Notes under the pieces: model-generated
What the model saw: the letters and a program-made list of their open reading frames with translations, nothing else
What the model was told of the DNA's origin: nothing
The model's database searches: none
Part shown: piece by piece, positions 1 through 45,980 of the stretch
Layout of the letters: each line of letters opens with the position of its first letter
Numbering within the stretch: position 1 is the stretch's first letter
NCBI GenBank assembly: GCA_012730105.1
Contig: JAAYBJ010000067.1
Location: forward strand, 1-45,980
DNA from: Candidatus Hydrogenedentota bacterium
Lineage (GTDB): Bacteria > Hydrogenedentota > Hydrogenedentia > Hydrogenedentales > CAITNO01
DNA: 45,980 nucleotides
Direction of reading: 5' to 3'
Translations under genes and position numbers: made by a program

Positions 1-1449
1 TGTGAGCAGACCGGCCCGGATGCCAAGGCGGAGGCGCTGCTCGACTGGCTCTACCGGCTTCAGTCCGAAGAAGGCGCCCCGGAATTGAAGGCGCTGGTAT
101 TCACTGAATTTGTTCCGACCCAGGAAATGCTGCGTGGATTCCTGACTGACCGAGGATTTTCTGTGGTATGCCTTAATGGTTCGATGAGCATGGAGGAGCG
201 CAAACGCGTCCAGGAGTCTTTCGCCAAGGATACGCGTATCCTCATCTCTACTGATGCAGGCGGTGAAGGGCTTAACCTGCAATTCTGCCACGTGGTGATC
301 AACTATGATATTCCCTGGAACCCCATGCGGCTCGAACAACGTATTGGCCGCGTGGACCGTATTGGACAAGTACACATCGTTCGTGCGGTAAACCTCGTCT
401 TTGAGGAATCGGTTGAACATCGCGTGCGGGAAGTATTGGAACAGAAGCTCGCCGTCATCTTTGAGGAATTCGGTATAGACAAAACAGGTGATGTCCTTGA
501 TTCTGCCGAGGCCGGCAAGATGTTTGACGAGATGTATGTCGAAGCACTTATGAACCCGGACAGGGTAGAAGATTCTGTAGACAGTGTAGTATCCCGGCTA
601 CACGAACAGGCCCGGGAGGCGCGGGAGACCGTCCGTGTGCTTGGCGAAACCGTCACCCTAGACCCTGATGAAGCGCAGCGTGTGCTGAACCATCCTCTCT
701 CGCACTGGGTCGAACGTATGACCGTCAGCTATTTGAAGGCCCACGGAGGTGATGCTGCCAGGAAAGGCGGAACATGGCGGCTTGCCTGGCCCAACGGCGA
801 TGTTGATGAATCCATCGTATTCACCAGCAGGGAAGCCGAGGAACTCCCCACTGCACGACATCTTACCTTGGAGGAGCCCCGTGTGCGGGGATTGGCCATG
901 CGGCTCCCGCGCTTCACTGTGGGGCAACCTATTCCAGTAGTCACCGTACCAGGTGCTCCGGAAGGGGTTGAAGGGTACTGGTCGCTTTGGCGCATCGGCC
1001 TTGCCACGCAGGATTATAATCGGCAATCCATTATGCCGCTCTTTCTGGCGGACAATGACGCTGTTTACATACCTACGGCCAGACGCATTTGGGACCAACT
1101 CCTCTCAAATGATGTCCACCACATCACCACGCTTGATTCTGAATCGTCTTTGCAAATAATAACTCGACTTGAAAAAGCCGCCGAAGAACATGGCCGTTCC
1201 ATTTATGAGGCACTTCAGCAGCAACACCAGGCGAGTATTGAACGTGAACGGGAAAAGGCCGACTATGCCTTTGAGGCACGGCGCAGGATGATAGCGAGGA
1301 TAGGCCTGCCGCAGGTACGTGATTACCGGCTGAATCTGTTGGCTGCCGAAGAACGCGCCGCGACAGAACAGATTGAACGTAAGGCCCAGGCCTATCCCGA
1401 AATGGTGCCGTTGCTTGTGATTCGGGTGGAAGGTGGGCATCATGAGTAG
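1..1449 (+). CDS. brxHII: BREX helicase, C-terminal part (BrxHII-type), 5' end outside window
   Basis: The reading frame is open from base 1, so this is the 3' part of a longer gene. The N-terminal half shows the helicase C-terminal lobe: a strand reading LVFTEF, the STDAGGEGLNLQ segment, and the motif VI-like stretch IPWNPMRLEQRIGRVDRIGQ, typical of SNF2/DEAD-like superfamily 2 ATPases. The remaining 300 residues or so are a charged, helical tail without a recognised motif. It is followed with overlap by pglZ and then brxA, which is the helicase-pglZ-brxA order described for type 3 BREX anti-phage systems; that placement drives the gene name. In BREX the helicase is thought to act with the methyltransferase and PglZ in excluding phage DNA, but its exact role is not settled. 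The missing upstream genes (expected brxF, brxC, pglX) cannot be confirmed here. Confidence 0.8.
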   Translation, partial: CEQTGPDAKAEALLDWLYRLQSEEGAPELKALVFTEFVPTQEMLRGFLTDRGFSVVCLNGSMSMEERKRVQESFAKDTRILISTDAGGEGLNLQFCHVVINYDIPWNPMRLEQRIGRVDRIGQVHIVRAVNLVFEESVEHRVREVLEQKLAVIFEEFGIDKTGDVLDSAEAGKMFDEMYVEALMNPDRVEDSVDSVVSRLHEQAREARETVRVLGETVTLDPDEAQRVLNHPLSHWVERMTVSYLKAHGGDAARKGGTWRLAWPNGDVDESIVFTSREAEELPTARHLTLEEPRVRGLAMRLPRFTVGQPIPVVTVPGAPEGVEGYWSLWRIGLATQDYNRQSIMPLFLADNDAVYIPTARRIWDQLLSNDVHHITTLDSESSLQIITRLEKAAEEHGRSIYEALQQQHQASIEREREKADYAFEARRRMIARIGLPQVRDYRLNLLAAEERAATEQIERKAQAYPEMVPLLVIRVEGGHHE

Positions 1450-3445
1450 TTGGCGTGACCAGATTCTGAATGAGTTTACCCCCCATGTCGCACGGCTTAC
1501 AATCGTTGCAGACCCCGATGGTGTGTTGCTGGAAGAAGGGATTCTGGAAGGCATCCGGGAGAAAGGCTTTGAGTTAATCCCATTTGATGACCATATCGCT
1601 TTTCGTTATGCTTACGAATCTAAATTTCGCTCACGCTGGGATCGGGGAGAACAAACGGAACTGGTCGTTGCATTACGCACCGATGCGGGCAATCTGGCAG
1701 CATTGCCTTATGATCTAGTAGTTGCGGGCCGTAAACTCGCGTTCCATCTGGGCGATATTTTTCCGAATCTCAGTTACCCTGTCGTAAGCGCGCTTGACCG
1801 GGGACATCTCGACACGCTCTACGATGCCCAACTTCGCTACGCCCCGGGACAACTGGGAGACAATGCAACCAAGGAGTTCATCCTTCGGCATGTCTTTGAG
1901 ATCGCACCCGAACTTATCAAGCAGCCATCCGACCTTCTCCGTGTGTTGCTTCGCCGACATTACCGTGGCGAACGTGTGCCAAAGAATCTCGATGACCGTT
2001 TTATTCAACTCCTTCTCCAGAGTGGCTATTTTGAGGATTGGCCACTCGATGAGTTGGTAAAGGACAGAGAACGATTCTTTGCCTTTCTTCAAGAACGGTG
2101 GCTCATTTTTTTGGAGAAGCAAGAAAATGCGGGACTTACTGCTCGTGATGGCGTTGAGCAGTACGGTTTAACCATTAAAGGCCCCTTGGACTTGCCCTTT
2201 GATCATGATGATATCCGGGTCTATGTTGATAATCTCTTTGTCGAAGGACTGCTGCAACCCGTGGCAGTAGCGACTCATGAAGGGCTCTCAGAAACTTGGA
2301 TGGGGATTGGTATTAGAGGAAAAAGTCAGCAACAAGACGCTAAGAATCGCCTGCCCAAACTACTAGAAACCATCCGGCAATCGGTTCCAGCATCGGACGC
2401 CAAACATATGGAGTGGCTGCAGTTCGCGCGCAAATGGGCCGAATTGATTCATTTGCTATGTCAACAGCCGTCATCTGTCGAAAAGGCACAAGAAGATACG
2501 GGAGACCTGAAATCTCTCGTGGATACCGCTTTTACGGATTGGCTCACTAAACGATATGCGGGGCTGATTAATTTGCCGCCCGTTCCACCTGTTATGTTGC
2601 ACCATCTGCCAAGATTTCTCGCCCGCGAGATGTGTGATAATGACTGTTCAAGAATTGCATTTGTTGTCATTGACGGTCTCGCAATGGATCAGTGGTTGAT
2701 CGTGCGTGACGTACTCCAGTCCCGCCAAACGGGACTTCGTTTTCGAGAAACCGCTGTATTTGCATGGGCGCCGTCGCTCACATCAGTCTCGCGGCAAGCC
2801 GCTTTTTCTGGGAAACCACCTATATTCTTTCCAAACAGTATTCAGACTACCGACAAGGAATCGGATCTCTGGACACAATTCTGGGCGGATAATGGATTGG
2901 GCAGCAGTGAGGTTGTATATGTAAAAGGGCTGGGGGATGCTATGTCTGATACCCTGTTGGCCGATATCGCCCGTCCCAAGGTGCGTGTTGCAGGAATGGT
3001 CGTTGACAAGGTCGACAGAATCATGCACGGTATGGAGATGGGAACCGCAGGCATGCATAATCAAGTCCGCCAATGGGCAATGGCGCCTTTTCTCGGAGAC
3101 CTGCTCGAAGCGCTCTGTGATAACGGTTTTCTCGTGTACTTAACCTCTGATCATGGGAATATCGAAGCACGGGGTTGTGGACGTCCATCAGAAGGGTGCG
3201 TAGCGGATGTACGGGGCGAACGTGTCCGCATCTATCCGGATGCAACACTTAGAAGCAATGTAAAAGCCCATTTTCCTGCTGCCTTGGAGTGGGATATAAC
3301 CGGCCTGCCGGAGAACTACTTTCCACTTATGGCGCCCCCACGCCAGGCGTTCATCCGAAAAGATGAGAAGACTGTCTGTCATGGCGGGCTATCTGTTGAG
3401 GAGTTGATCGTTCCCTTGGTAAAAGTAGAAAGAAAACGAAAATGA
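1442..3445 (+). CDS. pglZ: BREX alkaline-phosphatase-superfamily protein PglZ
   Basis: A 667-residue PglZ-family protein, the core marker of BREX/Pgl phage-defence systems. The C-terminal half carries the phosphatase-superfamily PglZ domain: a hydrophobic strand ending in VVIDGLAMDQW (about residues 403-416), which supplies the usual metal-binding Asp, and a downstream LTSDHGNIEARG motif with the Asp-His pair. The N-terminal half looks alpha-helical and is typical of the family. A GTG at 1433 is in frame, but the ATG at 1442 has GGAAGG just upstream (near 1428) and gives the natural N-terminus MSSWRDQIL, so it is preferred. The gene overlaps the helicase gene by 8 bp and shares an ATGA with brxA, indicating one translationally coupled operon. 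No frameshift or missing core motif was seen. Confidence 0.88.
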   Translation: MSSWRDQILNEFTPHVARLTIVADPDGVLLEEGILEGIREKGFELIPFDDHIAFRYAYESKFRSRWDRGEQTELVVALRTDAGNLAALPYDLVVAGRKLAFHLGDIFPNLSYPVVSALDRGHLDTLYDAQLRYAPGQLGDNATKEFILRHVFEIAPELIKQPSDLLRVLLRRHYRGERVPKNLDDRFIQLLLQSGYFEDWPLDELVKDRERFFAFLQERWLIFLEKQENAGLTARDGVEQYGLTIKGPLDLPFDHDDIRVYVDNLFVEGLLQPVAVATHEGLSETWMGIGIRGKSQQQDAKNRLPKLLETIRQSVPASDAKHMEWLQFARKWAELIHLLCQQPSSVEKAQEDTGDLKSLVDTAFTDWLTKRYAGLINLPPVPPVMLHHLPRFLAREMCDNDCSRIAFVVIDGLAMDQWLIVRDVLQSRQTGLRFRETAVFAWAPSLTSVSRQAAFSGKPPIFFPNSIQTTDKESDLWTQFWADNGLGSSEVVYVKGLGDAMSDTLLADIARPKVRVAGMVVDKVDRIMHGMEMGTAGMHNQVRQWAMAPFLGDLLEALCDNGFLVYLTSDHGNIEARGCGRPSEGCVADVRGERVRIYPDATLRSNVKAHFPAALEWDITGLPENYFPLMAPPRQAFIRKDEKTVCHGGLSVEELIVPLVKVERKRK

Positions 3446-4197
3446 GAGATCGGTATTCTCAAATAGGCATTGATAGGCTCATACGCCTTTCTTGGCTGGA
3501 GAAGGTCGCCGCACTTACCGTATCGGGGAACTCCAGTGCTGAGATAAAACATATTCTTCAAAATGACCTCAAATCATCATTTCGATCAGGCAGGACCGAT
3601 GTAAGGGGTTCATTGGATAAGACAATAACAATTCTTATGAAACTGTGGACAAAACCTCCGAAAGAACTTGCCCTGCTTCAAAAAAATGGATTGGAGTTAA
3701 TCAAATATTGTCCCAAGAATAAGCACCTCGCTATTCATTGGGGCATGATGATGGCCATGTACCCCTTCTGGGCCAGCGTAGCCACCCAGGTCGGCCGGCT
3801 GCTTGCTTTACAAGGTACAGCGTCTGCAAATCACGTCCAGAGGCGGCTACGAGAACAATACGGTGAGCGTGAAACCGTTTCACGACGTACAAGATATGTA
3901 CTTCGTTCTTTTGTTGATTGGCGCGTTCTCAAAGAGACGGACTCAAGCGGTGTTTACGCCTCCGGCGTTGATATGCCTGTAAAAGATACAGCCATCGCGG
4001 TCTGGCTTATTGAAACAAGTCTGCATGCCCAACCCAATGGTTCTGCACCGTTGAGGGACACCATGGACAGTCCAAGGCTTTTCCCCTTCAATCTAAGTGC
4101 TGTTCAAGTTGAGCCTTTGCTCAAGACATCAGACCGGATCGATATCATCCGACACGGGCTTGATGACACCTTGGTGATCCTAAAAAACTCACAATAG
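3442..4197 (+). CDS. brxA: BREX protein BrxA (DUF1819 family)
   Basis: A 251-residue, mostly helical protein that starts in the ATGA overlap with pglZ. Its features fit the BrxA/DUF1819 family: an N-terminal WLEKVAALTVSGNSSAEIKHIL segment, a central LAIHWGMMMAMYPFW segment, and a winged-helix-like region with RRLREQYGERETVSRRTRYVLRSFVDW (about residues 130-160). BrxA of type 1 BREX is a DNA-binding protein of about 200 residues; this one has a longer C-terminal tail. It is the last gene of the operon and the last gene of type 3 BREX in the published order. The assignment relies on context plus the recognisable central region; function beyond being a BREX accessory component is inferred. Confidence 0.78.
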   Translation: MRDRYSQIGIDRLIRLSWLEKVAALTVSGNSSAEIKHILQNDLKSSFRSGRTDVRGSLDKTITILMKLWTKPPKELALLQKNGLELIKYCPKNKHLAIHWGMMMAMYPFWASVATQVGRLLALQGTASANHVQRRLREQYGERETVSRRTRYVLRSFVDWRVLKETDSSGVYASGVDMPVKDTAIAVWLIETSLHAQPNGSAPLRDTMDSPRLFPFNLSAVQVEPLLKTSDRIDIIRHGLDDTLVILKNSQ

Positions 4198-4242
4198 TGC
4201 ATGATATTTAAATCTGCCGGCTGTCAAAAGGCATTAATGTTT

Positions 4243-4283
4243 GCGACATAACTTACGACAATCTCGCGACACAACTTACGACA
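4243..4283. repeat. Two 18-bp direct repeats resembling an IS21-type element end
   Basis: GCGACATAACTTACGACA (4243-4260) and GCGACACAACTTACGACA (4266-4283) differ at one position and are 23 bp apart. IS21-family elements carry several such sites at each end as transposase-binding repeats. They lie about 340 bp beyond the stop codon of the transposase gene, whose N-terminus is IS21 IstA-like, so this may be one end of that element. No matching inverted pair was found on the other side of the transposase (6186-6593). Confidence 0.55.
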
Positions 4284-4625
4284 TTGGGCGAGCCAAAGTA
4301 TGAAGACAAGACATAGGAAACAAGATGACATCCGCAACCAAGCCGCCGGCGCTATTCGCTATCCTGTTGCTATCTTGTCGCTTACGTTCGTTCCCGGGCG
4401 AGAGTGTTTATGAAGAGGGTTCCTTCTGGGGAGCCAGCAGTAATTCCAATGCGAGAACTCGCTCCACGTGAAGCTCTCGCATTGTTCTTTACAGACAACT
4501 GTGGGCTACATCTCTTTCTTTCTCTGCTCATATGGACGTCGCGAGCAATCAAACTGTACGATTTTTCCGATCGCCTATAGTGGGCTTGAACGTCTGGGGG
4601 TCGTAGCCATTGGCGGCGATCTTTC
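4284..4625. other. Gene-free stretch between IS-end-like repeats and the transposase
   Basis: No convincing coding sequence. It contains a hairpin with near-perfect 11-bp arms, AATGCGAGAAC at 4448-4458 and GCTCTCGCATT at 4473-4483, without a T-run, so it is not a clear terminator. An open frame on the minus strand (4382-4666) matches nothing I recognise and overlaps the transposase end. Confidence 0.4.
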
Positions 4626-6185
4626 TTATCGCCAATTTCGGTCTTTGCAGTTGTTGGTAGAAGCAAACTGGGCAGTCACCGGTTCCTTGCCCCATATCTT
4701 GTTTCCCGCTCGTTTTGGGTTCTCGCGAAATGCACGGTTCCTTTCCTCAAAGTACTTGTCTATGGTGGACTTGCACTCCTCTACGGACTGGTAATCGCTG
4801 TTGTGCAGAATGGCTCTAGCCATGCCGCTGAAGACCGACTCAATCACATTCAGGAACTGCGCCGATGCCGGCAGGGGCGCCAGCATGACGAAGGGCGTCT
4901 TGTACGATGTCCGATATTCTTCGTTATTAATCTCCGCAACTTTCTGCTTAAGTCTACCTGATACGTGCCATGACGCAGCGTCCCAAGAAAGGTAAATGCG
5001 ATTCTCTTTCGAGTATTGTTTTAGAAGGATCTCAAGCAGTCGGATCATCTCGTCAGTGTTCTTCTTGGTCGAGTAGAAATGAGTAATCTGGTTGGTTGAC
5101 AATTCGAGCGCTGCTGTGATAATCAACCTCCCCTTACCTTTCTGATGCTGAGGAATGACTCTCGTGTCTCCCTTCGCGGTCAAAGCTTTTCCCCCACACA
5201 TTCTTACCGTGAAGGGACCAAACTCATCAACAGAGAAGAACTTTTCGTTCGTACCAAGAGTTGACAAGATGCTTGTGATCTCCTTAAGTTTCTCCCGATA
5301 TTGTGGATCAGGGCTTGTGAGCACCCGTCGAGCCTTCTTGAATGAGTAGCCTTCAGACCTTACATAGTCAGAGATAGTGCTGATGCCAATTGATTCAGCA
5401 TGCGCAGCTTCATACGCACGCGCTAGAGTTCCCAAGCTCCAAGAAGCCCTATTGATCCCATGAATTCGTGGAGATTCATGCAACAACTCAACGATCCGGT
5501 CACGTCTAATACTCATTTCCATCTGTTTCTCTGCGGACAATCGTTTCGTAACTCGATGCATGAGCCCATCAATACCCTCGCGCTGATACGTCTTGAGCCA
5601 TTTATTTGCCAGACTCGGCGATTTCTCAACCTTCTCACACAGTCTCGCAATACAAGCGCCTCGAGAAGACTCAAGTACTAGAACTGCTTGGGCCCATTTC
5701 GTTCTGTCGTTTGACCGGCGCCATTTCTCAAGAATGGGAATGTCTTGGGCAGGGACATTACTGATCTGCCATTTGCCGGGCAGTACATCCGGCAGTTCAT
5801 GATCGTTTCTCCACGACTTAAAGAGATTACAGAACTGTGTGTACTCATAACCGTCTTGAGGGTGCGCCTTTCTGTATTCCGCCCACAAAGACTGAAGGGT
5901 TACCCCTTCACAAGTCACTCTGCAGTATACCTCTTCCCAGTCCGGCAGAGGGCGTCCGAACTCGCATGAGCGCGCTGGGAACAATATCTCGTCCAACGCG
6001 CCATTGTCAAACTTGTCTGGCAACGGCCACGACAAGCCCACTTGGCTGGCACGGGCCACGTATTTTCCAACCGTCGTGGATCCGATCCCGTATTTCTTGC
6101 CAATTGCCAGGTTACTCAAGCCATCTTCCCACTTCAGTTGAAGCACTTCTCTTATTTTACGCATGAACAGTTTCTCCTTTGGCAT
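4626..6185 (-). CDS. Chimeric transposase: IS21 IstA-like N-terminus + IS630-type DDE domain
   Basis: A 519-residue single reading frame. Residues 1-130 look like the IS21 IstA N-terminus: MRKIREVLQLK, an HTH (GIGSTTVGKYVARA), GLSWPLP, and a second helical block with RPLPDWEEVY and VTLQSLWAEYRKAHP. Instead of the IstA catalytic core, residues 140-510 resemble IS630/Tc1-like transposases: an HTH repeat region (NDRTKWAQAVLVLE, KWLKTYQREGIDGL) and a DDE core with VDEFG (D320), SWDAASWH (D402) and NVIESVF (E449), so the catalytic triad appears intact. No IstB-like helper ATPase is adjacent. The start at 6185 (MPKEKLF) is chosen because IstA proteins begin there; an in-frame ATG at 6254 adds 23 residues without family resemblance. 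Whether the fusion is active, and which ends it recognises, is unknown. Confidence 0.8.
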   Translation of the reverse strand: MPKEKLFMRKIREVLQLKWEDGLSNLAIGKKYGIGSTTVGKYVARASQVGLSWPLPDKFDNGALDEILFPARSCEFGRPLPDWEEVYCRVTCEGVTLQSLWAEYRKAHPQDGYEYTQFCNLFKSWRNDHELPDVLPGKWQISNVPAQDIPILEKWRRSNDRTKWAQAVLVLESSRGACIARLCEKVEKSPSLANKWLKTYQREGIDGLMHRVTKRLSAEKQMEMSIRRDRIVELLHESPRIHGINRASWSLGTLARAYEAAHAESIGISTISDYVRSEGYSFKKARRVLTSPDPQYREKLKEITSILSTLGTNEKFFSVDEFGPFTVRMCGGKALTAKGDTRVIPQHQKGKGRLIITAALELSTNQITHFYSTKKNTDEMIRLLEILLKQYSKENRIYLSWDAASWHVSGRLKQKVAEINNEEYRTSYKTPFVMLAPLPASAQFLNVIESVFSGMARAILHNSDYQSVEECKSTIDKYFEERNRAFRENPKRAGNKIWGKEPVTAQFASTNNCKDRNWR

Positions 6186-6593
6186 CTCTGCCTGTTTTGC
6201 TCTTGGCCACAGTGGCCAAAAGAACGTTCTTGTACCCGAAGTTCTACTCTGCATCGTATCGGTGCCGCATCAGCGACTAGGTGTGGTCCACGCTGGCGTG
6301 ACGTCATTTTCGTTGGTAGAGTCGGACACGATATTATGCCACCATCTGTTTTGAGACATTGGACCACTTGCGTAGATTCCTCGGCACGACTGAATTGCTT
6401 CGAGTTTCACCTTTTGCTATGAGGCTCAAGGACGCCCACGGAACTTCTGGCTCCCTGTGGCAGCTATCTGCGTAGAACAAAGAAGAAGTCGGACTACCCA
6501 TGCCTTATCATCCGAAGGAAGGATTGATCTGTTGCTTTAGAGCCATTTGAACCGGATATGTTTGAGGCCGTGTCAAACGACTATCGAGGCAAT
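6186..6593. other. Gene-free stretch between transposase and AbiE toxin
   Basis: About 400 bp upstream of the transposase start and downstream of the convergently placed AbiEii stop. I see no gene, no repeat matching the 18-bp sites at 4243-4283 and no clear terminator. The second end of the IS, if present, was not recognised here. Confidence 0.4.
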
Positions 6594-7988
6594 TTACTTA
6601 TATTGAGTATCCACAAGCATTCCGAAGAGCCCGGAACAGGGAAAACCAGTTGGCGACTTATGCGGATTCAGTTTCGTATCCTGACTCTTGCGCTGGAATT
6701 GCTTGTGACAATCGGGACATTCAATCACGTAGACGGTTTCGCCTGTGCGACCAGATGAGGATGAACGTCTGTGTTGTTGCTCTGCCGAACGGTGCGTTTC
6801 CTGCGCACGAATTACACCAACGTCCGAGAATTCCACCAGATAAGCCGGTTTGAAGGACTGTGTCGTGGCCTGCACGCTCTGAATGCGGTCGACACGGTAG
6901 GAATGATGCTCGCGGTTGTCCACGCGAATCGAGTGAAGCACCAAGTGGCCTTCCCGTGTCTGGCGCAGGGAATACGGTTCAATGATCCGCTGTGTGCCGT
7001 CGTATCCCAACTTCACACACAGATGATTCGAAGCGGCAAAACGGATAGTTTCCAGAGGAACGGGCGTATGCCATACCTGCATCGGAACGGCAATGCTTGT
7101 GTGAACCGGCGCTATTTCGCCGGAGCCAAAGGGGACGCGCGGAAGCGCAGACGCCTTGATACCTTTCTCCAGCCAGGCAAAGAGGTCTACAATCTCATTC
7201 CAGAAAGCCTCAAGCGGGGGCAGTACGGGCAACTGGTGGGCCAACATGTTCGACCATTCCGATTCAAGAGCCTCCCAGTTGGCCTCTATCCTGACCGAAT
7301 CCAATGTGGGAACGGGAATGCCCTTGGCCCGGCACTTCTCCGCTAAGATTGTCCTGATTACCGTGGCGTCCGCCTCAAGTTCTGTGTTTCGAAAAAGGTT
7401 AATGATGTCGTAGAGATCTCTGGGGCGCCCGCGCTCACCCATGGCTCGTATCTTTTCCGCGAACAACTCTTCGAAGCAGTAGCAGCGGACGGTTGCAGGT
7501 TCCGGTAGATTGTCCGGGTAGGAATGGTGTATGCGGCGTTGAACCGTCGGTCGAACCACTTTCTCCGAAGCGCTGAGATCCAACTTCACGCTGGCGACCT
7601 TCGCAGCTCCACGGGGACCTTGATAGTAAACGCGGCCTTCCGTGTATAAGCCCGAACTGTGCCCCTTGAGAAGCGGCTCCCTTCCGCTGAAAACAAGCCC
7701 CGACGCTTCCGTGACCCGTTCCAAGACTGCCCGCAAGATTGGCCCAAGTTCGGCAGGCCGGATGGGACCGCCGGGAAGGATTGTGAAATCCAGATCTTCG
7801 GAAAACCTGTAGGTTTCGATATAGCATTTCTTCAGACAGGTACCGCCTTTGAACGCCCATTTGGTTCCCAGAATTTCGTCGGTGCCAATGCCCCAAAGAA
7901 GCCATCCAAGGACGTAGTCCTTCTCCACAATATCATCGCGAAGCGACCATTCCCGGACGCGTTCATCAAGATCAAATCGGTTGATCAT
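6594..7988 (-). CDS. abiEii: AbiEii-family nucleotidyltransferase toxin with WYL and zinc-ribbon extension
   Basis: Toxin of a type IV AbiE toxin-antitoxin/abortive-infection system; AbiEii proteins are nucleotidyltransferases that in studied cases modify tRNA. Motif I is visible as KGGT (47-50) followed by RFSEDLDF (61-68), with the third acidic region at KLDLSASEK (135-143) and the family segment EELFAEKIRAMGERGRPRDLYDI (173-195). Usual AbiEii proteins end near 300 residues. This one is 464 residues and continues with a WYL-like domain (about 312-373, ending YRVDRIQSVQ) and a C-terminal CCHC zinc-ribbon-like motif (C424, C427, H443, C451). WYL domains usually sense ligands in transcription factors and CRISPR regulators, so the extension may sense a nucleotide or nucleic-acid signal; that is inference. 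The gene overlaps the antitoxin stop by 4 bp (ATGA). Confidence 0.85.
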   Translation of the reverse strand: MINRFDLDERVREWSLRDDIVEKDYVLGWLLWGIGTDEILGTKWAFKGGTCLKKCYIETYRFSEDLDFTILPGGPIRPAELGPILRAVLERVTEASGLVFSGREPLLKGHSSGLYTEGRVYYQGPRGAAKVASVKLDLSASEKVVRPTVQRRIHHSYPDNLPEPATVRCYCFEELFAEKIRAMGERGRPRDLYDIINLFRNTELEADATVIRTILAEKCRAKGIPVPTLDSVRIEANWEALESEWSNMLAHQLPVLPPLEAFWNEIVDLFAWLEKGIKASALPRVPFGSGEIAPVHTSIAVPMQVWHTPVPLETIRFAASNHLCVKLGYDGTQRIIEPYSLRQTREGHLVLHSIRVDNREHHSYRVDRIQSVQATTQSFKPAYLVEFSDVGVIRAQETHRSAEQQHRRSSSSGRTGETVYVIECPDCHKQFQRKSQDTKLNPHKSPTGFPCSGLFGMLVDTQYK

Positions 7989-8815
7989 GTGGGTTCTCCG
8001 CCTACTTGGAGCGATACGTTTACTCTGAGATTCCAGCGTTTCGAGATGCGCCCAGCCCGGCGGACGGTCGGGTCGAGAAACGTGAGACCGGTACTGAGTG
8101 AAGAACGACAGCGCTCGACAATATCCGGAATTTCTATGCCAAGGATCTCCATCAGGTACCCCAGTCGTTTGTAAACCGTTCGGTTGCCGTTCCGCTCCAC
8201 ATAATCCAGGAGCAGATGATCATTACGGTGTTCTCCCGCAAAATAGGTTTCAAGGACATCGGCGACGTGGCGGATGCCCGCACCAAGACGTGGTTCATCG
8301 AGAATATCCACGATGGTCCTCGAAGGGTCAGAAATCGACACCTGAATGCGGTCGCGCCACACAATCCTCGTACCGAACAGCCTATCTTCGGAACGGTGCT
8401 TCAGATGAAAGGCCGTATCCTGGATAATGACCGGACTTTTTCTGACGGCCTGGGCCGTCACAATCGCGATGTCGCGGAAAATCTGCTCGGTCAGCCCCCA
8501 ATGTTCGCAGGCGCTCCAACCAGCAATATAGCAGGGTGTGAAGCTGCAAACGGCAACGGCCCAAGTGTCCTCACGCCAGTCGGCAGGCTCAGCCGCCCCG
8601 AGTGGCACCGTGGCATAAAGACCCCGTTTGATACGAACGAGCCAGCCCTTGGAGGCGAGGTGCGCAAGGAGACGCTGAGTTCGAACCAAGTCCAAAGACC
8701 AGACTCGACTGGCTTCCGCTACTACAAACGGTCCTGTGAGGGCCCTATGTAAAATTTCGAGGCGCTCACGGGTTCCCGCTTCAATCCCGCGCCTAGACAA
8801 ATGCGGTACATTCAT
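7985..8815 (-). CDS. abiEi: AbiEi-family antitoxin/transcriptional regulator
   Basis: A 276-residue protein with an N-terminal winged HTH (about residues 20-70, including RLLAHLASKGWLVRIKRGLYATVP), the standard AbiEi antitoxin signature, followed by the C-terminal antitoxin domain with YIAGWSACEHWGLTEQIF and the ISDPSRTIVDILDEP segment. AbiEi proteins repress their own operon and neutralise AbiEii without forming a stable complex (type IV). The start ATG at 8815 has AAGGAT about 8 bp upstream. It is first in a two-gene operon with abiEii (4-bp overlap) and has a good promoter at 8856-8884. The small remnant frame upstream overlaps its first codons and is not expected to be translated with it. 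Confidence 0.88.
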   Translation of the reverse strand: MNVPHLSRRGIEAGTRERLEILHRALTGPFVVAEASRVWSLDLVRTQRLLAHLASKGWLVRIKRGLYATVPLGAAEPADWREDTWAVAVCSFTPCYIAGWSACEHWGLTEQIFRDIAIVTAQAVRKSPVIIQDTAFHLKHRSEDRLFGTRIVWRDRIQVSISDPSRTIVDILDEPRLGAGIRHVADVLETYFAGEHRNDHLLLDYVERNGNRTVYKRLGYLMEILGIEIPDIVERCRSSLSTGLTFLDPTVRRAGRISKRWNLRVNVSLQVGGEPT

Positions 8816-9353
8816 ATTCGTTATCCTTCATTAAAGGTGAATGTATCGAATATTTACTATACCACTTTTCGTAACACCTTGCAAGTCTTAATTTGAAGCA
8901 TATCAAGGAAAACACGGCCAACAAAAATTTCTGCCTTACGAAGTACCTAATATTTGTGGGAGTTCTAACGACTCTGCCGGGAGGGCAGCAAAAGTTTGAT
9001 ATATGATGGAGTCCATCGTAGAGACTCTTATGACGCTGGTCATCGGTCAAACTAGACCTGGCTTTGAATGGCGTAGCGTTTGTTCCAAGACGACCTAATA
9101 ATTTCCTGAATGCAGCCGTCTGTTTCTTTTGAGACAAGATTTGCGTGATGGGGCGCAGGCGTCGCTCGGAAAAGAGATGGACTTGGTTGTCAGGCTGATT
9201 CAGAAAAGCATCAAGGATTTTCGGTGCGAGTTTCAGCAGGTTGCCCGTTTGGGTGACTCGTGCTCTGGACATGCCCAGATGCTTGGCCAAGTCAGTTTGA
9301 GTGGCATACGCATCATTTTCGAGAAGGTTTTTGAGGATGAACGCCTGTTTCAT
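8793..9353 (-). CDS. HTH protein (ParB/KorB-like HTH), probably a remnant
   Basis: Residues 1-90 resemble small HTH proteins of mobile elements: TQTDLAKHLGMSRARVTQ is a clear helix-turn-helix, followed by LLKLAPKILDAFL and SERRLRPITQI, an arrangement I know from recombinase-associated ParB/KorB-like proteins. The homologous part ends near base 9084; the following 96 residues are cysteine- and arginine-rich and look like read-through of non-coding DNA into the abiE promoter. Upstream of ATG 9353 the frame stays open to 9593 and reads plausibly (DCLPASERFTNFFDLAFW), but has no ATG or GTG start. I take this as a decayed gene. It could instead be a short live HTH protein starting at 9353 with an unusual tail. 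Confidence 0.4.
   Translation of the reverse strand: MKQAFILKNLLENDAYATQTDLAKHLGMSRARVTQTGNLLKLAPKILDAFLNQPDNQVHLFSERRLRPITQILSQKKQTAAFRKLLGRLGTNATPFKARSSLTDDQRHKSLYDGLHHISNFCCPPGRVVRTPTNIRYFVRQKFLLAVFSLICFKLRLARCYEKWYSKYSIHSPLMKDNEYECTAFV
8856..8884 (-). promoter_or_regulatory. abiE operon promoter
   Basis: Reading the minus strand, TTGCAA (8884-8879), a 17-bp spacer and TATAGT (8861-8856) form a near-consensus housekeeping promoter with an extended -10 (TGG before TATAGT). It lies about 40 bp before the abiEi start. The same extended -10 TGGTATAGT occurs upstream of the genes starting at 12315 and 44227. Confidence 0.62.
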
Positions 9354-9686
9354 AGGATTAACAACAGGGATGCTCGGTTTGTTTTGGATCGTAGTTGGTT
9401 TGCTATCCGCGGGTTCAATGGGCGATACGAAAAACTCGCCCTTATGCAGTCTCGAAAGGTCAATCCAGAACGCCAGATCGAAAAAGTTCGTAAATCTTTC
9501 GGACGCGGGGAGGCAGTCTTTTCCCGATACCTCTGGCCTCGGTTTTAGTTTACGCGACTTGCACCGCCCCCCTACCCCTGCTGTACGCTCATATTATGAG
9601 ACCGTTGAAACCTGCAACCGGGAGGAACCGTTTCGAACCATTTCAAGATATCCAAGAGCATACATTGTCGGCAAATCATCCCAAGA

Positions 9687-10253
9687 GTGAGTACGATTAT
9701 GGCGAGTTCTCCTTTTCCCCAGAGTTTCTGGGTTCACGACGGGCTTTTGTGCGCCGGATGTTACCCCGGTGATCTGGACCCTGCAACGCGTGATGTAAAA
9801 CTGTGTGGTCTGATAGCGTGTGGCATCCGGCGCGTTGTAAATCTGATGGAAGCAAATGAGCGAAGCTACGGCGGGCTTCCTTTCGAGCCTTACCTGGAAC
9901 GTTTACACGAATTGGCCTTTGATAGAGAGGTCCGCGTCGAATGCTTGAACCTGCCCATCCCGGACGCCCGCGCTCCGCTGCCTGCGGCACTCCAAGAAAT
10001 TCTGGAACTAATCGAAAGGGGGCTGCGAGAAGAAATTCCTACCTACTTGCATTGTTGGGGCGGCCACGGGCGGACCGGAACGGTTGTCGCCTGCCACTTG
10101 ATTCAACAAGGCTGTACGGCGCAAGAGGCGATTGACAAGGTTCTTGCGCTGCGTGCCGGCCTGCCCAAAAACCACTATCCCTTCGAAGGCGATCAGGAGC
10201 GTTTCATCCGATCCTGGCACACGAAAGGGGTAAAACCAAGGGGGCTTTCATGA
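9687..10253 (+). CDS. Dual-specificity/tyrosine-type phosphatase
   Basis: A 188-residue protein with the cysteine-phosphatase P-loop HCWGGHGRTGT (Cys123, Arg129, counted from the GTG at 9687), preceded by the general-acid loop IPD (about residue 93). The fold matches cytoplasmic DSP/PTP-like enzymes; N-terminal PQSFWVHDGLLCAGCYPGDLDP is typical of bacterial members that begin with a short strand. It should hydrolyse a phosphomonoester (phosphotyrosine, or a nucleotide or sugar phosphate). No signal peptide is seen. It overlaps the next gene by 4 bp (ATGA), so the pair is co-translated. The start is uncertain: GTG 9687 or ATG 9699, neither with a strong Shine-Dalgarno. Its place beside BREX and AbiE suggests a signalling or defence accessory role, which is inference. 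Confidence 0.8.
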   Translation: MSTIMASSPFPQSFWVHDGLLCAGCYPGDLDPATRDVKLCGLIACGIRRVVNLMEANERSYGGLPFEPYLERLHELAFDREVRVECLNLPIPDARAPLPAALQEILELIERGLREEIPTYLHCWGGHGRTGTVVACHLIQQGCTAQEAIDKVLALRAGLPKNHYPFEGDQERFIRSWHTKGVKPRGLS

Positions 10254-11407
10254 TCGACTTGTTACTCGAGCATGCTGAGGAACCCGGTTGCGAAGGGAAG
10301 TTTCTAAACGCGCTTTCGGATCACATCACCGCCGTTGAAAAATCAGCAAGGACAGGAGATCGTCGGCAGGTGGCGCGGATTGAGGCTGAACTCCAGGCAC
10401 AGCCCGAAGACTCGTTTCATTTCGACCGGGATGAAACCGGAATCTTGCGCACAGGGGAGACGCGTTTCTCTGTTGGCCGTTTCGAGGCCGTCTCCATCAG
10501 CGATTTGCAGCGGCGTGCGATAGCGGTTCGGGAAAAAGTCACCGGCGGTCGCGTGCGTCTCTTCATTCTCGATGGCGTATCGCCCGCCACGGATATCGGC
10601 AGCCTCCAAGCCACCGCAGGTCCAGAAACCCTTTTTCAGGTCGCGTCGCAGTTCAACTGCCTGGAATCCCCCGGGCCTTACATCACCTCTGTCGCGAACT
10701 ACTTCAACGATCCGACACAAGGTCCACGGGCTTCTATTTCCGCGTTTCCGGGCACATTGTTGCGGCATTACGCCGCGCCAGGCAAAGACGGAGAACGTTT
10801 CGTCCAGACGAATAACGAGCGGCAAATCAACCTGCTCGAAGCCGTCTGTTCACCGGGCGTCGCGGAGGTCCGTAACGGGTATCTCACCTCCTCAGGCATT
10901 TCAGATCGACTCGCCTTCATTAATGCCCTGGAGCGTCGTTTCGAGGAAATCCGCGTTGGCATGCACGAAGATGTGCCTGTCGTTTTGGGGTATAACTGGG
11001 ATGGCGCCGTGCGGGGCGAGCGCCGCATTGGGCAGGTATTCACCTCGACCTTTGCCGGCGGCGGCTACAGTAGATCAAACGATACGGAGTATCGTGAAAT
11101 TTGCATTAACTTGTTGCGTGCCGCGTATCTGGGAACGCTTCTCGCCGCAGTCGTCCTCAGACGGTCTAACGTCGTACTCACCCTTATTGGAGGCGGAGTA
11201 TTCGGCAACCCGATTCCCCTGATCTGGGAAGCGATACAGTGGGCGTTGCATGAAGTGGAACCACTGATGTGTGAGGAGATGAATGTCGTGCTGAATGGCC
11301 GAAACCTCGGCGACCATATTAGTCTTGATACGCTCCTGCCCGCAATACGAGCGAGGGGCGGCGCAATGGTACAGTTTGGCCCGAGAGGCATTTCTGTTCG
11401 GCACTGA
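10250..11407 (+). CDS. Macrodomain-like conserved protein, phosphatase partner
   Basis: A 385-residue cytoplasmic protein translationally coupled to the phosphatase. The middle and end recall a conserved family I associate with macrodomain-like folds: TLFQVASQFNCLE, a DPTQGPRASISAFPGTLLRHY segment, and near the C-terminus VVLTLIGGGVFGNP followed by helix IPLIWEAIQWAL, like the glycine-rich phosphate loop of macrodomains. Macrodomains bind or hydrolyse ADP-ribose and related nucleotides. The first 100 residues or so are a separate helical region. Linking a phosphatase to an ADP-ribose-type binder suggests processing of a phosphorylated nucleotide or of ADP-ribosylated substrate, but no substrate can be read from sequence. 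The family name is from memory of its motifs and needs profile confirmation. Confidence 0.6.
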   Translation: MIDLLLEHAEEPGCEGKFLNALSDHITAVEKSARTGDRRQVARIEAELQAQPEDSFHFDRDETGILRTGETRFSVGRFEAVSISDLQRRAIAVREKVTGGRVRLFILDGVSPATDIGSLQATAGPETLFQVASQFNCLESPGPYITSVANYFNDPTQGPRASISAFPGTLLRHYAAPGKDGERFVQTNNERQINLLEAVCSPGVAEVRNGYLTSSGISDRLAFINALERRFEEIRVGMHEDVPVVLGYNWDGAVRGERRIGQVFTSTFAGGGYSRSNDTEYREICINLLRAAYLGTLLAAVVLRRSNVVLTLIGGGVFGNPIPLIWEAIQWALHEVEPLMCEEMNVVLNGRNLGDHISLDTLLPAIRARGGAMVQFGPRGISVRH

Positions 11408-11429
11408 ACCCCAAAATGGGAGTCGGCAT

Positions 11430-11461
11430 ATAACAGCGCAGTTATGGGCTGTTATCTGCGC
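11430..11461. other. Two overlapping hairpins (alternative or pseudoknot-like)
   Basis: ATAACAGC (11430-11437) pairs with GCTGTTAT (11448-11455), and GCGCAG (11436-11441) pairs with CTGCGC (11456-11461). The stems overlap by two bases, so they are alternatives or a trimmed pseudoknot. They lie just after the macrodomain-like gene and could act as a terminator, though there is no T-run. Confidence 0.3.
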
Positions 11462-11568
11462 GCGTCAGGACCGTGGAGAAGACGCATGTCTTCAATTTTG
11501 TACGGTTCATTTCATGTTGCGCAGCACAGCCATTGACCATCCACCGTATGCAGCAACGCAGCAACGCA

Positions 11569-12315
11569 TTACCGCTTCATCAGCGCGAAAACACCCCAGC
11601 CCAGGTATTCACGCGTGTACTTAACATAGCGCTCAGGTTCCGAGGTCAGTTGGGCTCGAATCTCTTTCGCCAGTTCGTCTTCGGGATTGGCTTCAAGCCA
11701 TCGACGCATGGTGAGCCATTTGGCCGCCTCGTATCTGTCCCAGCCGTCCTGATCCGCCAGAACCATCTCAACGACGTCATAGCCGAGGTGTCCGAAAAAC
11801 GCGAGTAGTTCTGGAAGCGGGAGATAGTCGGCGATGGAGCCGACAAGGCACCCCTTCGCAACCTCTTCCGTCGGCGGTAGCTGCCGCCAGTAGGGCTCGC
11901 CGATGAGGATGATCCCCCCGGTGCACAGGCTCCGCGCCAGCAGTTCGATAGTGCCGGCGACTCCCCCACCGATCCAGGTGGCGCCGACACAAGCCGCCAC
12001 GTCGACCTTCTCGTCAGAAACATAGCCCGCGGCATCACCATGGATGAACTTGACCTGATCGGCCACGCCGAGTTCTTCAGCGCGGCGTTTCGCTTGCTCC
12101 GTGAACAACGGACTCATGTCGATGCCAGTGCCGATGATTCCGTAATCACGTGCCCAGGTACACAGCATCTCGCCTGAACCGCTGCCGAGGTCAAGCACTC
12201 GGGCCCCCGTTTCCAGACGCAGCGCCGCGCCGAGCGAGGCGAACTTTTCGGGTGTGAAGGGGTTATGGATGCGGTGAGCACTTTCGGTAATGTTGAAGAT
12301 CCGTGGAATGTCCAT
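11569..12315 (-). CDS. Class I SAM-dependent methyltransferase
   Basis: A 248-residue Rossmann-type methyltransferase. Motif I is RVLDLGSGSGEML, followed by GTGIDMSPLF at strand 2, DQVKFIHGDAAGY at the acidic loop, and VDVAACVGATWIGGG at strand 4. The C-terminal part (GGIILIGEPYWRQLPP and the following helices) resembles small-molecule methyltransferases annotated only as SAM-dependent. The reading frame extends to 12492, but the ATG at 12315 (MDIPRIFNI) is preceded by AAGGAG and begins the conserved part. The substrate is not recognisable. The gene stands alone, divergent from the SGNH-DUF1080 gene, with a 347-bp intergenic region that has candidate promoters in both directions. Confidence 0.85.
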   Translation of the reverse strand: MDIPRIFNITESAHRIHNPFTPEKFASLGAALRLETGARVLDLGSGSGEMLCTWARDYGIIGTGIDMSPLFTEQAKRRAEELGVADQVKFIHGDAAGYVSDEKVDVAACVGATWIGGGVAGTIELLARSLCTGGIILIGEPYWRQLPPTEEVAKGCLVGSIADYLPLPELLAFFGHLGYDVVEMVLADQDGWDRYEAAKWLTMRRWLEANPEDELAKEIRAQLTSEPERYVKYTREYLGWGVFALMKR

Positions 12316-12503
12316 TGTGGAAACGCTCCTTATACGTTTGGATAGCGTATAGATTCCGTCACGGCCTACTATACATCCCCGACAGCGCTTTCCCCCTCCC
12401 GGTATATGGTCTGCGCGCGGTCGTACTGCACATCGGTCACTAACCGGAGAAACCTGATGTGAATGATGCCACAGGTGCTGTTTGAGGATCAATTGGCAGG
12501 GGT

Positions 12504-12552
12504 ACTATACCAAACTTTCTGCTTAACCCGCCTGCCGATGTTTTGCTATACT
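12504..12552. promoter_or_regulatory. Divergent extended -10 elements between methyltransferase and SGNH gene
   Basis: On the plus strand TGCTATACT at 12544-12552 is a good extended -10 for the gene starting at 12663. On the minus strand TGGTATAGT, with TATAGT at 12509-12504, points towards the methyltransferase. Matching -35 boxes are weak in both cases. A further minus-strand TATAGT at 12373-12368 is closer to the methyltransferase start. The rest of 12316-12662 shows no gene. Confidence 0.45.
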
Positions 12553-12662
12553 CTTCTCACGCAGGTAAAATGTCACGGATTCTACGCTCGTCATGGCAGT
12601 TATCCTAGTAACCGTTTCGGCGCGAAACGGATCACCCCTCGAACAAAGAAAGGTACGTAATA

Positions 12663-13979
12663 ATGCAGCAACGGAATTGGTGGTTGAAGAAGGCACTGGT
12701 CTTACTCCTGTGTGTGATGTTTCTGGCGAATCCGATATTCGCCGCATCAACGGTCACACCGGCCGACAAGATGGGCGAAGAATGGTGGGCGAATCGCCAT
12801 GCGAGCATACTCGAACGGGTGAAGGAGGGCAACGTAGATCTAATCCTTCTGGGCGACTCGATCAACCACGGCTGGGAAAATGACGGTAAGGAGGTGTTTG
12901 AGAAATACTATGGACGCCGCAACGCCGTTAACATGGGTTTTGGCGGCGACAGGACGGAACATGTCCTGTGGCGGCTTGACAACGGCGAAGTAGACGGCAT
13001 CTCGCCGAAGGTGGTGTCCCTCATGATCGGCACCAATAATGCCGGGGACAATACGGCGGAAGAGATCGGCGCGGGCATCATTGCCATCGTCAAGAAACTC
13101 CGCGAAAAGCTGCCCGATACGAAGGTGCTGCTCCTGGCCATCTTCCCGCGCAACGAGAAGCCCGGCGAGTTGCGCGATAAACTGGCGAAAGCCAGCGCCA
13201 TCGCGGCCGAAATCGCCGACGGCGACATGATCCACTATCTCGACATCGGCAAGGTCTTCTTGACGGAAGACGGTACGCTGACGAAGGAAATCATGCCTGA
13301 CGCCCTCCATCCCAACGCGTACAGCTACGGGTTGTGGGCGGCCGCCGTTGAACCGAAAATTGCCGAATTGATGGGCGAAGCGGTTCCTCCAGCCGGATTC
13401 CGGGCCCTGTTTAACGGCTTGGATCTACGCGGCTGGAAGGGTCTTGTGGAGGACCCGAAGAAACGTGCAGAAATGACGCCTGAAGCATTGGCGGCGAAAC
13501 AGGTCGAGGCCGATGAGCGGATGCGGGCGCATTGGAAGGTTGAAGACGGCGCTCTGGTATTTGACGGGGGTGGCGACAGTCTTTGCACGGACCGCAACTA
13601 CGGGGATTTCGAACTGCTCGTGGACTGGAAGATTCTCGAAAAGGGCGACAGCGGGATTTATCTGCGCGGCTCGCCCCAAGTGCAGATCTGGGACACTGCC
13701 CAGTGGCCGGAAGGCTCAGGCGGTCTGTACAACAACAAAGAAAATCCCAGCAAACCGATTAAATGCGCCGACAACCCCATCAAAGAATGGAACTCCTTCC
13801 GCATCAAGATGGTGGGCGACAAGGTTACAGTCCACCTGAACGGCGAACTTGTCGTGGATAATGTGACCATGGAAAACTATTGGGAACGGGACAAACCGAT
13901 CTACCCCACCGGCCAGATTGAACTCCAAAACCACGGCAATACGTTGTGGTTCAAGAACGTGTTCATCAAAGAACTATAA
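12663..13979 (+). CDS. Secreted SGNH hydrolase fused to DUF1080 (3-keto-disaccharide hydrolase-type) domain
   Basis: A 438-residue exported protein. Residues 1-28 form a Sec signal peptide (LKKALVLLLCVMFLANPIFAAS). Residues 45-235 form an SGNH/GDSL hydrolase: block I GDSINHGW, block II GFGGDRTEHVLWR, block III GTNN, and block V DALHPN with the catalytic Asp-His. Residues 245-437 form a DUF1080/concanavalin-like domain (FRALFNGLDLRGWKG at its start, then YGDFELLVDWKI, GDSGIYLRG, and LQNHG near the end), a family now linked to 3-keto-glycoside hydrolysis. The combination suggests deacetylation coupled to glycan cleavage or binding outside the cytoplasm. The start has AAGG upstream. It is monocistronic, with an extended -10 at 12544 and a terminator at 14002. 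Confidence 0.9.
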   Translation: MQQRNWWLKKALVLLLCVMFLANPIFAASTVTPADKMGEEWWANRHASILERVKEGNVDLILLGDSINHGWENDGKEVFEKYYGRRNAVNMGFGGDRTEHVLWRLDNGEVDGISPKVVSLMIGTNNAGDNTAEEIGAGIIAIVKKLREKLPDTKVLLLAIFPRNEKPGELRDKLAKASAIAAEIADGDMIHYLDIGKVFLTEDGTLTKEIMPDALHPNAYSYGLWAAAVEPKIAELMGEAVPPAGFRALFNGLDLRGWKGLVEDPKKRAEMTPEALAAKQVEADERMRAHWKVEDGALVFDGGGDSLCTDRNYGDFELLVDWKILEKGDSGIYLRGSPQVQIWDTAQWPEGSGGLYNNKENPSKPIKCADNPIKEWNSFRIKMVGDKVTVHLNGELVVDNVTMENYWERDKPIYPTGQIELQNHGNTLWFKNVFIKEL

Positions 13980-14001
13980 CGGGGCCATCCATATGAATAA
14001 C

Positions 14002-14038
14002 GGGCGCGACCCAGTCCCCGGATTGGGATGCGCCCTTT
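14002..14038 (+). terminator. Rho-independent terminator after SGNH-DUF1080 gene
   Basis: GGGCGC (14002-14007) pairs with GCGCCC (14030-14035); inner CCCA pairs with TGGG; a TTT run follows. It sits about 20 bp after the stop codon. Confidence 0.55.
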
Positions 14039-14049
14039 GTCACATCATA

Positions 14050-14058
14050 TGTTATAAT
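14050..14058 (+). promoter_or_regulatory. Extended -10 promoter for DUF4160-DUF2442 pair
   Basis: TGTTATAAT is a perfect -10 (TATAAT at 14053-14058) with the TGn extension, 54 bp before the start codon at 14112. No convincing -35 at 17 bp, as is common for extended -10 promoters. Confidence 0.5.
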
Positions 14059-14111
14059 AGTGCCAATCATCTGAGGATATATGCTCCTCAATGCAGTAAA
14101 GGACCGTATAC

Positions 14112-14378
14112 ATGCCAACGATTTCTATGTTCTATGGAATAATCATTCGTATGTATTACGCTCCCGGGGAACATAATCCACCACATTTTCATGTTTACTA
14201 TAACGAGTACAAGGCCACGGTCTCTATCGATTCTATAGAGGTTATGCAAGGCGAACTTCCACGACGCCAGCTGCGTCTTGTTCAAGCCTGGGCTGAATTA
14301 CATTTGGATGAACTGAGGGCAGATTGGCAACTTGCCGCAAACGGAGAAGAGCCATGTCGTATTCCGCCACTTCAATAA
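14112..14378 (+). CDS. DUF4160 family protein
   Basis: An 88-residue protein with the DUF4160 signature: MPTISMFYGIIIRMYY at the start, then EHNPPHFHVYYNEYKATVSI, and the C-terminal WAELHLDELRADW. The histidine-rich PPHFHV segment is the family hallmark. The function is unknown; these proteins are nearly always encoded next to DUF2442 proteins and the pair has been suggested to behave as a toxin-antitoxin-like module. AAAGGA lies 8 bp before the ATG. It overlaps the DUF2442 gene by 25 bp. Confidence 0.85.
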   Translation: MPTISMFYGIIIRMYYAPGEHNPPHFHVYYNEYKATVSIDSIEVMQGELPRRQLRLVQAWAELHLDELRADWQLAANGEEPCRIPPLQ

Positions 14379-14635
14379 AGCAGGGTGCCCGGACTTATCC
14401 CGGCGTGAAGCGGGTTACCACCGCAGAGAATTACCGGCTTATACTTGAATTTGATAATGAAGAAAAGAGAGTTTTCGACCTTACCCCCTTGCTGAAGGTG
14501 GGCCGGTTTCAGACATTGGTCTCGCCTGAATTGTTCAACAGGGTCAGTGTCGTATTTGATACCGTCGAGTGGGAAAACGGATTGGATCTGGACCCCGAGT
14601 ATCTGTACCACAAGAGCATTCCGTTGTCACAGTAA
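14354..14635 (+). CDS. DUF2442 family protein
   Basis: A 93-residue protein with the DUF2442 pattern: PGVKRVTTAENYRLILEFDNEEKRVFDLTPLL, then GRFQTLVSPELFNRVSV and a WENGLDLDPEYLY ending. The ATG at 14354 is preceded by GGAGA with 6-bp spacing and is chosen over an in-frame ATG at 14324 that would overlap the upstream gene more deeply. DUF2442 proteins are small, possibly nucleic-acid-binding partners of DUF4160 proteins; no biochemical role is established to my knowledge. Co-translated with the preceding gene. Confidence 0.85.
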   Translation: MSYSATSIKQGARTYPGVKRVTTAENYRLILEFDNEEKRVFDLTPLLKVGRFQTLVSPELFNRVSVVFDTVEWENGLDLDPEYLYHKSIPLSQ

Positions 14636-14879
14636 AAAGTACTGCCCCCCCTTGCTTCCAGGTTATTAAGTACTTATCCCGATCTCACTGTCAAATAATG
14701 ATGATCTTGTCTTCTCTGGATTGGGCCTATTCTGGGGGGACTATTCCGGGGACATGATACCTATCTCTAGAGTATCGTCTTCTTTTTTATGCGGCACTTT
14801 ACCAGATCCTCCGGCAAGAGGGAAGTCGCTACGAGCGCTTCCATGGTACGAGCGTACTGCACACCTATAAAAAACCGAC

Positions 14880-15914
14880 TCAGAGATATCGCTCGATTTC
14901 CTTCCACACCTGCAGTACATCCAGGGGCTGGAAAACCGGTTTGGCGAATTCGCGGCGGCACAGTTCGTAGATGGCCTTGTTGTAGGGCGCATAGACGCCG
15001 ACCTTTTCTGCGAGTCCAACAAAATAACCGTTGATGGATTCCAGTTCGGACTGGGAGTTTTTCCGTTGTATCACATCCTGGGCCATACTGCTCATGACCA
15101 TTTTTGCAAGATTCTTTTTGAACAGGGGCCGCGTCAACACCTGGGGCAGGGTGGCACTGGCCCGCAGGAGCAGCCAGGAGGGCATGCCGCCAATTTTGCA
15201 TTCCCTTAGCCCGGCAGCTCGGGCTATCCGCACGCCCTCGAACAACAGGTTGGACAGGATGCGCTGCAGCAGGGCATAGGATGATATCGGCTTGACCCCG
15301 TGGCCGACCAGGGTGGTAACTGAATTCGTCAGGTTGATAATCAGTTTTGAATGGGCCACATCGGCCAGATGTGTGGTTACCGGTGTTTCCACGCCCAGGT
15401 TAAACAGCGCGGCGACGGAAGCCACCTCGTCCCGCAACGCGTTGTCGGGCGTGCCCAAAATAACCGGGCCCCGCTTCTGGTAACCAACCAGCCCCGGCTC
15501 ATCCATCCAGGTATTGTAGCCGATGACGCCATAGACAATGCGTGAGAAGTATTTTGGAAGAACCACCTGGTTTTCGACGCCATTCTGCAAGGCAACAATA
15601 ACGGGGCTATCACCGAGTTTGTCTTTGATGAGATGGGCCACCCCATCCAGGCTGTAGTTTTTCACGGCAAGGATAAGGATATCCGCGTTGGGCCGTTCGG
15701 AAAGGTCATCAATCACTTTAATGTCTACATGCAGTACCGTCTCTTTACGGCGTCCCCCTTCATACAGGGTAAGCCCCCGGGTTTTCATGGCCGCTGCGAT
15801 ATCCCCCTGATCCAAGAAACAGATGTCTTCGTATTTATCCGCAATCCATCCGCCCACGGTAGCCCCCACGGGTCCCACGCCAAAGACAACCACCTCCGGA
15901 CCATTCTTTTTCAT
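14880..15914 (-). CDS. Ketopantoate reductase-like dehydrogenase (ApbA/PanE family)
   Basis: A 344-residue NAD(P)-dependent reductase. The N-terminus carries the Rossmann motif VVVFGVGPVGATVGGW, followed by ILILAVKNYSLD and VIVALQNGVENQ, the standard motifs of the 2-dehydropantoate 2-reductase family. The C-terminal domain has AHSKLIINLTNSV, with the family's catalytic-type Lys and Asn, and a long helical bundle ending near KNSQSELESINGYFVGLAEKVGVYAPYN, again typical. It is longer than PanE (about 300 residues). The start at 15914 has AGGAG upstream; an alternative start at 15977 would run into the upstream gene. It follows the acetoacetate-decarboxylase-like gene by 16 bp, so it may reduce a 2-keto acid made in the same pathway rather than serve pantothenate synthesis. 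Confidence 0.82.
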   Translation of the reverse strand: MKKNGPEVVVFGVGPVGATVGGWIADKYEDICFLDQGDIAAAMKTRGLTLYEGGRRKETVLHVDIKVIDDLSERPNADILILAVKNYSLDGVAHLIKDKLGDSPVIVALQNGVENQVVLPKYFSRIVYGVIGYNTWMDEPGLVGYQKRGPVILGTPDNALRDEVASVAALFNLGVETPVTTHLADVAHSKLIINLTNSVTTLVGHGVKPISSYALLQRILSNLLFEGVRIARAAGLRECKIGGMPSWLLLRASATLPQVLTRPLFKKNLAKMVMSSMAQDVIQRKNSQSELESINGYFVGLAEKVGVYAPYNKAIYELCRREFAKPVFQPLDVLQVWKEIERYL

Positions 15915-15930
15915 AATTTTCCGCTCCTGA

Positions 15931-16815
15931 TCAGGCGAAGTTGATGGGCGATCTATACTCCGGGTTGGGCAGGTCAAAACAGCTGGATATGCTTTTGGCG
16001 AATCGGAACTGAAAGGGATGTTCTTCCAGTTCCAGTTCCTTTAACACACGTCCCGAAGGAGTATCGCCCAATTTCAGATAAGGCCGGTCAGACGGCGCGT
16101 TCCTCTTGAACATCTGTCCCATATATTTTGTGACATTAAATCGACCCTGGAAACAGGTCCGGCTTTGGAGCAGGCTATCCCCCAAACGCGAATACAGGTT
16201 CGAGGAAACATCGAAGTCGGTCGGCGTCCCTTCCATGGGCACACGCAGTTCGAAATAGGGCTCGCCGGAGGCTTCCCGCGCCGTCGTAACGCAATCGCCG
16301 CCTTCCTCAACGATGTCTATTTCCTGGACCACCTTCGGCAATCCCCATAGTTTGAGGCCCCGAATCTGGTTTTCCAGGGAGGTCACCGGCATGGAGAAAA
16401 CATAGTACCCGAAACAAGGGAACAGGTTTGTAACGAGCGGCAGAATGGGCACATTCAGCTTCGGATTTACCATAACCGGCAGGGTCATCGCGATTTCATT
16501 GTAAGGCGCGACGCCCAGCACGCGCTTGTACTCATAACAGGAAAATACCACCGGAGCCCGTCCGCGCGTAACTTTCACCGGTTTCATGATCGGATGCGGC
16601 ATCAGTGCGGCCGCCTTTTCATAGGGGCACAAATAAATGGCGATCGCGCAGGTTACATCGCCATACAATGTGGGAAAACTGTAATTCTTCGAAACCGTCT
16701 CATTGAGTTGAAGCGGTTTCGGTGCATGACGCAGATTAAAACGCCTGAAAAAAGCATTGTCAAACTCGGCGCCATTATCCAGGAGCGCCTCATCGATTTC
16801 AAAGGTGGCTTTCAT
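15931..16815 (-). CDS. Acetoacetate decarboxylase-like protein
   Basis: A 294-residue protein resembling the acetoacetate decarboxylase superfamily: APVVFSCYEYKRV, YNEIAMTLPVMVN, and the core GYYVFSMPVTSLENQIRGLKLWGLPKVVQEIDI, where family members place the GxxxWGxPK motif. Members decarboxylate or otherwise act on beta-keto and 2-keto acids through a lysine Schiff base. Which lysine would serve here (K in GLKLWG or in GLPKV) is unclear, so a non-decarboxylating relative is possible. AAGGGA precedes the ATG by 8 bp. It is first in an operon with the ketopantoate-reductase-like gene. Confidence 0.75.
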   Translation of the reverse strand: MKATFEIDEALLDNGAEFDNAFFRRFNLRHAPKPLQLNETVSKNYSFPTLYGDVTCAIAIYLCPYEKAAALMPHPIMKPVKVTRGRAPVVFSCYEYKRVLGVAPYNEIAMTLPVMVNPKLNVPILPLVTNLFPCFGYYVFSMPVTSLENQIRGLKLWGLPKVVQEIDIVEEGGDCVTTAREASGEPYFELRVPMEGTPTDFDVSSNLYSRLGDSLLQSRTCFQGRFNVTKYMGQMFKRNAPSDRPYLKLGDTPSGRVLKELELEEHPFQFRFAKSISSCFDLPNPEYRSPINFA

Positions 16816-16850
16816 TGCATGTCCCTTCGGTTACACCGCTCTCGCAAAAC

Positions 16851-16924
16851 AGGGACTACGAAATAGCAGTATCTGCCAAACGGTTTACCCGCAACAATCG
16901 CGGACTATTTGGCAGTCAGTCCCT
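16851..16924. repeat. Nested inverted repeat (REP-like) upstream of ADC-like gene
   Basis: AGGGACT (16851-16857) pairs with AGTCCCT (16918-16924), and CTGCCAAA (16873-16880) pairs with TTTGGCAG (16908-16915). The GGGACTG-type core recurs at 18100-18112 (GGGGTCAGTCCCT). It may be a REP-like element or a bidirectional terminator between the 17025 and 16815 gene ends. Confidence 0.45.
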
Positions 16925-17024
16925 CTTTTGCTCTGTCTTTTTATTCGCGTTTAGTCATACAAAGTTTTTCATCTGGCAAGGCAACTGAAAAAGTTTATTC
17001 GTTGCGCAACACGGTCGCGCAGGG

Positions 17025-17933
17025 TTACGCCAGCGCCGCTTTGCAGAAGCCCACGCACCGGGTCACTTCCTTGACCGCGTCGGAACCTTCGGGAATGTCG
17101 TATTCCAATTCAATGTCACAGGGAAAGGTCATCTTGTTTTTCTTCATGAATTGAAGCACTTCCGCAACCTGGGTATCGCCCTCGCCAAAGGGCATATTCG
17201 GCGCTCCGGAAAGGAGGGATTTCTTCTTCCTGTCCTTCAAATGGAGGCTGAGAATGCGGTCGTGGTGCTTCTCGATCATTGGGATTACGGGCTCGCCGGT
17301 TCCCGCCACATAATGGCCGATATCAAGATTGATACCCAGGCACTTCCCATAAGAAAGGATGTCGCCGTCGTAGGTGGTGGGCGTAATTTGGGTGTGATTA
17401 TGGAAGCCGACTACGATTTCGTTCTTGTCGGCCATGGGACCGAGTCTTTTCGCAAGAGCGACATCTTCCGGAAGTTCGCGGGTTATGCCTTTCGCGCCAA
17501 GCGCTTTGGCCGCCTGAAAATAGTAGTCGTTCCGCTCATCGGGCACATTGTCCTCGCCGATATCGCCGAATTTGACAATGTGTATGTTGACACCCACGTC
17601 ATTATACAGTTTGCGCAAGGCCACGTAGCCGTCCATGGGACCACCGACCCCCGTTTCGGGGGTATGCCTTTTGGCGAATTCTTCAGCGGCGTCTCCCATC
17701 AACTCCACGGAACTGATGCCGCATTGCGTAATGTACGTGAGCAACTCCTCGGCACTGCAGGGCAATGACCGGTAACTGTAGGTAATGACCCCAATCTGCA
17801 CACCGCCGAAATTCGAGTTGGGCTTTTCGTCAGCGATGACGTCAACCTGGCGCGCCAGCACGGCGGCCGTGGTGAATGCCGCGGCACTACCAATGAACGA
17901 GCGGCGGGACAATGTTCCGGGATGTCTTATCAT
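17025..17933 (-). CDS. Tat-exported sugar phosphate isomerase/epimerase-like TIM-barrel protein
   Basis: A 302-residue protein with a twin-arginine signal (LSRRSFIGSAAAFTTAAVLA, residues 8-27) and a xylose-isomerase-like TIM barrel: IGVITYSYRSLP, ISSVELMGDAAEEF, IVVGFHNHTQI, INLDIGHYVAGTG, ILSLHLKDRKK and IELEYDIPEG. His and Glu/Asp residues at strand ends match the metal-binding pattern of the family. Exported members of this family are common in planctomycete-type glycan degraders and may act on keto- or oxidised sugars; the substrate is unknown. GGAGA lies 9 bp upstream of the ATG. A 195-bp gap separates it from the paralogous gene upstream. Confidence 0.87.
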   Translation of the reverse strand: MIRHPGTLSRRSFIGSAAAFTTAAVLARQVDVIADEKPNSNFGGVQIGVITYSYRSLPCSAEELLTYITQCGISSVELMGDAAEEFAKRHTPETGVGGPMDGYVALRKLYNDVGVNIHIVKFGDIGEDNVPDERNDYYFQAAKALGAKGITRELPEDVALAKRLGPMADKNEIVVGFHNHTQITPTTYDGDILSYGKCLGINLDIGHYVAGTGEPVIPMIEKHHDRILSLHLKDRKKKSLLSGAPNMPFGEGDTQVAEVLQFMKKNKMTFPCDIELEYDIPEGSDAVKEVTRCVGFCKAALA

Positions 17934-18074
17934 GATTTTTCTCCAAAATCCGGGTTGTTAAATAGACTTGCTTCGGAATACGACCGTTAGACTGCCATAA
18001 GTACAAACATGTTTCTAATCCGTTCAACTAGAAAATAGAACGTGTATATCCTGTTTACAGGAATGCAAGGACAG

Positions 18075-18112
18075 ACCCGTCTCGCTACGTTCGCTGGGGT
18101 CAGTCCCTGATT
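18075..18112. repeat. GGGTCAGTCCC-type palindromic motif
   Basis: GACCC (18075-18079) and GGGTC (18099-18103) can pair, and a GGGGTCAGTCCCT motif follows at 18100-18112. The same GGGACTG core occurs in the nested repeat at 16851-16924, suggesting a dispersed intergenic repeat family. Confidence 0.3.
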
Positions 18113-18128
18113 TCGCGCGACGACCGTA

Positions 18129-19046
18129 TTATGCCCACCCATCGAAGCACTTCAACAGGTCTTTTATGGCGTTTTCGGGACCATCCGTGTAGCCGCACTC
18201 CACGGCCAGATACCCGTCGTACCCGGTTTCCGCAACGGCCTTGAACACATTGGGATAGTTGATCTCACCCGTGCCGGGCTGTTTACGTCCGGGGTTGTCG
18301 CCGATATGGATATGGCCGATGCCGGAAATATTATCGCGCAGATTGGGAATCAGGTTCCCCTCGGTGATCTGCTGATGATAGATGTCATACAACTGCTTGA
18401 TATTGGGACTGTCCACCGCCTGGATAATCAACTGGGCCTGATCCGTCGTGGTCAACCAGAAATTCTGATGGTCCCGCAACTGGTTGAGGGTTTCCAGTAC
18501 CATCATAATGTTGTTCTCTTCCAGCATGCCCTTGACACGGCGCAGGAAGGTGATGACATTCTGGGCTGCCTTGTCGTAACGGATTGTCCATTTGGAACTC
18601 GTCTCGCCGGTCAGGCCCACGATGCACTTGCAGCCCAGGCCTTTGGCCTGCTCGATGGCTTCCGCGCACTGCTTCTCAAGACGATCATGCTGCGACAGAT
18701 CAAGCATTTCGCCCTGGGTAATGCGCCCGGCGCCCATGATGCAACTCCATTTGACGCCGGTTTCATTTGTCGCTTTAACAAAGTCGTCATAATTCTGCCG
18801 GTCTTCCCCCGCGCCCAGGTGTTCAACGGCCGGGAATCCCCATTGAGCGGCCAAATTGAATATATCCACAGGCGAACTGTTTTCAGGCAGGCAGTCTTTC
18901 AACCAGCCGTAGCTGCATGAAATCTTCAGGGGCAGTTTGGCGAAAGGCTGTCCCTCCGGCACCTGGGCCAAAGCACCCTTGCTCGAGCCCATTGCAAACA
19001 CGCCGGCGCCTGCCGCCGCAGCGGTCAGAAAACTTCTACGTTTCAT
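18129..19046 (-). CDS. Tat-exported hydroxypyruvate isomerase/sugar epimerase-like TIM-barrel protein
   Basis: A second TIM-barrel isomerase/epimerase, 305 residues, with the Tat signal MKRRSFLTAAAAGAGVFAMG. Barrel motifs include IFNLAAQWGFPAVEHLG, CKCIVGLTG, IMMVLETLNQLRDHQNFWLTT, IKQLYDIYHQQITEGN, GHIHIGDNPGRKQPGTGEINY and YLAVECGY. The HIGDNPGRKQPGTGE segment is the signature of hydroxypyruvate isomerase (Hyi/OtnI)-type enzymes, so aldose-ketose isomerisation of a short or oxidised sugar is likely. The start is ATG 19046 or ATG 19055 (MKDMKRR); an AAGGAG lies just upstream of both. It is probably transcribed with the second isomerase gene. Confidence 0.87.
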   Translation of the reverse strand: MKRRSFLTAAAAGAGVFAMGSSKGALAQVPEGQPFAKLPLKISCSYGWLKDCLPENSSPVDIFNLAAQWGFPAVEHLGAGEDRQNYDDFVKATNETGVKWSCIMGAGRITQGEMLDLSQHDRLEKQCAEAIEQAKGLGCKCIVGLTGETSSKWTIRYDKAAQNVITFLRRVKGMLEENNIMMVLETLNQLRDHQNFWLTTTDQAQLIIQAVDSPNIKQLYDIYHQQITEGNLIPNLRDNISGIGHIHIGDNPGRKQPGTGEINYPNVFKAVAETGYDGYLAVECGYTDGPENAIKDLLKCFDGWA

Positions 19047-19303
19047 ATCCTTCATTCGCTCCTTATTGGTTTTGTCGGGGTTGCTGTCTTCAATACGTTC
19101 TGTATAGCGTTCGTTATTATACGCATCCGTTAACAAAGAGGGTAATCGCTCCGGAGAAATCAAACACGACGGAGTCCTTCCACGGCTCGTTCCCAAGTTG
19201 CACTCTTGGCATTACCCCTAACTTTCGCCCTTATTTTTCGTAATACACAGGCAATCCCAAAGGCGCAATGACCTGAAAATGCCCCGAAGGGGCTGAGGAC
19301 GCT

Positions 19304-19471
19304 AGCCCAGGGTTGCGGTACCCCGCTACCCTGGGAGATTGTTACCAACCCAAGTCTTGTTTACCCTGAAAGGGTTACGTCACCTCGCCCTTTTTGACAT
19401 AACCACTTTGGGGTAAACCCAGTTTTGGGCGTTATCCGACCCAGGGTAGCGGAGTACCGCAACCCTGGGCT
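19304..19471. repeat. 32-bp inverted repeat pair
   Basis: The arms at 19304-19335 and 19440-19471 match in inverted orientation at 31 of 32 positions; each contains AGCCCAGGGTTGCGGTAC or its complement. The 104-bp centre includes GGGTAAACCCAGTTTTGGGC. Not coding as far as I can see; probably a dispersed repeat or MITE-like element. Confidence 0.7.
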
Positions 19472-19541
19472 ATACGACAGAATCCTTTCAGGATTCCAAC
19501 ACAAACTTCATGAGACGATAACCAATTTCTCACCCCATACT

Positions 19542-19820
19542 TGTGGGTAATTATCAGGTGCCAACACATCGTTCACCTGGTTATGTGCCAGGACATCGTT
19601 CAGTAACGCCGCCCTGTCTCGAATATTCAAGACAATCGCATCGGATTGACAGACCGCTTATGCCTCAAAAAACGCACTCCTGGCGGGCACAACCGATACC
19701 TGTGATTTCGCGAGTACTTCGTCGTGGACATTCAATAATCAATTCGAAGTCCTTGGCACTGAACGATGTTGTGGCACTTATTTCACTGAACGATGTCATG
19801 GCACTTGTCAGGTAATGACA
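19542..19820. mobile_element. Non-autonomous IS21-type element (MITE-like), 279 bp
   Basis: Four copies of an 18-bp site (GTGCCAnnACATCGTTCA) are arranged as two pairs: 19558-19575 and 19585-19602 in one orientation, 19760-19777 and 19787-19804 in the other. Spacing within each pair is exactly 27 bp, and each outer site lies 16 bp from a terminal TGT/ACA. This multi-site end layout is characteristic of IS21-family elements. The 157-bp centre has no recognisable transposase, so the element would depend on one in trans. No target-site duplication was seen. Confidence 0.65.
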
Positions 19821-20199
19821 AGAGTTGCACTTGGGAACGCACTTGTCAGCGAGGTTCTACTTCGCAACCATGGTCGAGAACCGAAATACTTCGGACGAAC
19901 CGATGTCAAAAGGGAAATAGAATTTCAAGAGTGATTACGTTCTCAAATGGAATTTGGGAACGAGAGGAAATAACCCGGGCAAGCCGACACCATCGATATT
20001 TTCATCTATGCATTACGGGCGGACTGGAATTTCTTCTTACCCTCCGGGCCAGGATTTACCTTAACACTTCTCAGACCAGTAAACCGTTCGCTACAGAATT
20101 CGTCGTTTTGTTCTATGCTAGGATACACTATCAACGCGGCACGAAAGGACCTTCTGGTAGCGTGCCACAATCTATAACCACATTAAGGGATAAGGAACT
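19821..20199. other. Gene-free leader of the GH36 locus
   Basis: No coding sequence recognised. An imperfect extended -10 (TGCTAGGAT, 20116-20124) lies about 75 bp before the GH36 start, without a clear -35. Confidence 0.3.
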
Positions 20200-22374
20200 A
20201 TGAAACACCGACTCCCCTTGCTTCTGTTCTTGCCCGCAACAATGTTGTTCTCCGCGTTCGCTTTCGGCGAGGAGATTCCGGTCGAGCCGTATTCGTCACA
20301 GCCGACAGCCAGCGAGATGGCGTTCGTCGCACAATGGAAACAGTTTCTCCTCGGACAAGGGGACGCTGCCGCCGGGCGTTACATCGGCGACCTCCCTTTC
20401 TCTTTCCTCTGCGGTCAACGAAGCAGCCGGGAATGGGTTACAATCGACACAGCCAACATCACGTCAGGCGGGTGGCAGGATGACAGGACGCGCACGCATG
20501 TTTTGAGTTGGCAAGACGTCCAGACCTCGCTATATTGCGAAATGGAACTGACCGAGTTTCAGGATTTCCCCGCCTTCCAATGGGTTGTCCGCGTCCGAAA
20601 CGACGGAGAAGCCGATTCCGCAAAGATTCACGATTTCTGGGGGATCGACACCTGCTGGCATGGATCCGACGCTTCGATGCCGATGCTGCACCGTTCGGTC
20701 GGCTCTCCGGGGCATGAGGATGATTTTCACTTCATGAGCGAGGTCATGCACAATTCGATGTGGGACAAACGCCGCCGGATAGCCATGGACACGCCCTCAA
20801 ACGCCGCCTGGGCGCAGGCACACGCCTACCTCATTCCGACGGATAAACGTTCGAGCGCGATCTGGCTGCCGTTCTTCAACTATCAGACCGGCGGCGACGG
20901 GCTGATCGCCGGACTCGGCTGGAGCGGCGCATGGCGCGCCTATTTTGATCACCAGGGGGAAGGGAAATCAACGATCCTGGCCGGTGTCGAAAACTTCGAT
21001 TCGATCCTTCATCCCGGCGAAACAGTAAGGTCGACGTTGAATTTAGTTCTCTACTGGCAGGGAGAGGTCCTCCATGGCCAAAACATGTTTCGCAGGCTGG
21101 TCCTGCAGCAGTATTCGCCGCGCATCAAGGGAGAACTGGTCGAGCCGCCGGTTTCCGGAGTCGTCTGGGGAGGGATTCCGTCTAAGGAGCACCTCGAAAT
21201 TATCGAAAAAATCAAATCGTATACGATTCCCCTGGACGTCTATTGGTTTGACGCCGGTTGGTACGGAACAGGGGTTGTACCGTCGTATTCCGTTTTTGAG
21301 GGTGACTGGGGGCCTATGGCCGGGGATTGGCGGCCGAACCCGAACTGGCATAATGGCACGCTCACACCGGTCAGCGACGCCGCGCACGCGGCAGGCATGA
21401 AGTTCCTGGTCTGGGTCGAACCCTGCCGCGCCATTCACGGCCGGCCGGTCACACTCGAACATCCTGAGTATTTTTTGACCGGGAATGCCGACGGCCAGAT
21501 CCGGGACGGGCAAACACTTCTTCTCGACCTCGGCAAGCCGGAATCATTGAAGTGGGCGACCGATGTCGTGAGCGGTCTGATCAGGGATTACAACATCGAT
21601 TGGTACGAAGAGGATTTCAATATTGAACCGAATCCTTACCTGGAAACAGCGGCAGAACCCGACCGCTGGGGCATGAACGAGATGCGGTTCATCGAGGGCC
21701 ATTTCGCCTTTTGGGACGCGCTTCGCGCAGCATTCCCGCACCTGGCCATTCTCAATTGCGCCAGCGGCGGACGGCGCATCGACCTGGAATCGATTTCGCG
21801 CGGGCAACCGCTCTGGCGGAGCGATTACAACTGCTTTCCGGAAGCGACCGCGGAGTCGACGCAGGATCACAGTTACGGCATTCAGCATTGGCTCCCGGTC
21901 CAAGGAAGCGCGACGCGAGGCTGGACGATCCTGGATACCTATGACGCCCGCAGCGCCTTGAACCCCGGCATGGAAAACTGGCTCGTTGCCAAGACGGAGA
22001 CGGAATGGCTCCAGATCAAGGCGAATGTCGTTCAGGCACAACGCTGCAAGAAGTACTTTTTTGGCGATTATTATCCCCTGACCCACACACAACGCGATCC
22101 GGCTGCCTGGACAGCGTATCATCTCTATCTTCCGAAAGAAGATGCAGGCATGATACTCGCCTTGCGCCGCGCGAAGAGCGATGTCCGGGAGATGACCTTT
22201 GATCTTTTGACGGTTCATCCGGCGGTGCAATGGAAGTTCGAGGATTATGATTCGGGAGAAAGCTGGGTATTAGACGGGAAGCAGATTCGCGAAGCGGGGT
22301 TCACGATTGAAATTCCGAACCGGCGCGATTCGCGGCTTATCTTTTACTCCATCGAACGCGCAAATAACCCATGA
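20200..22374 (+). CDS. Secreted GH36-type alpha-galactosidase
   Basis: A 724-residue exported glycosidase. Residues 1-23 form a Sec signal peptide. A beta-sandwich N-terminal domain (to about residue 310) precedes a (beta/alpha)8 barrel of the GH36/melibiase type: VYWFDAGWYGTG, FLVWVEPCRAIHG, LLLDLGKPESLKW, then the nucleophile in DWYEEDFN (Asp472), NCASGGRRIDLE, and the acid/base in WRSDYN (Asp542), 70 residues downstream as in GH36. The C-terminal 150 residues form the beta domain. It should release alpha-linked galactose (or a related sugar) from oligosaccharides outside the cytoplasm. AAGGA precedes the ATG. It is first of three co-directional secreted-enzyme genes. Confidence 0.9.
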   Translation: MKHRLPLLLFLPATMLFSAFAFGEEIPVEPYSSQPTASEMAFVAQWKQFLLGQGDAAAGRYIGDLPFSFLCGQRSSREWVTIDTANITSGGWQDDRTRTHVLSWQDVQTSLYCEMELTEFQDFPAFQWVVRVRNDGEADSAKIHDFWGIDTCWHGSDASMPMLHRSVGSPGHEDDFHFMSEVMHNSMWDKRRRIAMDTPSNAAWAQAHAYLIPTDKRSSAIWLPFFNYQTGGDGLIAGLGWSGAWRAYFDHQGEGKSTILAGVENFDSILHPGETVRSTLNLVLYWQGEVLHGQNMFRRLVLQQYSPRIKGELVEPPVSGVVWGGIPSKEHLEIIEKIKSYTIPLDVYWFDAGWYGTGVVPSYSVFEGDWGPMAGDWRPNPNWHNGTLTPVSDAAHAAGMKFLVWVEPCRAIHGRPVTLEHPEYFLTGNADGQIRDGQTLLLDLGKPESLKWATDVVSGLIRDYNIDWYEEDFNIEPNPYLETAAEPDRWGMNEMRFIEGHFAFWDALRAAFPHLAILNCASGGRRIDLESISRGQPLWRSDYNCFPEATAESTQDHSYGIQHWLPVQGSATRGWTILDTYDARSALNPGMENWLVAKTETEWLQIKANVVQAQRCKKYFFGDYYPLTHTQRDPAAWTAYHLYLPKEDAGMILALRRAKSDVREMTFDLLTVHPAVQWKFEDYDSGESWVLDGKQIREAGFTIEIPNRRDSRLIFYSIERANNP

Positions 22375-22496
22375 ATGCCTCCACCTGCGTTGAACTACTC
22401 TTTCCGTACGCAAAATTGCGGCAAAATCGTTTGTCTTTTTGTTAGACCTTCGGATATCGTAGGGTTCATTCGAAATGCTTCTTAAGGAGTTTTCCC

Positions 22497-24680
22497 ATGT
22501 TACGTTCAATTGCAATTATTGTTGTTGCCCTGGTATTGGTTTTGGGAATCACGCCGGGCGCGCTTGCGCAGACGCCGGAAAACGCGGCTGGAACATCGGA
22601 GGGGAGCGTGACGGTGTATCCCGCGCCGCCGGAAGAGCCGCTCTCCGAGGATTTTACGATAACGGTCGCGGGGCAGGCAGCGCCTGTTTATGTGTGCCGC
22701 GTGTCGGCGATGCCGTTTAATCAGGTTTGGCCGGGGTATCAGCGGCCTATCGACCAGACAGAGCTGGCTTCGTTCGTCTATTGGGATATGACAGCGCCGG
22801 TGGAGGTCGAGGTGGTCAGCGCACGCCCCGTCGAATCGGTGGCGATCCGGCCGACGGCCCGGGGTATTCAGCCGCAGGTCGAGGGCAACCGCATCCGCTT
22901 CCATCTGGATACGCCGCAACAGCTCGCCGTGGAAGTAAACGGATGGCACAAAGCCCTGCACATGTTCGCGAATCCGCCCGCGGTGACGGTAGACCCACAC
23001 GCAGCCGGTGTGCGGTATTTTGGCCCCGGCATCCATCGTCCGGGCAGGGTGACGTTGCAAAGCAATGAGACCGTCTATGTGGCGGGCGGGGCCGTGGTCT
23101 ATGGCTGTTTTGAAGCCGCCGACGCCACAAATATTAAGATTCTGGGGCCGGGCATCATTGACTCGAGCGAGCTGGAGCGGTACTTCGGGCTCACTGACGA
23201 GAGCAAGTACCTCGACAACTTCGGCGGTTGCATTCATCTTGTGCGTTGCGCCAATGTGACGATCGACGGCCCGATTCTGCGCGATCCGCCGCTGTGGTGC
23301 TTGTCTGCGTTCAATTGTTCGGAGATACAGATTACCCATATCAAACTGATCGGTCTCTGGCGGTACAACGCCGATGGCATCGACCTCTGCAACAGCCGGA
23401 ATGCGACCGTGCTCGACTGTTTCGTGCGCTCGTTCGACGACAGCCTCGTGGTCAAGGGGTTGAGTTACTATAAGGACGTGCCAATCAGCAATATCCTGTT
23501 CGAGCGTTGCGTCGTGTGGAACGAGTGGGGTCGTGCGCTCGAGATAGGCGCCGAGACGGCTTCGCCCGAAATCTCGCAGGTCACGTTCCGCGATTGCGAT
23601 GTCGTGCGGACCGCCGAAATCGCCATGGATGTGCAACACGGCGATCGCGCGGCCATTCACGACGTGACATTTGAACGGATCCGGCTCGAAGTCGACGACG
23701 TCAACTATGCGCCACAGATACAGAACGGCCGCGACGCGACCTATACAGGCCAGCCGGGCCATCGCCCGCACTTCTTGGTCTTGGTGATCCTTCGCGGCGC
23801 ATGGTCGACCGATCGGGAGCGTGGCACGATGCGCAACATCGTCGTGCGCGACTGCTCGACGACGGGCAAGCTGCTTCCACCTTCTGCGCTGTCGGGTTTC
23901 GACGAAACGCACGACGTCAAGGGCGTCATGATCTCGAACATGCAGATCAATGGAAAAGTCGTCACGAGCTTGGAGGAAGCGGGGATCAGCGTGGGGCCCT
24001 TTGTCAGCGACGTACGCATCGAGGCTCCAAACGGCGGAGAAACCGCGCCAGGCACGGGGAAAAAGATCCTGTTTCTGGGCAACAGCATCACGCTGCATGG
24101 GCCAAATGAGTCCATCGGCTGGACGGGAAACTGGGGAATGGCCGCCAGCGCCGTGGAGAAGGATTATTTACATCTGGTGCTTCGAGCACTCTCCGAAATG
24201 CCCGAAAGCGGCTTTTCCGCGCCCAAATTCCGCGTGCTGAATATTGCCGATTTCGAGCGGCAATACGCCACCTTTCCCATTGAAGAGAAACTGCGGGAGG
24301 CCATCGATTTCAAGCCGGACCTGTTGGTTCTGGCCATCGGCGAAAATGTGGCCGATCTAACGACCGAGGAGTCCAAAGCGCAGTTCCACACGAGTTTGGA
24401 CACGCTCTTGAAAGCGTTCCAGAAGGACGGGGATCCGACGATTGTAGTGCGAAGCAACTTCGGGCCCTCCCCAACCAAAGACCCGATACTCAAACAAGCG
24501 GCGGCCGATGTGGGTGCACTCTTTGTCGATATCAGCGCGCTGGCCGGGGAGGAGGGCAACTATGCCCGTTCGGAGCGTCCGATCGCGCATGCCGGGGTGG
24601 CGGGGCATCCGGGTGATCGCGGGATGAAAGCGATTGCCGACGCGATTGTGGATGCGATCAAGAAGGGTCGGAAACCGTAG
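22497..24680 (+). CDS. Secreted GH28-like beta-helix protein fused to SGNH hydrolase
   Basis: A 727-residue exported protein. Signal peptide about 1-24; a beta-sandwich (residues 35-185) then a right-handed beta-helix (185-510) of the GH28/pectinase type. The aspartate triad is placed as in polygalacturonases: D293 in NADGID, D314 and D315 in SFDDSLVVK. The usual catalytic-region His of the GHG motif appears replaced (WGRALEIG, R346), so specificity may differ from polygalacturonase. Residues 520-725 form an SGNH-type domain: LFLGNSITLHG, a conserved-Asn region around VLAIGENVADL, and AGHPGDRGM near the end. This pairs glycan-backbone cleavage with esterase activity. AAGGAG lies 8 bp before the start. 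It follows the GH36 gene by 122 bp. Confidence 0.85.
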   Translation: MLRSIAIIVVALVLVLGITPGALAQTPENAAGTSEGSVTVYPAPPEEPLSEDFTITVAGQAAPVYVCRVSAMPFNQVWPGYQRPIDQTELASFVYWDMTAPVEVEVVSARPVESVAIRPTARGIQPQVEGNRIRFHLDTPQQLAVEVNGWHKALHMFANPPAVTVDPHAAGVRYFGPGIHRPGRVTLQSNETVYVAGGAVVYGCFEAADATNIKILGPGIIDSSELERYFGLTDESKYLDNFGGCIHLVRCANVTIDGPILRDPPLWCLSAFNCSEIQITHIKLIGLWRYNADGIDLCNSRNATVLDCFVRSFDDSLVVKGLSYYKDVPISNILFERCVVWNEWGRALEIGAETASPEISQVTFRDCDVVRTAEIAMDVQHGDRAAIHDVTFERIRLEVDDVNYAPQIQNGRDATYTGQPGHRPHFLVLVILRGAWSTDRERGTMRNIVVRDCSTTGKLLPPSALSGFDETHDVKGVMISNMQINGKVVTSLEEAGISVGPFVSDVRIEAPNGGETAPGTGKKILFLGNSITLHGPNESIGWTGNWGMAASAVEKDYLHLVLRALSEMPESGFSAPKFRVLNIADFERQYATFPIEEKLREAIDFKPDLLVLAIGENVADLTTEESKAQFHTSLDTLLKAFQKDGDPTIVVRSNFGPSPTKDPILKQAAADVGALFVDISALAGEEGNYARSERPIAHAGVAGHPGDRGMKAIADAIVDAIKKGRKP

Positions 24681-24712
24681 ACAAAAACGAGTCAGAAAGG
24701 GAAGGACTGACC

Positions 24713-27079
24713 ATGAGTAATTGCCTCGAACCCTGCGCCATCGTGAGGATCTGCAAGCGCCTCTCAACCTGTCGGGCGAAAAGTCCGTTCATTTTGATCG
24801 GGATCGTCATCTCGCACGCCCTATTTGCCGGGGCACAAGTGGCACGGCCCAATGAGGCCGGGGTGGCGGTAGTCGAGCGCGCTAATGAAACGCTGCAACC
24901 GGCGCAGGCGTTTGAAAATCTTGAAATGAAGGCTGGGGATTGGCAGGTGAAAAATGGCGCGTTGACGCAGGCGGACGCGGAGGCGCCGTATGCACGGGCT
25001 TTTATACGGGGGCCGCGCTGGTTGGACTGCGTTATCAAGGCGAAGGTGCGGGTGGATACTCTCGGCGCAACGGCGGCTTCGCCCGGGGTTCGGTTGATCG
25101 TCCGCGGCGATGAAACAACGGATACGTTCTACACCGTCGGCCTATGGGCGGGCAGCCGCGAGGTACGCATTGAAAAATCACGTGGACTGGCCTTCGAGCC
25201 CCTGAAGAGCGACCATTTGGGAAACCTGGCGGTCGCGCCGTTTCCGGTGGAACCGGGCAAAACCTATGAAATGACCGTGGTGACTGATCACGCGACAATC
25301 TACTGCTATATTGACGGCAACTTTGTGGTGCTGGGGCAAGAGCAGGATTTTACCACCCAGCCGGTGGGCCGGGTGGGTTTCTTCACCAACGCGGCGACCG
25401 GCGCGTTCAGTGACGTTTCCGTCAAGGGACTCTACGGCATCACGTCGTCGCCCGTCACGCCGTACGCGGGGAATCCAGTGAACCTGACAAACTATTCGCC
25501 TGCGGTAATCAAGGATGACAAGTTTCGGATGTGGGATTCGCTGCTGGGCCGGTATAACGAGTCGGTGGATGGCATCACCTGGACCTGGCCGGCGGGCAAG
25601 GAATCCGTCGTCAACCAGGACAACACGGGCGACTGGCCGACGGGCAACCAGTGCGGCGATCCCGACGTTCTCAAATGGGACGGCCACTACTGGATTACGT
25701 TCTGGTCCACCTGCAACCGCCGTAACGGAGCCTTTGATGGCATGGGCCTCAAGCGCTCGCCGGACGGCATCCACTGGACACCCGAACCGGCAAACCCGGT
25801 CTTTTACATGGGGCCGCTCGGGGACTGGGATGAGATAGTGGTAGGCGACCACGCCATGATCAGGGACGGGGACCGTTTCAAACTATGGCATGTCGGCATC
25901 ACGCGCGGGCAGCGGGGCTACCGGAATGAATTCGGCTACGCGGAGAGCAAAGACGGCATTCACTGGCGCAAGTGCCGCCTGAACCCGATTTTGACCCAGG
26001 GAAAACCAGGGACGTGGGACGGCGGCTGGATCTACGCAGCGGGCGTCGTGAAGATTGATGACGAGCCCTCCGGCACGCATGTGTATGCGGGCAAACCCGG
26101 CGCGAGCTATCACCTCTTTTACACGGGGCAACCCAGCAACAACGAAATCATCTGCGGCGTGAAACGCATCGGATATGCCTTTTCGCTCGACGGCGTCCAT
26201 TGGGTTAAATGGAACGACCCGAACACCGCCGAGCCGTTTCAAGACAGCGATCCGGTGGTGACCTGGTCGGCATATGGACAGAAAGGATTCACGGGCGTGG
26301 GCGCCGCCACGGCGATACTCCTTGGCGACGAAGTGCGCCTCTACTACTCAATGTATGAAGAGCGGCTGGACGTCGGGCGGCCACCCGAAGGGCCCGTCGG
26401 CACGGCGTTTGCCACAGTCAAGGTGGACGCCCTGCGACAACTCGTCGCGGATGCCAAGGCGAAGGACCTGCTCGAATGCGCAAGCCGCGAAGAGATGGAC
26501 GCCCTGCTCGATGACCCTTTGCCCCAGTCCATGTGGGACGATTTGCAGGGTCTCGTGCTGGCGGCGGTGCAGGCAAGGCAGTCCGGTGACGCGGATGGAG
26601 AGAAGTCTGCGCTGGCCAGGATCGCAGCCACCCGCGCCAAGTTTACCCAGGCCCTCGAACGTTATTATGCAGGCGCCTTTGCTCCACTGAAGAAGGTCGT
26701 GGACCGGTTGGAGGCTGGACTTCCCGTGACCGAGAACCTGCTCTGGAGTCTTCCGGCGGAAAACACGGGAAATAAGGAGCCACAGATTGAGTTTCCGAGT
26801 TTGAATATCGAGGCCGGGAATCATCCCGTTATGATCGAAATCGAGGCCAAGTGCGACCGTTTTGATGTCGCGAGAGTGGCATGGGCAACGGACGAGGGCG
26901 TTAAGGCCGGGCAGGAAATGGAGTTCATCGCCGGCTACCCCGGCGTGGAATTCCCAACGTACCGCGTCACGATTGACACCGGCGGTCACCCTATCACCGC
27001 ACTGCGACTCCAGTTCCCTGCTGGAGCCACTGTGGATCTGAAACAGGTCAGCATTCGCGGAATCAGCATGGATACATGA
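24713..27079 (+). CDS. Secreted multi-domain beta-propeller glycosidase-like protein
   Basis: A 788-residue protein, 32 bp after the beta-helix gene and probably in the same operon. A hydrophobic segment (FILIGIVISHALFAGAQ, about 26-42) acts as a signal peptide after an unusually long Cys-rich n-region. Residues 55-245 resemble a DUF1080/LamG-like beta-sandwich (LEMKAGDWQVKNGALTQ, CYIDGNFVVLGQEQDF). Residues 255-570 are a five-bladed propeller of the GH32/43/130-like class, with repeated SPDGIHW, SKDGIHW and SLDGVHW blades and GDPDVLKWDGHYWITFWS. Residues 590-680 are helical and the last 100 form a beta-sandwich. Substrate is unknown; acidic catalytic residues cannot be assigned with confidence. 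Confidence 0.8.
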   Translation: MSNCLEPCAIVRICKRLSTCRAKSPFILIGIVISHALFAGAQVARPNEAGVAVVERANETLQPAQAFENLEMKAGDWQVKNGALTQADAEAPYARAFIRGPRWLDCVIKAKVRVDTLGATAASPGVRLIVRGDETTDTFYTVGLWAGSREVRIEKSRGLAFEPLKSDHLGNLAVAPFPVEPGKTYEMTVVTDHATIYCYIDGNFVVLGQEQDFTTQPVGRVGFFTNAATGAFSDVSVKGLYGITSSPVTPYAGNPVNLTNYSPAVIKDDKFRMWDSLLGRYNESVDGITWTWPAGKESVVNQDNTGDWPTGNQCGDPDVLKWDGHYWITFWSTCNRRNGAFDGMGLKRSPDGIHWTPEPANPVFYMGPLGDWDEIVVGDHAMIRDGDRFKLWHVGITRGQRGYRNEFGYAESKDGIHWRKCRLNPILTQGKPGTWDGGWIYAAGVVKIDDEPSGTHVYAGKPGASYHLFYTGQPSNNEIICGVKRIGYAFSLDGVHWVKWNDPNTAEPFQDSDPVVTWSAYGQKGFTGVGAATAILLGDEVRLYYSMYEERLDVGRPPEGPVGTAFATVKVDALRQLVADAKAKDLLECASREEMDALLDDPLPQSMWDDLQGLVLAAVQARQSGDADGEKSALARIAATRAKFTQALERYYAGAFAPLKKVVDRLEAGLPVTENLLWSLPAENTGNKEPQIEFPSLNIEAGNHPVMIEIEAKCDRFDVARVAWATDEGVKAGQEMEFIAGYPGVEFPTYRVTIDTGGHPITALRLQFPAGATVDLKQVSIRGISMDT

Positions 27080-27102
27080 TTGGGTTGCCAGTTTGAGAAT
27101 CA

Positions 27103-27137
27103 AGGGACTTACGAGTCTTTCATGAGTCCTTTTTTAT
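27103..27137 (+). terminator. Rho-independent terminator of the three-gene glycosidase locus
   Basis: GGACT (27105-27109) pairs with AGTCC (27125-27129), with further pairing possible inside, followed by TTTTTTATT. It lies 25 bp after the last stop codon. Confidence 0.5.
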
Positions 27138-27185
27138 TTCAGGTGCGTTTTGCAGGACACCAAGTGTATACCAGTCAAATTCATC

Positions 27186-27443
27186 CTAAACACGCAAATC
27201 AGCAACGATAGTAATCGCTCTCGGCGGGCAGATATTCACGCACGCGCCGCAGCCATTACACCGGTTCGTGTCAATGCGGATGGAGGCAGTGTAGCTGTCC
27301 TTTGAAAAGGCATCAACCACAGCGCCGCGTTTGCATACGGCCGCGCAGATGCCGCACTCGATCTCCCGGGAAAGTAGACAGGCCTCCTGGTCAACCCGCA
27401 CCAAGCCTATCTCGCGCCCGTTCTTTTCTGCAACGGACAGTGA
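27186..27443 (-). pseudogene. Truncated duplicate of NapG-like ferredoxin C-terminus
   Basis: The reading frame here encodes 80-odd residues nearly identical (about 88%, by eye) to the C-terminal end of the NapH-NapG fusion at 29241-30404: both contain VDQEACLLSREIECGICA and CNGCGACVNICPPRAITI, two 4Fe-4S motifs. The similarity covers about 250 bp of DNA and stops abruptly; the upstream residues (to an ATG at 27494) have no resemblance. The membrane part and the other two clusters are missing, so this is a fragment left by duplication, not a functional gene. Confidence 0.82.
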
Positions 27444-27567
27444 AACGCTGCGTAAATTAAGGCATTTCGGTGCTGCAGGCAGGTGAAGCGACACTTAGAC
27501 GGGCTTAAACCGATAATCAGACGAAGATATACTTGAGATAATACTTTCTATTTATACGACATCGCCC

Positions 27568-27744
27568 ATGAAAACAAGCGCCCGATATCCTCGTCACCTC
27601 CGTTTGCGCATCTTGGACGCGCTGACAGAGTCGCTTGGGGTGTTGATCCACGGACCACGGCAGTGCGGAAAAAAGACATTAGCCCGGCTGGTGGGAGATG
27701 AAATTATGGTGTATTCTATCAACGGGTGGGAAAAGGCCGGATAA
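27568..27744 (+). pseudogene. Truncated AAA ATPase (DUF4143-associated type)
   Basis: A 58-residue frame reads RYPRHLRLRILDAL, then GVLIHGPRQCGKKTLARLV, a Walker A motif like the GPRQxGKTT of the widespread ATPases that carry a C-terminal DUF4143 domain. The frame stops at TAA 27742 just after the first strand-helix unit; the remaining 300 or more residues are absent. The Walker A has KK where T is expected (GKKT). A decayed remnant. Confidence 0.65.
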
Positions 27745-27894
27745 ACGACAAGCAAATGACCTTTATAGGCGGGGAAGCCTGCTCTAGCCGCATTCAATGC
27801 TGCAACGATTTCGTGTATGTAGTGTCATCGGTTATGCAGGAGCCCTAAGAATAATGAACGACGGCGCTTGACTTTTCCCACAAATCCCTGTCTG

Positions 27895-27933
27895 TTGACT
27901 GGTGGAAGAGAAAAGTGCATACTATATATGCAC
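27895..27933 (+). promoter_or_regulatory. phd-vapC promoter overlapped by a palindromic operator
   Basis: TTGACT (27895-27900), a 17-bp spacer and CATACT (27918-27923) make a good promoter. A perfect inverted repeat, GTGCATA-CTATA-TATGCAC (27915-27933), covers the -10. This is the arrangement expected for autorepression by the antitoxin, alone or with the toxin. AGGAGA follows at 27942. Confidence 0.7.
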
Positions 27934-27954
27934 ACAATGATAGGAGAACCGATT

Positions 27955-28200
27955 ATGAAAGCGACCATTTTGGACATGCGCCGCAATCCTAAAAGGATTC
28001 TTGATGCCATCAAGCGGAATGAGAGTGTTACCCTCACCAACCGCGGCAGCGCGGTTGCCCGCATTGAACCCATCCGCAAATTGGAACGCCCCAGCATGAA
28101 AGATCAGGAGGCCTTTGGCATGTGGGCGGACCGCGACGATATGGCCGACCCGGCCGCTTATGTCCGCGCCCTTAGGAAAGGGCGTTTCAATGCTCTTTGA
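27955..28200 (+). CDS. Phd/YefM-type antitoxin
   Basis: An 81-residue antitoxin. The N-terminal DNA-binding fold is visible (MKATILDMRRNPKRILDAIKRNESVTLTNRGSAVARIEPI), the signature of prevent-host-death proteins, and the C-terminal 40 residues are the charged toxin-wrapping tail. The start at 27955 has AGGAGA upstream at good spacing; the frame extends to 27868, but that part covers the promoter. It overlaps the toxin gene by 11 bp, and should bind the toxin and repress the operon through the palindrome at 27915-27933. Confidence 0.87.
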   Translation: MKATILDMRRNPKRILDAIKRNESVTLTNRGSAVARIEPIRKLERPSMKDQEAFGMWADRDDMADPAAYVRALRKGRFNAL

Positions 28201-28567
28201 TACGGATGTCATCATTTGGGCCTTGCGCGGAAATGTCCGGGCAGCTGCGGCCATTGACCGCGCGGACAGCCTGCAGATTTCCGTCGTGACTTATATGGAA
28301 CTGATTCATGGGGCTCGCAACAAGCGCGAACTGCAGGCAACCCAAAAGGCCCTCGCCAATCTGGATTTTCAGATACTGGCGTTGTCGGAGAATATCGGTC
28401 ACCGTGCCTCCATTTACCTGGAGGAATACGCCCTGAAGTCAAACATCGGCGTCCCCGACGCCTTGATTGCGGCCACTGCAGTTGAAAACGGGCAACGGCT
28501 CTGTACGGCCAATGCCAAGGATTACCGGGCCATCACGGAAATGCAACTGGAACGTTTCCGTCCATAA
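28190..28567 (+). CDS. vapC: VapC-type PIN-domain toxin
   Basis: A 125-residue PIN-domain ribonuclease toxin. The acidic catalytic residues are in place: LFDTDVIIWALRG (Asp4), SVVTYMELIHGARNK (Glu), GVPDALIAATA (Asp) and TANAKDYR (Asp). VapC enzymes cleave specific RNAs, often tRNA or rRNA, when released from antitoxin. The start at 28190 lies inside the antitoxin end; AGGAAAGGG lies upstream. Antitoxin type is Phd rather than the AbrB-like VapB, a common pairing. Confidence 0.88.
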   Translation: MLFDTDVIIWALRGNVRAAAAIDRADSLQISVVTYMELIHGARNKRELQATQKALANLDFQILALSENIGHRASIYLEEYALKSNIGVPDALIAATAVENGQRLCTANAKDYRAITEMQLERFRP

Positions 28568-28703
28568 TCCCCTACTCTTGCGCGGACCCACAATCAGACA
28601 TTGGATTAATCGGCTTCGCCGCGGATATTCTTTCCTGTGCGGAAGCAGGGCCAGGCCGGCGAGAACGACCGCGCTCCGAACACTTCCAGCCGCTGTATCC
28701 TTG

Positions 28704-29129
28704 TTATGTGCCTGTGCTCATGATGTATTCCAGGTGCCCTGTATGCGCGTCCGTCTGTTCTCGGATTACCTCAAACCCGTGGGCAAGATAAAACTGACAA
28801 CTCGCCCCGTTCTCTTTGTAGACGGACAACGTCAATGCCTCCCGCTGCGTTTTGGCGTGTGCCAGTAAGGCTTTGCCAACCCCCCGGCCCTGGTATTCGG
28901 GGGCGACAAAGAGTGCGGCCAGGGTGTTTCCAGACAGTGCGTAGAAACCGATGGCTCTTGCGTTTTGCATGTACACATGCGTTTCTGAAGCCGGAATATA
29001 GACCTTCCGCATATTTTTAACTTGTGATTCCCAAAAGGAGGGGGCTATGAAATCATGCGCCTTTATGGAGGCGGTGAGCCAGATATCAAGCACTGCGTCC
29101 ATGTCATTACCTGTGAATTTTCGTATCAT
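28704..29129 (-). CDS. GNAT-family N-acetyltransferase
   Basis: A 141-residue acetyltransferase. The acetyl-CoA-binding motif A is clear (AALFVAPEYQGRGVGKALLAHA), preceded by IGFYALSGNTL and followed by ALTLSVYKENGASCQFYLAHGFEVI; the close match to YjaB/PhnO-like small GNATs suggests acylation of a small amine. The ATG at 29129 has AGGGG upstream and is preferred over one at 29147. The substrate is not recognisable. It stands alone, convergent with vapC. Confidence 0.87.
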   Translation of the reverse strand: MIRKFTGNDMDAVLDIWLTASIKAHDFIAPSFWESQVKNMRKVYIPASETHVYMQNARAIGFYALSGNTLAALFVAPEYQGRGVGKALLAHAKTQREALTLSVYKENGASCQFYLAHGFEVIREQTDAHTGHLEYIMSTGT

Positions 29130-29240
29130 TCTGACCCCTGATTCCATTAGCGTTTTTTATATGGACCATGACCGCTGAAGGTTTGTACATAAGCATGCGG
29201 TCGAGGACGGCCGCGCTCCCAGACCACGCTCCCGGGAATC

Positions 29241-30404
29241 CTAGTCATGTGTATCGGCCATGATGGTAATCGCTCTCGGCGGGCAGATGTTCACGCAGGC
29301 GCCGCAACCATTGCAGCGGTCCGTGTCAATGCGGATTGACGCGGTGTAGCTGTCCTTTGAAAAGGCCTCGACTACGGCGCCGCGTTTGCATACGGCGGCG
29401 CAGATGCCGCACTCGATCTCCCGGGAAAGCAAGCAGGCCTCCTGGTCAACCCGCGCCAAGCCGATCTTACGTTCGTTCTTTTCGGCAACGGGCAGGCAGG
29501 CGATGGCGCCCGTGGGGCAGGCTTCGCCGCAACGGGCGCAGTCGTCGAGACAGTGGCCGGTCTTAAACCGCACCACGGGCAGCAGCAGACCGGTAAGGTC
29601 AGGTGGTGTCAGGTCGGGATGGAGGATGGTTTCCGGGCATGCGCGCACACAACTGCCGCAGCGGACGCACAAGGCGCGCATTGTGAGTTCGTCAGCAGCC
29701 CCGGGCGGACGCAGCAGGGACGGGGACTCCCCTGTCACCTGCAGATGGTTCACAAGCGTTGCCGTCGCGGCGCCGCCGCAGACGCCCAGGAAGATACGCC
29801 GGGGAACTTGTCCGGCATTCCCGGCCGGAACGGGCTTGCCAGACCATTTTCCCACAGCCAGATCCTTCAGGTCGACCGCCAGGTCCTGACAGGCGCCCAG
29901 CGGACACAGTCGCGCGCACCAGAGGCCGGGGAACAGAAGGCTAATCAACACAACGCCAGCAAAGCAGAGGCCGTAGGCCCAATAGGTCGCCGTGCCCACG
30001 GCGCCGATGAACAGCGCGAGAGGGTCCAGGAACAAGAAAAACGGCACTGCGGAAAAAGCGCCGCCGAGGGTAAACAAGGCCACGCCTTGACCCAAGCGGG
30101 GAAGTCGCAAATAGCCGCGCCAGGGTTGCGGACTTATTTTACCGCAAGTTTCGCTGACATACCCCACAGGGCAGAGAAAGCGGCAGAAGAAACGACGCAT
30201 CCAGACAATAAGAGCTGTCATGGGCAACACAGCCAACAGCGTGATCCCGACAGTTCGCGTAGTCAGCACCGAGGTCAGGCCCAGGAAGGGACTGAGTGCA
30301 GGCAAAAGGATGCCTAGCGCCCTCGGAAACGACCACAAGGCGATCAAGGGAAGGGCAACAAGCAGGGCTATTTTGATGACGGTGCTTTTTTTTGGGCGTT
30401 TCAT
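29241..30404 (-). CDS. NapH-NapG fusion: membrane 4Fe-4S quinol-oxidoreductase-type protein
   Basis: A 387-residue protein. The N-terminal 190 residues are NapH-like: about four membrane helices with two cysteine motifs, FCRFLCPVGYVSETC and CARLCPLGACQDL. The rest is NapG-like: an internal twin-arginine stretch (PRRIFLGVCGGAATATLV), the LRPPGA motif usual after a NapG leader, then four 4Fe-4S motifs: CVRCGSCVRACP, CLDDCARCGEACP, ECGICAAVC with an upstream Cys, and CNGCGACVNICP. NapG and NapH pass electrons from quinol to periplasmic partners. The fused protein overlaps (ATGA) a Tat-exported FAD oxidoreductase gene, so it likely takes electrons from, or gives them to, that enzyme. A C-terminal fragment is duplicated at 27186-27443. 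Confidence 0.85.
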   Translation of the reverse strand: MKRPKKSTVIKIALLVALPLIALWSFPRALGILLPALSPFLGLTSVLTTRTVGITLLAVLPMTALIVWMRRFFCRFLCPVGYVSETCGKISPQPWRGYLRLPRLGQGVALFTLGGAFSAVPFFLFLDPLALFIGAVGTATYWAYGLCFAGVVLISLLFPGLWCARLCPLGACQDLAVDLKDLAVGKWSGKPVPAGNAGQVPRRIFLGVCGGAATATLVNHLQVTGESPSLLRPPGAADELTMRALCVRCGSCVRACPETILHPDLTPPDLTGLLLPVVRFKTGHCLDDCARCGEACPTGAIACLPVAEKNERKIGLARVDQEACLLSREIECGICAAVCKRGAVVEAFSKDSYTASIRIDTDRCNGCGACVNICPPRAITIMADTHD

Positions 30405-31741
30405 CCCAGAAACGCCTTTTGCTGCCGCAGCATGTCCTGCAACACCGGCAAGCCCACGTTACGGGGCGCCACGTCGCTTGTGACCGCCAAGGCCGCCGCC
30501 GCGCCCGCCGCGTGACCGGTAAGCATGCAGGGCGCGATCAGTCGCGTATAGTTGAGCATGGTGTTGTCCGCCGCCACACAGCGGCCCGCAGCAAGCAGGT
30601 TGTCTATGCTTTTGGGCACCAGGACACCATAAGGAATGGAGCAGCCCCGTCCCGGAATAAAAGAATAATCGCCGCCGACACCAATCACATCGGGATATTG
30701 TTTTTCCTGTTTCCAGTCTTCCAGACGCAACTCTTCGGTTCCAGCGAGGGTACGTGATGCGCGTACGCCCAGTTGGGACGCCACGTCGAGGACAAACACC
30801 TGTTCGCCGCCAGCGCTTTCCTGTATCTCCTTCACTCGGCGCCAAATGGCCTCACGTCCGTCGAGTTCGCACTGGGTCAGGGTCTCGATATCCGTGCAAT
30901 CGCCCTGTGGCCCCTGCATGTTCACCCAGCGCACGTCGGGCACCGGGGTCACGGAACCGAGATTCAGCGTTTTTGCATCCACCGAGGACGGCACGTTGCC
31001 CAGGCGATGGACCAGGCCGATGCGGTGCACATGGGGCACGCTTTCCGCGCCGGCCGCGTCAAACACATCGCCGTCGCCCGTGGCGTCCACCACCTGTTTG
31101 GCTTTCACGGCGAGACAACCCGATTTGCTTTCAAAGAGCACGCCCCGTATCACGTTGCCATCCATGACGGCATTGGTCACCCAGCTGTTCAACAGGATGT
31201 CGACCCCGGCCTCTCGCAACATACCCGCCATTACATACTTGGTGACCTCCGGGTCCGTAGTCGCGTCCTGGGTGCTGTCCGCGCCGTAATTGACCGCGCC
31301 GTGACGTATGGCCGCAATACGCGCGAGCATCTCATCGCCGATGCCGTACACCATCTTCTGGTGTTTGCCTCCGGCGCGGACATGGGTGGAGAGCACGATC
31401 AGCACCAGGCCGGCCGTCCAGAGGCCGCCGAAACAACCGTAACGCTCGACCAGGGTTACGCGCACGCCGGCCCGCGCGGCGGCCAGAGCAGCCACCACGC
31501 CTGCCGTGCCGCCACCCACCACCAGCACATCCGTTTCCCGCAGCACCGGGATCTCCCGGCGCGGCTGAACCACCACGCCGTCCTCCAGGAAAGCGGGACC
31601 GCCACGAGAAATATTCTTCCCCGCTTCAATAATGCTGCTGCCTTCATGGATCGGGGCGCCCCAAACACTCCCGGCGCCCGACGCAGCAAGCGTTCCCCAG
31701 CCAATGGCCCTTAAGAAATCACGTCGGCTGTAAGGTTTCAT
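30401..31741 (-). CDS. Tat-exported FAD-dependent oxidoreductase
   Basis: A 446-residue FAD enzyme with a twin-arginine signal (YSRRDFLRAIGWGTLAASG, residues 3-21). The dinucleotide-binding motif is VLVVGGGTAGVVAALAAARAGV, followed by the CFGGLWTAG segment seen in the FAD_oxidored family; later motifs are VVDATGDGDVFDAAG and NLLAAGRCVAADNTMLN with the C-terminal ACMLTGHAAGAAAALAV. The substrate is unknown; exported members in glycan degraders may oxidise sugars. The start at 31741 has AGGAG upstream; a longer frame to 31870 would translate the 9-bp repeat array and is rejected. It forms an operon with the NapH-NapG fusion. Confidence 0.85.
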   Translation of the reverse strand: MKPYSRRDFLRAIGWGTLAASGAGSVWGAPIHEGSSIIEAGKNISRGGPAFLEDGVVVQPRREIPVLRETDVLVVGGGTAGVVAALAAARAGVRVTLVERYGCFGGLWTAGLVLIVLSTHVRAGGKHQKMVYGIGDEMLARIAAIRHGAVNYGADSTQDATTDPEVTKYVMAGMLREAGVDILLNSWVTNAVMDGNVIRGVLFESKSGCLAVKAKQVVDATGDGDVFDAAGAESVPHVHRIGLVHRLGNVPSSVDAKTLNLGSVTPVPDVRWVNMQGPQGDCTDIETLTQCELDGREAIWRRVKEIQESAGGEQVFVLDVASQLGVRASRTLAGTEELRLEDWKQEKQYPDVIGVGGDYSFIPGRGCSIPYGVLVPKSIDNLLAAGRCVAADNTMLNYTRLIAPCMLTGHAAGAAAALAVTSDVAPRNVGLPVLQDMLRQQKAFLG

Positions 31742-31833
31742 GCCTGTGTTCTCCTGGTTTAACCGGTTTTTATTTCCGGATTTTGAGCCCGCAACCCGGA
31801 TGGAAGACAAGACTTTATATTGTATTTTAGTGA

Positions 31834-31920
31834 TATGGGACGTATGGGACGTATGGGACGTATAAGACATATAGGACTTAAAAACATCACAATCCTATCC
31901 TACGCGTCCTACCGGTCCTA
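31834..31920. repeat. Opposed arrays of 9-bp periodic repeats
   Basis: Five 9-bp units (TATGGGACG three times, then TATAAGACA and TATAGGACT) run from 31834 to 31878. At 31893-31920 the motif TCCTA occurs four times with 5- and 9-bp periods, i.e. the same GGA-containing unit on the other strand. The arrays face each other in the gap upstream of the FAD oxidoreductase. Related CCTATACGA-CCTATATGA units occur at 41322-41339. Confidence 0.6.
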
Positions 31921-32103
31921 CACATAAATGGCTTGCACACTCCCAAACACCGCCTATACGACACAATTCAACTTCTTGTTTTTTATAGCGGCTATAAGCC
32001 GATAATTTACTAAAATTACCATACTGTCGCGCAGGATTCATAATAGGAAAAGAAGGAGGGAAACGGGCCTGACAAAAGGTCAGACTCGTTTCATACCATT
32101 CCG

Positions 32104-33228
32104 TCACCTGTTTTCTCGGTCGCGCTCGATCCGCCGGACTTCTTTCGCGATTTTCTTCCAGCGGTTTTTCTCGATAAGACGTGCGCTTTGATCCTGACGC
32201 AAGGACTGGTACTGGATTTCACGCTGCAGTTTTGCGTAACTCCTGAAGCGGTCCCGTTGCAGCGTTCCGTCTTCAAGGGCGGCCTGGACCGCGCATCCCG
32301 GCTCGCCTATATGGGTGCAGTCGGCAAAGCGGCATTGCGCAGCCAGCGCCTCCACATCGGCAAAGGCCGTGTCCAGCCCGTCATCGCCGGTCCAGACCTG
32401 GAGTTCCCGCATGCCCGGCGTGTCAATGATCATACCGCCGTCCGGCAGCCGAATCAGTTCCCGGCTGGTTGTTGTGTGCCTGCCGTGACTGTCGTCATCC
32501 CGCACCGCCCGCGTCGTCTGGCGTGCTTCACCGACAAGAGCGTTTACCAGCGAGGACTTGCCAACGCCCGACGAGCCGAGGAAAGCGCCCGTGGCACCGT
32601 AAGGCACCATGTCACACAATTCCTTCAGGCCCCGGCCCGTAACCGCGCTCAACGCAATTACCGGCGTACCGAAAGCGACGGCTTCGACTTCCAAAACGTA
32701 ACGGGCGATGTCGGCGCAGAGGTCGGCTTTGTTCAGAATTACTACCGGCCGCGCGCCGCTGTCCCACGCCACCATCAAATATCGCTCAATACGCCGGACA
32801 TTGAAATCGCCGTCAAGGCCGGCGACCAGAAAAGTGACGTCCACGTTTGCGGCCACGACCTGCTCTTCCGTCCGGTCTCCCGCGGCTTTGCGTGAAAAGC
32901 GGCTTCGCCTCGGAAGCACGGCATGTATGGTCGCCGTTGCTTCTTCCGGGCGCGAGACGATCGCGACCCAGTCGCCCACTGCGGGCCATTCCGCGTGGAC
33001 GGGATGCTCGTGGCGGAACCGGCCGGAGATCTCCGCACGGAGTTCGCCCGATTCCCCGGCCACATCATAGGCCTCGCGGTACTCACAGGTCACCCGGGCC
33101 GGCGTGAATCCCTGTTCAAGAAAGGGCACGAACTGCCGCGCCCATTGAAAATCCCAACCCAAGTTTTCCAGCGTCCCTTTGGGGACAACTGTGCCCTCGG
33201 TAATGTTCTCATCATGCATACTGGTCAT
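32104..33228 (-). CDS. rsgA: Small ribosomal subunit biogenesis GTPase RsgA
   Basis: A 374-residue circularly permuted GTPase. An OB-fold region (residues 50-110) precedes the permuted G domain: NKADL (G4) at about 170, SAVTGRG (G5), then GSSGVGKSSL (G1), RHTTTSREL with the G2 threonines, and DTPGMREL (G3). A C-terminal zinc-binding knuckle has C, H and C residues (QCRFADCTHIGEPGCAV). RsgA/YjeQ matures the 30S subunit. The start at 33228 has GGAG 7 bp upstream. It is monocistronic in this window. Length is slightly above the usual 300-350 residues because of both tails. Confidence 0.93.
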   Translation of the reverse strand: MTSMHDENITEGTVVPKGTLENLGWDFQWARQFVPFLEQGFTPARVTCEYREAYDVAGESGELRAEISGRFRHEHPVHAEWPAVGDWVAIVSRPEEATATIHAVLPRRSRFSRKAAGDRTEEQVVAANVDVTFLVAGLDGDFNVRRIERYLMVAWDSGARPVVILNKADLCADIARYVLEVEAVAFGTPVIALSAVTGRGLKELCDMVPYGATGAFLGSSGVGKSSLVNALVGEARQTTRAVRDDDSHGRHTTTSRELIRLPDGGMIIDTPGMRELQVWTGDDGLDTAFADVEALAAQCRFADCTHIGEPGCAVQAALEDGTLQRDRFRSYAKLQREIQYQSLRQDQSARLIEKNRWKKIAKEVRRIERDRENR

Positions 33229-33626
33229 TGCTATTCTCCGTTTAAATAATACACTCAACAATCATGGGGAAAACGGAAAACGTGCGATGGCACACACTAC
33301 GGCTGGGGGGAAAAAGAACAGCCACCCCGGAACAGGCGGCTGGAAGGAAGCGAATTACGCTAATTTCAGCGAACCGACCGGGGGCGCGACATCGCACGAT
33401 GCACGACAATGACCATGAACTGCGCCTCCATTTTCTGTTGGATTATTCAAGAAACACTTTAATTTGCTGAATGTTTCCATACTATACACCATCCCATGAT
33501 TTTTTTCAAATTCGGTCCACTTTTCATTGGATAGGTGAAGGCTATTATTTATTCTTGCGCGGCGTTGCGTTATGATGTCAACAGCAGCTAGTCCGGCGTG
33601 TCATAGGAGTAAATGGAGGATCCTAT
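33229..33626. other. Gene-free stretch before the sigma-factor gene
   Basis: About 400 bp between divergent genes. I see no gene, no strong promoter match and no repeat beyond short runs such as GCGACATCGCACGATGCAC at 33386-33404. Confidence 0.35.
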
Positions 33627-36600
33627 ATGCTTACGATGCTTTTCGCGCGTTCGGATGCACATCTTGTTCGTCGGGTTCTGGGCGGCCACCAGAACGAGTT
33701 CGAAATGCTGGTGCGACGGTACCTGCCGGCGGTACTGGCCACAACGAAGAGTATTCTGCGCAACCCAACGGATGCGGAAGACGTGGCCCAGGAATCTTTC
33801 ATCGCCGCCTACCAGAAACTCGATTCGCTGAAAGCGCCCGAAAAATTTCCGGGGTGGCTGTTGACCATTGCGCGACACAACGCGCTTAATTGGCAGCGGA
33901 AAAATAAGCACGAAGTTCCTTTAAGCGATACGGCCCTGGAGTCGATTCCGGCGGTCCATCCCGAACCGGCCCGTCGCGAGATGCATGAAATGCTTCATCA
34001 CACTTTGCAGGAAGTGGATCAGGAGATACGTGAATTACTGTTGCTCCATTATTACGCTGGCTATTCGCTGCGCGAAATCAGCGGGATGTACGCGATTTCA
34101 CGGGTGGCAGCCGCGAAACGTCTTCAACGCGCCCGTGAAGCGCTCGGTGCGAAATTGGTGAAACAAATCCCGGAAATGGCCGGTTCCGCCGATATACGGA
34201 AAAAATCAAAGAAGATCGCTGCCGCCGCTTTTGCGGCGGGGGTGGTCTGGAAAGTCAAACCGGCGCACGGAATGATAATGGGATTCCTCCTTGGCGCGGG
34301 GAAACTGGCCGGCGCGGGGGGCGTTGTACTGACCATGGCCGCGACCGCGTTTTTCACGGCCCCCACCCTTTTCGATTGGAGTCCAAGTTTTCCAGAGAAT
34401 AACAAAACCACAGATGAAGCGCAACAAGATTCGACCGCTGCGGATGTGCCCCCGGCTACTGATGTCCAGGGACAGGAGGAATCTGTAGACCAGCATCCAG
34501 AAACCCTGTATTCTTTATCGAATGTGCTGGTCACCCCCCTGGATCAAGCGGTTGGCGGAGCGCAGGTAAAAGCGGAACGGATCACCTGGAAAGCCACGGA
34601 ACTTCCGCCTGACCATACGGATATCTACACGGCGCAAAGCGATGCTAACGGCGCGTTTACCCTGGAAAACATGCCGCCGGGCGTATATTCAGTTACGGCG
34701 ACCACGCGCGTCTTTGGCGGCGCCCATGACTTTCAAATTCAGGAAAACGGTGATGTCCGCGGACCGCGTAACGTCAAGATGTATCCCATGATTCGCTCTT
34801 ATGGACTGCTGGTGGATTCTTCCGGCGAAGCGGTACCCGGCGCCGTCATCTATCCGGTCAGCCACGAGCTGTTTTCCGGCGAGGAATTTGACCATGTGAC
34901 CGTTTGCGGCGTGCGGGCGCGAAGCGATTCGAAAGGGCGCTTCATGTTCGCCGGGATCATCCCCGGCGCCTGGAAACTGTATATTGTCGCGCCTAGACAC
35001 CAGCCTTTTTATACCGATTATGTGCCGTGTTACGGGCTGCGCTCCACCGTGGTTATCGAAACACCGGGCGTTTTACGCGGGTACACCGTGGATACGGAGG
35101 GGAATCCCATCGCAGGAATAAGCGGGATGGTTTACACCGGGATGCAGGCGAGGAGTTATGGGGACGAGGGGTCGAACTACCGTGTGAGCAATTCCTTCAC
35201 GTCGGACGCCGCAGGCGCCTTCGAGATAGCATCTTTGCCCCCGGACGAGTACTTCTTTAAGTTAAAAGACTCCGCGCTGATCCTCGCCTCACCCAACCAG
35301 AAGGCGGAGATACGGCCCGGCAAATCATCGGATATAGAACTACAACTTACAAGGGGGGGATCTGTTTCCGGACGTGTGCTGAATGCCACTACCGGGGAAG
35401 GCATCGCGGAAATAGAACTGCACCTATATTCGAACAACGCACATCCGCCCATGAGCAAGGAAGCCGTTACAAACGCTTCGGGGAACTACCTCTTCATGGG
35501 ATTGCCCGGGGGTTCCTACCAACTCAACCTCTTGTCCAACGACCAGTTTCCCATGGCCTATCGCGATACCGTAAACATAACCGTAAAACAAGGGGAAACC
35601 GTTACGGACCAGGACATCTCGCTCGTTCCTCCCATGCTGGTCAAAGGCGTGGTAGTCGATACGGAGGACCATCCTGTAGCTCGGGCGAAAGTAGATGGCT
35701 TAAACGAGCACGGAACAACGGCTTCGTGGGCAACCATGATCACCAAAGAGGATGGCTCGTTTACGCTCGCATTCCCGGAAGGCGGCGAAATTTCTCTTCT
35801 GGCGAAAAATGATTCCTCCAGAAGCGAAACGGTTACTGTAACACTCAGCGCCGAAACGCCGGAAGTGGAAACGGTATTAATCCTTTCCGTCGCCGCCAGC
35901 GCAGGCATCGAAGGTATTGTGCGCGATATAAACGGCAAACCTGTCTACAATGCCGACGTTGGGGCTTATCCAATTCATAGAGACGGCCGCCTGACTCCTT
36001 CTGATTCCAATTACGGGCACACGAGCCCAAAAGGCACATTTAGTATTACAGGCCTGTTGCCGGGCAAATACACCGTAACCGCAACGCTACAAACCGGAAG
36101 GCACCTGGGCACTATCGATGTGGATGTGGCGAACAATCAAATAACACGCGATGTGCTTATCCAGGAAATGCCCGAAGGCAACCTTACCATTGAGGGCACG
36201 CTCTACTATCCAAACGGCCTGCCCTGTCCCGTAGCCGCATTGGGATTGGACAACAGCCAACTGGTCCCGTGCGGGGCCCTTGGACGATTCGCATTCACCC
36301 GGTTGGGACCGGGAACGCACACTATATACGCCTTGTCTCCGGGGTATTCGCCACTGGCCGTATCGGGTATCGCCGCAGGCACGCAAAACCTCAAACTGGT
36401 CCTGCAGAAATTCGCCGTCCTGACCGGCATCGTAACCAATGCACAGACCGGAAAGCCCGTAACTGATTTCTCGGTGCAATACGCTATGTTGGCTTCCCCG
36501 CCTTTTGATACGGGTGGTATTGAAAGCGGTCAAGCCGGGTTCGCCGATCCCAACGGCCAATTCCGCATGGAAAGAATTCCTGTAACCGGCATTCAGGTTA

Positions 36601-37253
36601 TAATTCAGGCGACCGGTTTCGCACCCTGGCAGACAACATTAAAAGAACTCATAAGTGGTGAGGGCAACCATGTGGACGCGGCACTCAGTCCGGCCGCAGG
36701 CATAACGGGGGTTGTTTTCGACGCCTCGGGCAAAGCACTTCCAAAAGTCAGGGTAAATGCGCCTTCCTCAAACACCGTCACAGACGCAAATGGTGCGTTT
36801 TCATTGGATAACCTCCCTGCGGGAGAGGAAATCAAGATGGCCTTTTCCTGTCCGGGCTATGCCTCTACTTCCGTGTATGCCGTAGCCGGATCGGGAGCAA
36901 CCATAACCGTGACGCTGGTTGTGGGCGGAACGTTGCGGATTCACGCCGTTAAGGACGGCCAGCCCCTCAACTCCTTCAGTGCGCTTGTAAAGCACGTGGA
37001 ACCTGAGATAGCGCAGGTTGCCGGGGAACACTATTTTGCCACCCGTGGCGGCGAAATCGTCGCACAAAACGTCTATCCCGGAGAAGTTGAAATTACAACC
37101 AGCATCATAGACGAGAACACTCCCAGGCCGGCATTGCCCGTTGGCAAGGCGCTCGCAATTGTTGAAGAAGGCCAGGAAACCGTTGTTGTCGTCGAAGAGT
37201 TGCCCATAGAGCAGCAAGAGGCGCACTTTCCGGAAAATACGATGGAACAGTAA
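33627..37253 (+). CDS. ECF sigma factor fused through a membrane segment to carboxypeptidase-regulatory-like repeats
   Basis: A 1208-residue protein. Residues 22-92 are the ECF sigma-2 domain (FEMLVRRYLPAVLATT, NPTDAEDVAQESFIAAYQKL); residues 125-178 are sigma-4 (EIRELLLLHYYAGYSLREI, then the HTH with VAAAKRLQRAREAL). After a lysine-rich stretch comes one hydrophobic segment (about 215-245, GMIMGFLLGAGKLAG onward), then an acidic linker and around ten tandem carboxypeptidase-regulatory/Cna-B-like beta domains, each with a GxFxLxxLPxGxYxL-type core. So the sigma part faces the cytoplasm and the repeats the outside or periplasm. Some planctomycete-type ECF groups carry such extensions, and a signal sensed outside may free or gate the sigma domain. 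No anti-sigma gene is adjacent. GGAGG precedes the ATG. Confidence 0.87.
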   Translation: MLTMLFARSDAHLVRRVLGGHQNEFEMLVRRYLPAVLATTKSILRNPTDAEDVAQESFIAAYQKLDSLKAPEKFPGWLLTIARHNALNWQRKNKHEVPLSDTALESIPAVHPEPARREMHEMLHHTLQEVDQEIRELLLLHYYAGYSLREISGMYAISRVAAAKRLQRAREALGAKLVKQIPEMAGSADIRKKSKKIAAAAFAAGVVWKVKPAHGMIMGFLLGAGKLAGAGGVVLTMAATAFFTAPTLFDWSPSFPENNKTTDEAQQDSTAADVPPATDVQGQEESVDQHPETLYSLSNVLVTPLDQAVGGAQVKAERITWKATELPPDHTDIYTAQSDANGAFTLENMPPGVYSVTATTRVFGGAHDFQIQENGDVRGPRNVKMYPMIRSYGLLVDSSGEAVPGAVIYPVSHELFSGEEFDHVTVCGVRARSDSKGRFMFAGIIPGAWKLYIVAPRHQPFYTDYVPCYGLRSTVVIETPGVLRGYTVDTEGNPIAGISGMVYTGMQARSYGDEGSNYRVSNSFTSDAAGAFEIASLPPDEYFFKLKDSALILASPNQKAEIRPGKSSDIELQLTRGGSVSGRVLNATTGEGIAEIELHLYSNNAHPPMSKEAVTNASGNYLFMGLPGGSYQLNLLSNDQFPMAYRDTVNITVKQGETVTDQDISLVPPMLVKGVVVDTEDHPVARAKVDGLNEHGTTASWATMITKEDGSFTLAFPEGGEISLLAKNDSSRSETVTVTLSAETPEVETVLILSVAASAGIEGIVRDINGKPVYNADVGAYPIHRDGRLTPSDSNYGHTSPKGTFSITGLLPGKYTVTATLQTGRHLGTIDVDVANNQITRDVLIQEMPEGNLTIEGTLYYPNGLPCPVAALGLDNSQLVPCGALGRFAFTRLGPGTHTIYALSPGYSPLAVSGIAAGTQNLKLVLQKFAVLTGIVTNAQTGKPVTDFSVQYAMLASPPFDTGGIESGQAGFADPNGQFRMERIPVTGIQVIIQATGFAPWQTTLKELISGEGNHVDAALSPAAGITGVVFDASGKALPKVRVNAPSSNTVTDANGAFSLDNLPAGEEIKMAFSCPGYASTSVYAVAGSGATITVTLVVGGTLRIHAVKDGQPLNSFSALVKHVEPEIAQVAGEHYFATRGGEIVAQNVYPGEVEITTSIIDENTPRPALPVGKALAIVEEGQETVVVVEELPIEQQEAHFPENTMEQ

Positions 37254-37363
37254 CTCCTGGGATGAAAACACCTGTCTTCTCGCCAATAGTAATAGACATT
37301 TCGTCATGAATTGCTTTGTTGTTGGTTTTGCTGCATACACTTCTGACTATGCGAATGACGCCA

Positions 37364-37485
37364 GCGTGTGGCAGACATTCCTGTTTGTCTAAAAAACGGG
37401 CGGACACCGTTACCGATTTTCCAAACAATAACTATTTCTATGGGCTATCCTGAAAACTGGGCAGACAGGAATGTCTGCCCCACGC
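37364..37485. repeat. REP-like inverted repeat pair (ggcagacaTTCCtgt type)
   Basis: Arms at 37364-37384 and 37465-37485 are inverted copies, 20 of 21 matching. The right copy is itself a perfect hairpin: GGGCAGACA (37459-37467), loop GGAA, TGTCTGCCC (37472-37480). The core resembles dispersed palindromes mobilised by REP-associated transposases; no such transposase is in this window. The rest of 37254-37613 shows no gene. Confidence 0.6.
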
Positions 37486-37613
37486 TTGGAAACCGGCCTT
37501 GGTTTCTTGATGATCGCCATTCAACAGATACAGCCTATTTTATCCATCGATCCGAATAGAACACGCCTATTTGCTTCTCTTTTCACAGGCATGCTATTTT
37601 GAGTCGAGGCTTT

Positions 37614-39758
37614 ATGACTGTCAAACGAATCACGCTTATAACCTTAATCGCCCTAAGCATCCTCGCTCTCGCCCTGGCGCTTCCCTATTGTGCTTCCGGG
37701 ACGCCGGACCCGACGCTAGCGCCCGGGGTGGCCATAGGGCATCAGCCCGCCCCATCCCTGCTGGAGCTTGCCACTGGACAGGACCAATATGTCGGTTCCC
37801 CTTCCATTACAATACTTGCCGACGGGACCTACATCGCCTCCCATGATGTGTTCGGCCGGGGTTCCTCGCAGGATACGTCCGGAATCACCAAGATATACCG
37901 CTCGACGGATCGGGGCAACCACTGGACGCAAACGGCGGTGCTTGAAGGGCAATTCTGGTCCACTGTATTCGCGCACAACGACGCGCTTTATGTGTTCGGC
38001 TATGCCCATAGAAGCGGCAATATCGTTATCCGGAAATCCCTTGACAGCGGATTTACCTGGACCACGCCCTCAAATGAAAATAACGGCCTGCTCCGGACGG
38101 GCAAGTTCGGCGGCACGTCCAATTGCCCGGTGATCCATGACGGTCGCTTATGGATCAGCCAGAGTACGCGTCTCATGTCCGCGCCTGTGAATGCCGATTT
38201 ACTTCGGGCCGATTCCTGGACATTGTCCAAGGGCGTATCCCAGGACAAGCAATGGCTGGGCGGGAACTTCACGTTCTGGTCCGAGGGCCAGGTGGTCGCA
38301 TCGCCAAAGGAAGGGGTGGTCGTGTTGCCCAAAGTCAACCAGATACCCTGTACGGCGATTCTTCGCGCGGAAAGTCCGGCAAGACTTTCTTTCAACCCCG
38401 AGACGGATTTCGCGGCCGTTCCAGGGGTGGAAAAAAAATTCGGCGCGGTGTACGACCCGGTCTCCGAACACTTTTATATTTGCTCAAATCCCGTCCTGCC
38501 CGCGCACAAGGATGACTGGCGTTATGGCACCCGGCCTGCCATGATCCGAAACGCCGCGGCATTGCTCTCCTCTGCGGACCTGCATCATTGGCGTGTTGAA
38601 AAATTCTTTCTCTATTCGCCCGATATGCACCATGAAGCCTTCCAGTATTTCAATTTCGTGGTTGACGGCAATGACCTTGCCGCGGTTTCACGCACCTCCT
38701 TCAAAATCGGGGGGTATAAACCGCCCCGAGGCCATGATTCAAACCTGATGACCTTTCACCGCATCCCGAATTTTCGCGAGGCGGCTCCCGTACATGACCT
38801 GGAGATTGACGGCGACCACATAGTGCGTTATGAACAGACGCAGTATGAACGGATGCCGCTGGGGGTATTTGCGCCGAAGTTGCCCTATGCGGGGAAGAGA
38901 CTGCACAAACCGGTCGGGCTCGCCCAGGATGAAGCAGGCGATGTTTATATCCAAGAAGAGGGCGGCCGCGTGCTCAAGTTCGATGCAGTGGGCAATTTCC
39001 TGGAAAACGCAGCCCATCCTCCCCCGCTCCTCTTTGAGAAATCACTTTTCAACGTGCGCCGACCGGCGCCGGGGCTGTGCTCCTGGACCGGCACGGTATC
39101 CCGGGCTTGGGACGAACCGGCCAACTGGTTTTACTGGGGACGTCCCGATACACCGGCGGAAACGGCGCTTTTCGGAACCGCCGGCGATGTCCGCGAACCG
39201 GTCCTCCTCGATCACTTTTTTCGGGTAAAAGGCCTTCGGTTTCAAACCCTGTCCGATGTTACAGTTGCGGGTTGCGGCTCCCTCATTATCGATGCCGGTG
39301 ACGGCGAGGGAACCCTGGAAGTTGTCTGCGGCGGGCACGCGCTCCAACTTCCGATACTGCTCTTCAGCCCAGCGCGCCTGCGGATAGCCTCCGGCGCGGA
39401 ACTTGTTTTTGAGGGTTCCCTGGACCTTGGCGGGCAGACTCTTACCCTTGACGGTCCGGAATCCCCCATGATAAACGGTCCCTTTAAAATGAACGGCGGG
39501 AAACTGGTAACAATACCAGGGCATCCGATCCGTCTGGGCAATCCGTCCCAGGCAACGTTTGATGGAACTCTCGAAGTGATTCTTCTCGAAGGAAAAGTAT
39601 TCAAAGCGGGTGACAGTTATCAAGTACTGGACTTCACCCGGCCACCCTCGGCTCGTTTCAGGGCCATAGACCTGCCCGTGCTTCCTGCCGGCCTTGCATG
39701 GGATACGACAGCGCTTTACACGAATGGCAGCATCACGGTGCGCCAGGTCGGCAGTTGA
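37614..39758 (+). CDS. Secreted sialidase-like protein with autotransporter-type beta-strand C-terminus
   Basis: A 714-residue exported protein. Signal peptide about 1-28 (ITLITLIALSILALALALP). Residues 45-450 resemble a six-bladed sialidase/BNR propeller: SPSITILADGTYIASHDVF, IYRSTDRGNHWTQ and IRKSLDSGFTWTTP (Asp-box repeats), and YDPVSEHFYICSNP. The C-terminal part (from about 490: CSWTGTVSRAWDEPANWF, then repeating beta-strand units) looks like the passenger-associated beta-helix strands of PEP-CTERM or autotransporter proteins. It should act on a glycan outside the cytoplasm, though the Arg triad of sialidases was not identified. ATG 37614 is preferred; TTG 37599 is an alternative. Confidence 0.8.
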   Translation: MTVKRITLITLIALSILALALALPYCASGTPDPTLAPGVAIGHQPAPSLLELATGQDQYVGSPSITILADGTYIASHDVFGRGSSQDTSGITKIYRSTDRGNHWTQTAVLEGQFWSTVFAHNDALYVFGYAHRSGNIVIRKSLDSGFTWTTPSNENNGLLRTGKFGGTSNCPVIHDGRLWISQSTRLMSAPVNADLLRADSWTLSKGVSQDKQWLGGNFTFWSEGQVVASPKEGVVVLPKVNQIPCTAILRAESPARLSFNPETDFAAVPGVEKKFGAVYDPVSEHFYICSNPVLPAHKDDWRYGTRPAMIRNAAALLSSADLHHWRVEKFFLYSPDMHHEAFQYFNFVVDGNDLAAVSRTSFKIGGYKPPRGHDSNLMTFHRIPNFREAAPVHDLEIDGDHIVRYEQTQYERMPLGVFAPKLPYAGKRLHKPVGLAQDEAGDVYIQEEGGRVLKFDAVGNFLENAAHPPPLLFEKSLFNVRRPAPGLCSWTGTVSRAWDEPANWFYWGRPDTPAETALFGTAGDVREPVLLDHFFRVKGLRFQTLSDVTVAGCGSLIIDAGDGEGTLEVVCGGHALQLPILLFSPARLRIASGAELVFEGSLDLGGQTLTLDGPESPMINGPFKMNGGKLVTIPGHPIRLGNPSQATFDGTLEVILLEGKVFKAGDSYQVLDFTRPPSARFRAIDLPVLPAGLAWDTTALYTNGSITVRQVGS

Positions 39759-39787
39759 GGCAAAGCCTCCGTACGCGTTCTTTTTCT

Positions 39788-41173
39788 TTATTTCGGCAGT
39801 TCCGTGCGCAGATGCATGCTCTTCAGGCGCGTCAGATGATGCAGCCCGTAATGGGACAAGGTTGCACCGCACCCGGTGTCCTTCACCCCGCACCAGGGCA
39901 GGGCCGGGTCCAGAAAATCGCAGCGGTTCATGTAAAACGTGCCGGTCTCAATACGCTCGCCGACCCGGACGGCGCGGTCAAGGTCCGTGGTCCAGATGGA
40001 CGCCGTCAACCCGTAGGGACTGTCGTTCATCAGCCGCACCGCTTCCTCGTCATTGGAGACGGGAAGGATCCCCACCACAGGACCGAAACTTTCTTCCTGC
40101 ATGAGCGAGGAGTCCTGGGGCGCGTCCGCCACCACCGCCGGGGCTGAGAACCACCCCGAAGCGGGCCGCTTGAAGGAAGCGGGGTCAACCACCAACCGGC
40201 CGCCCCGGCACAGCGCGTCTTCAACCTGTCCCGCAAGAAAGGTCGGCGCCCTCTTCGACGCCATCGGGCCGAGGGTGGTGCCGTCGGCCGTCGGGTCTCC
40301 TAGCACATACGCGCGCGCAAGATCCGCGAAGGCGTCCACAAAAGCGCTGTAAATGCTCCGTTCCACATAAATGCGCTCCACGCCGCAGCAAGACTGTCCT
40401 GCATTGTAAAACACGCCATCAACGCAATTATCCACCGCATACTCGAAATCCGCGTCAGCGCACACATAGGCGGGATCCTTGCCGCCCAGTTCCAGGCCGA
40501 CATCGATAAAGCGGCCCGCCGCCGAACGCGCCACCTCATGACCACCGGCCACGGAACCCGTGAAGGAGACGTGTGCAATGTCCGGATGCTGAATAATCGC
40601 TTCCGTCACGGCATGGCCCGCCACGACGTGCTGGACCAGCCCCTCGGGAGCGCCGGCGGCGCTAAAAGCGTCCACAAAGGCCTGACCGCAGAGGGGCGTC
40701 TTGCTGGAATGTTTAATAATCAACGCATTCCCCGCCAGCACGGCCGGCACCACCACATTCACGGCAATGAGGAGCGGATAATTCCACGCTGCAACGTCGA
40801 GAATGACACCGAGGGGTTCATGGCGAATATACCGCGTAAACCCCGGCTTCTCCGGCAGATATTCATCCGCCAGGGCCTGTTCAGCGATCGAAGCCATATA
40901 GCGCGCGCGGTCAAGCGTGCCGGCGACTTCATTGCGCGACTGTCCCAGCGGCTTGCCCATCTGACGGGTAATGTCACGGGAGATCTGCTCCCCCGACTTT
41001 TCAAACGCGGCCATGAACTTGTGGCATAGGGCGACCCGCGCCGCGACCGGTTCACGTCGCCAGGCTTCGAAGGCATCGCGCCCCTTCCGGACCACCCCTT
41101 CGACTTCGCCGGCGGCCAGAAGCGGCAATTCCACTTCAACGGATTCCGTAAATGGATTTACAACTGTAAGCAT
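39788..41173 (-). CDS. Aldehyde dehydrogenase (NAD-dependent, second of pair)
   Basis: A 461-residue ALDH. The catalytic cysteine lies in NAGQSCCGVERIYVE; the glutamate in GLELGGKDPAYV; cofactor-site motifs are VAAWNYPLLIAVN and SFTGSVAGGHEVA. Length and motifs fit class 1/2-type ALDHs that oxidise small aldehydes, close to succinate-semialdehyde-like members. The start at 41173 has AAGGAG 8 bp upstream; a longer frame to 41212 is rejected. It follows the other ALDH gene by 212 bp on the same strand. Confidence 0.9.
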   Translation of the reverse strand: MLTVVNPFTESVEVELPLLAAGEVEGVVRKGRDAFEAWRREPVAARVALCHKFMAAFEKSGEQISRDITRQMGKPLGQSRNEVAGTLDRARYMASIAEQALADEYLPEKPGFTRYIRHEPLGVILDVAAWNYPLLIAVNVVVPAVLAGNALIIKHSSKTPLCGQAFVDAFSAAGAPEGLVQHVVAGHAVTEAIIQHPDIAHVSFTGSVAGGHEVARSAAGRFIDVGLELGGKDPAYVCADADFEYAVDNCVDGVFYNAGQSCCGVERIYVERSIYSAFVDAFADLARAYVLGDPTADGTTLGPMASKRAPTFLAGQVEDALCRGGRLVVDPASFKRPASGWFSAPAVVADAPQDSSLMQEESFGPVVGILPVSNDEEAVRLMNDSPYGLTASIWTTDLDRAVRVGERIETGTFYMNRCDFLDPALPWCGVKDTGCGATLSHYGLHHLTRLKSMHLRTELPK

Positions 41174-41312
41174 TCTAGTTCTCCTTGGATATCTAATGGG
41201 GGCCTTGCCCACAAGCCAGCGTTAACCAAATTAACGTAGCAAACTTTTGAGACAGCCGTTGCTGAGGCTGTGCCTCTTCCATAAACGATGAAAACAGGGG
41301 CGGGTTTTCCGG

Positions 41313-41339
41313 TATATAGGGCCTATACGACCTATATGA
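41313..41339. repeat. Short 9-bp periodic repeat (CCTATACGA type)
   Basis: CCTATACGA and CCTATATGA (41322-41339) are adjacent 9-bp units; with the preceding TATAGG they form a TATAGGGCCTATA palindrome. Same class as the arrays at 31834-31920. Confidence 0.45.
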
Positions 41340-41385
41340 CCGATAAAAACAGGTAACGTTATTTTCTCCTGTTTAACCCCCTCCG

Positions 41386-42939
41386 CTACCCGCGTCCATT
41401 CAAGCGCATCAATTTGAAGACAAGCGGGAGGAATCGCAGCAAGGCCGGTTTCGCGTCCTTGTACAGGACCTCTAGCAGTTGCGAAAACAGGGCGTACTTT
41501 CTTCGAGAATAGGGGTACCAGTGGAAGTCTGAACGAAACCTGCCTTTGTCCAATAGCACGGATTTGACACTGCAAAACGAGTACAAACCAAACGCGCCCT
41601 TATAACGTCCAAAACCACTCTCTTTGACGCCGCCGAAGGGGAGGGCTGAATTCGCCTGCGTCGCCAGGGCGTTATTGATGGAGACATTTCCCGTTTCAAT
41701 GGCGCGCGCCACCCGCACAGCGCGCTCCCTGTCAGCGGTCCATACGCTGGCGCTCAGGCCATAGGGCGACGCGTTGGCCAGGGCGATGGCTTCTTCCTCG
41801 GTCCGGAATTTTGCCGCCGCCAGCACTGGGCCGAAAGATTCTTCCACGGCAATCCGCATGGACGGCGTTACATCAGCCACCAGGGTGGGGGCATAGTTGT
41901 GAGTTCCGGTTGCGCAGCGGCCACCCGTGATAAGGCGCGCCCCCTGCTGCACGGCTTCCTCCACCTGTTCCGTAACCGTCTGCACCTGAAATGCGGTTGT
42001 CATACAGCCCATTTCAAGTTCCGCTTCGTTTTCTTCGCCGGTGCGGCCTTCCAGGGTCCGGAGGCTTTCCAGCTTTTCTTTCATCAGCGCGAGGAACTTT
42101 TCATAAACGCTCTCCTGCACATAAACGCGCTCGACAGAGGTACAGGTTTGTCCACAGTTGACCATCCCGCCCCAGCGTGCGCCCGCGGCCGCCCGTTCCA
42201 AGTCCGCATCCTCGAACACCAGCATCGGGTCTTTTCCGCCCAGTTCCAGTTCCACCGGAATCAGGTGTTCCGCCGCTTGTGCCATAATTTTGCGGCCGGC
42301 ACCCACGCTTCCCGTAAAGAACACCTTCCTTGGTTTCAGGTCTATCAGCCTTTTTCCGGTGGCGCGCGTCCCGTAGATCACCTGTATGGCGTCTTTCACG
42401 AAACCCGACCCTTCCAGCATATCTTCGTACAGCCCCTTAATCGGCGTGTAGCTCGAGGATTTCAGTAGAACCGAATTGCCCGCCAGAAAGGCCGAAAGTA
42501 CCGGCTGAAAACTCAGCACGAAGGGATAGTTCCACGGGGCAATCACCAGCACGGGGCCAAGAGGTTCAAACCATATCCGCGATTGTTTCGGAAACAATAC
42601 CAGGGGCGTCGGCGCTTTCTGCTCCCTAAGGATACGCTCCGCATGCTTCTCGTAATACCGTATCATGTCCAACGAAGAGTACAACTCCGCCATAAGGGCA
42701 TCGGTGCGGCTTTTCCCCGTCTCCCGGCAGATTTGCTCCACCATATGGTCCTGGTGCTCCACCATGTACCGGCGCAGTTTGCCCGCCTCCTCCACACGCT
42801 CACGCACCGTCATACCGCGAACCACGGCATAGGCCTCCCAGGCCCGCTTGAATGACGCCTGCAGTTGTTCTTCCGGACACTCCGAAAGCGTGTAGAGCAG
42901 CTCTCCCGTGGCGGGATTCTTGACTTCAACGGTTTCCAT
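41386..42939 (-). CDS. Aldehyde dehydrogenase (first of pair)
   Basis: A 517-residue ALDH. Motifs are intact: APWNYPFVLSFQPVLSAFLAG at the cofactor site, FFTGSVGAGRKIMAQAA, VELELGGKDPMLVF with the catalytic Glu, and VNCGQTCTSVERVYVQ with the nucleophilic Cys. The tail after SGFGRYKGAFGLYSFC is about 50 residues longer than usual and ends in a hydrophobic helix (LLRFLPLVFKLMRLN), like fatty-aldehyde dehydrogenases that dock on membranes, so a long-chain or membrane-derived aldehyde is possible. A perfect palindrome at 42991-43024 lies 52 bp upstream of the start. Likely co-transcribed with the downstream ALDH. Confidence 0.9.
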   Translation of the reverse strand: METVEVKNPATGELLYTLSECPEEQLQASFKRAWEAYAVVRGMTVRERVEEAGKLRRYMVEHQDHMVEQICRETGKSRTDALMAELYSSLDMIRYYEKHAERILREQKAPTPLVLFPKQSRIWFEPLGPVLVIAPWNYPFVLSFQPVLSAFLAGNSVLLKSSSYTPIKGLYEDMLEGSGFVKDAIQVIYGTRATGKRLIDLKPRKVFFTGSVGAGRKIMAQAAEHLIPVELELGGKDPMLVFEDADLERAAAGARWGGMVNCGQTCTSVERVYVQESVYEKFLALMKEKLESLRTLEGRTGEENEAELEMGCMTTAFQVQTVTEQVEEAVQQGARLITGGRCATGTHNYAPTLVADVTPSMRIAVEESFGPVLAAAKFRTEEEAIALANASPYGLSASVWTADRERAVRVARAIETGNVSINNALATQANSALPFGGVKESGFGRYKGAFGLYSFCSVKSVLLDKGRFRSDFHWYPYSRRKYALFSQLLEVLYKDAKPALLRFLPLVFKLMRLNGRG

Positions 42940-42990
42940 GGCTTTTCTCCCGGAATTTCTCTGAGCGATTTATGGTGAAATGAAAGACAC

Positions 42991-43024
42991 CCTATCGATA
43001 TGCACGGCTGTGCATATCGATAGG
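42991..43024. promoter_or_regulatory. Perfect 15-bp-arm palindrome upstream of ALDH genes
   Basis: CCTATCGATATGCAC (42991-43005), GGCT, GTGCATATCGATAGG (43010-43024) is an exact inverted repeat 52 bp before the ALDH start. It may be an operator for a dimeric regulator or a 5' hairpin; the lack of a T-run argues against a terminator. Confidence 0.6.
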
Positions 43025-43174
43025 CATAAAAACGCTTTGTTGTATTCATTGTGGAACTTGAAGGCGCATGCAGGACGCACTAAACGCCGTATTGAGGAAA
43101 TATTAACATAGCAGTCTACACGTTTCAAGAAAGCCGACGGGACAATTCAGCAGACTGCCGACATTCCCATGGGA

Positions 43175-44227
43175 TCAGGATTTCCCGCCGGGCAGCACCC
43201 AATGGGTTAAATCACGGCTCCAGGCGAGGCCCAACGCACCCCCGTGGGCATTACGGGCAACGCGATCCCCATGGAAAACCATGAGCCAACAGCCAAGATG
43301 CGCCTTACGGTCCAGCACCATGGGCGCGGTCGGACCGTTGTCGGCCCAGGTTACTTCCGGAAAGTCCTGATAACGAATTTCAGACCAGTCCAGCAGATTA
43401 TCGGAACGGGCAACACCGATACCGCGTCCTTTTCGGGTGGGTGAAAAGAACATGACCCACGCTCCCCCATCACGCACCAGGCAGACATTTTCCATGCCCG
43501 CGTGATCGGGCGTGTCTTTGCTGCTTAAAACCGGCCTGTCCGGAAGGGCCTCCTCCCACTGGTACAGGTCATCGGACATCAACAGCCCTATTTGTCCGTC
43601 AGTTTTATAGAAGCACCAGAATTTACCGTCATGCTCCACGACACATGGATCAATCTGGCGGCGCGATTTTGCCCAGCGGGCGGTGCATCCTTCCGGTTTG
43701 ATGGGTCTTGGGACATCCCAGGTCTCCAGATCGGCGCTTTCCATCAGCCAGAGCCGCGCTGCTTCACTTCCGTAAGTTTCACCGGGAGGGATCGGATAAC
43801 TCTGCAAGGCCATAATCCATCGGTTCCTATACCGGATAATGCTCCCAGGACTGGAGAATCCCAGCGGATCGCAAAGCAGTCGTCGGGGCGCCGACCAGTG
43901 CAGCAAATCTTTCGAACGAATTTCATCCAGGTTCAGACGATAGCCGGAAGATGTTTCTTCAACTGCCGTGTAATAACAATGATACAGGCCCTCATGTTCA
44001 AGCAACAAGGGATCACGCGCTGATACGGTCGGATCAAGATCCAATATCGGATTATGCCACGTTTTAATTGTTGCTGAACGCGCATCTTGTTGACCGCTTT
44101 GGACGGCATCCGTCGCAGCATCTTCCGCCGATATAACGATGGACAAGCCAACTGTGAAATATAGGGTTCCTGAAATCATGAATACAACGGAAATGATTCC
44201 GTACTTTTTAAGACAAAGAGATATCAT
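43175..44227 (-). CDS. Secreted five-bladed-propeller glycosidase-like protein (GH43/GH32/GH68 superfamily type)
   Basis: A 350-residue exported protein. The signal peptide (about 1-33) precedes a propeller with the start HNPILDLDPTVSARDPLLLEHEGLYHCYYTA, where SARDPLL gives the expected first acidic residue; further blades read RSKDLLHWSAP, QIDPCVVEHDGKFWCFYKT, GMENVCLVRDGGAWVMFFS (a likely catalytic Glu), and WSRDLTHWVLPGG. The substrate is unknown. A promoter with extended -10 TATAGT lies at 44267-44294. It is the only gene on this side of the ALDH palindrome, on the same strand, with no clear terminator between. Confidence 0.82.
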   Translation of the reverse strand: MISLCLKKYGIISVVFMISGTLYFTVGLSIVISAEDAATDAVQSGQQDARSATIKTWHNPILDLDPTVSARDPLLLEHEGLYHCYYTAVEETSSGYRLNLDEIRSKDLLHWSAPRRLLCDPLGFSSPGSIIRYRNRWIMALQSYPIPPGETYGSEAARLWLMESADLETWDVPRPIKPEGCTARWAKSRRQIDPCVVEHDGKFWCFYKTDGQIGLLMSDDLYQWEEALPDRPVLSSKDTPDHAGMENVCLVRDGGAWVMFFSPTRKGRGIGVARSDNLLDWSEIRYQDFPEVTWADNGPTAPMVLDRKAHLGCWLMVFHGDRVARNAHGGALGLAWSRDLTHWVLPGGKS

Positions 44228-44266
44228 TTGGACGATCCCGACTGTTGCTATGGGTTACTTATTTTT

Positions 44267-44294
44267 ACTATACCATACTGTCCCGTGCTTAACA
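44267..44294 (-). promoter_or_regulatory. Promoter of the propeller-glycosidase gene
   Basis: On the minus strand, TGTTAA (44294-44289), 16 bp, TATAGT (44272-44267) with extended TGG. About 40 bp before the ATG. The extended -10 TGGTATAGT is identical to that of abiE. Confidence 0.42.
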
Positions 44295-44736
44295 CTTCCA
44301 GGCTTCTGATAGGTATTCATGCGTTCGGCTTTAGGTGATTCAATTAGCGTTATTTGTTACGCGCAGAGAAAGCAAGGCATGCAATATAAGGGCGGGGTTC
44401 ATAGTCAAATCCACGGTACCGATGCATGGCCGACATGTTATACCACGGGTCCTTGCCGTCGCTTGCGATTACGAGGACGACGCACGAGCACGAGCACTAG
44501 GGCTCGTTGGGTGCAAGGCGGGGATCGGGATCAAAATTACCCCGGTTGTCGAGAAATGGAATATCAAGAGAAGGCGGTTTACCAAAGGAGAGTATGGTAA
44601 CCAGAAATCCATTGTTCATGCCAGTTCAACTTACCTGCGAATACGAGTCACGTGCAGGAAGTGCGGTGGAGCCAAGCACACATTCCATTCACCGTGCTCC
44701 TGCCCCCTAAATCCTGTGCCCTATCCCCTCACCAGG
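44295..44736. other. Gene-free stretch with short CACGAG repeats
   Basis: No gene I trust. It holds a run of CACGAG units (44484-44498 region, within the ACGAGGACGACGCACGAGCA stretch) and a cysteine-rich spurious open frame at 44335-44796. Nothing else stands out. Confidence 0.35.
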
Positions 44737-44766
44737 TTGCGGATACTACACTCGTTGGATTATATT
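44737..44766 (+). promoter_or_regulatory. Candidate promoter for the last gene
   Basis: TTGCGG (44737-44742), 18 bp, TATATT (44761-44766), about 35 bp before the ATG at 44801. GAGG follows at 44789. Confidence 0.35.
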
Positions 44767-44800
44767 GACGCTGTGACCACTAACCATCGAGGCTAAACCC

Positions 44801-45721
44801 ATGCGTAATCTTTATTACCTGCTCTCCGCGTACCTGTTGCTGTTGTGTTCAACGGTCTCGTTTGCCGACGAGTCAACCCTTGCCTTCAAACAGGCCGGCA
44901 ACGAAAGTTATACTTTTGACACTGGTATCCTACGGGGCACCCTGCGCCAGGAGGGCCGTTCCATCGGACTGCTCTCCCTGGAACATATCCCATCGGGAAG
45001 CCGTCTTGACGGAAACGATTACGGTGTCTTCAGCCATTACCGGGTTTTCACCGCCAATAAACGCTATGGCGACGGGGCATGGTACCTGCCGAGCACCTCG
45101 CGGCTAAACCCGGACGGTTCTGTGGAGATCTCCTGGCCGGCCTCGGAAGAGTGCCCCTTTGAGTTGAAGGCGCTTTATCGACTGAGCGCCCCGGATACCC
45201 TTGACCTGATAACTTCCGTCACCGCGCACAGCGATCTGAAGGCTTTTGAATCCTTTCTCGCCTCCTATTTTACCGAGGCCTTCCCCGCCTCCTCCGTCTA
45301 TGCCCTGGGTGACGGAAAGGATGCCCCCTCCTTTCAAACGACAGAACAGGAACAGGGCCATTGGCAGGCTTTCCCGAGGGACAGGGATTCTGTCGCCCTC
45401 ATTCAGGACGGCCGCTGGAAGATTGAACCCAACCCGGTGGACTGGGTCATCCGCGGTGACGCAACCCGCCCGCTTGCCCTGCGCCGGAACCCGCAAACGG
45501 GCGTCTGCGCCGTGGTGATGGCGCGGCCGGAGGATTGTTTCGCTGTGATGACGCCGTACGCGGCCGAAGGCCACCGCTCTCTGTACCTGTCGTTGTTCGG
45601 GCGCGATATCAAGGCGGGCGAGACCGCTGCGGCACGGGCGCGCCTCGTGGTACGTCCGCTCTCCAACGACGAAGAGGCAGTAAGCCTGTACGAAGCCTAT
45701 ATCAAAGAAGGGCAACGGTAG
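44801..45721 (+). CDS. Secreted protein of unknown function
   Basis: A 306-residue protein with a clear signal peptide (YYLLSAYLLLLCSTVSFA, about 4-22). The rest is beta-rich: FDTGILRGTLRQEGRSIGLLSLEHIPSG, GVFSHYRVFTANKRYGDGAW, and SEECPFELKALYRLSAPDTLDLITSV look like strands of a galactose-mutarotase-type beta-sandwich, as in proteins that bind or remodel sugars, but I do not recognise the family. Two cysteine-containing strands (PQTGVCAVVMARPEDCFAVM) recall a conserved core. GAGG precedes the start. It may act on the sugars released by the propeller glycosidase encoded divergently. Confidence 0.75.
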   Translation: MRNLYYLLSAYLLLLCSTVSFADESTLAFKQAGNESYTFDTGILRGTLRQEGRSIGLLSLEHIPSGSRLDGNDYGVFSHYRVFTANKRYGDGAWYLPSTSRLNPDGSVEISWPASEECPFELKALYRLSAPDTLDLITSVTAHSDLKAFESFLASYFTEAFPASSVYALGDGKDAPSFQTTEQEQGHWQAFPRDRDSVALIQDGRWKIEPNPVDWVIRGDATRPLALRRNPQTGVCAVVMARPEDCFAVMTPYAAEGHRSLYLSLFGRDIKAGETAAARARLVVRPLSNDEEAVSLYEAYIKEGQR

Positions 45722-45773
45722 CAGTAGTATAATATTTTCGAACTACCACAATCGAAAACAAGAAAATAGGTAC

Positions 45774-45844
45774 GTTGTTCACGCTTTAGCGTGCTATTTC
45801 GTTCAAGGTTCTTGTGTTAACACGCACACTAAAGTGTGAACAAC
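45774..45844. repeat. REP-like pair of inverted hairpins with compensatory changes
   Basis: Arms 45774-45794 and 45824-45844 are inverted copies with two differences out of 21. Each arm is itself a hairpin: CACGCT-TT-AGCGTG in the left, CACACT-AA-AGTGTG in the right. The two differences (G to A and C to T) fall at paired positions, so pairing is preserved in both hairpins, which points to selection or shared origin as structured DNA/RNA. BIME-like arrangement. Confidence 0.6.
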
Positions 45845-45856
45845 ATACTCTGAATC

Positions 45857-45980
45857 ACTAGTGTCCGGTTAAAAGTTGAATAATTCCAATTGGTTACGGT
45901 CGTCACCTCTGTTTTTGTCATCGTCATCTTTCGAAAACACCTGTAAAATGGGGCTTTTCTCGAAAAGACTGACGCTTAAA
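45857..45980 (+). mobile_element. Possible IS end at the window edge
   Basis: ACTAGTGTCCGGTTAAAA (45857-45874) resembles the terminal inverted repeat of some IS elements, and no gene follows before the window ends. Only one end is visible, so this is a weak call. Confidence 0.25.

Follow-up and report, generated by a model that had tools for sequence, protein, structure and literature searches.

How can a sigma factor that is covalently joined, through one membrane segment, to a long chain of repeats control transcription? This question is raised by an uninterrupted open reading frame in a 45,980-nt stretch of DNA from Candidatus Hydrogenedentota bacterium (the window), for which a first-pass annotation had proposed an ECF sigma factor with ten or so extracellular beta domains, possibly sensing a glycan or surface state directly, without an anti-sigma factor, and had pointed to secreted glycosidase genes as a place to look for a conserved promoter motif. 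The account towards which we lean, if only modestly, is one of transmembrane signalling by a single protein, with two-step proteolytic release of the sigma domain and positive autoregulation.

An intact sigma factor and its predicted topology

The fusion itself is as first described: an intact ORF encodes, in one chain, Pfam-recognised sigma domains, a single transmembrane (TM) helix and an ectodomain (Table 1). Matches to Sigma70_r2 (1.8e-15) and Sigma70_r4_2 (4e-6), without sigma3, give the layout of an ECF sigma factor, and both Pfam and TIGR02937 scores lie above cut-off; the nearest NCBIfam subfamily, TIGR02989, was matched at 83.7 bits, below its cut-off of 124.6. The AF2 model has a pLDDT >90 over most of both domains, and its fold matches AlgU, SigW and E. 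coli sigmaE in structure comparison. The core-binding motif DAEDVAQE is intact in region 2, D52, Q55 and W77 are invariant in an alignment of 20 members, and the region-4 helix is kept across the family alignment. The worry that the sigma domain might lack core-binding residues can therefore be put aside, as far as prediction tells. The orthologue from a genome of the same genus (G002) is 89% identical, with a dN/dS that rises from 0.06 in sigma2 to 0.20 across the repeats; judged from this pair, purifying selection is strongest in the sigma part, and the acidic linker is the least conserved part.

Table 1. Features of the fusion gene and its upstream region (positions in the window)
Feature	Position	Strand	Basis
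Putative autoregulatory ECF-type promoter (-35 TGTCAAC, 17-nt spacer, -10 GTCATA)	33576..33605	+	
-35 TGTCAAC	33576-33582	+	
-10 GTCATA	33600-33605	+	
Ribosome-binding site GGAGG	33615..33619	+	sequence
Whole ORF, ECF sigma - TM - CarboxypepD_reg fusion, 1208 aa	33627..37253	+	
Sigma region 2, residues 28-94	33708..33908	+	Pfam PF04542; AF2 pLDDT >90
Sigma region 4, residues 121-173	33987..34145	+	Pfam PF08281; AF2
Juxtamembrane stretch, residues 179-225 (near-invariant I197, invariant W208)	34161..34301	+	alignment
Single transmembrane helix, about residues 226-248	34302..34370	+	hydropathy and insertion scores
Acidic, disordered-looking linker, about residues 249-302 (candidate site-1 cleavage region)	34371..34530	+	charge counts
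Nine CarboxypepD_reg transthyretin-like repeats, residues 303-1100	34533..36926	+	Pfam, repeat profile, fold
C-terminal ~108 residues, no repeat-profile match	36927..37250	+	

Between the sigma domain and the membrane lies a positively charged juxtamembrane stretch, in which the Trp and Ile listed in Table 1 stand out among 20 members. A structural role for the Trp motif was considered and set aside, since AF2 confidence is low there and the alignment behind the model held one other sequence with this stretch. Pfam found no FecR-like anti-sigma domain in the 1208-aa protein and no zinc-finger between sigma and TM, and there is no Cys within residues 180-255.

By hydropathy, one hydrophobic segment (~217-250) suits a membrane helix. 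Across 87 family members, a set picked from strong matches mostly with long reading frames, there is likewise one TM (median start at residue 230) and no second candidate, which speaks against a topology with two TMs and cytoplasmic repeats. Net charge averages +2.9 in the 60 residues before the TM and -4.3 in the 60 after it, and is more positive before it in 80 of the 87. In 25-residue flanks K+R are unbiased (1.6 before vs 1.8 after), the difference coming from acidic residues after the TM. Because of this charge bias the sigma domain is predicted to be cytoplasmic and the repeats to lie outside the cell, both TM and topology being predictions since the position weighting of the insertion scale is an approximation. 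An extracellular ectodomain, as originally suggested, is thus what prediction favours over repeats in the cytoplasm. The 64 family ectodomains examined mostly come from families usually found outside the cytoplasm.

The ectodomain belongs to CarboxypepD_reg (PF13620; 1.7e-67, 224 bits vs a gathering cut-off of 32.3), and iterative profiling built on the protein's repeats delimits nine of them (303-376, 392-480, 483-577, 580-656, 672-748, 761-843, 855-929, 932-1023 and 1026-1100). One repeat, modelled at pLDDT 87, has the fold of the transthyretin-like domain found in carboxypeptidase D (5aq0, TM 0.73-0.78). The C-terminal ~108 residues are possibly a diverged tenth domain, and "ten or so" was a fair count for nine repeats plus this unassigned end.

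A promoter that covaries with the sigma domains

The fusion genes of the family share an upstream ECF-type motif, TGTCMAC-N16/17-GTCWAT or, more loosely, TGTC(A/C)(A/C)C-N15/16 and a GTCTAT-like -10, which lies about 20 nt (median about 21 nt) before the start codon. When learned by EM over 79 upstream regions, it reached a log-likelihood of 342, vs 33-43 on four mononucleotide shuffles. At the gene studied here the sequence combines an AAC-type -35 with a CGT-type -10 (TGTCAAC-N17-GTCATA), and near orthologues have AAC or CAC, N16, then CGTCA or TGTCA. Between this genome and that of the same-genus orthologue, the ~88 bp leading up to the start codon differ hardly at all, and farther upstream the sequences do not align.

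The two promoter elements vary with the domains expected to read them. In partial Mantel tests, -35 distance follows sigma4 when sigma2 is controlled for (partial r 0.20, P 0.001) but does not follow sigma2 when sigma4 is controlled for (partial r 0.001, P 0.50). Conversely, -10 distance follows sigma2 with sigma4 controlled for, at borderline significance (partial r 0.10, P 0.05), and does not follow sigma4 with sigma2 controlled for (partial r 0.05, P 0.22). The spacer, used as a control, follows neither. These effects are modest, and paralogues inherit promoter and gene jointly; a signal of that kind is, however, absent from the spacer control. The pairing of -35 with sigma4 and of -10 with sigma2 therefore suggests that each fused sigma factor probably recognises its own promoter.

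What else it might transcribe was sought with a strict pattern, GTCMAC-N17-GTCATA, which occurs 10 times in five orthologue genomes. Five occurrences lie upstream of the fusion gene, which carries the site in promoter position in all five genomes, and the other five are inside or off genes, none in clear promoter position (the count leaves aside one weak intergenic site near C93:39519 and another near C118:20050). In the genome under study the fusion-gene site is the only strict match in promoter position. One-mismatch sites were as common as in the reversed control, and revealed no further target beyond the fusion gene. The conserved promoter motif that had been anticipated does exist, but it stands at the sigma gene itself and not at glycosidase genes: the window holds no second copy, even at two mismatches, and glycosidase targets are left without support. 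So is a glycan signal, as the adjacent gene for a secreted-looking protein is not kept beside orthologues. That gene (37599-39755) was rejected as a glycosidase target on both counts, lacking conservation beside orthologues and any promoter site with up to two mismatches in the window; its 719-aa product looks secreted and has no Pfam match, and the gene has no sigma-type promoter.

Elsewhere, the window contains adjoining melibiase-like and GH28-like genes together with a gene whose 788-aa product has no Pfam match (20200-27076), a GH43-like gene (43178-44227) and a gene for a 670-aa PglZ-domain protein (1433-3442), PglZ being a domain of phage defence and of other signalling proteins too.

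A phylum-wide family and its known counterparts

What was first presented as a single protein is in fact one member of a phylum-wide family, with relatives in 64 of 68 Hydrogenedentota genomes (E <= 1e-30) and up to 20 per genome, a minority of these matches being unfused or truncated at contig ends. The 5.63-Mb genome studied here has one strong member; G002 has its orthologue, and G001 and G003 are without a full-length one. Within the family the sigma-TM part is kept while ectodomains vary: CarboxypepD_reg accounts for 50 of 64, and PQQ_2, STN, YtkA and Sel1 occur once or a few times each. The only close named relatives carrying the tether are from Candidatus Hydrogenedentota (L063 and L083), and a sigma-domain tree is compatible with one clade of Hydrogenedentota fusions (p-AU 0.80, the one-clade constraint scoring 24 likelihood units above a free quick search). 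At L050, L051 and L061, sigma-TM-ectodomain fusion genes stand in tandem pairs that look like duplications. The genome studied here also has a second fusion, L005 (G000:C49:34195-34818, minus strand), with one TM and CarboxypepD_reg-like sequence, in which region 2 of the sigma domain is decayed, reading ALADKVVVETF where DAEDVAQE would be expected; it is a possible pseudo-sigma partner.

Gene neighbourhoods offer no obvious partner. The neighbours of our gene, a divergently oriented FAD oxidoreductase gene and a 4Fe-4S gene, are kept only in the same-genus genome. Near ~20 family loci no partner, anti-sigma or protease family recurs among the 25 commonest of 120 neighbour families, a tally that could miss families occurring once. 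The absence of an anti-sigma factor, part of the first-pass annotation, thus holds for the genes adjoining the fusion and for the tallied neighbours.

The body plan is already known from other bacteria. IutY of Pseudomonas putida (ECF243), a sigma/anti-sigma hybrid (PMC8999054, PMC5411451) that the proteases Prc and RseP release (PMC8999054), likewise has an ECF sigma factor in one chain with a membrane segment and a periplasmic part. Unlike the Hydrogenedentota fusion, it has an anti-sigma domain and pairs with an outer-membrane receptor, whereas here no anti-sigma domain is recognisable and transthyretin-like repeats, one after another, make up the ectodomain. ECF52, represented by SCO4117 of Streptomyces coelicolor, is similar in layout (an ECF sigma factor and a TM, followed by a proline-rich linker and a binding domain outside the cell), and both positive autoregulation and excision of the sigma factor by an uncharacterised protease have been proposed for it (PMC5826349); what sets it apart is a zinc-finger anti-sigma-like domain placed between sigma and TM, and its restriction to Actinobacteria (PMC5826349). 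In planctomycetes, ECF57 proteins have WD40 C-terminal extensions (PMC8999054), some ECFs of Tuwongella are reported in detergent-soluble fractions (PMC8567305), and we found in Gemmata sp. IIL30 twelve fusions (L301-L312) of ECF sigma-TM to CarboxypepD_reg, WD40, HlyD adaptor or DUF1559 sequences, which we tentatively place with ECF57, by WD40 resemblance only. These are alike in joining an ECF sigma factor through one TM to a large ectodomain and in being heavily paralogous (two Gemmata members even have CarboxypepD_reg), but the Gemmata fusions form a separate sigma clade (support 100), have their own short motif before the TM (LxEGVxxxM...K), and show no Hydrogenedentota-type promoter upstream, by eye. 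New here are the Hydrogenedentota clade, its Trp motif, the evidence on its promoter and the fact that no anti-sigma domain can be recognised in it. The family is large and apparently undescribed, no publication on it having been found in the part of the key ECF literature that was searched.

A proposed route from ectodomain to promoter

Since the sigma factor is tethered and no anti-sigma gene is adjacent, either proteolysis or function at the membrane would be needed. In the account that we favour, whose release step is adopted from IutY, (i) one helix would hold the sigma domain at the cytoplasmic face of the membrane, with the nine-domain ectodomain serving as an outward sensor or binding stalk, (ii) engagement of, or damage to, the ectodomain would let a site-1 protease cut the acidic linker, (iii) a site-2 (RseP-type) protease would then cut within the membrane, (iv) the freed sigma domain with its juxtamembrane tail would bind RNA polymerase and (v) the released sigma would transcribe its own gene from TGTCAAC-N17-GTCATA, creating positive feedback. 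The linker fits the first cut because site-2 proteases require a large ectodomain to be removed beforehand. Among the proteases encoded in the genome are one of the M50 family, RseP-type, and two of the S41 family, both of them near-universal families.

The rival that survives best, itself rather unlikely in our estimate, has the sigma factor working while still tethered, with the ectodomain altering juxtamembrane conformation or oligomery and RNA polymerase being recruited to the membrane without proteolysis. It would explain why the juxtamembrane stretch, with its invariant W208, is conserved beyond what a passive tether needs, and it suits the lack of a dedicated protease adjoining the gene, but IutY, the membrane-fused ECF that has been characterised, becomes active through proteolytic release (PMC8999054). 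Less likely still is control by an unlinked partner (an anti-sigma factor, a kinase or a decayed sigma paralogue), with the ectodomain mainly an anchor or stalk: L005 could serve, but ECF partners are usually encoded nearby and none recurs near the ~20 loci, and ectodomains differ while sigma-TM stays, as sensor swapping predicts. That the protein is mainly a surface protein, its sigma domain a remnant or merely sustaining its own expression, would suit the decay of sigma in L005 and the want of a clearly promoter-placed strict site outside its own gene, but is improbable given intact core-binding and promoter-binding segments and tighter constraint on sigma2 than on the ectodomain.

If the proteolytic-release account is true, the uncultured phylum Hydrogenedentota would control transcription across the membrane with one polypeptide and no anti-sigma factor, up to ~20 times per genome, and would offer dozens of natural, diverged sigma/promoter specificity pairs, making the question of how paralogous ECFs are insulated directly testable in E. 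coli. A bolder extension, which we think rather doubtful, is that these proteins are, phylum-wide, self-amplifying surface receptors, each sigma factor serving mainly its own promoter, so that sensed contact boosts the same receptor with no separate anti-sigma factor. Should such private loops be real, they would amount to a bacterial receptor repertoire with per-receptor feedback.
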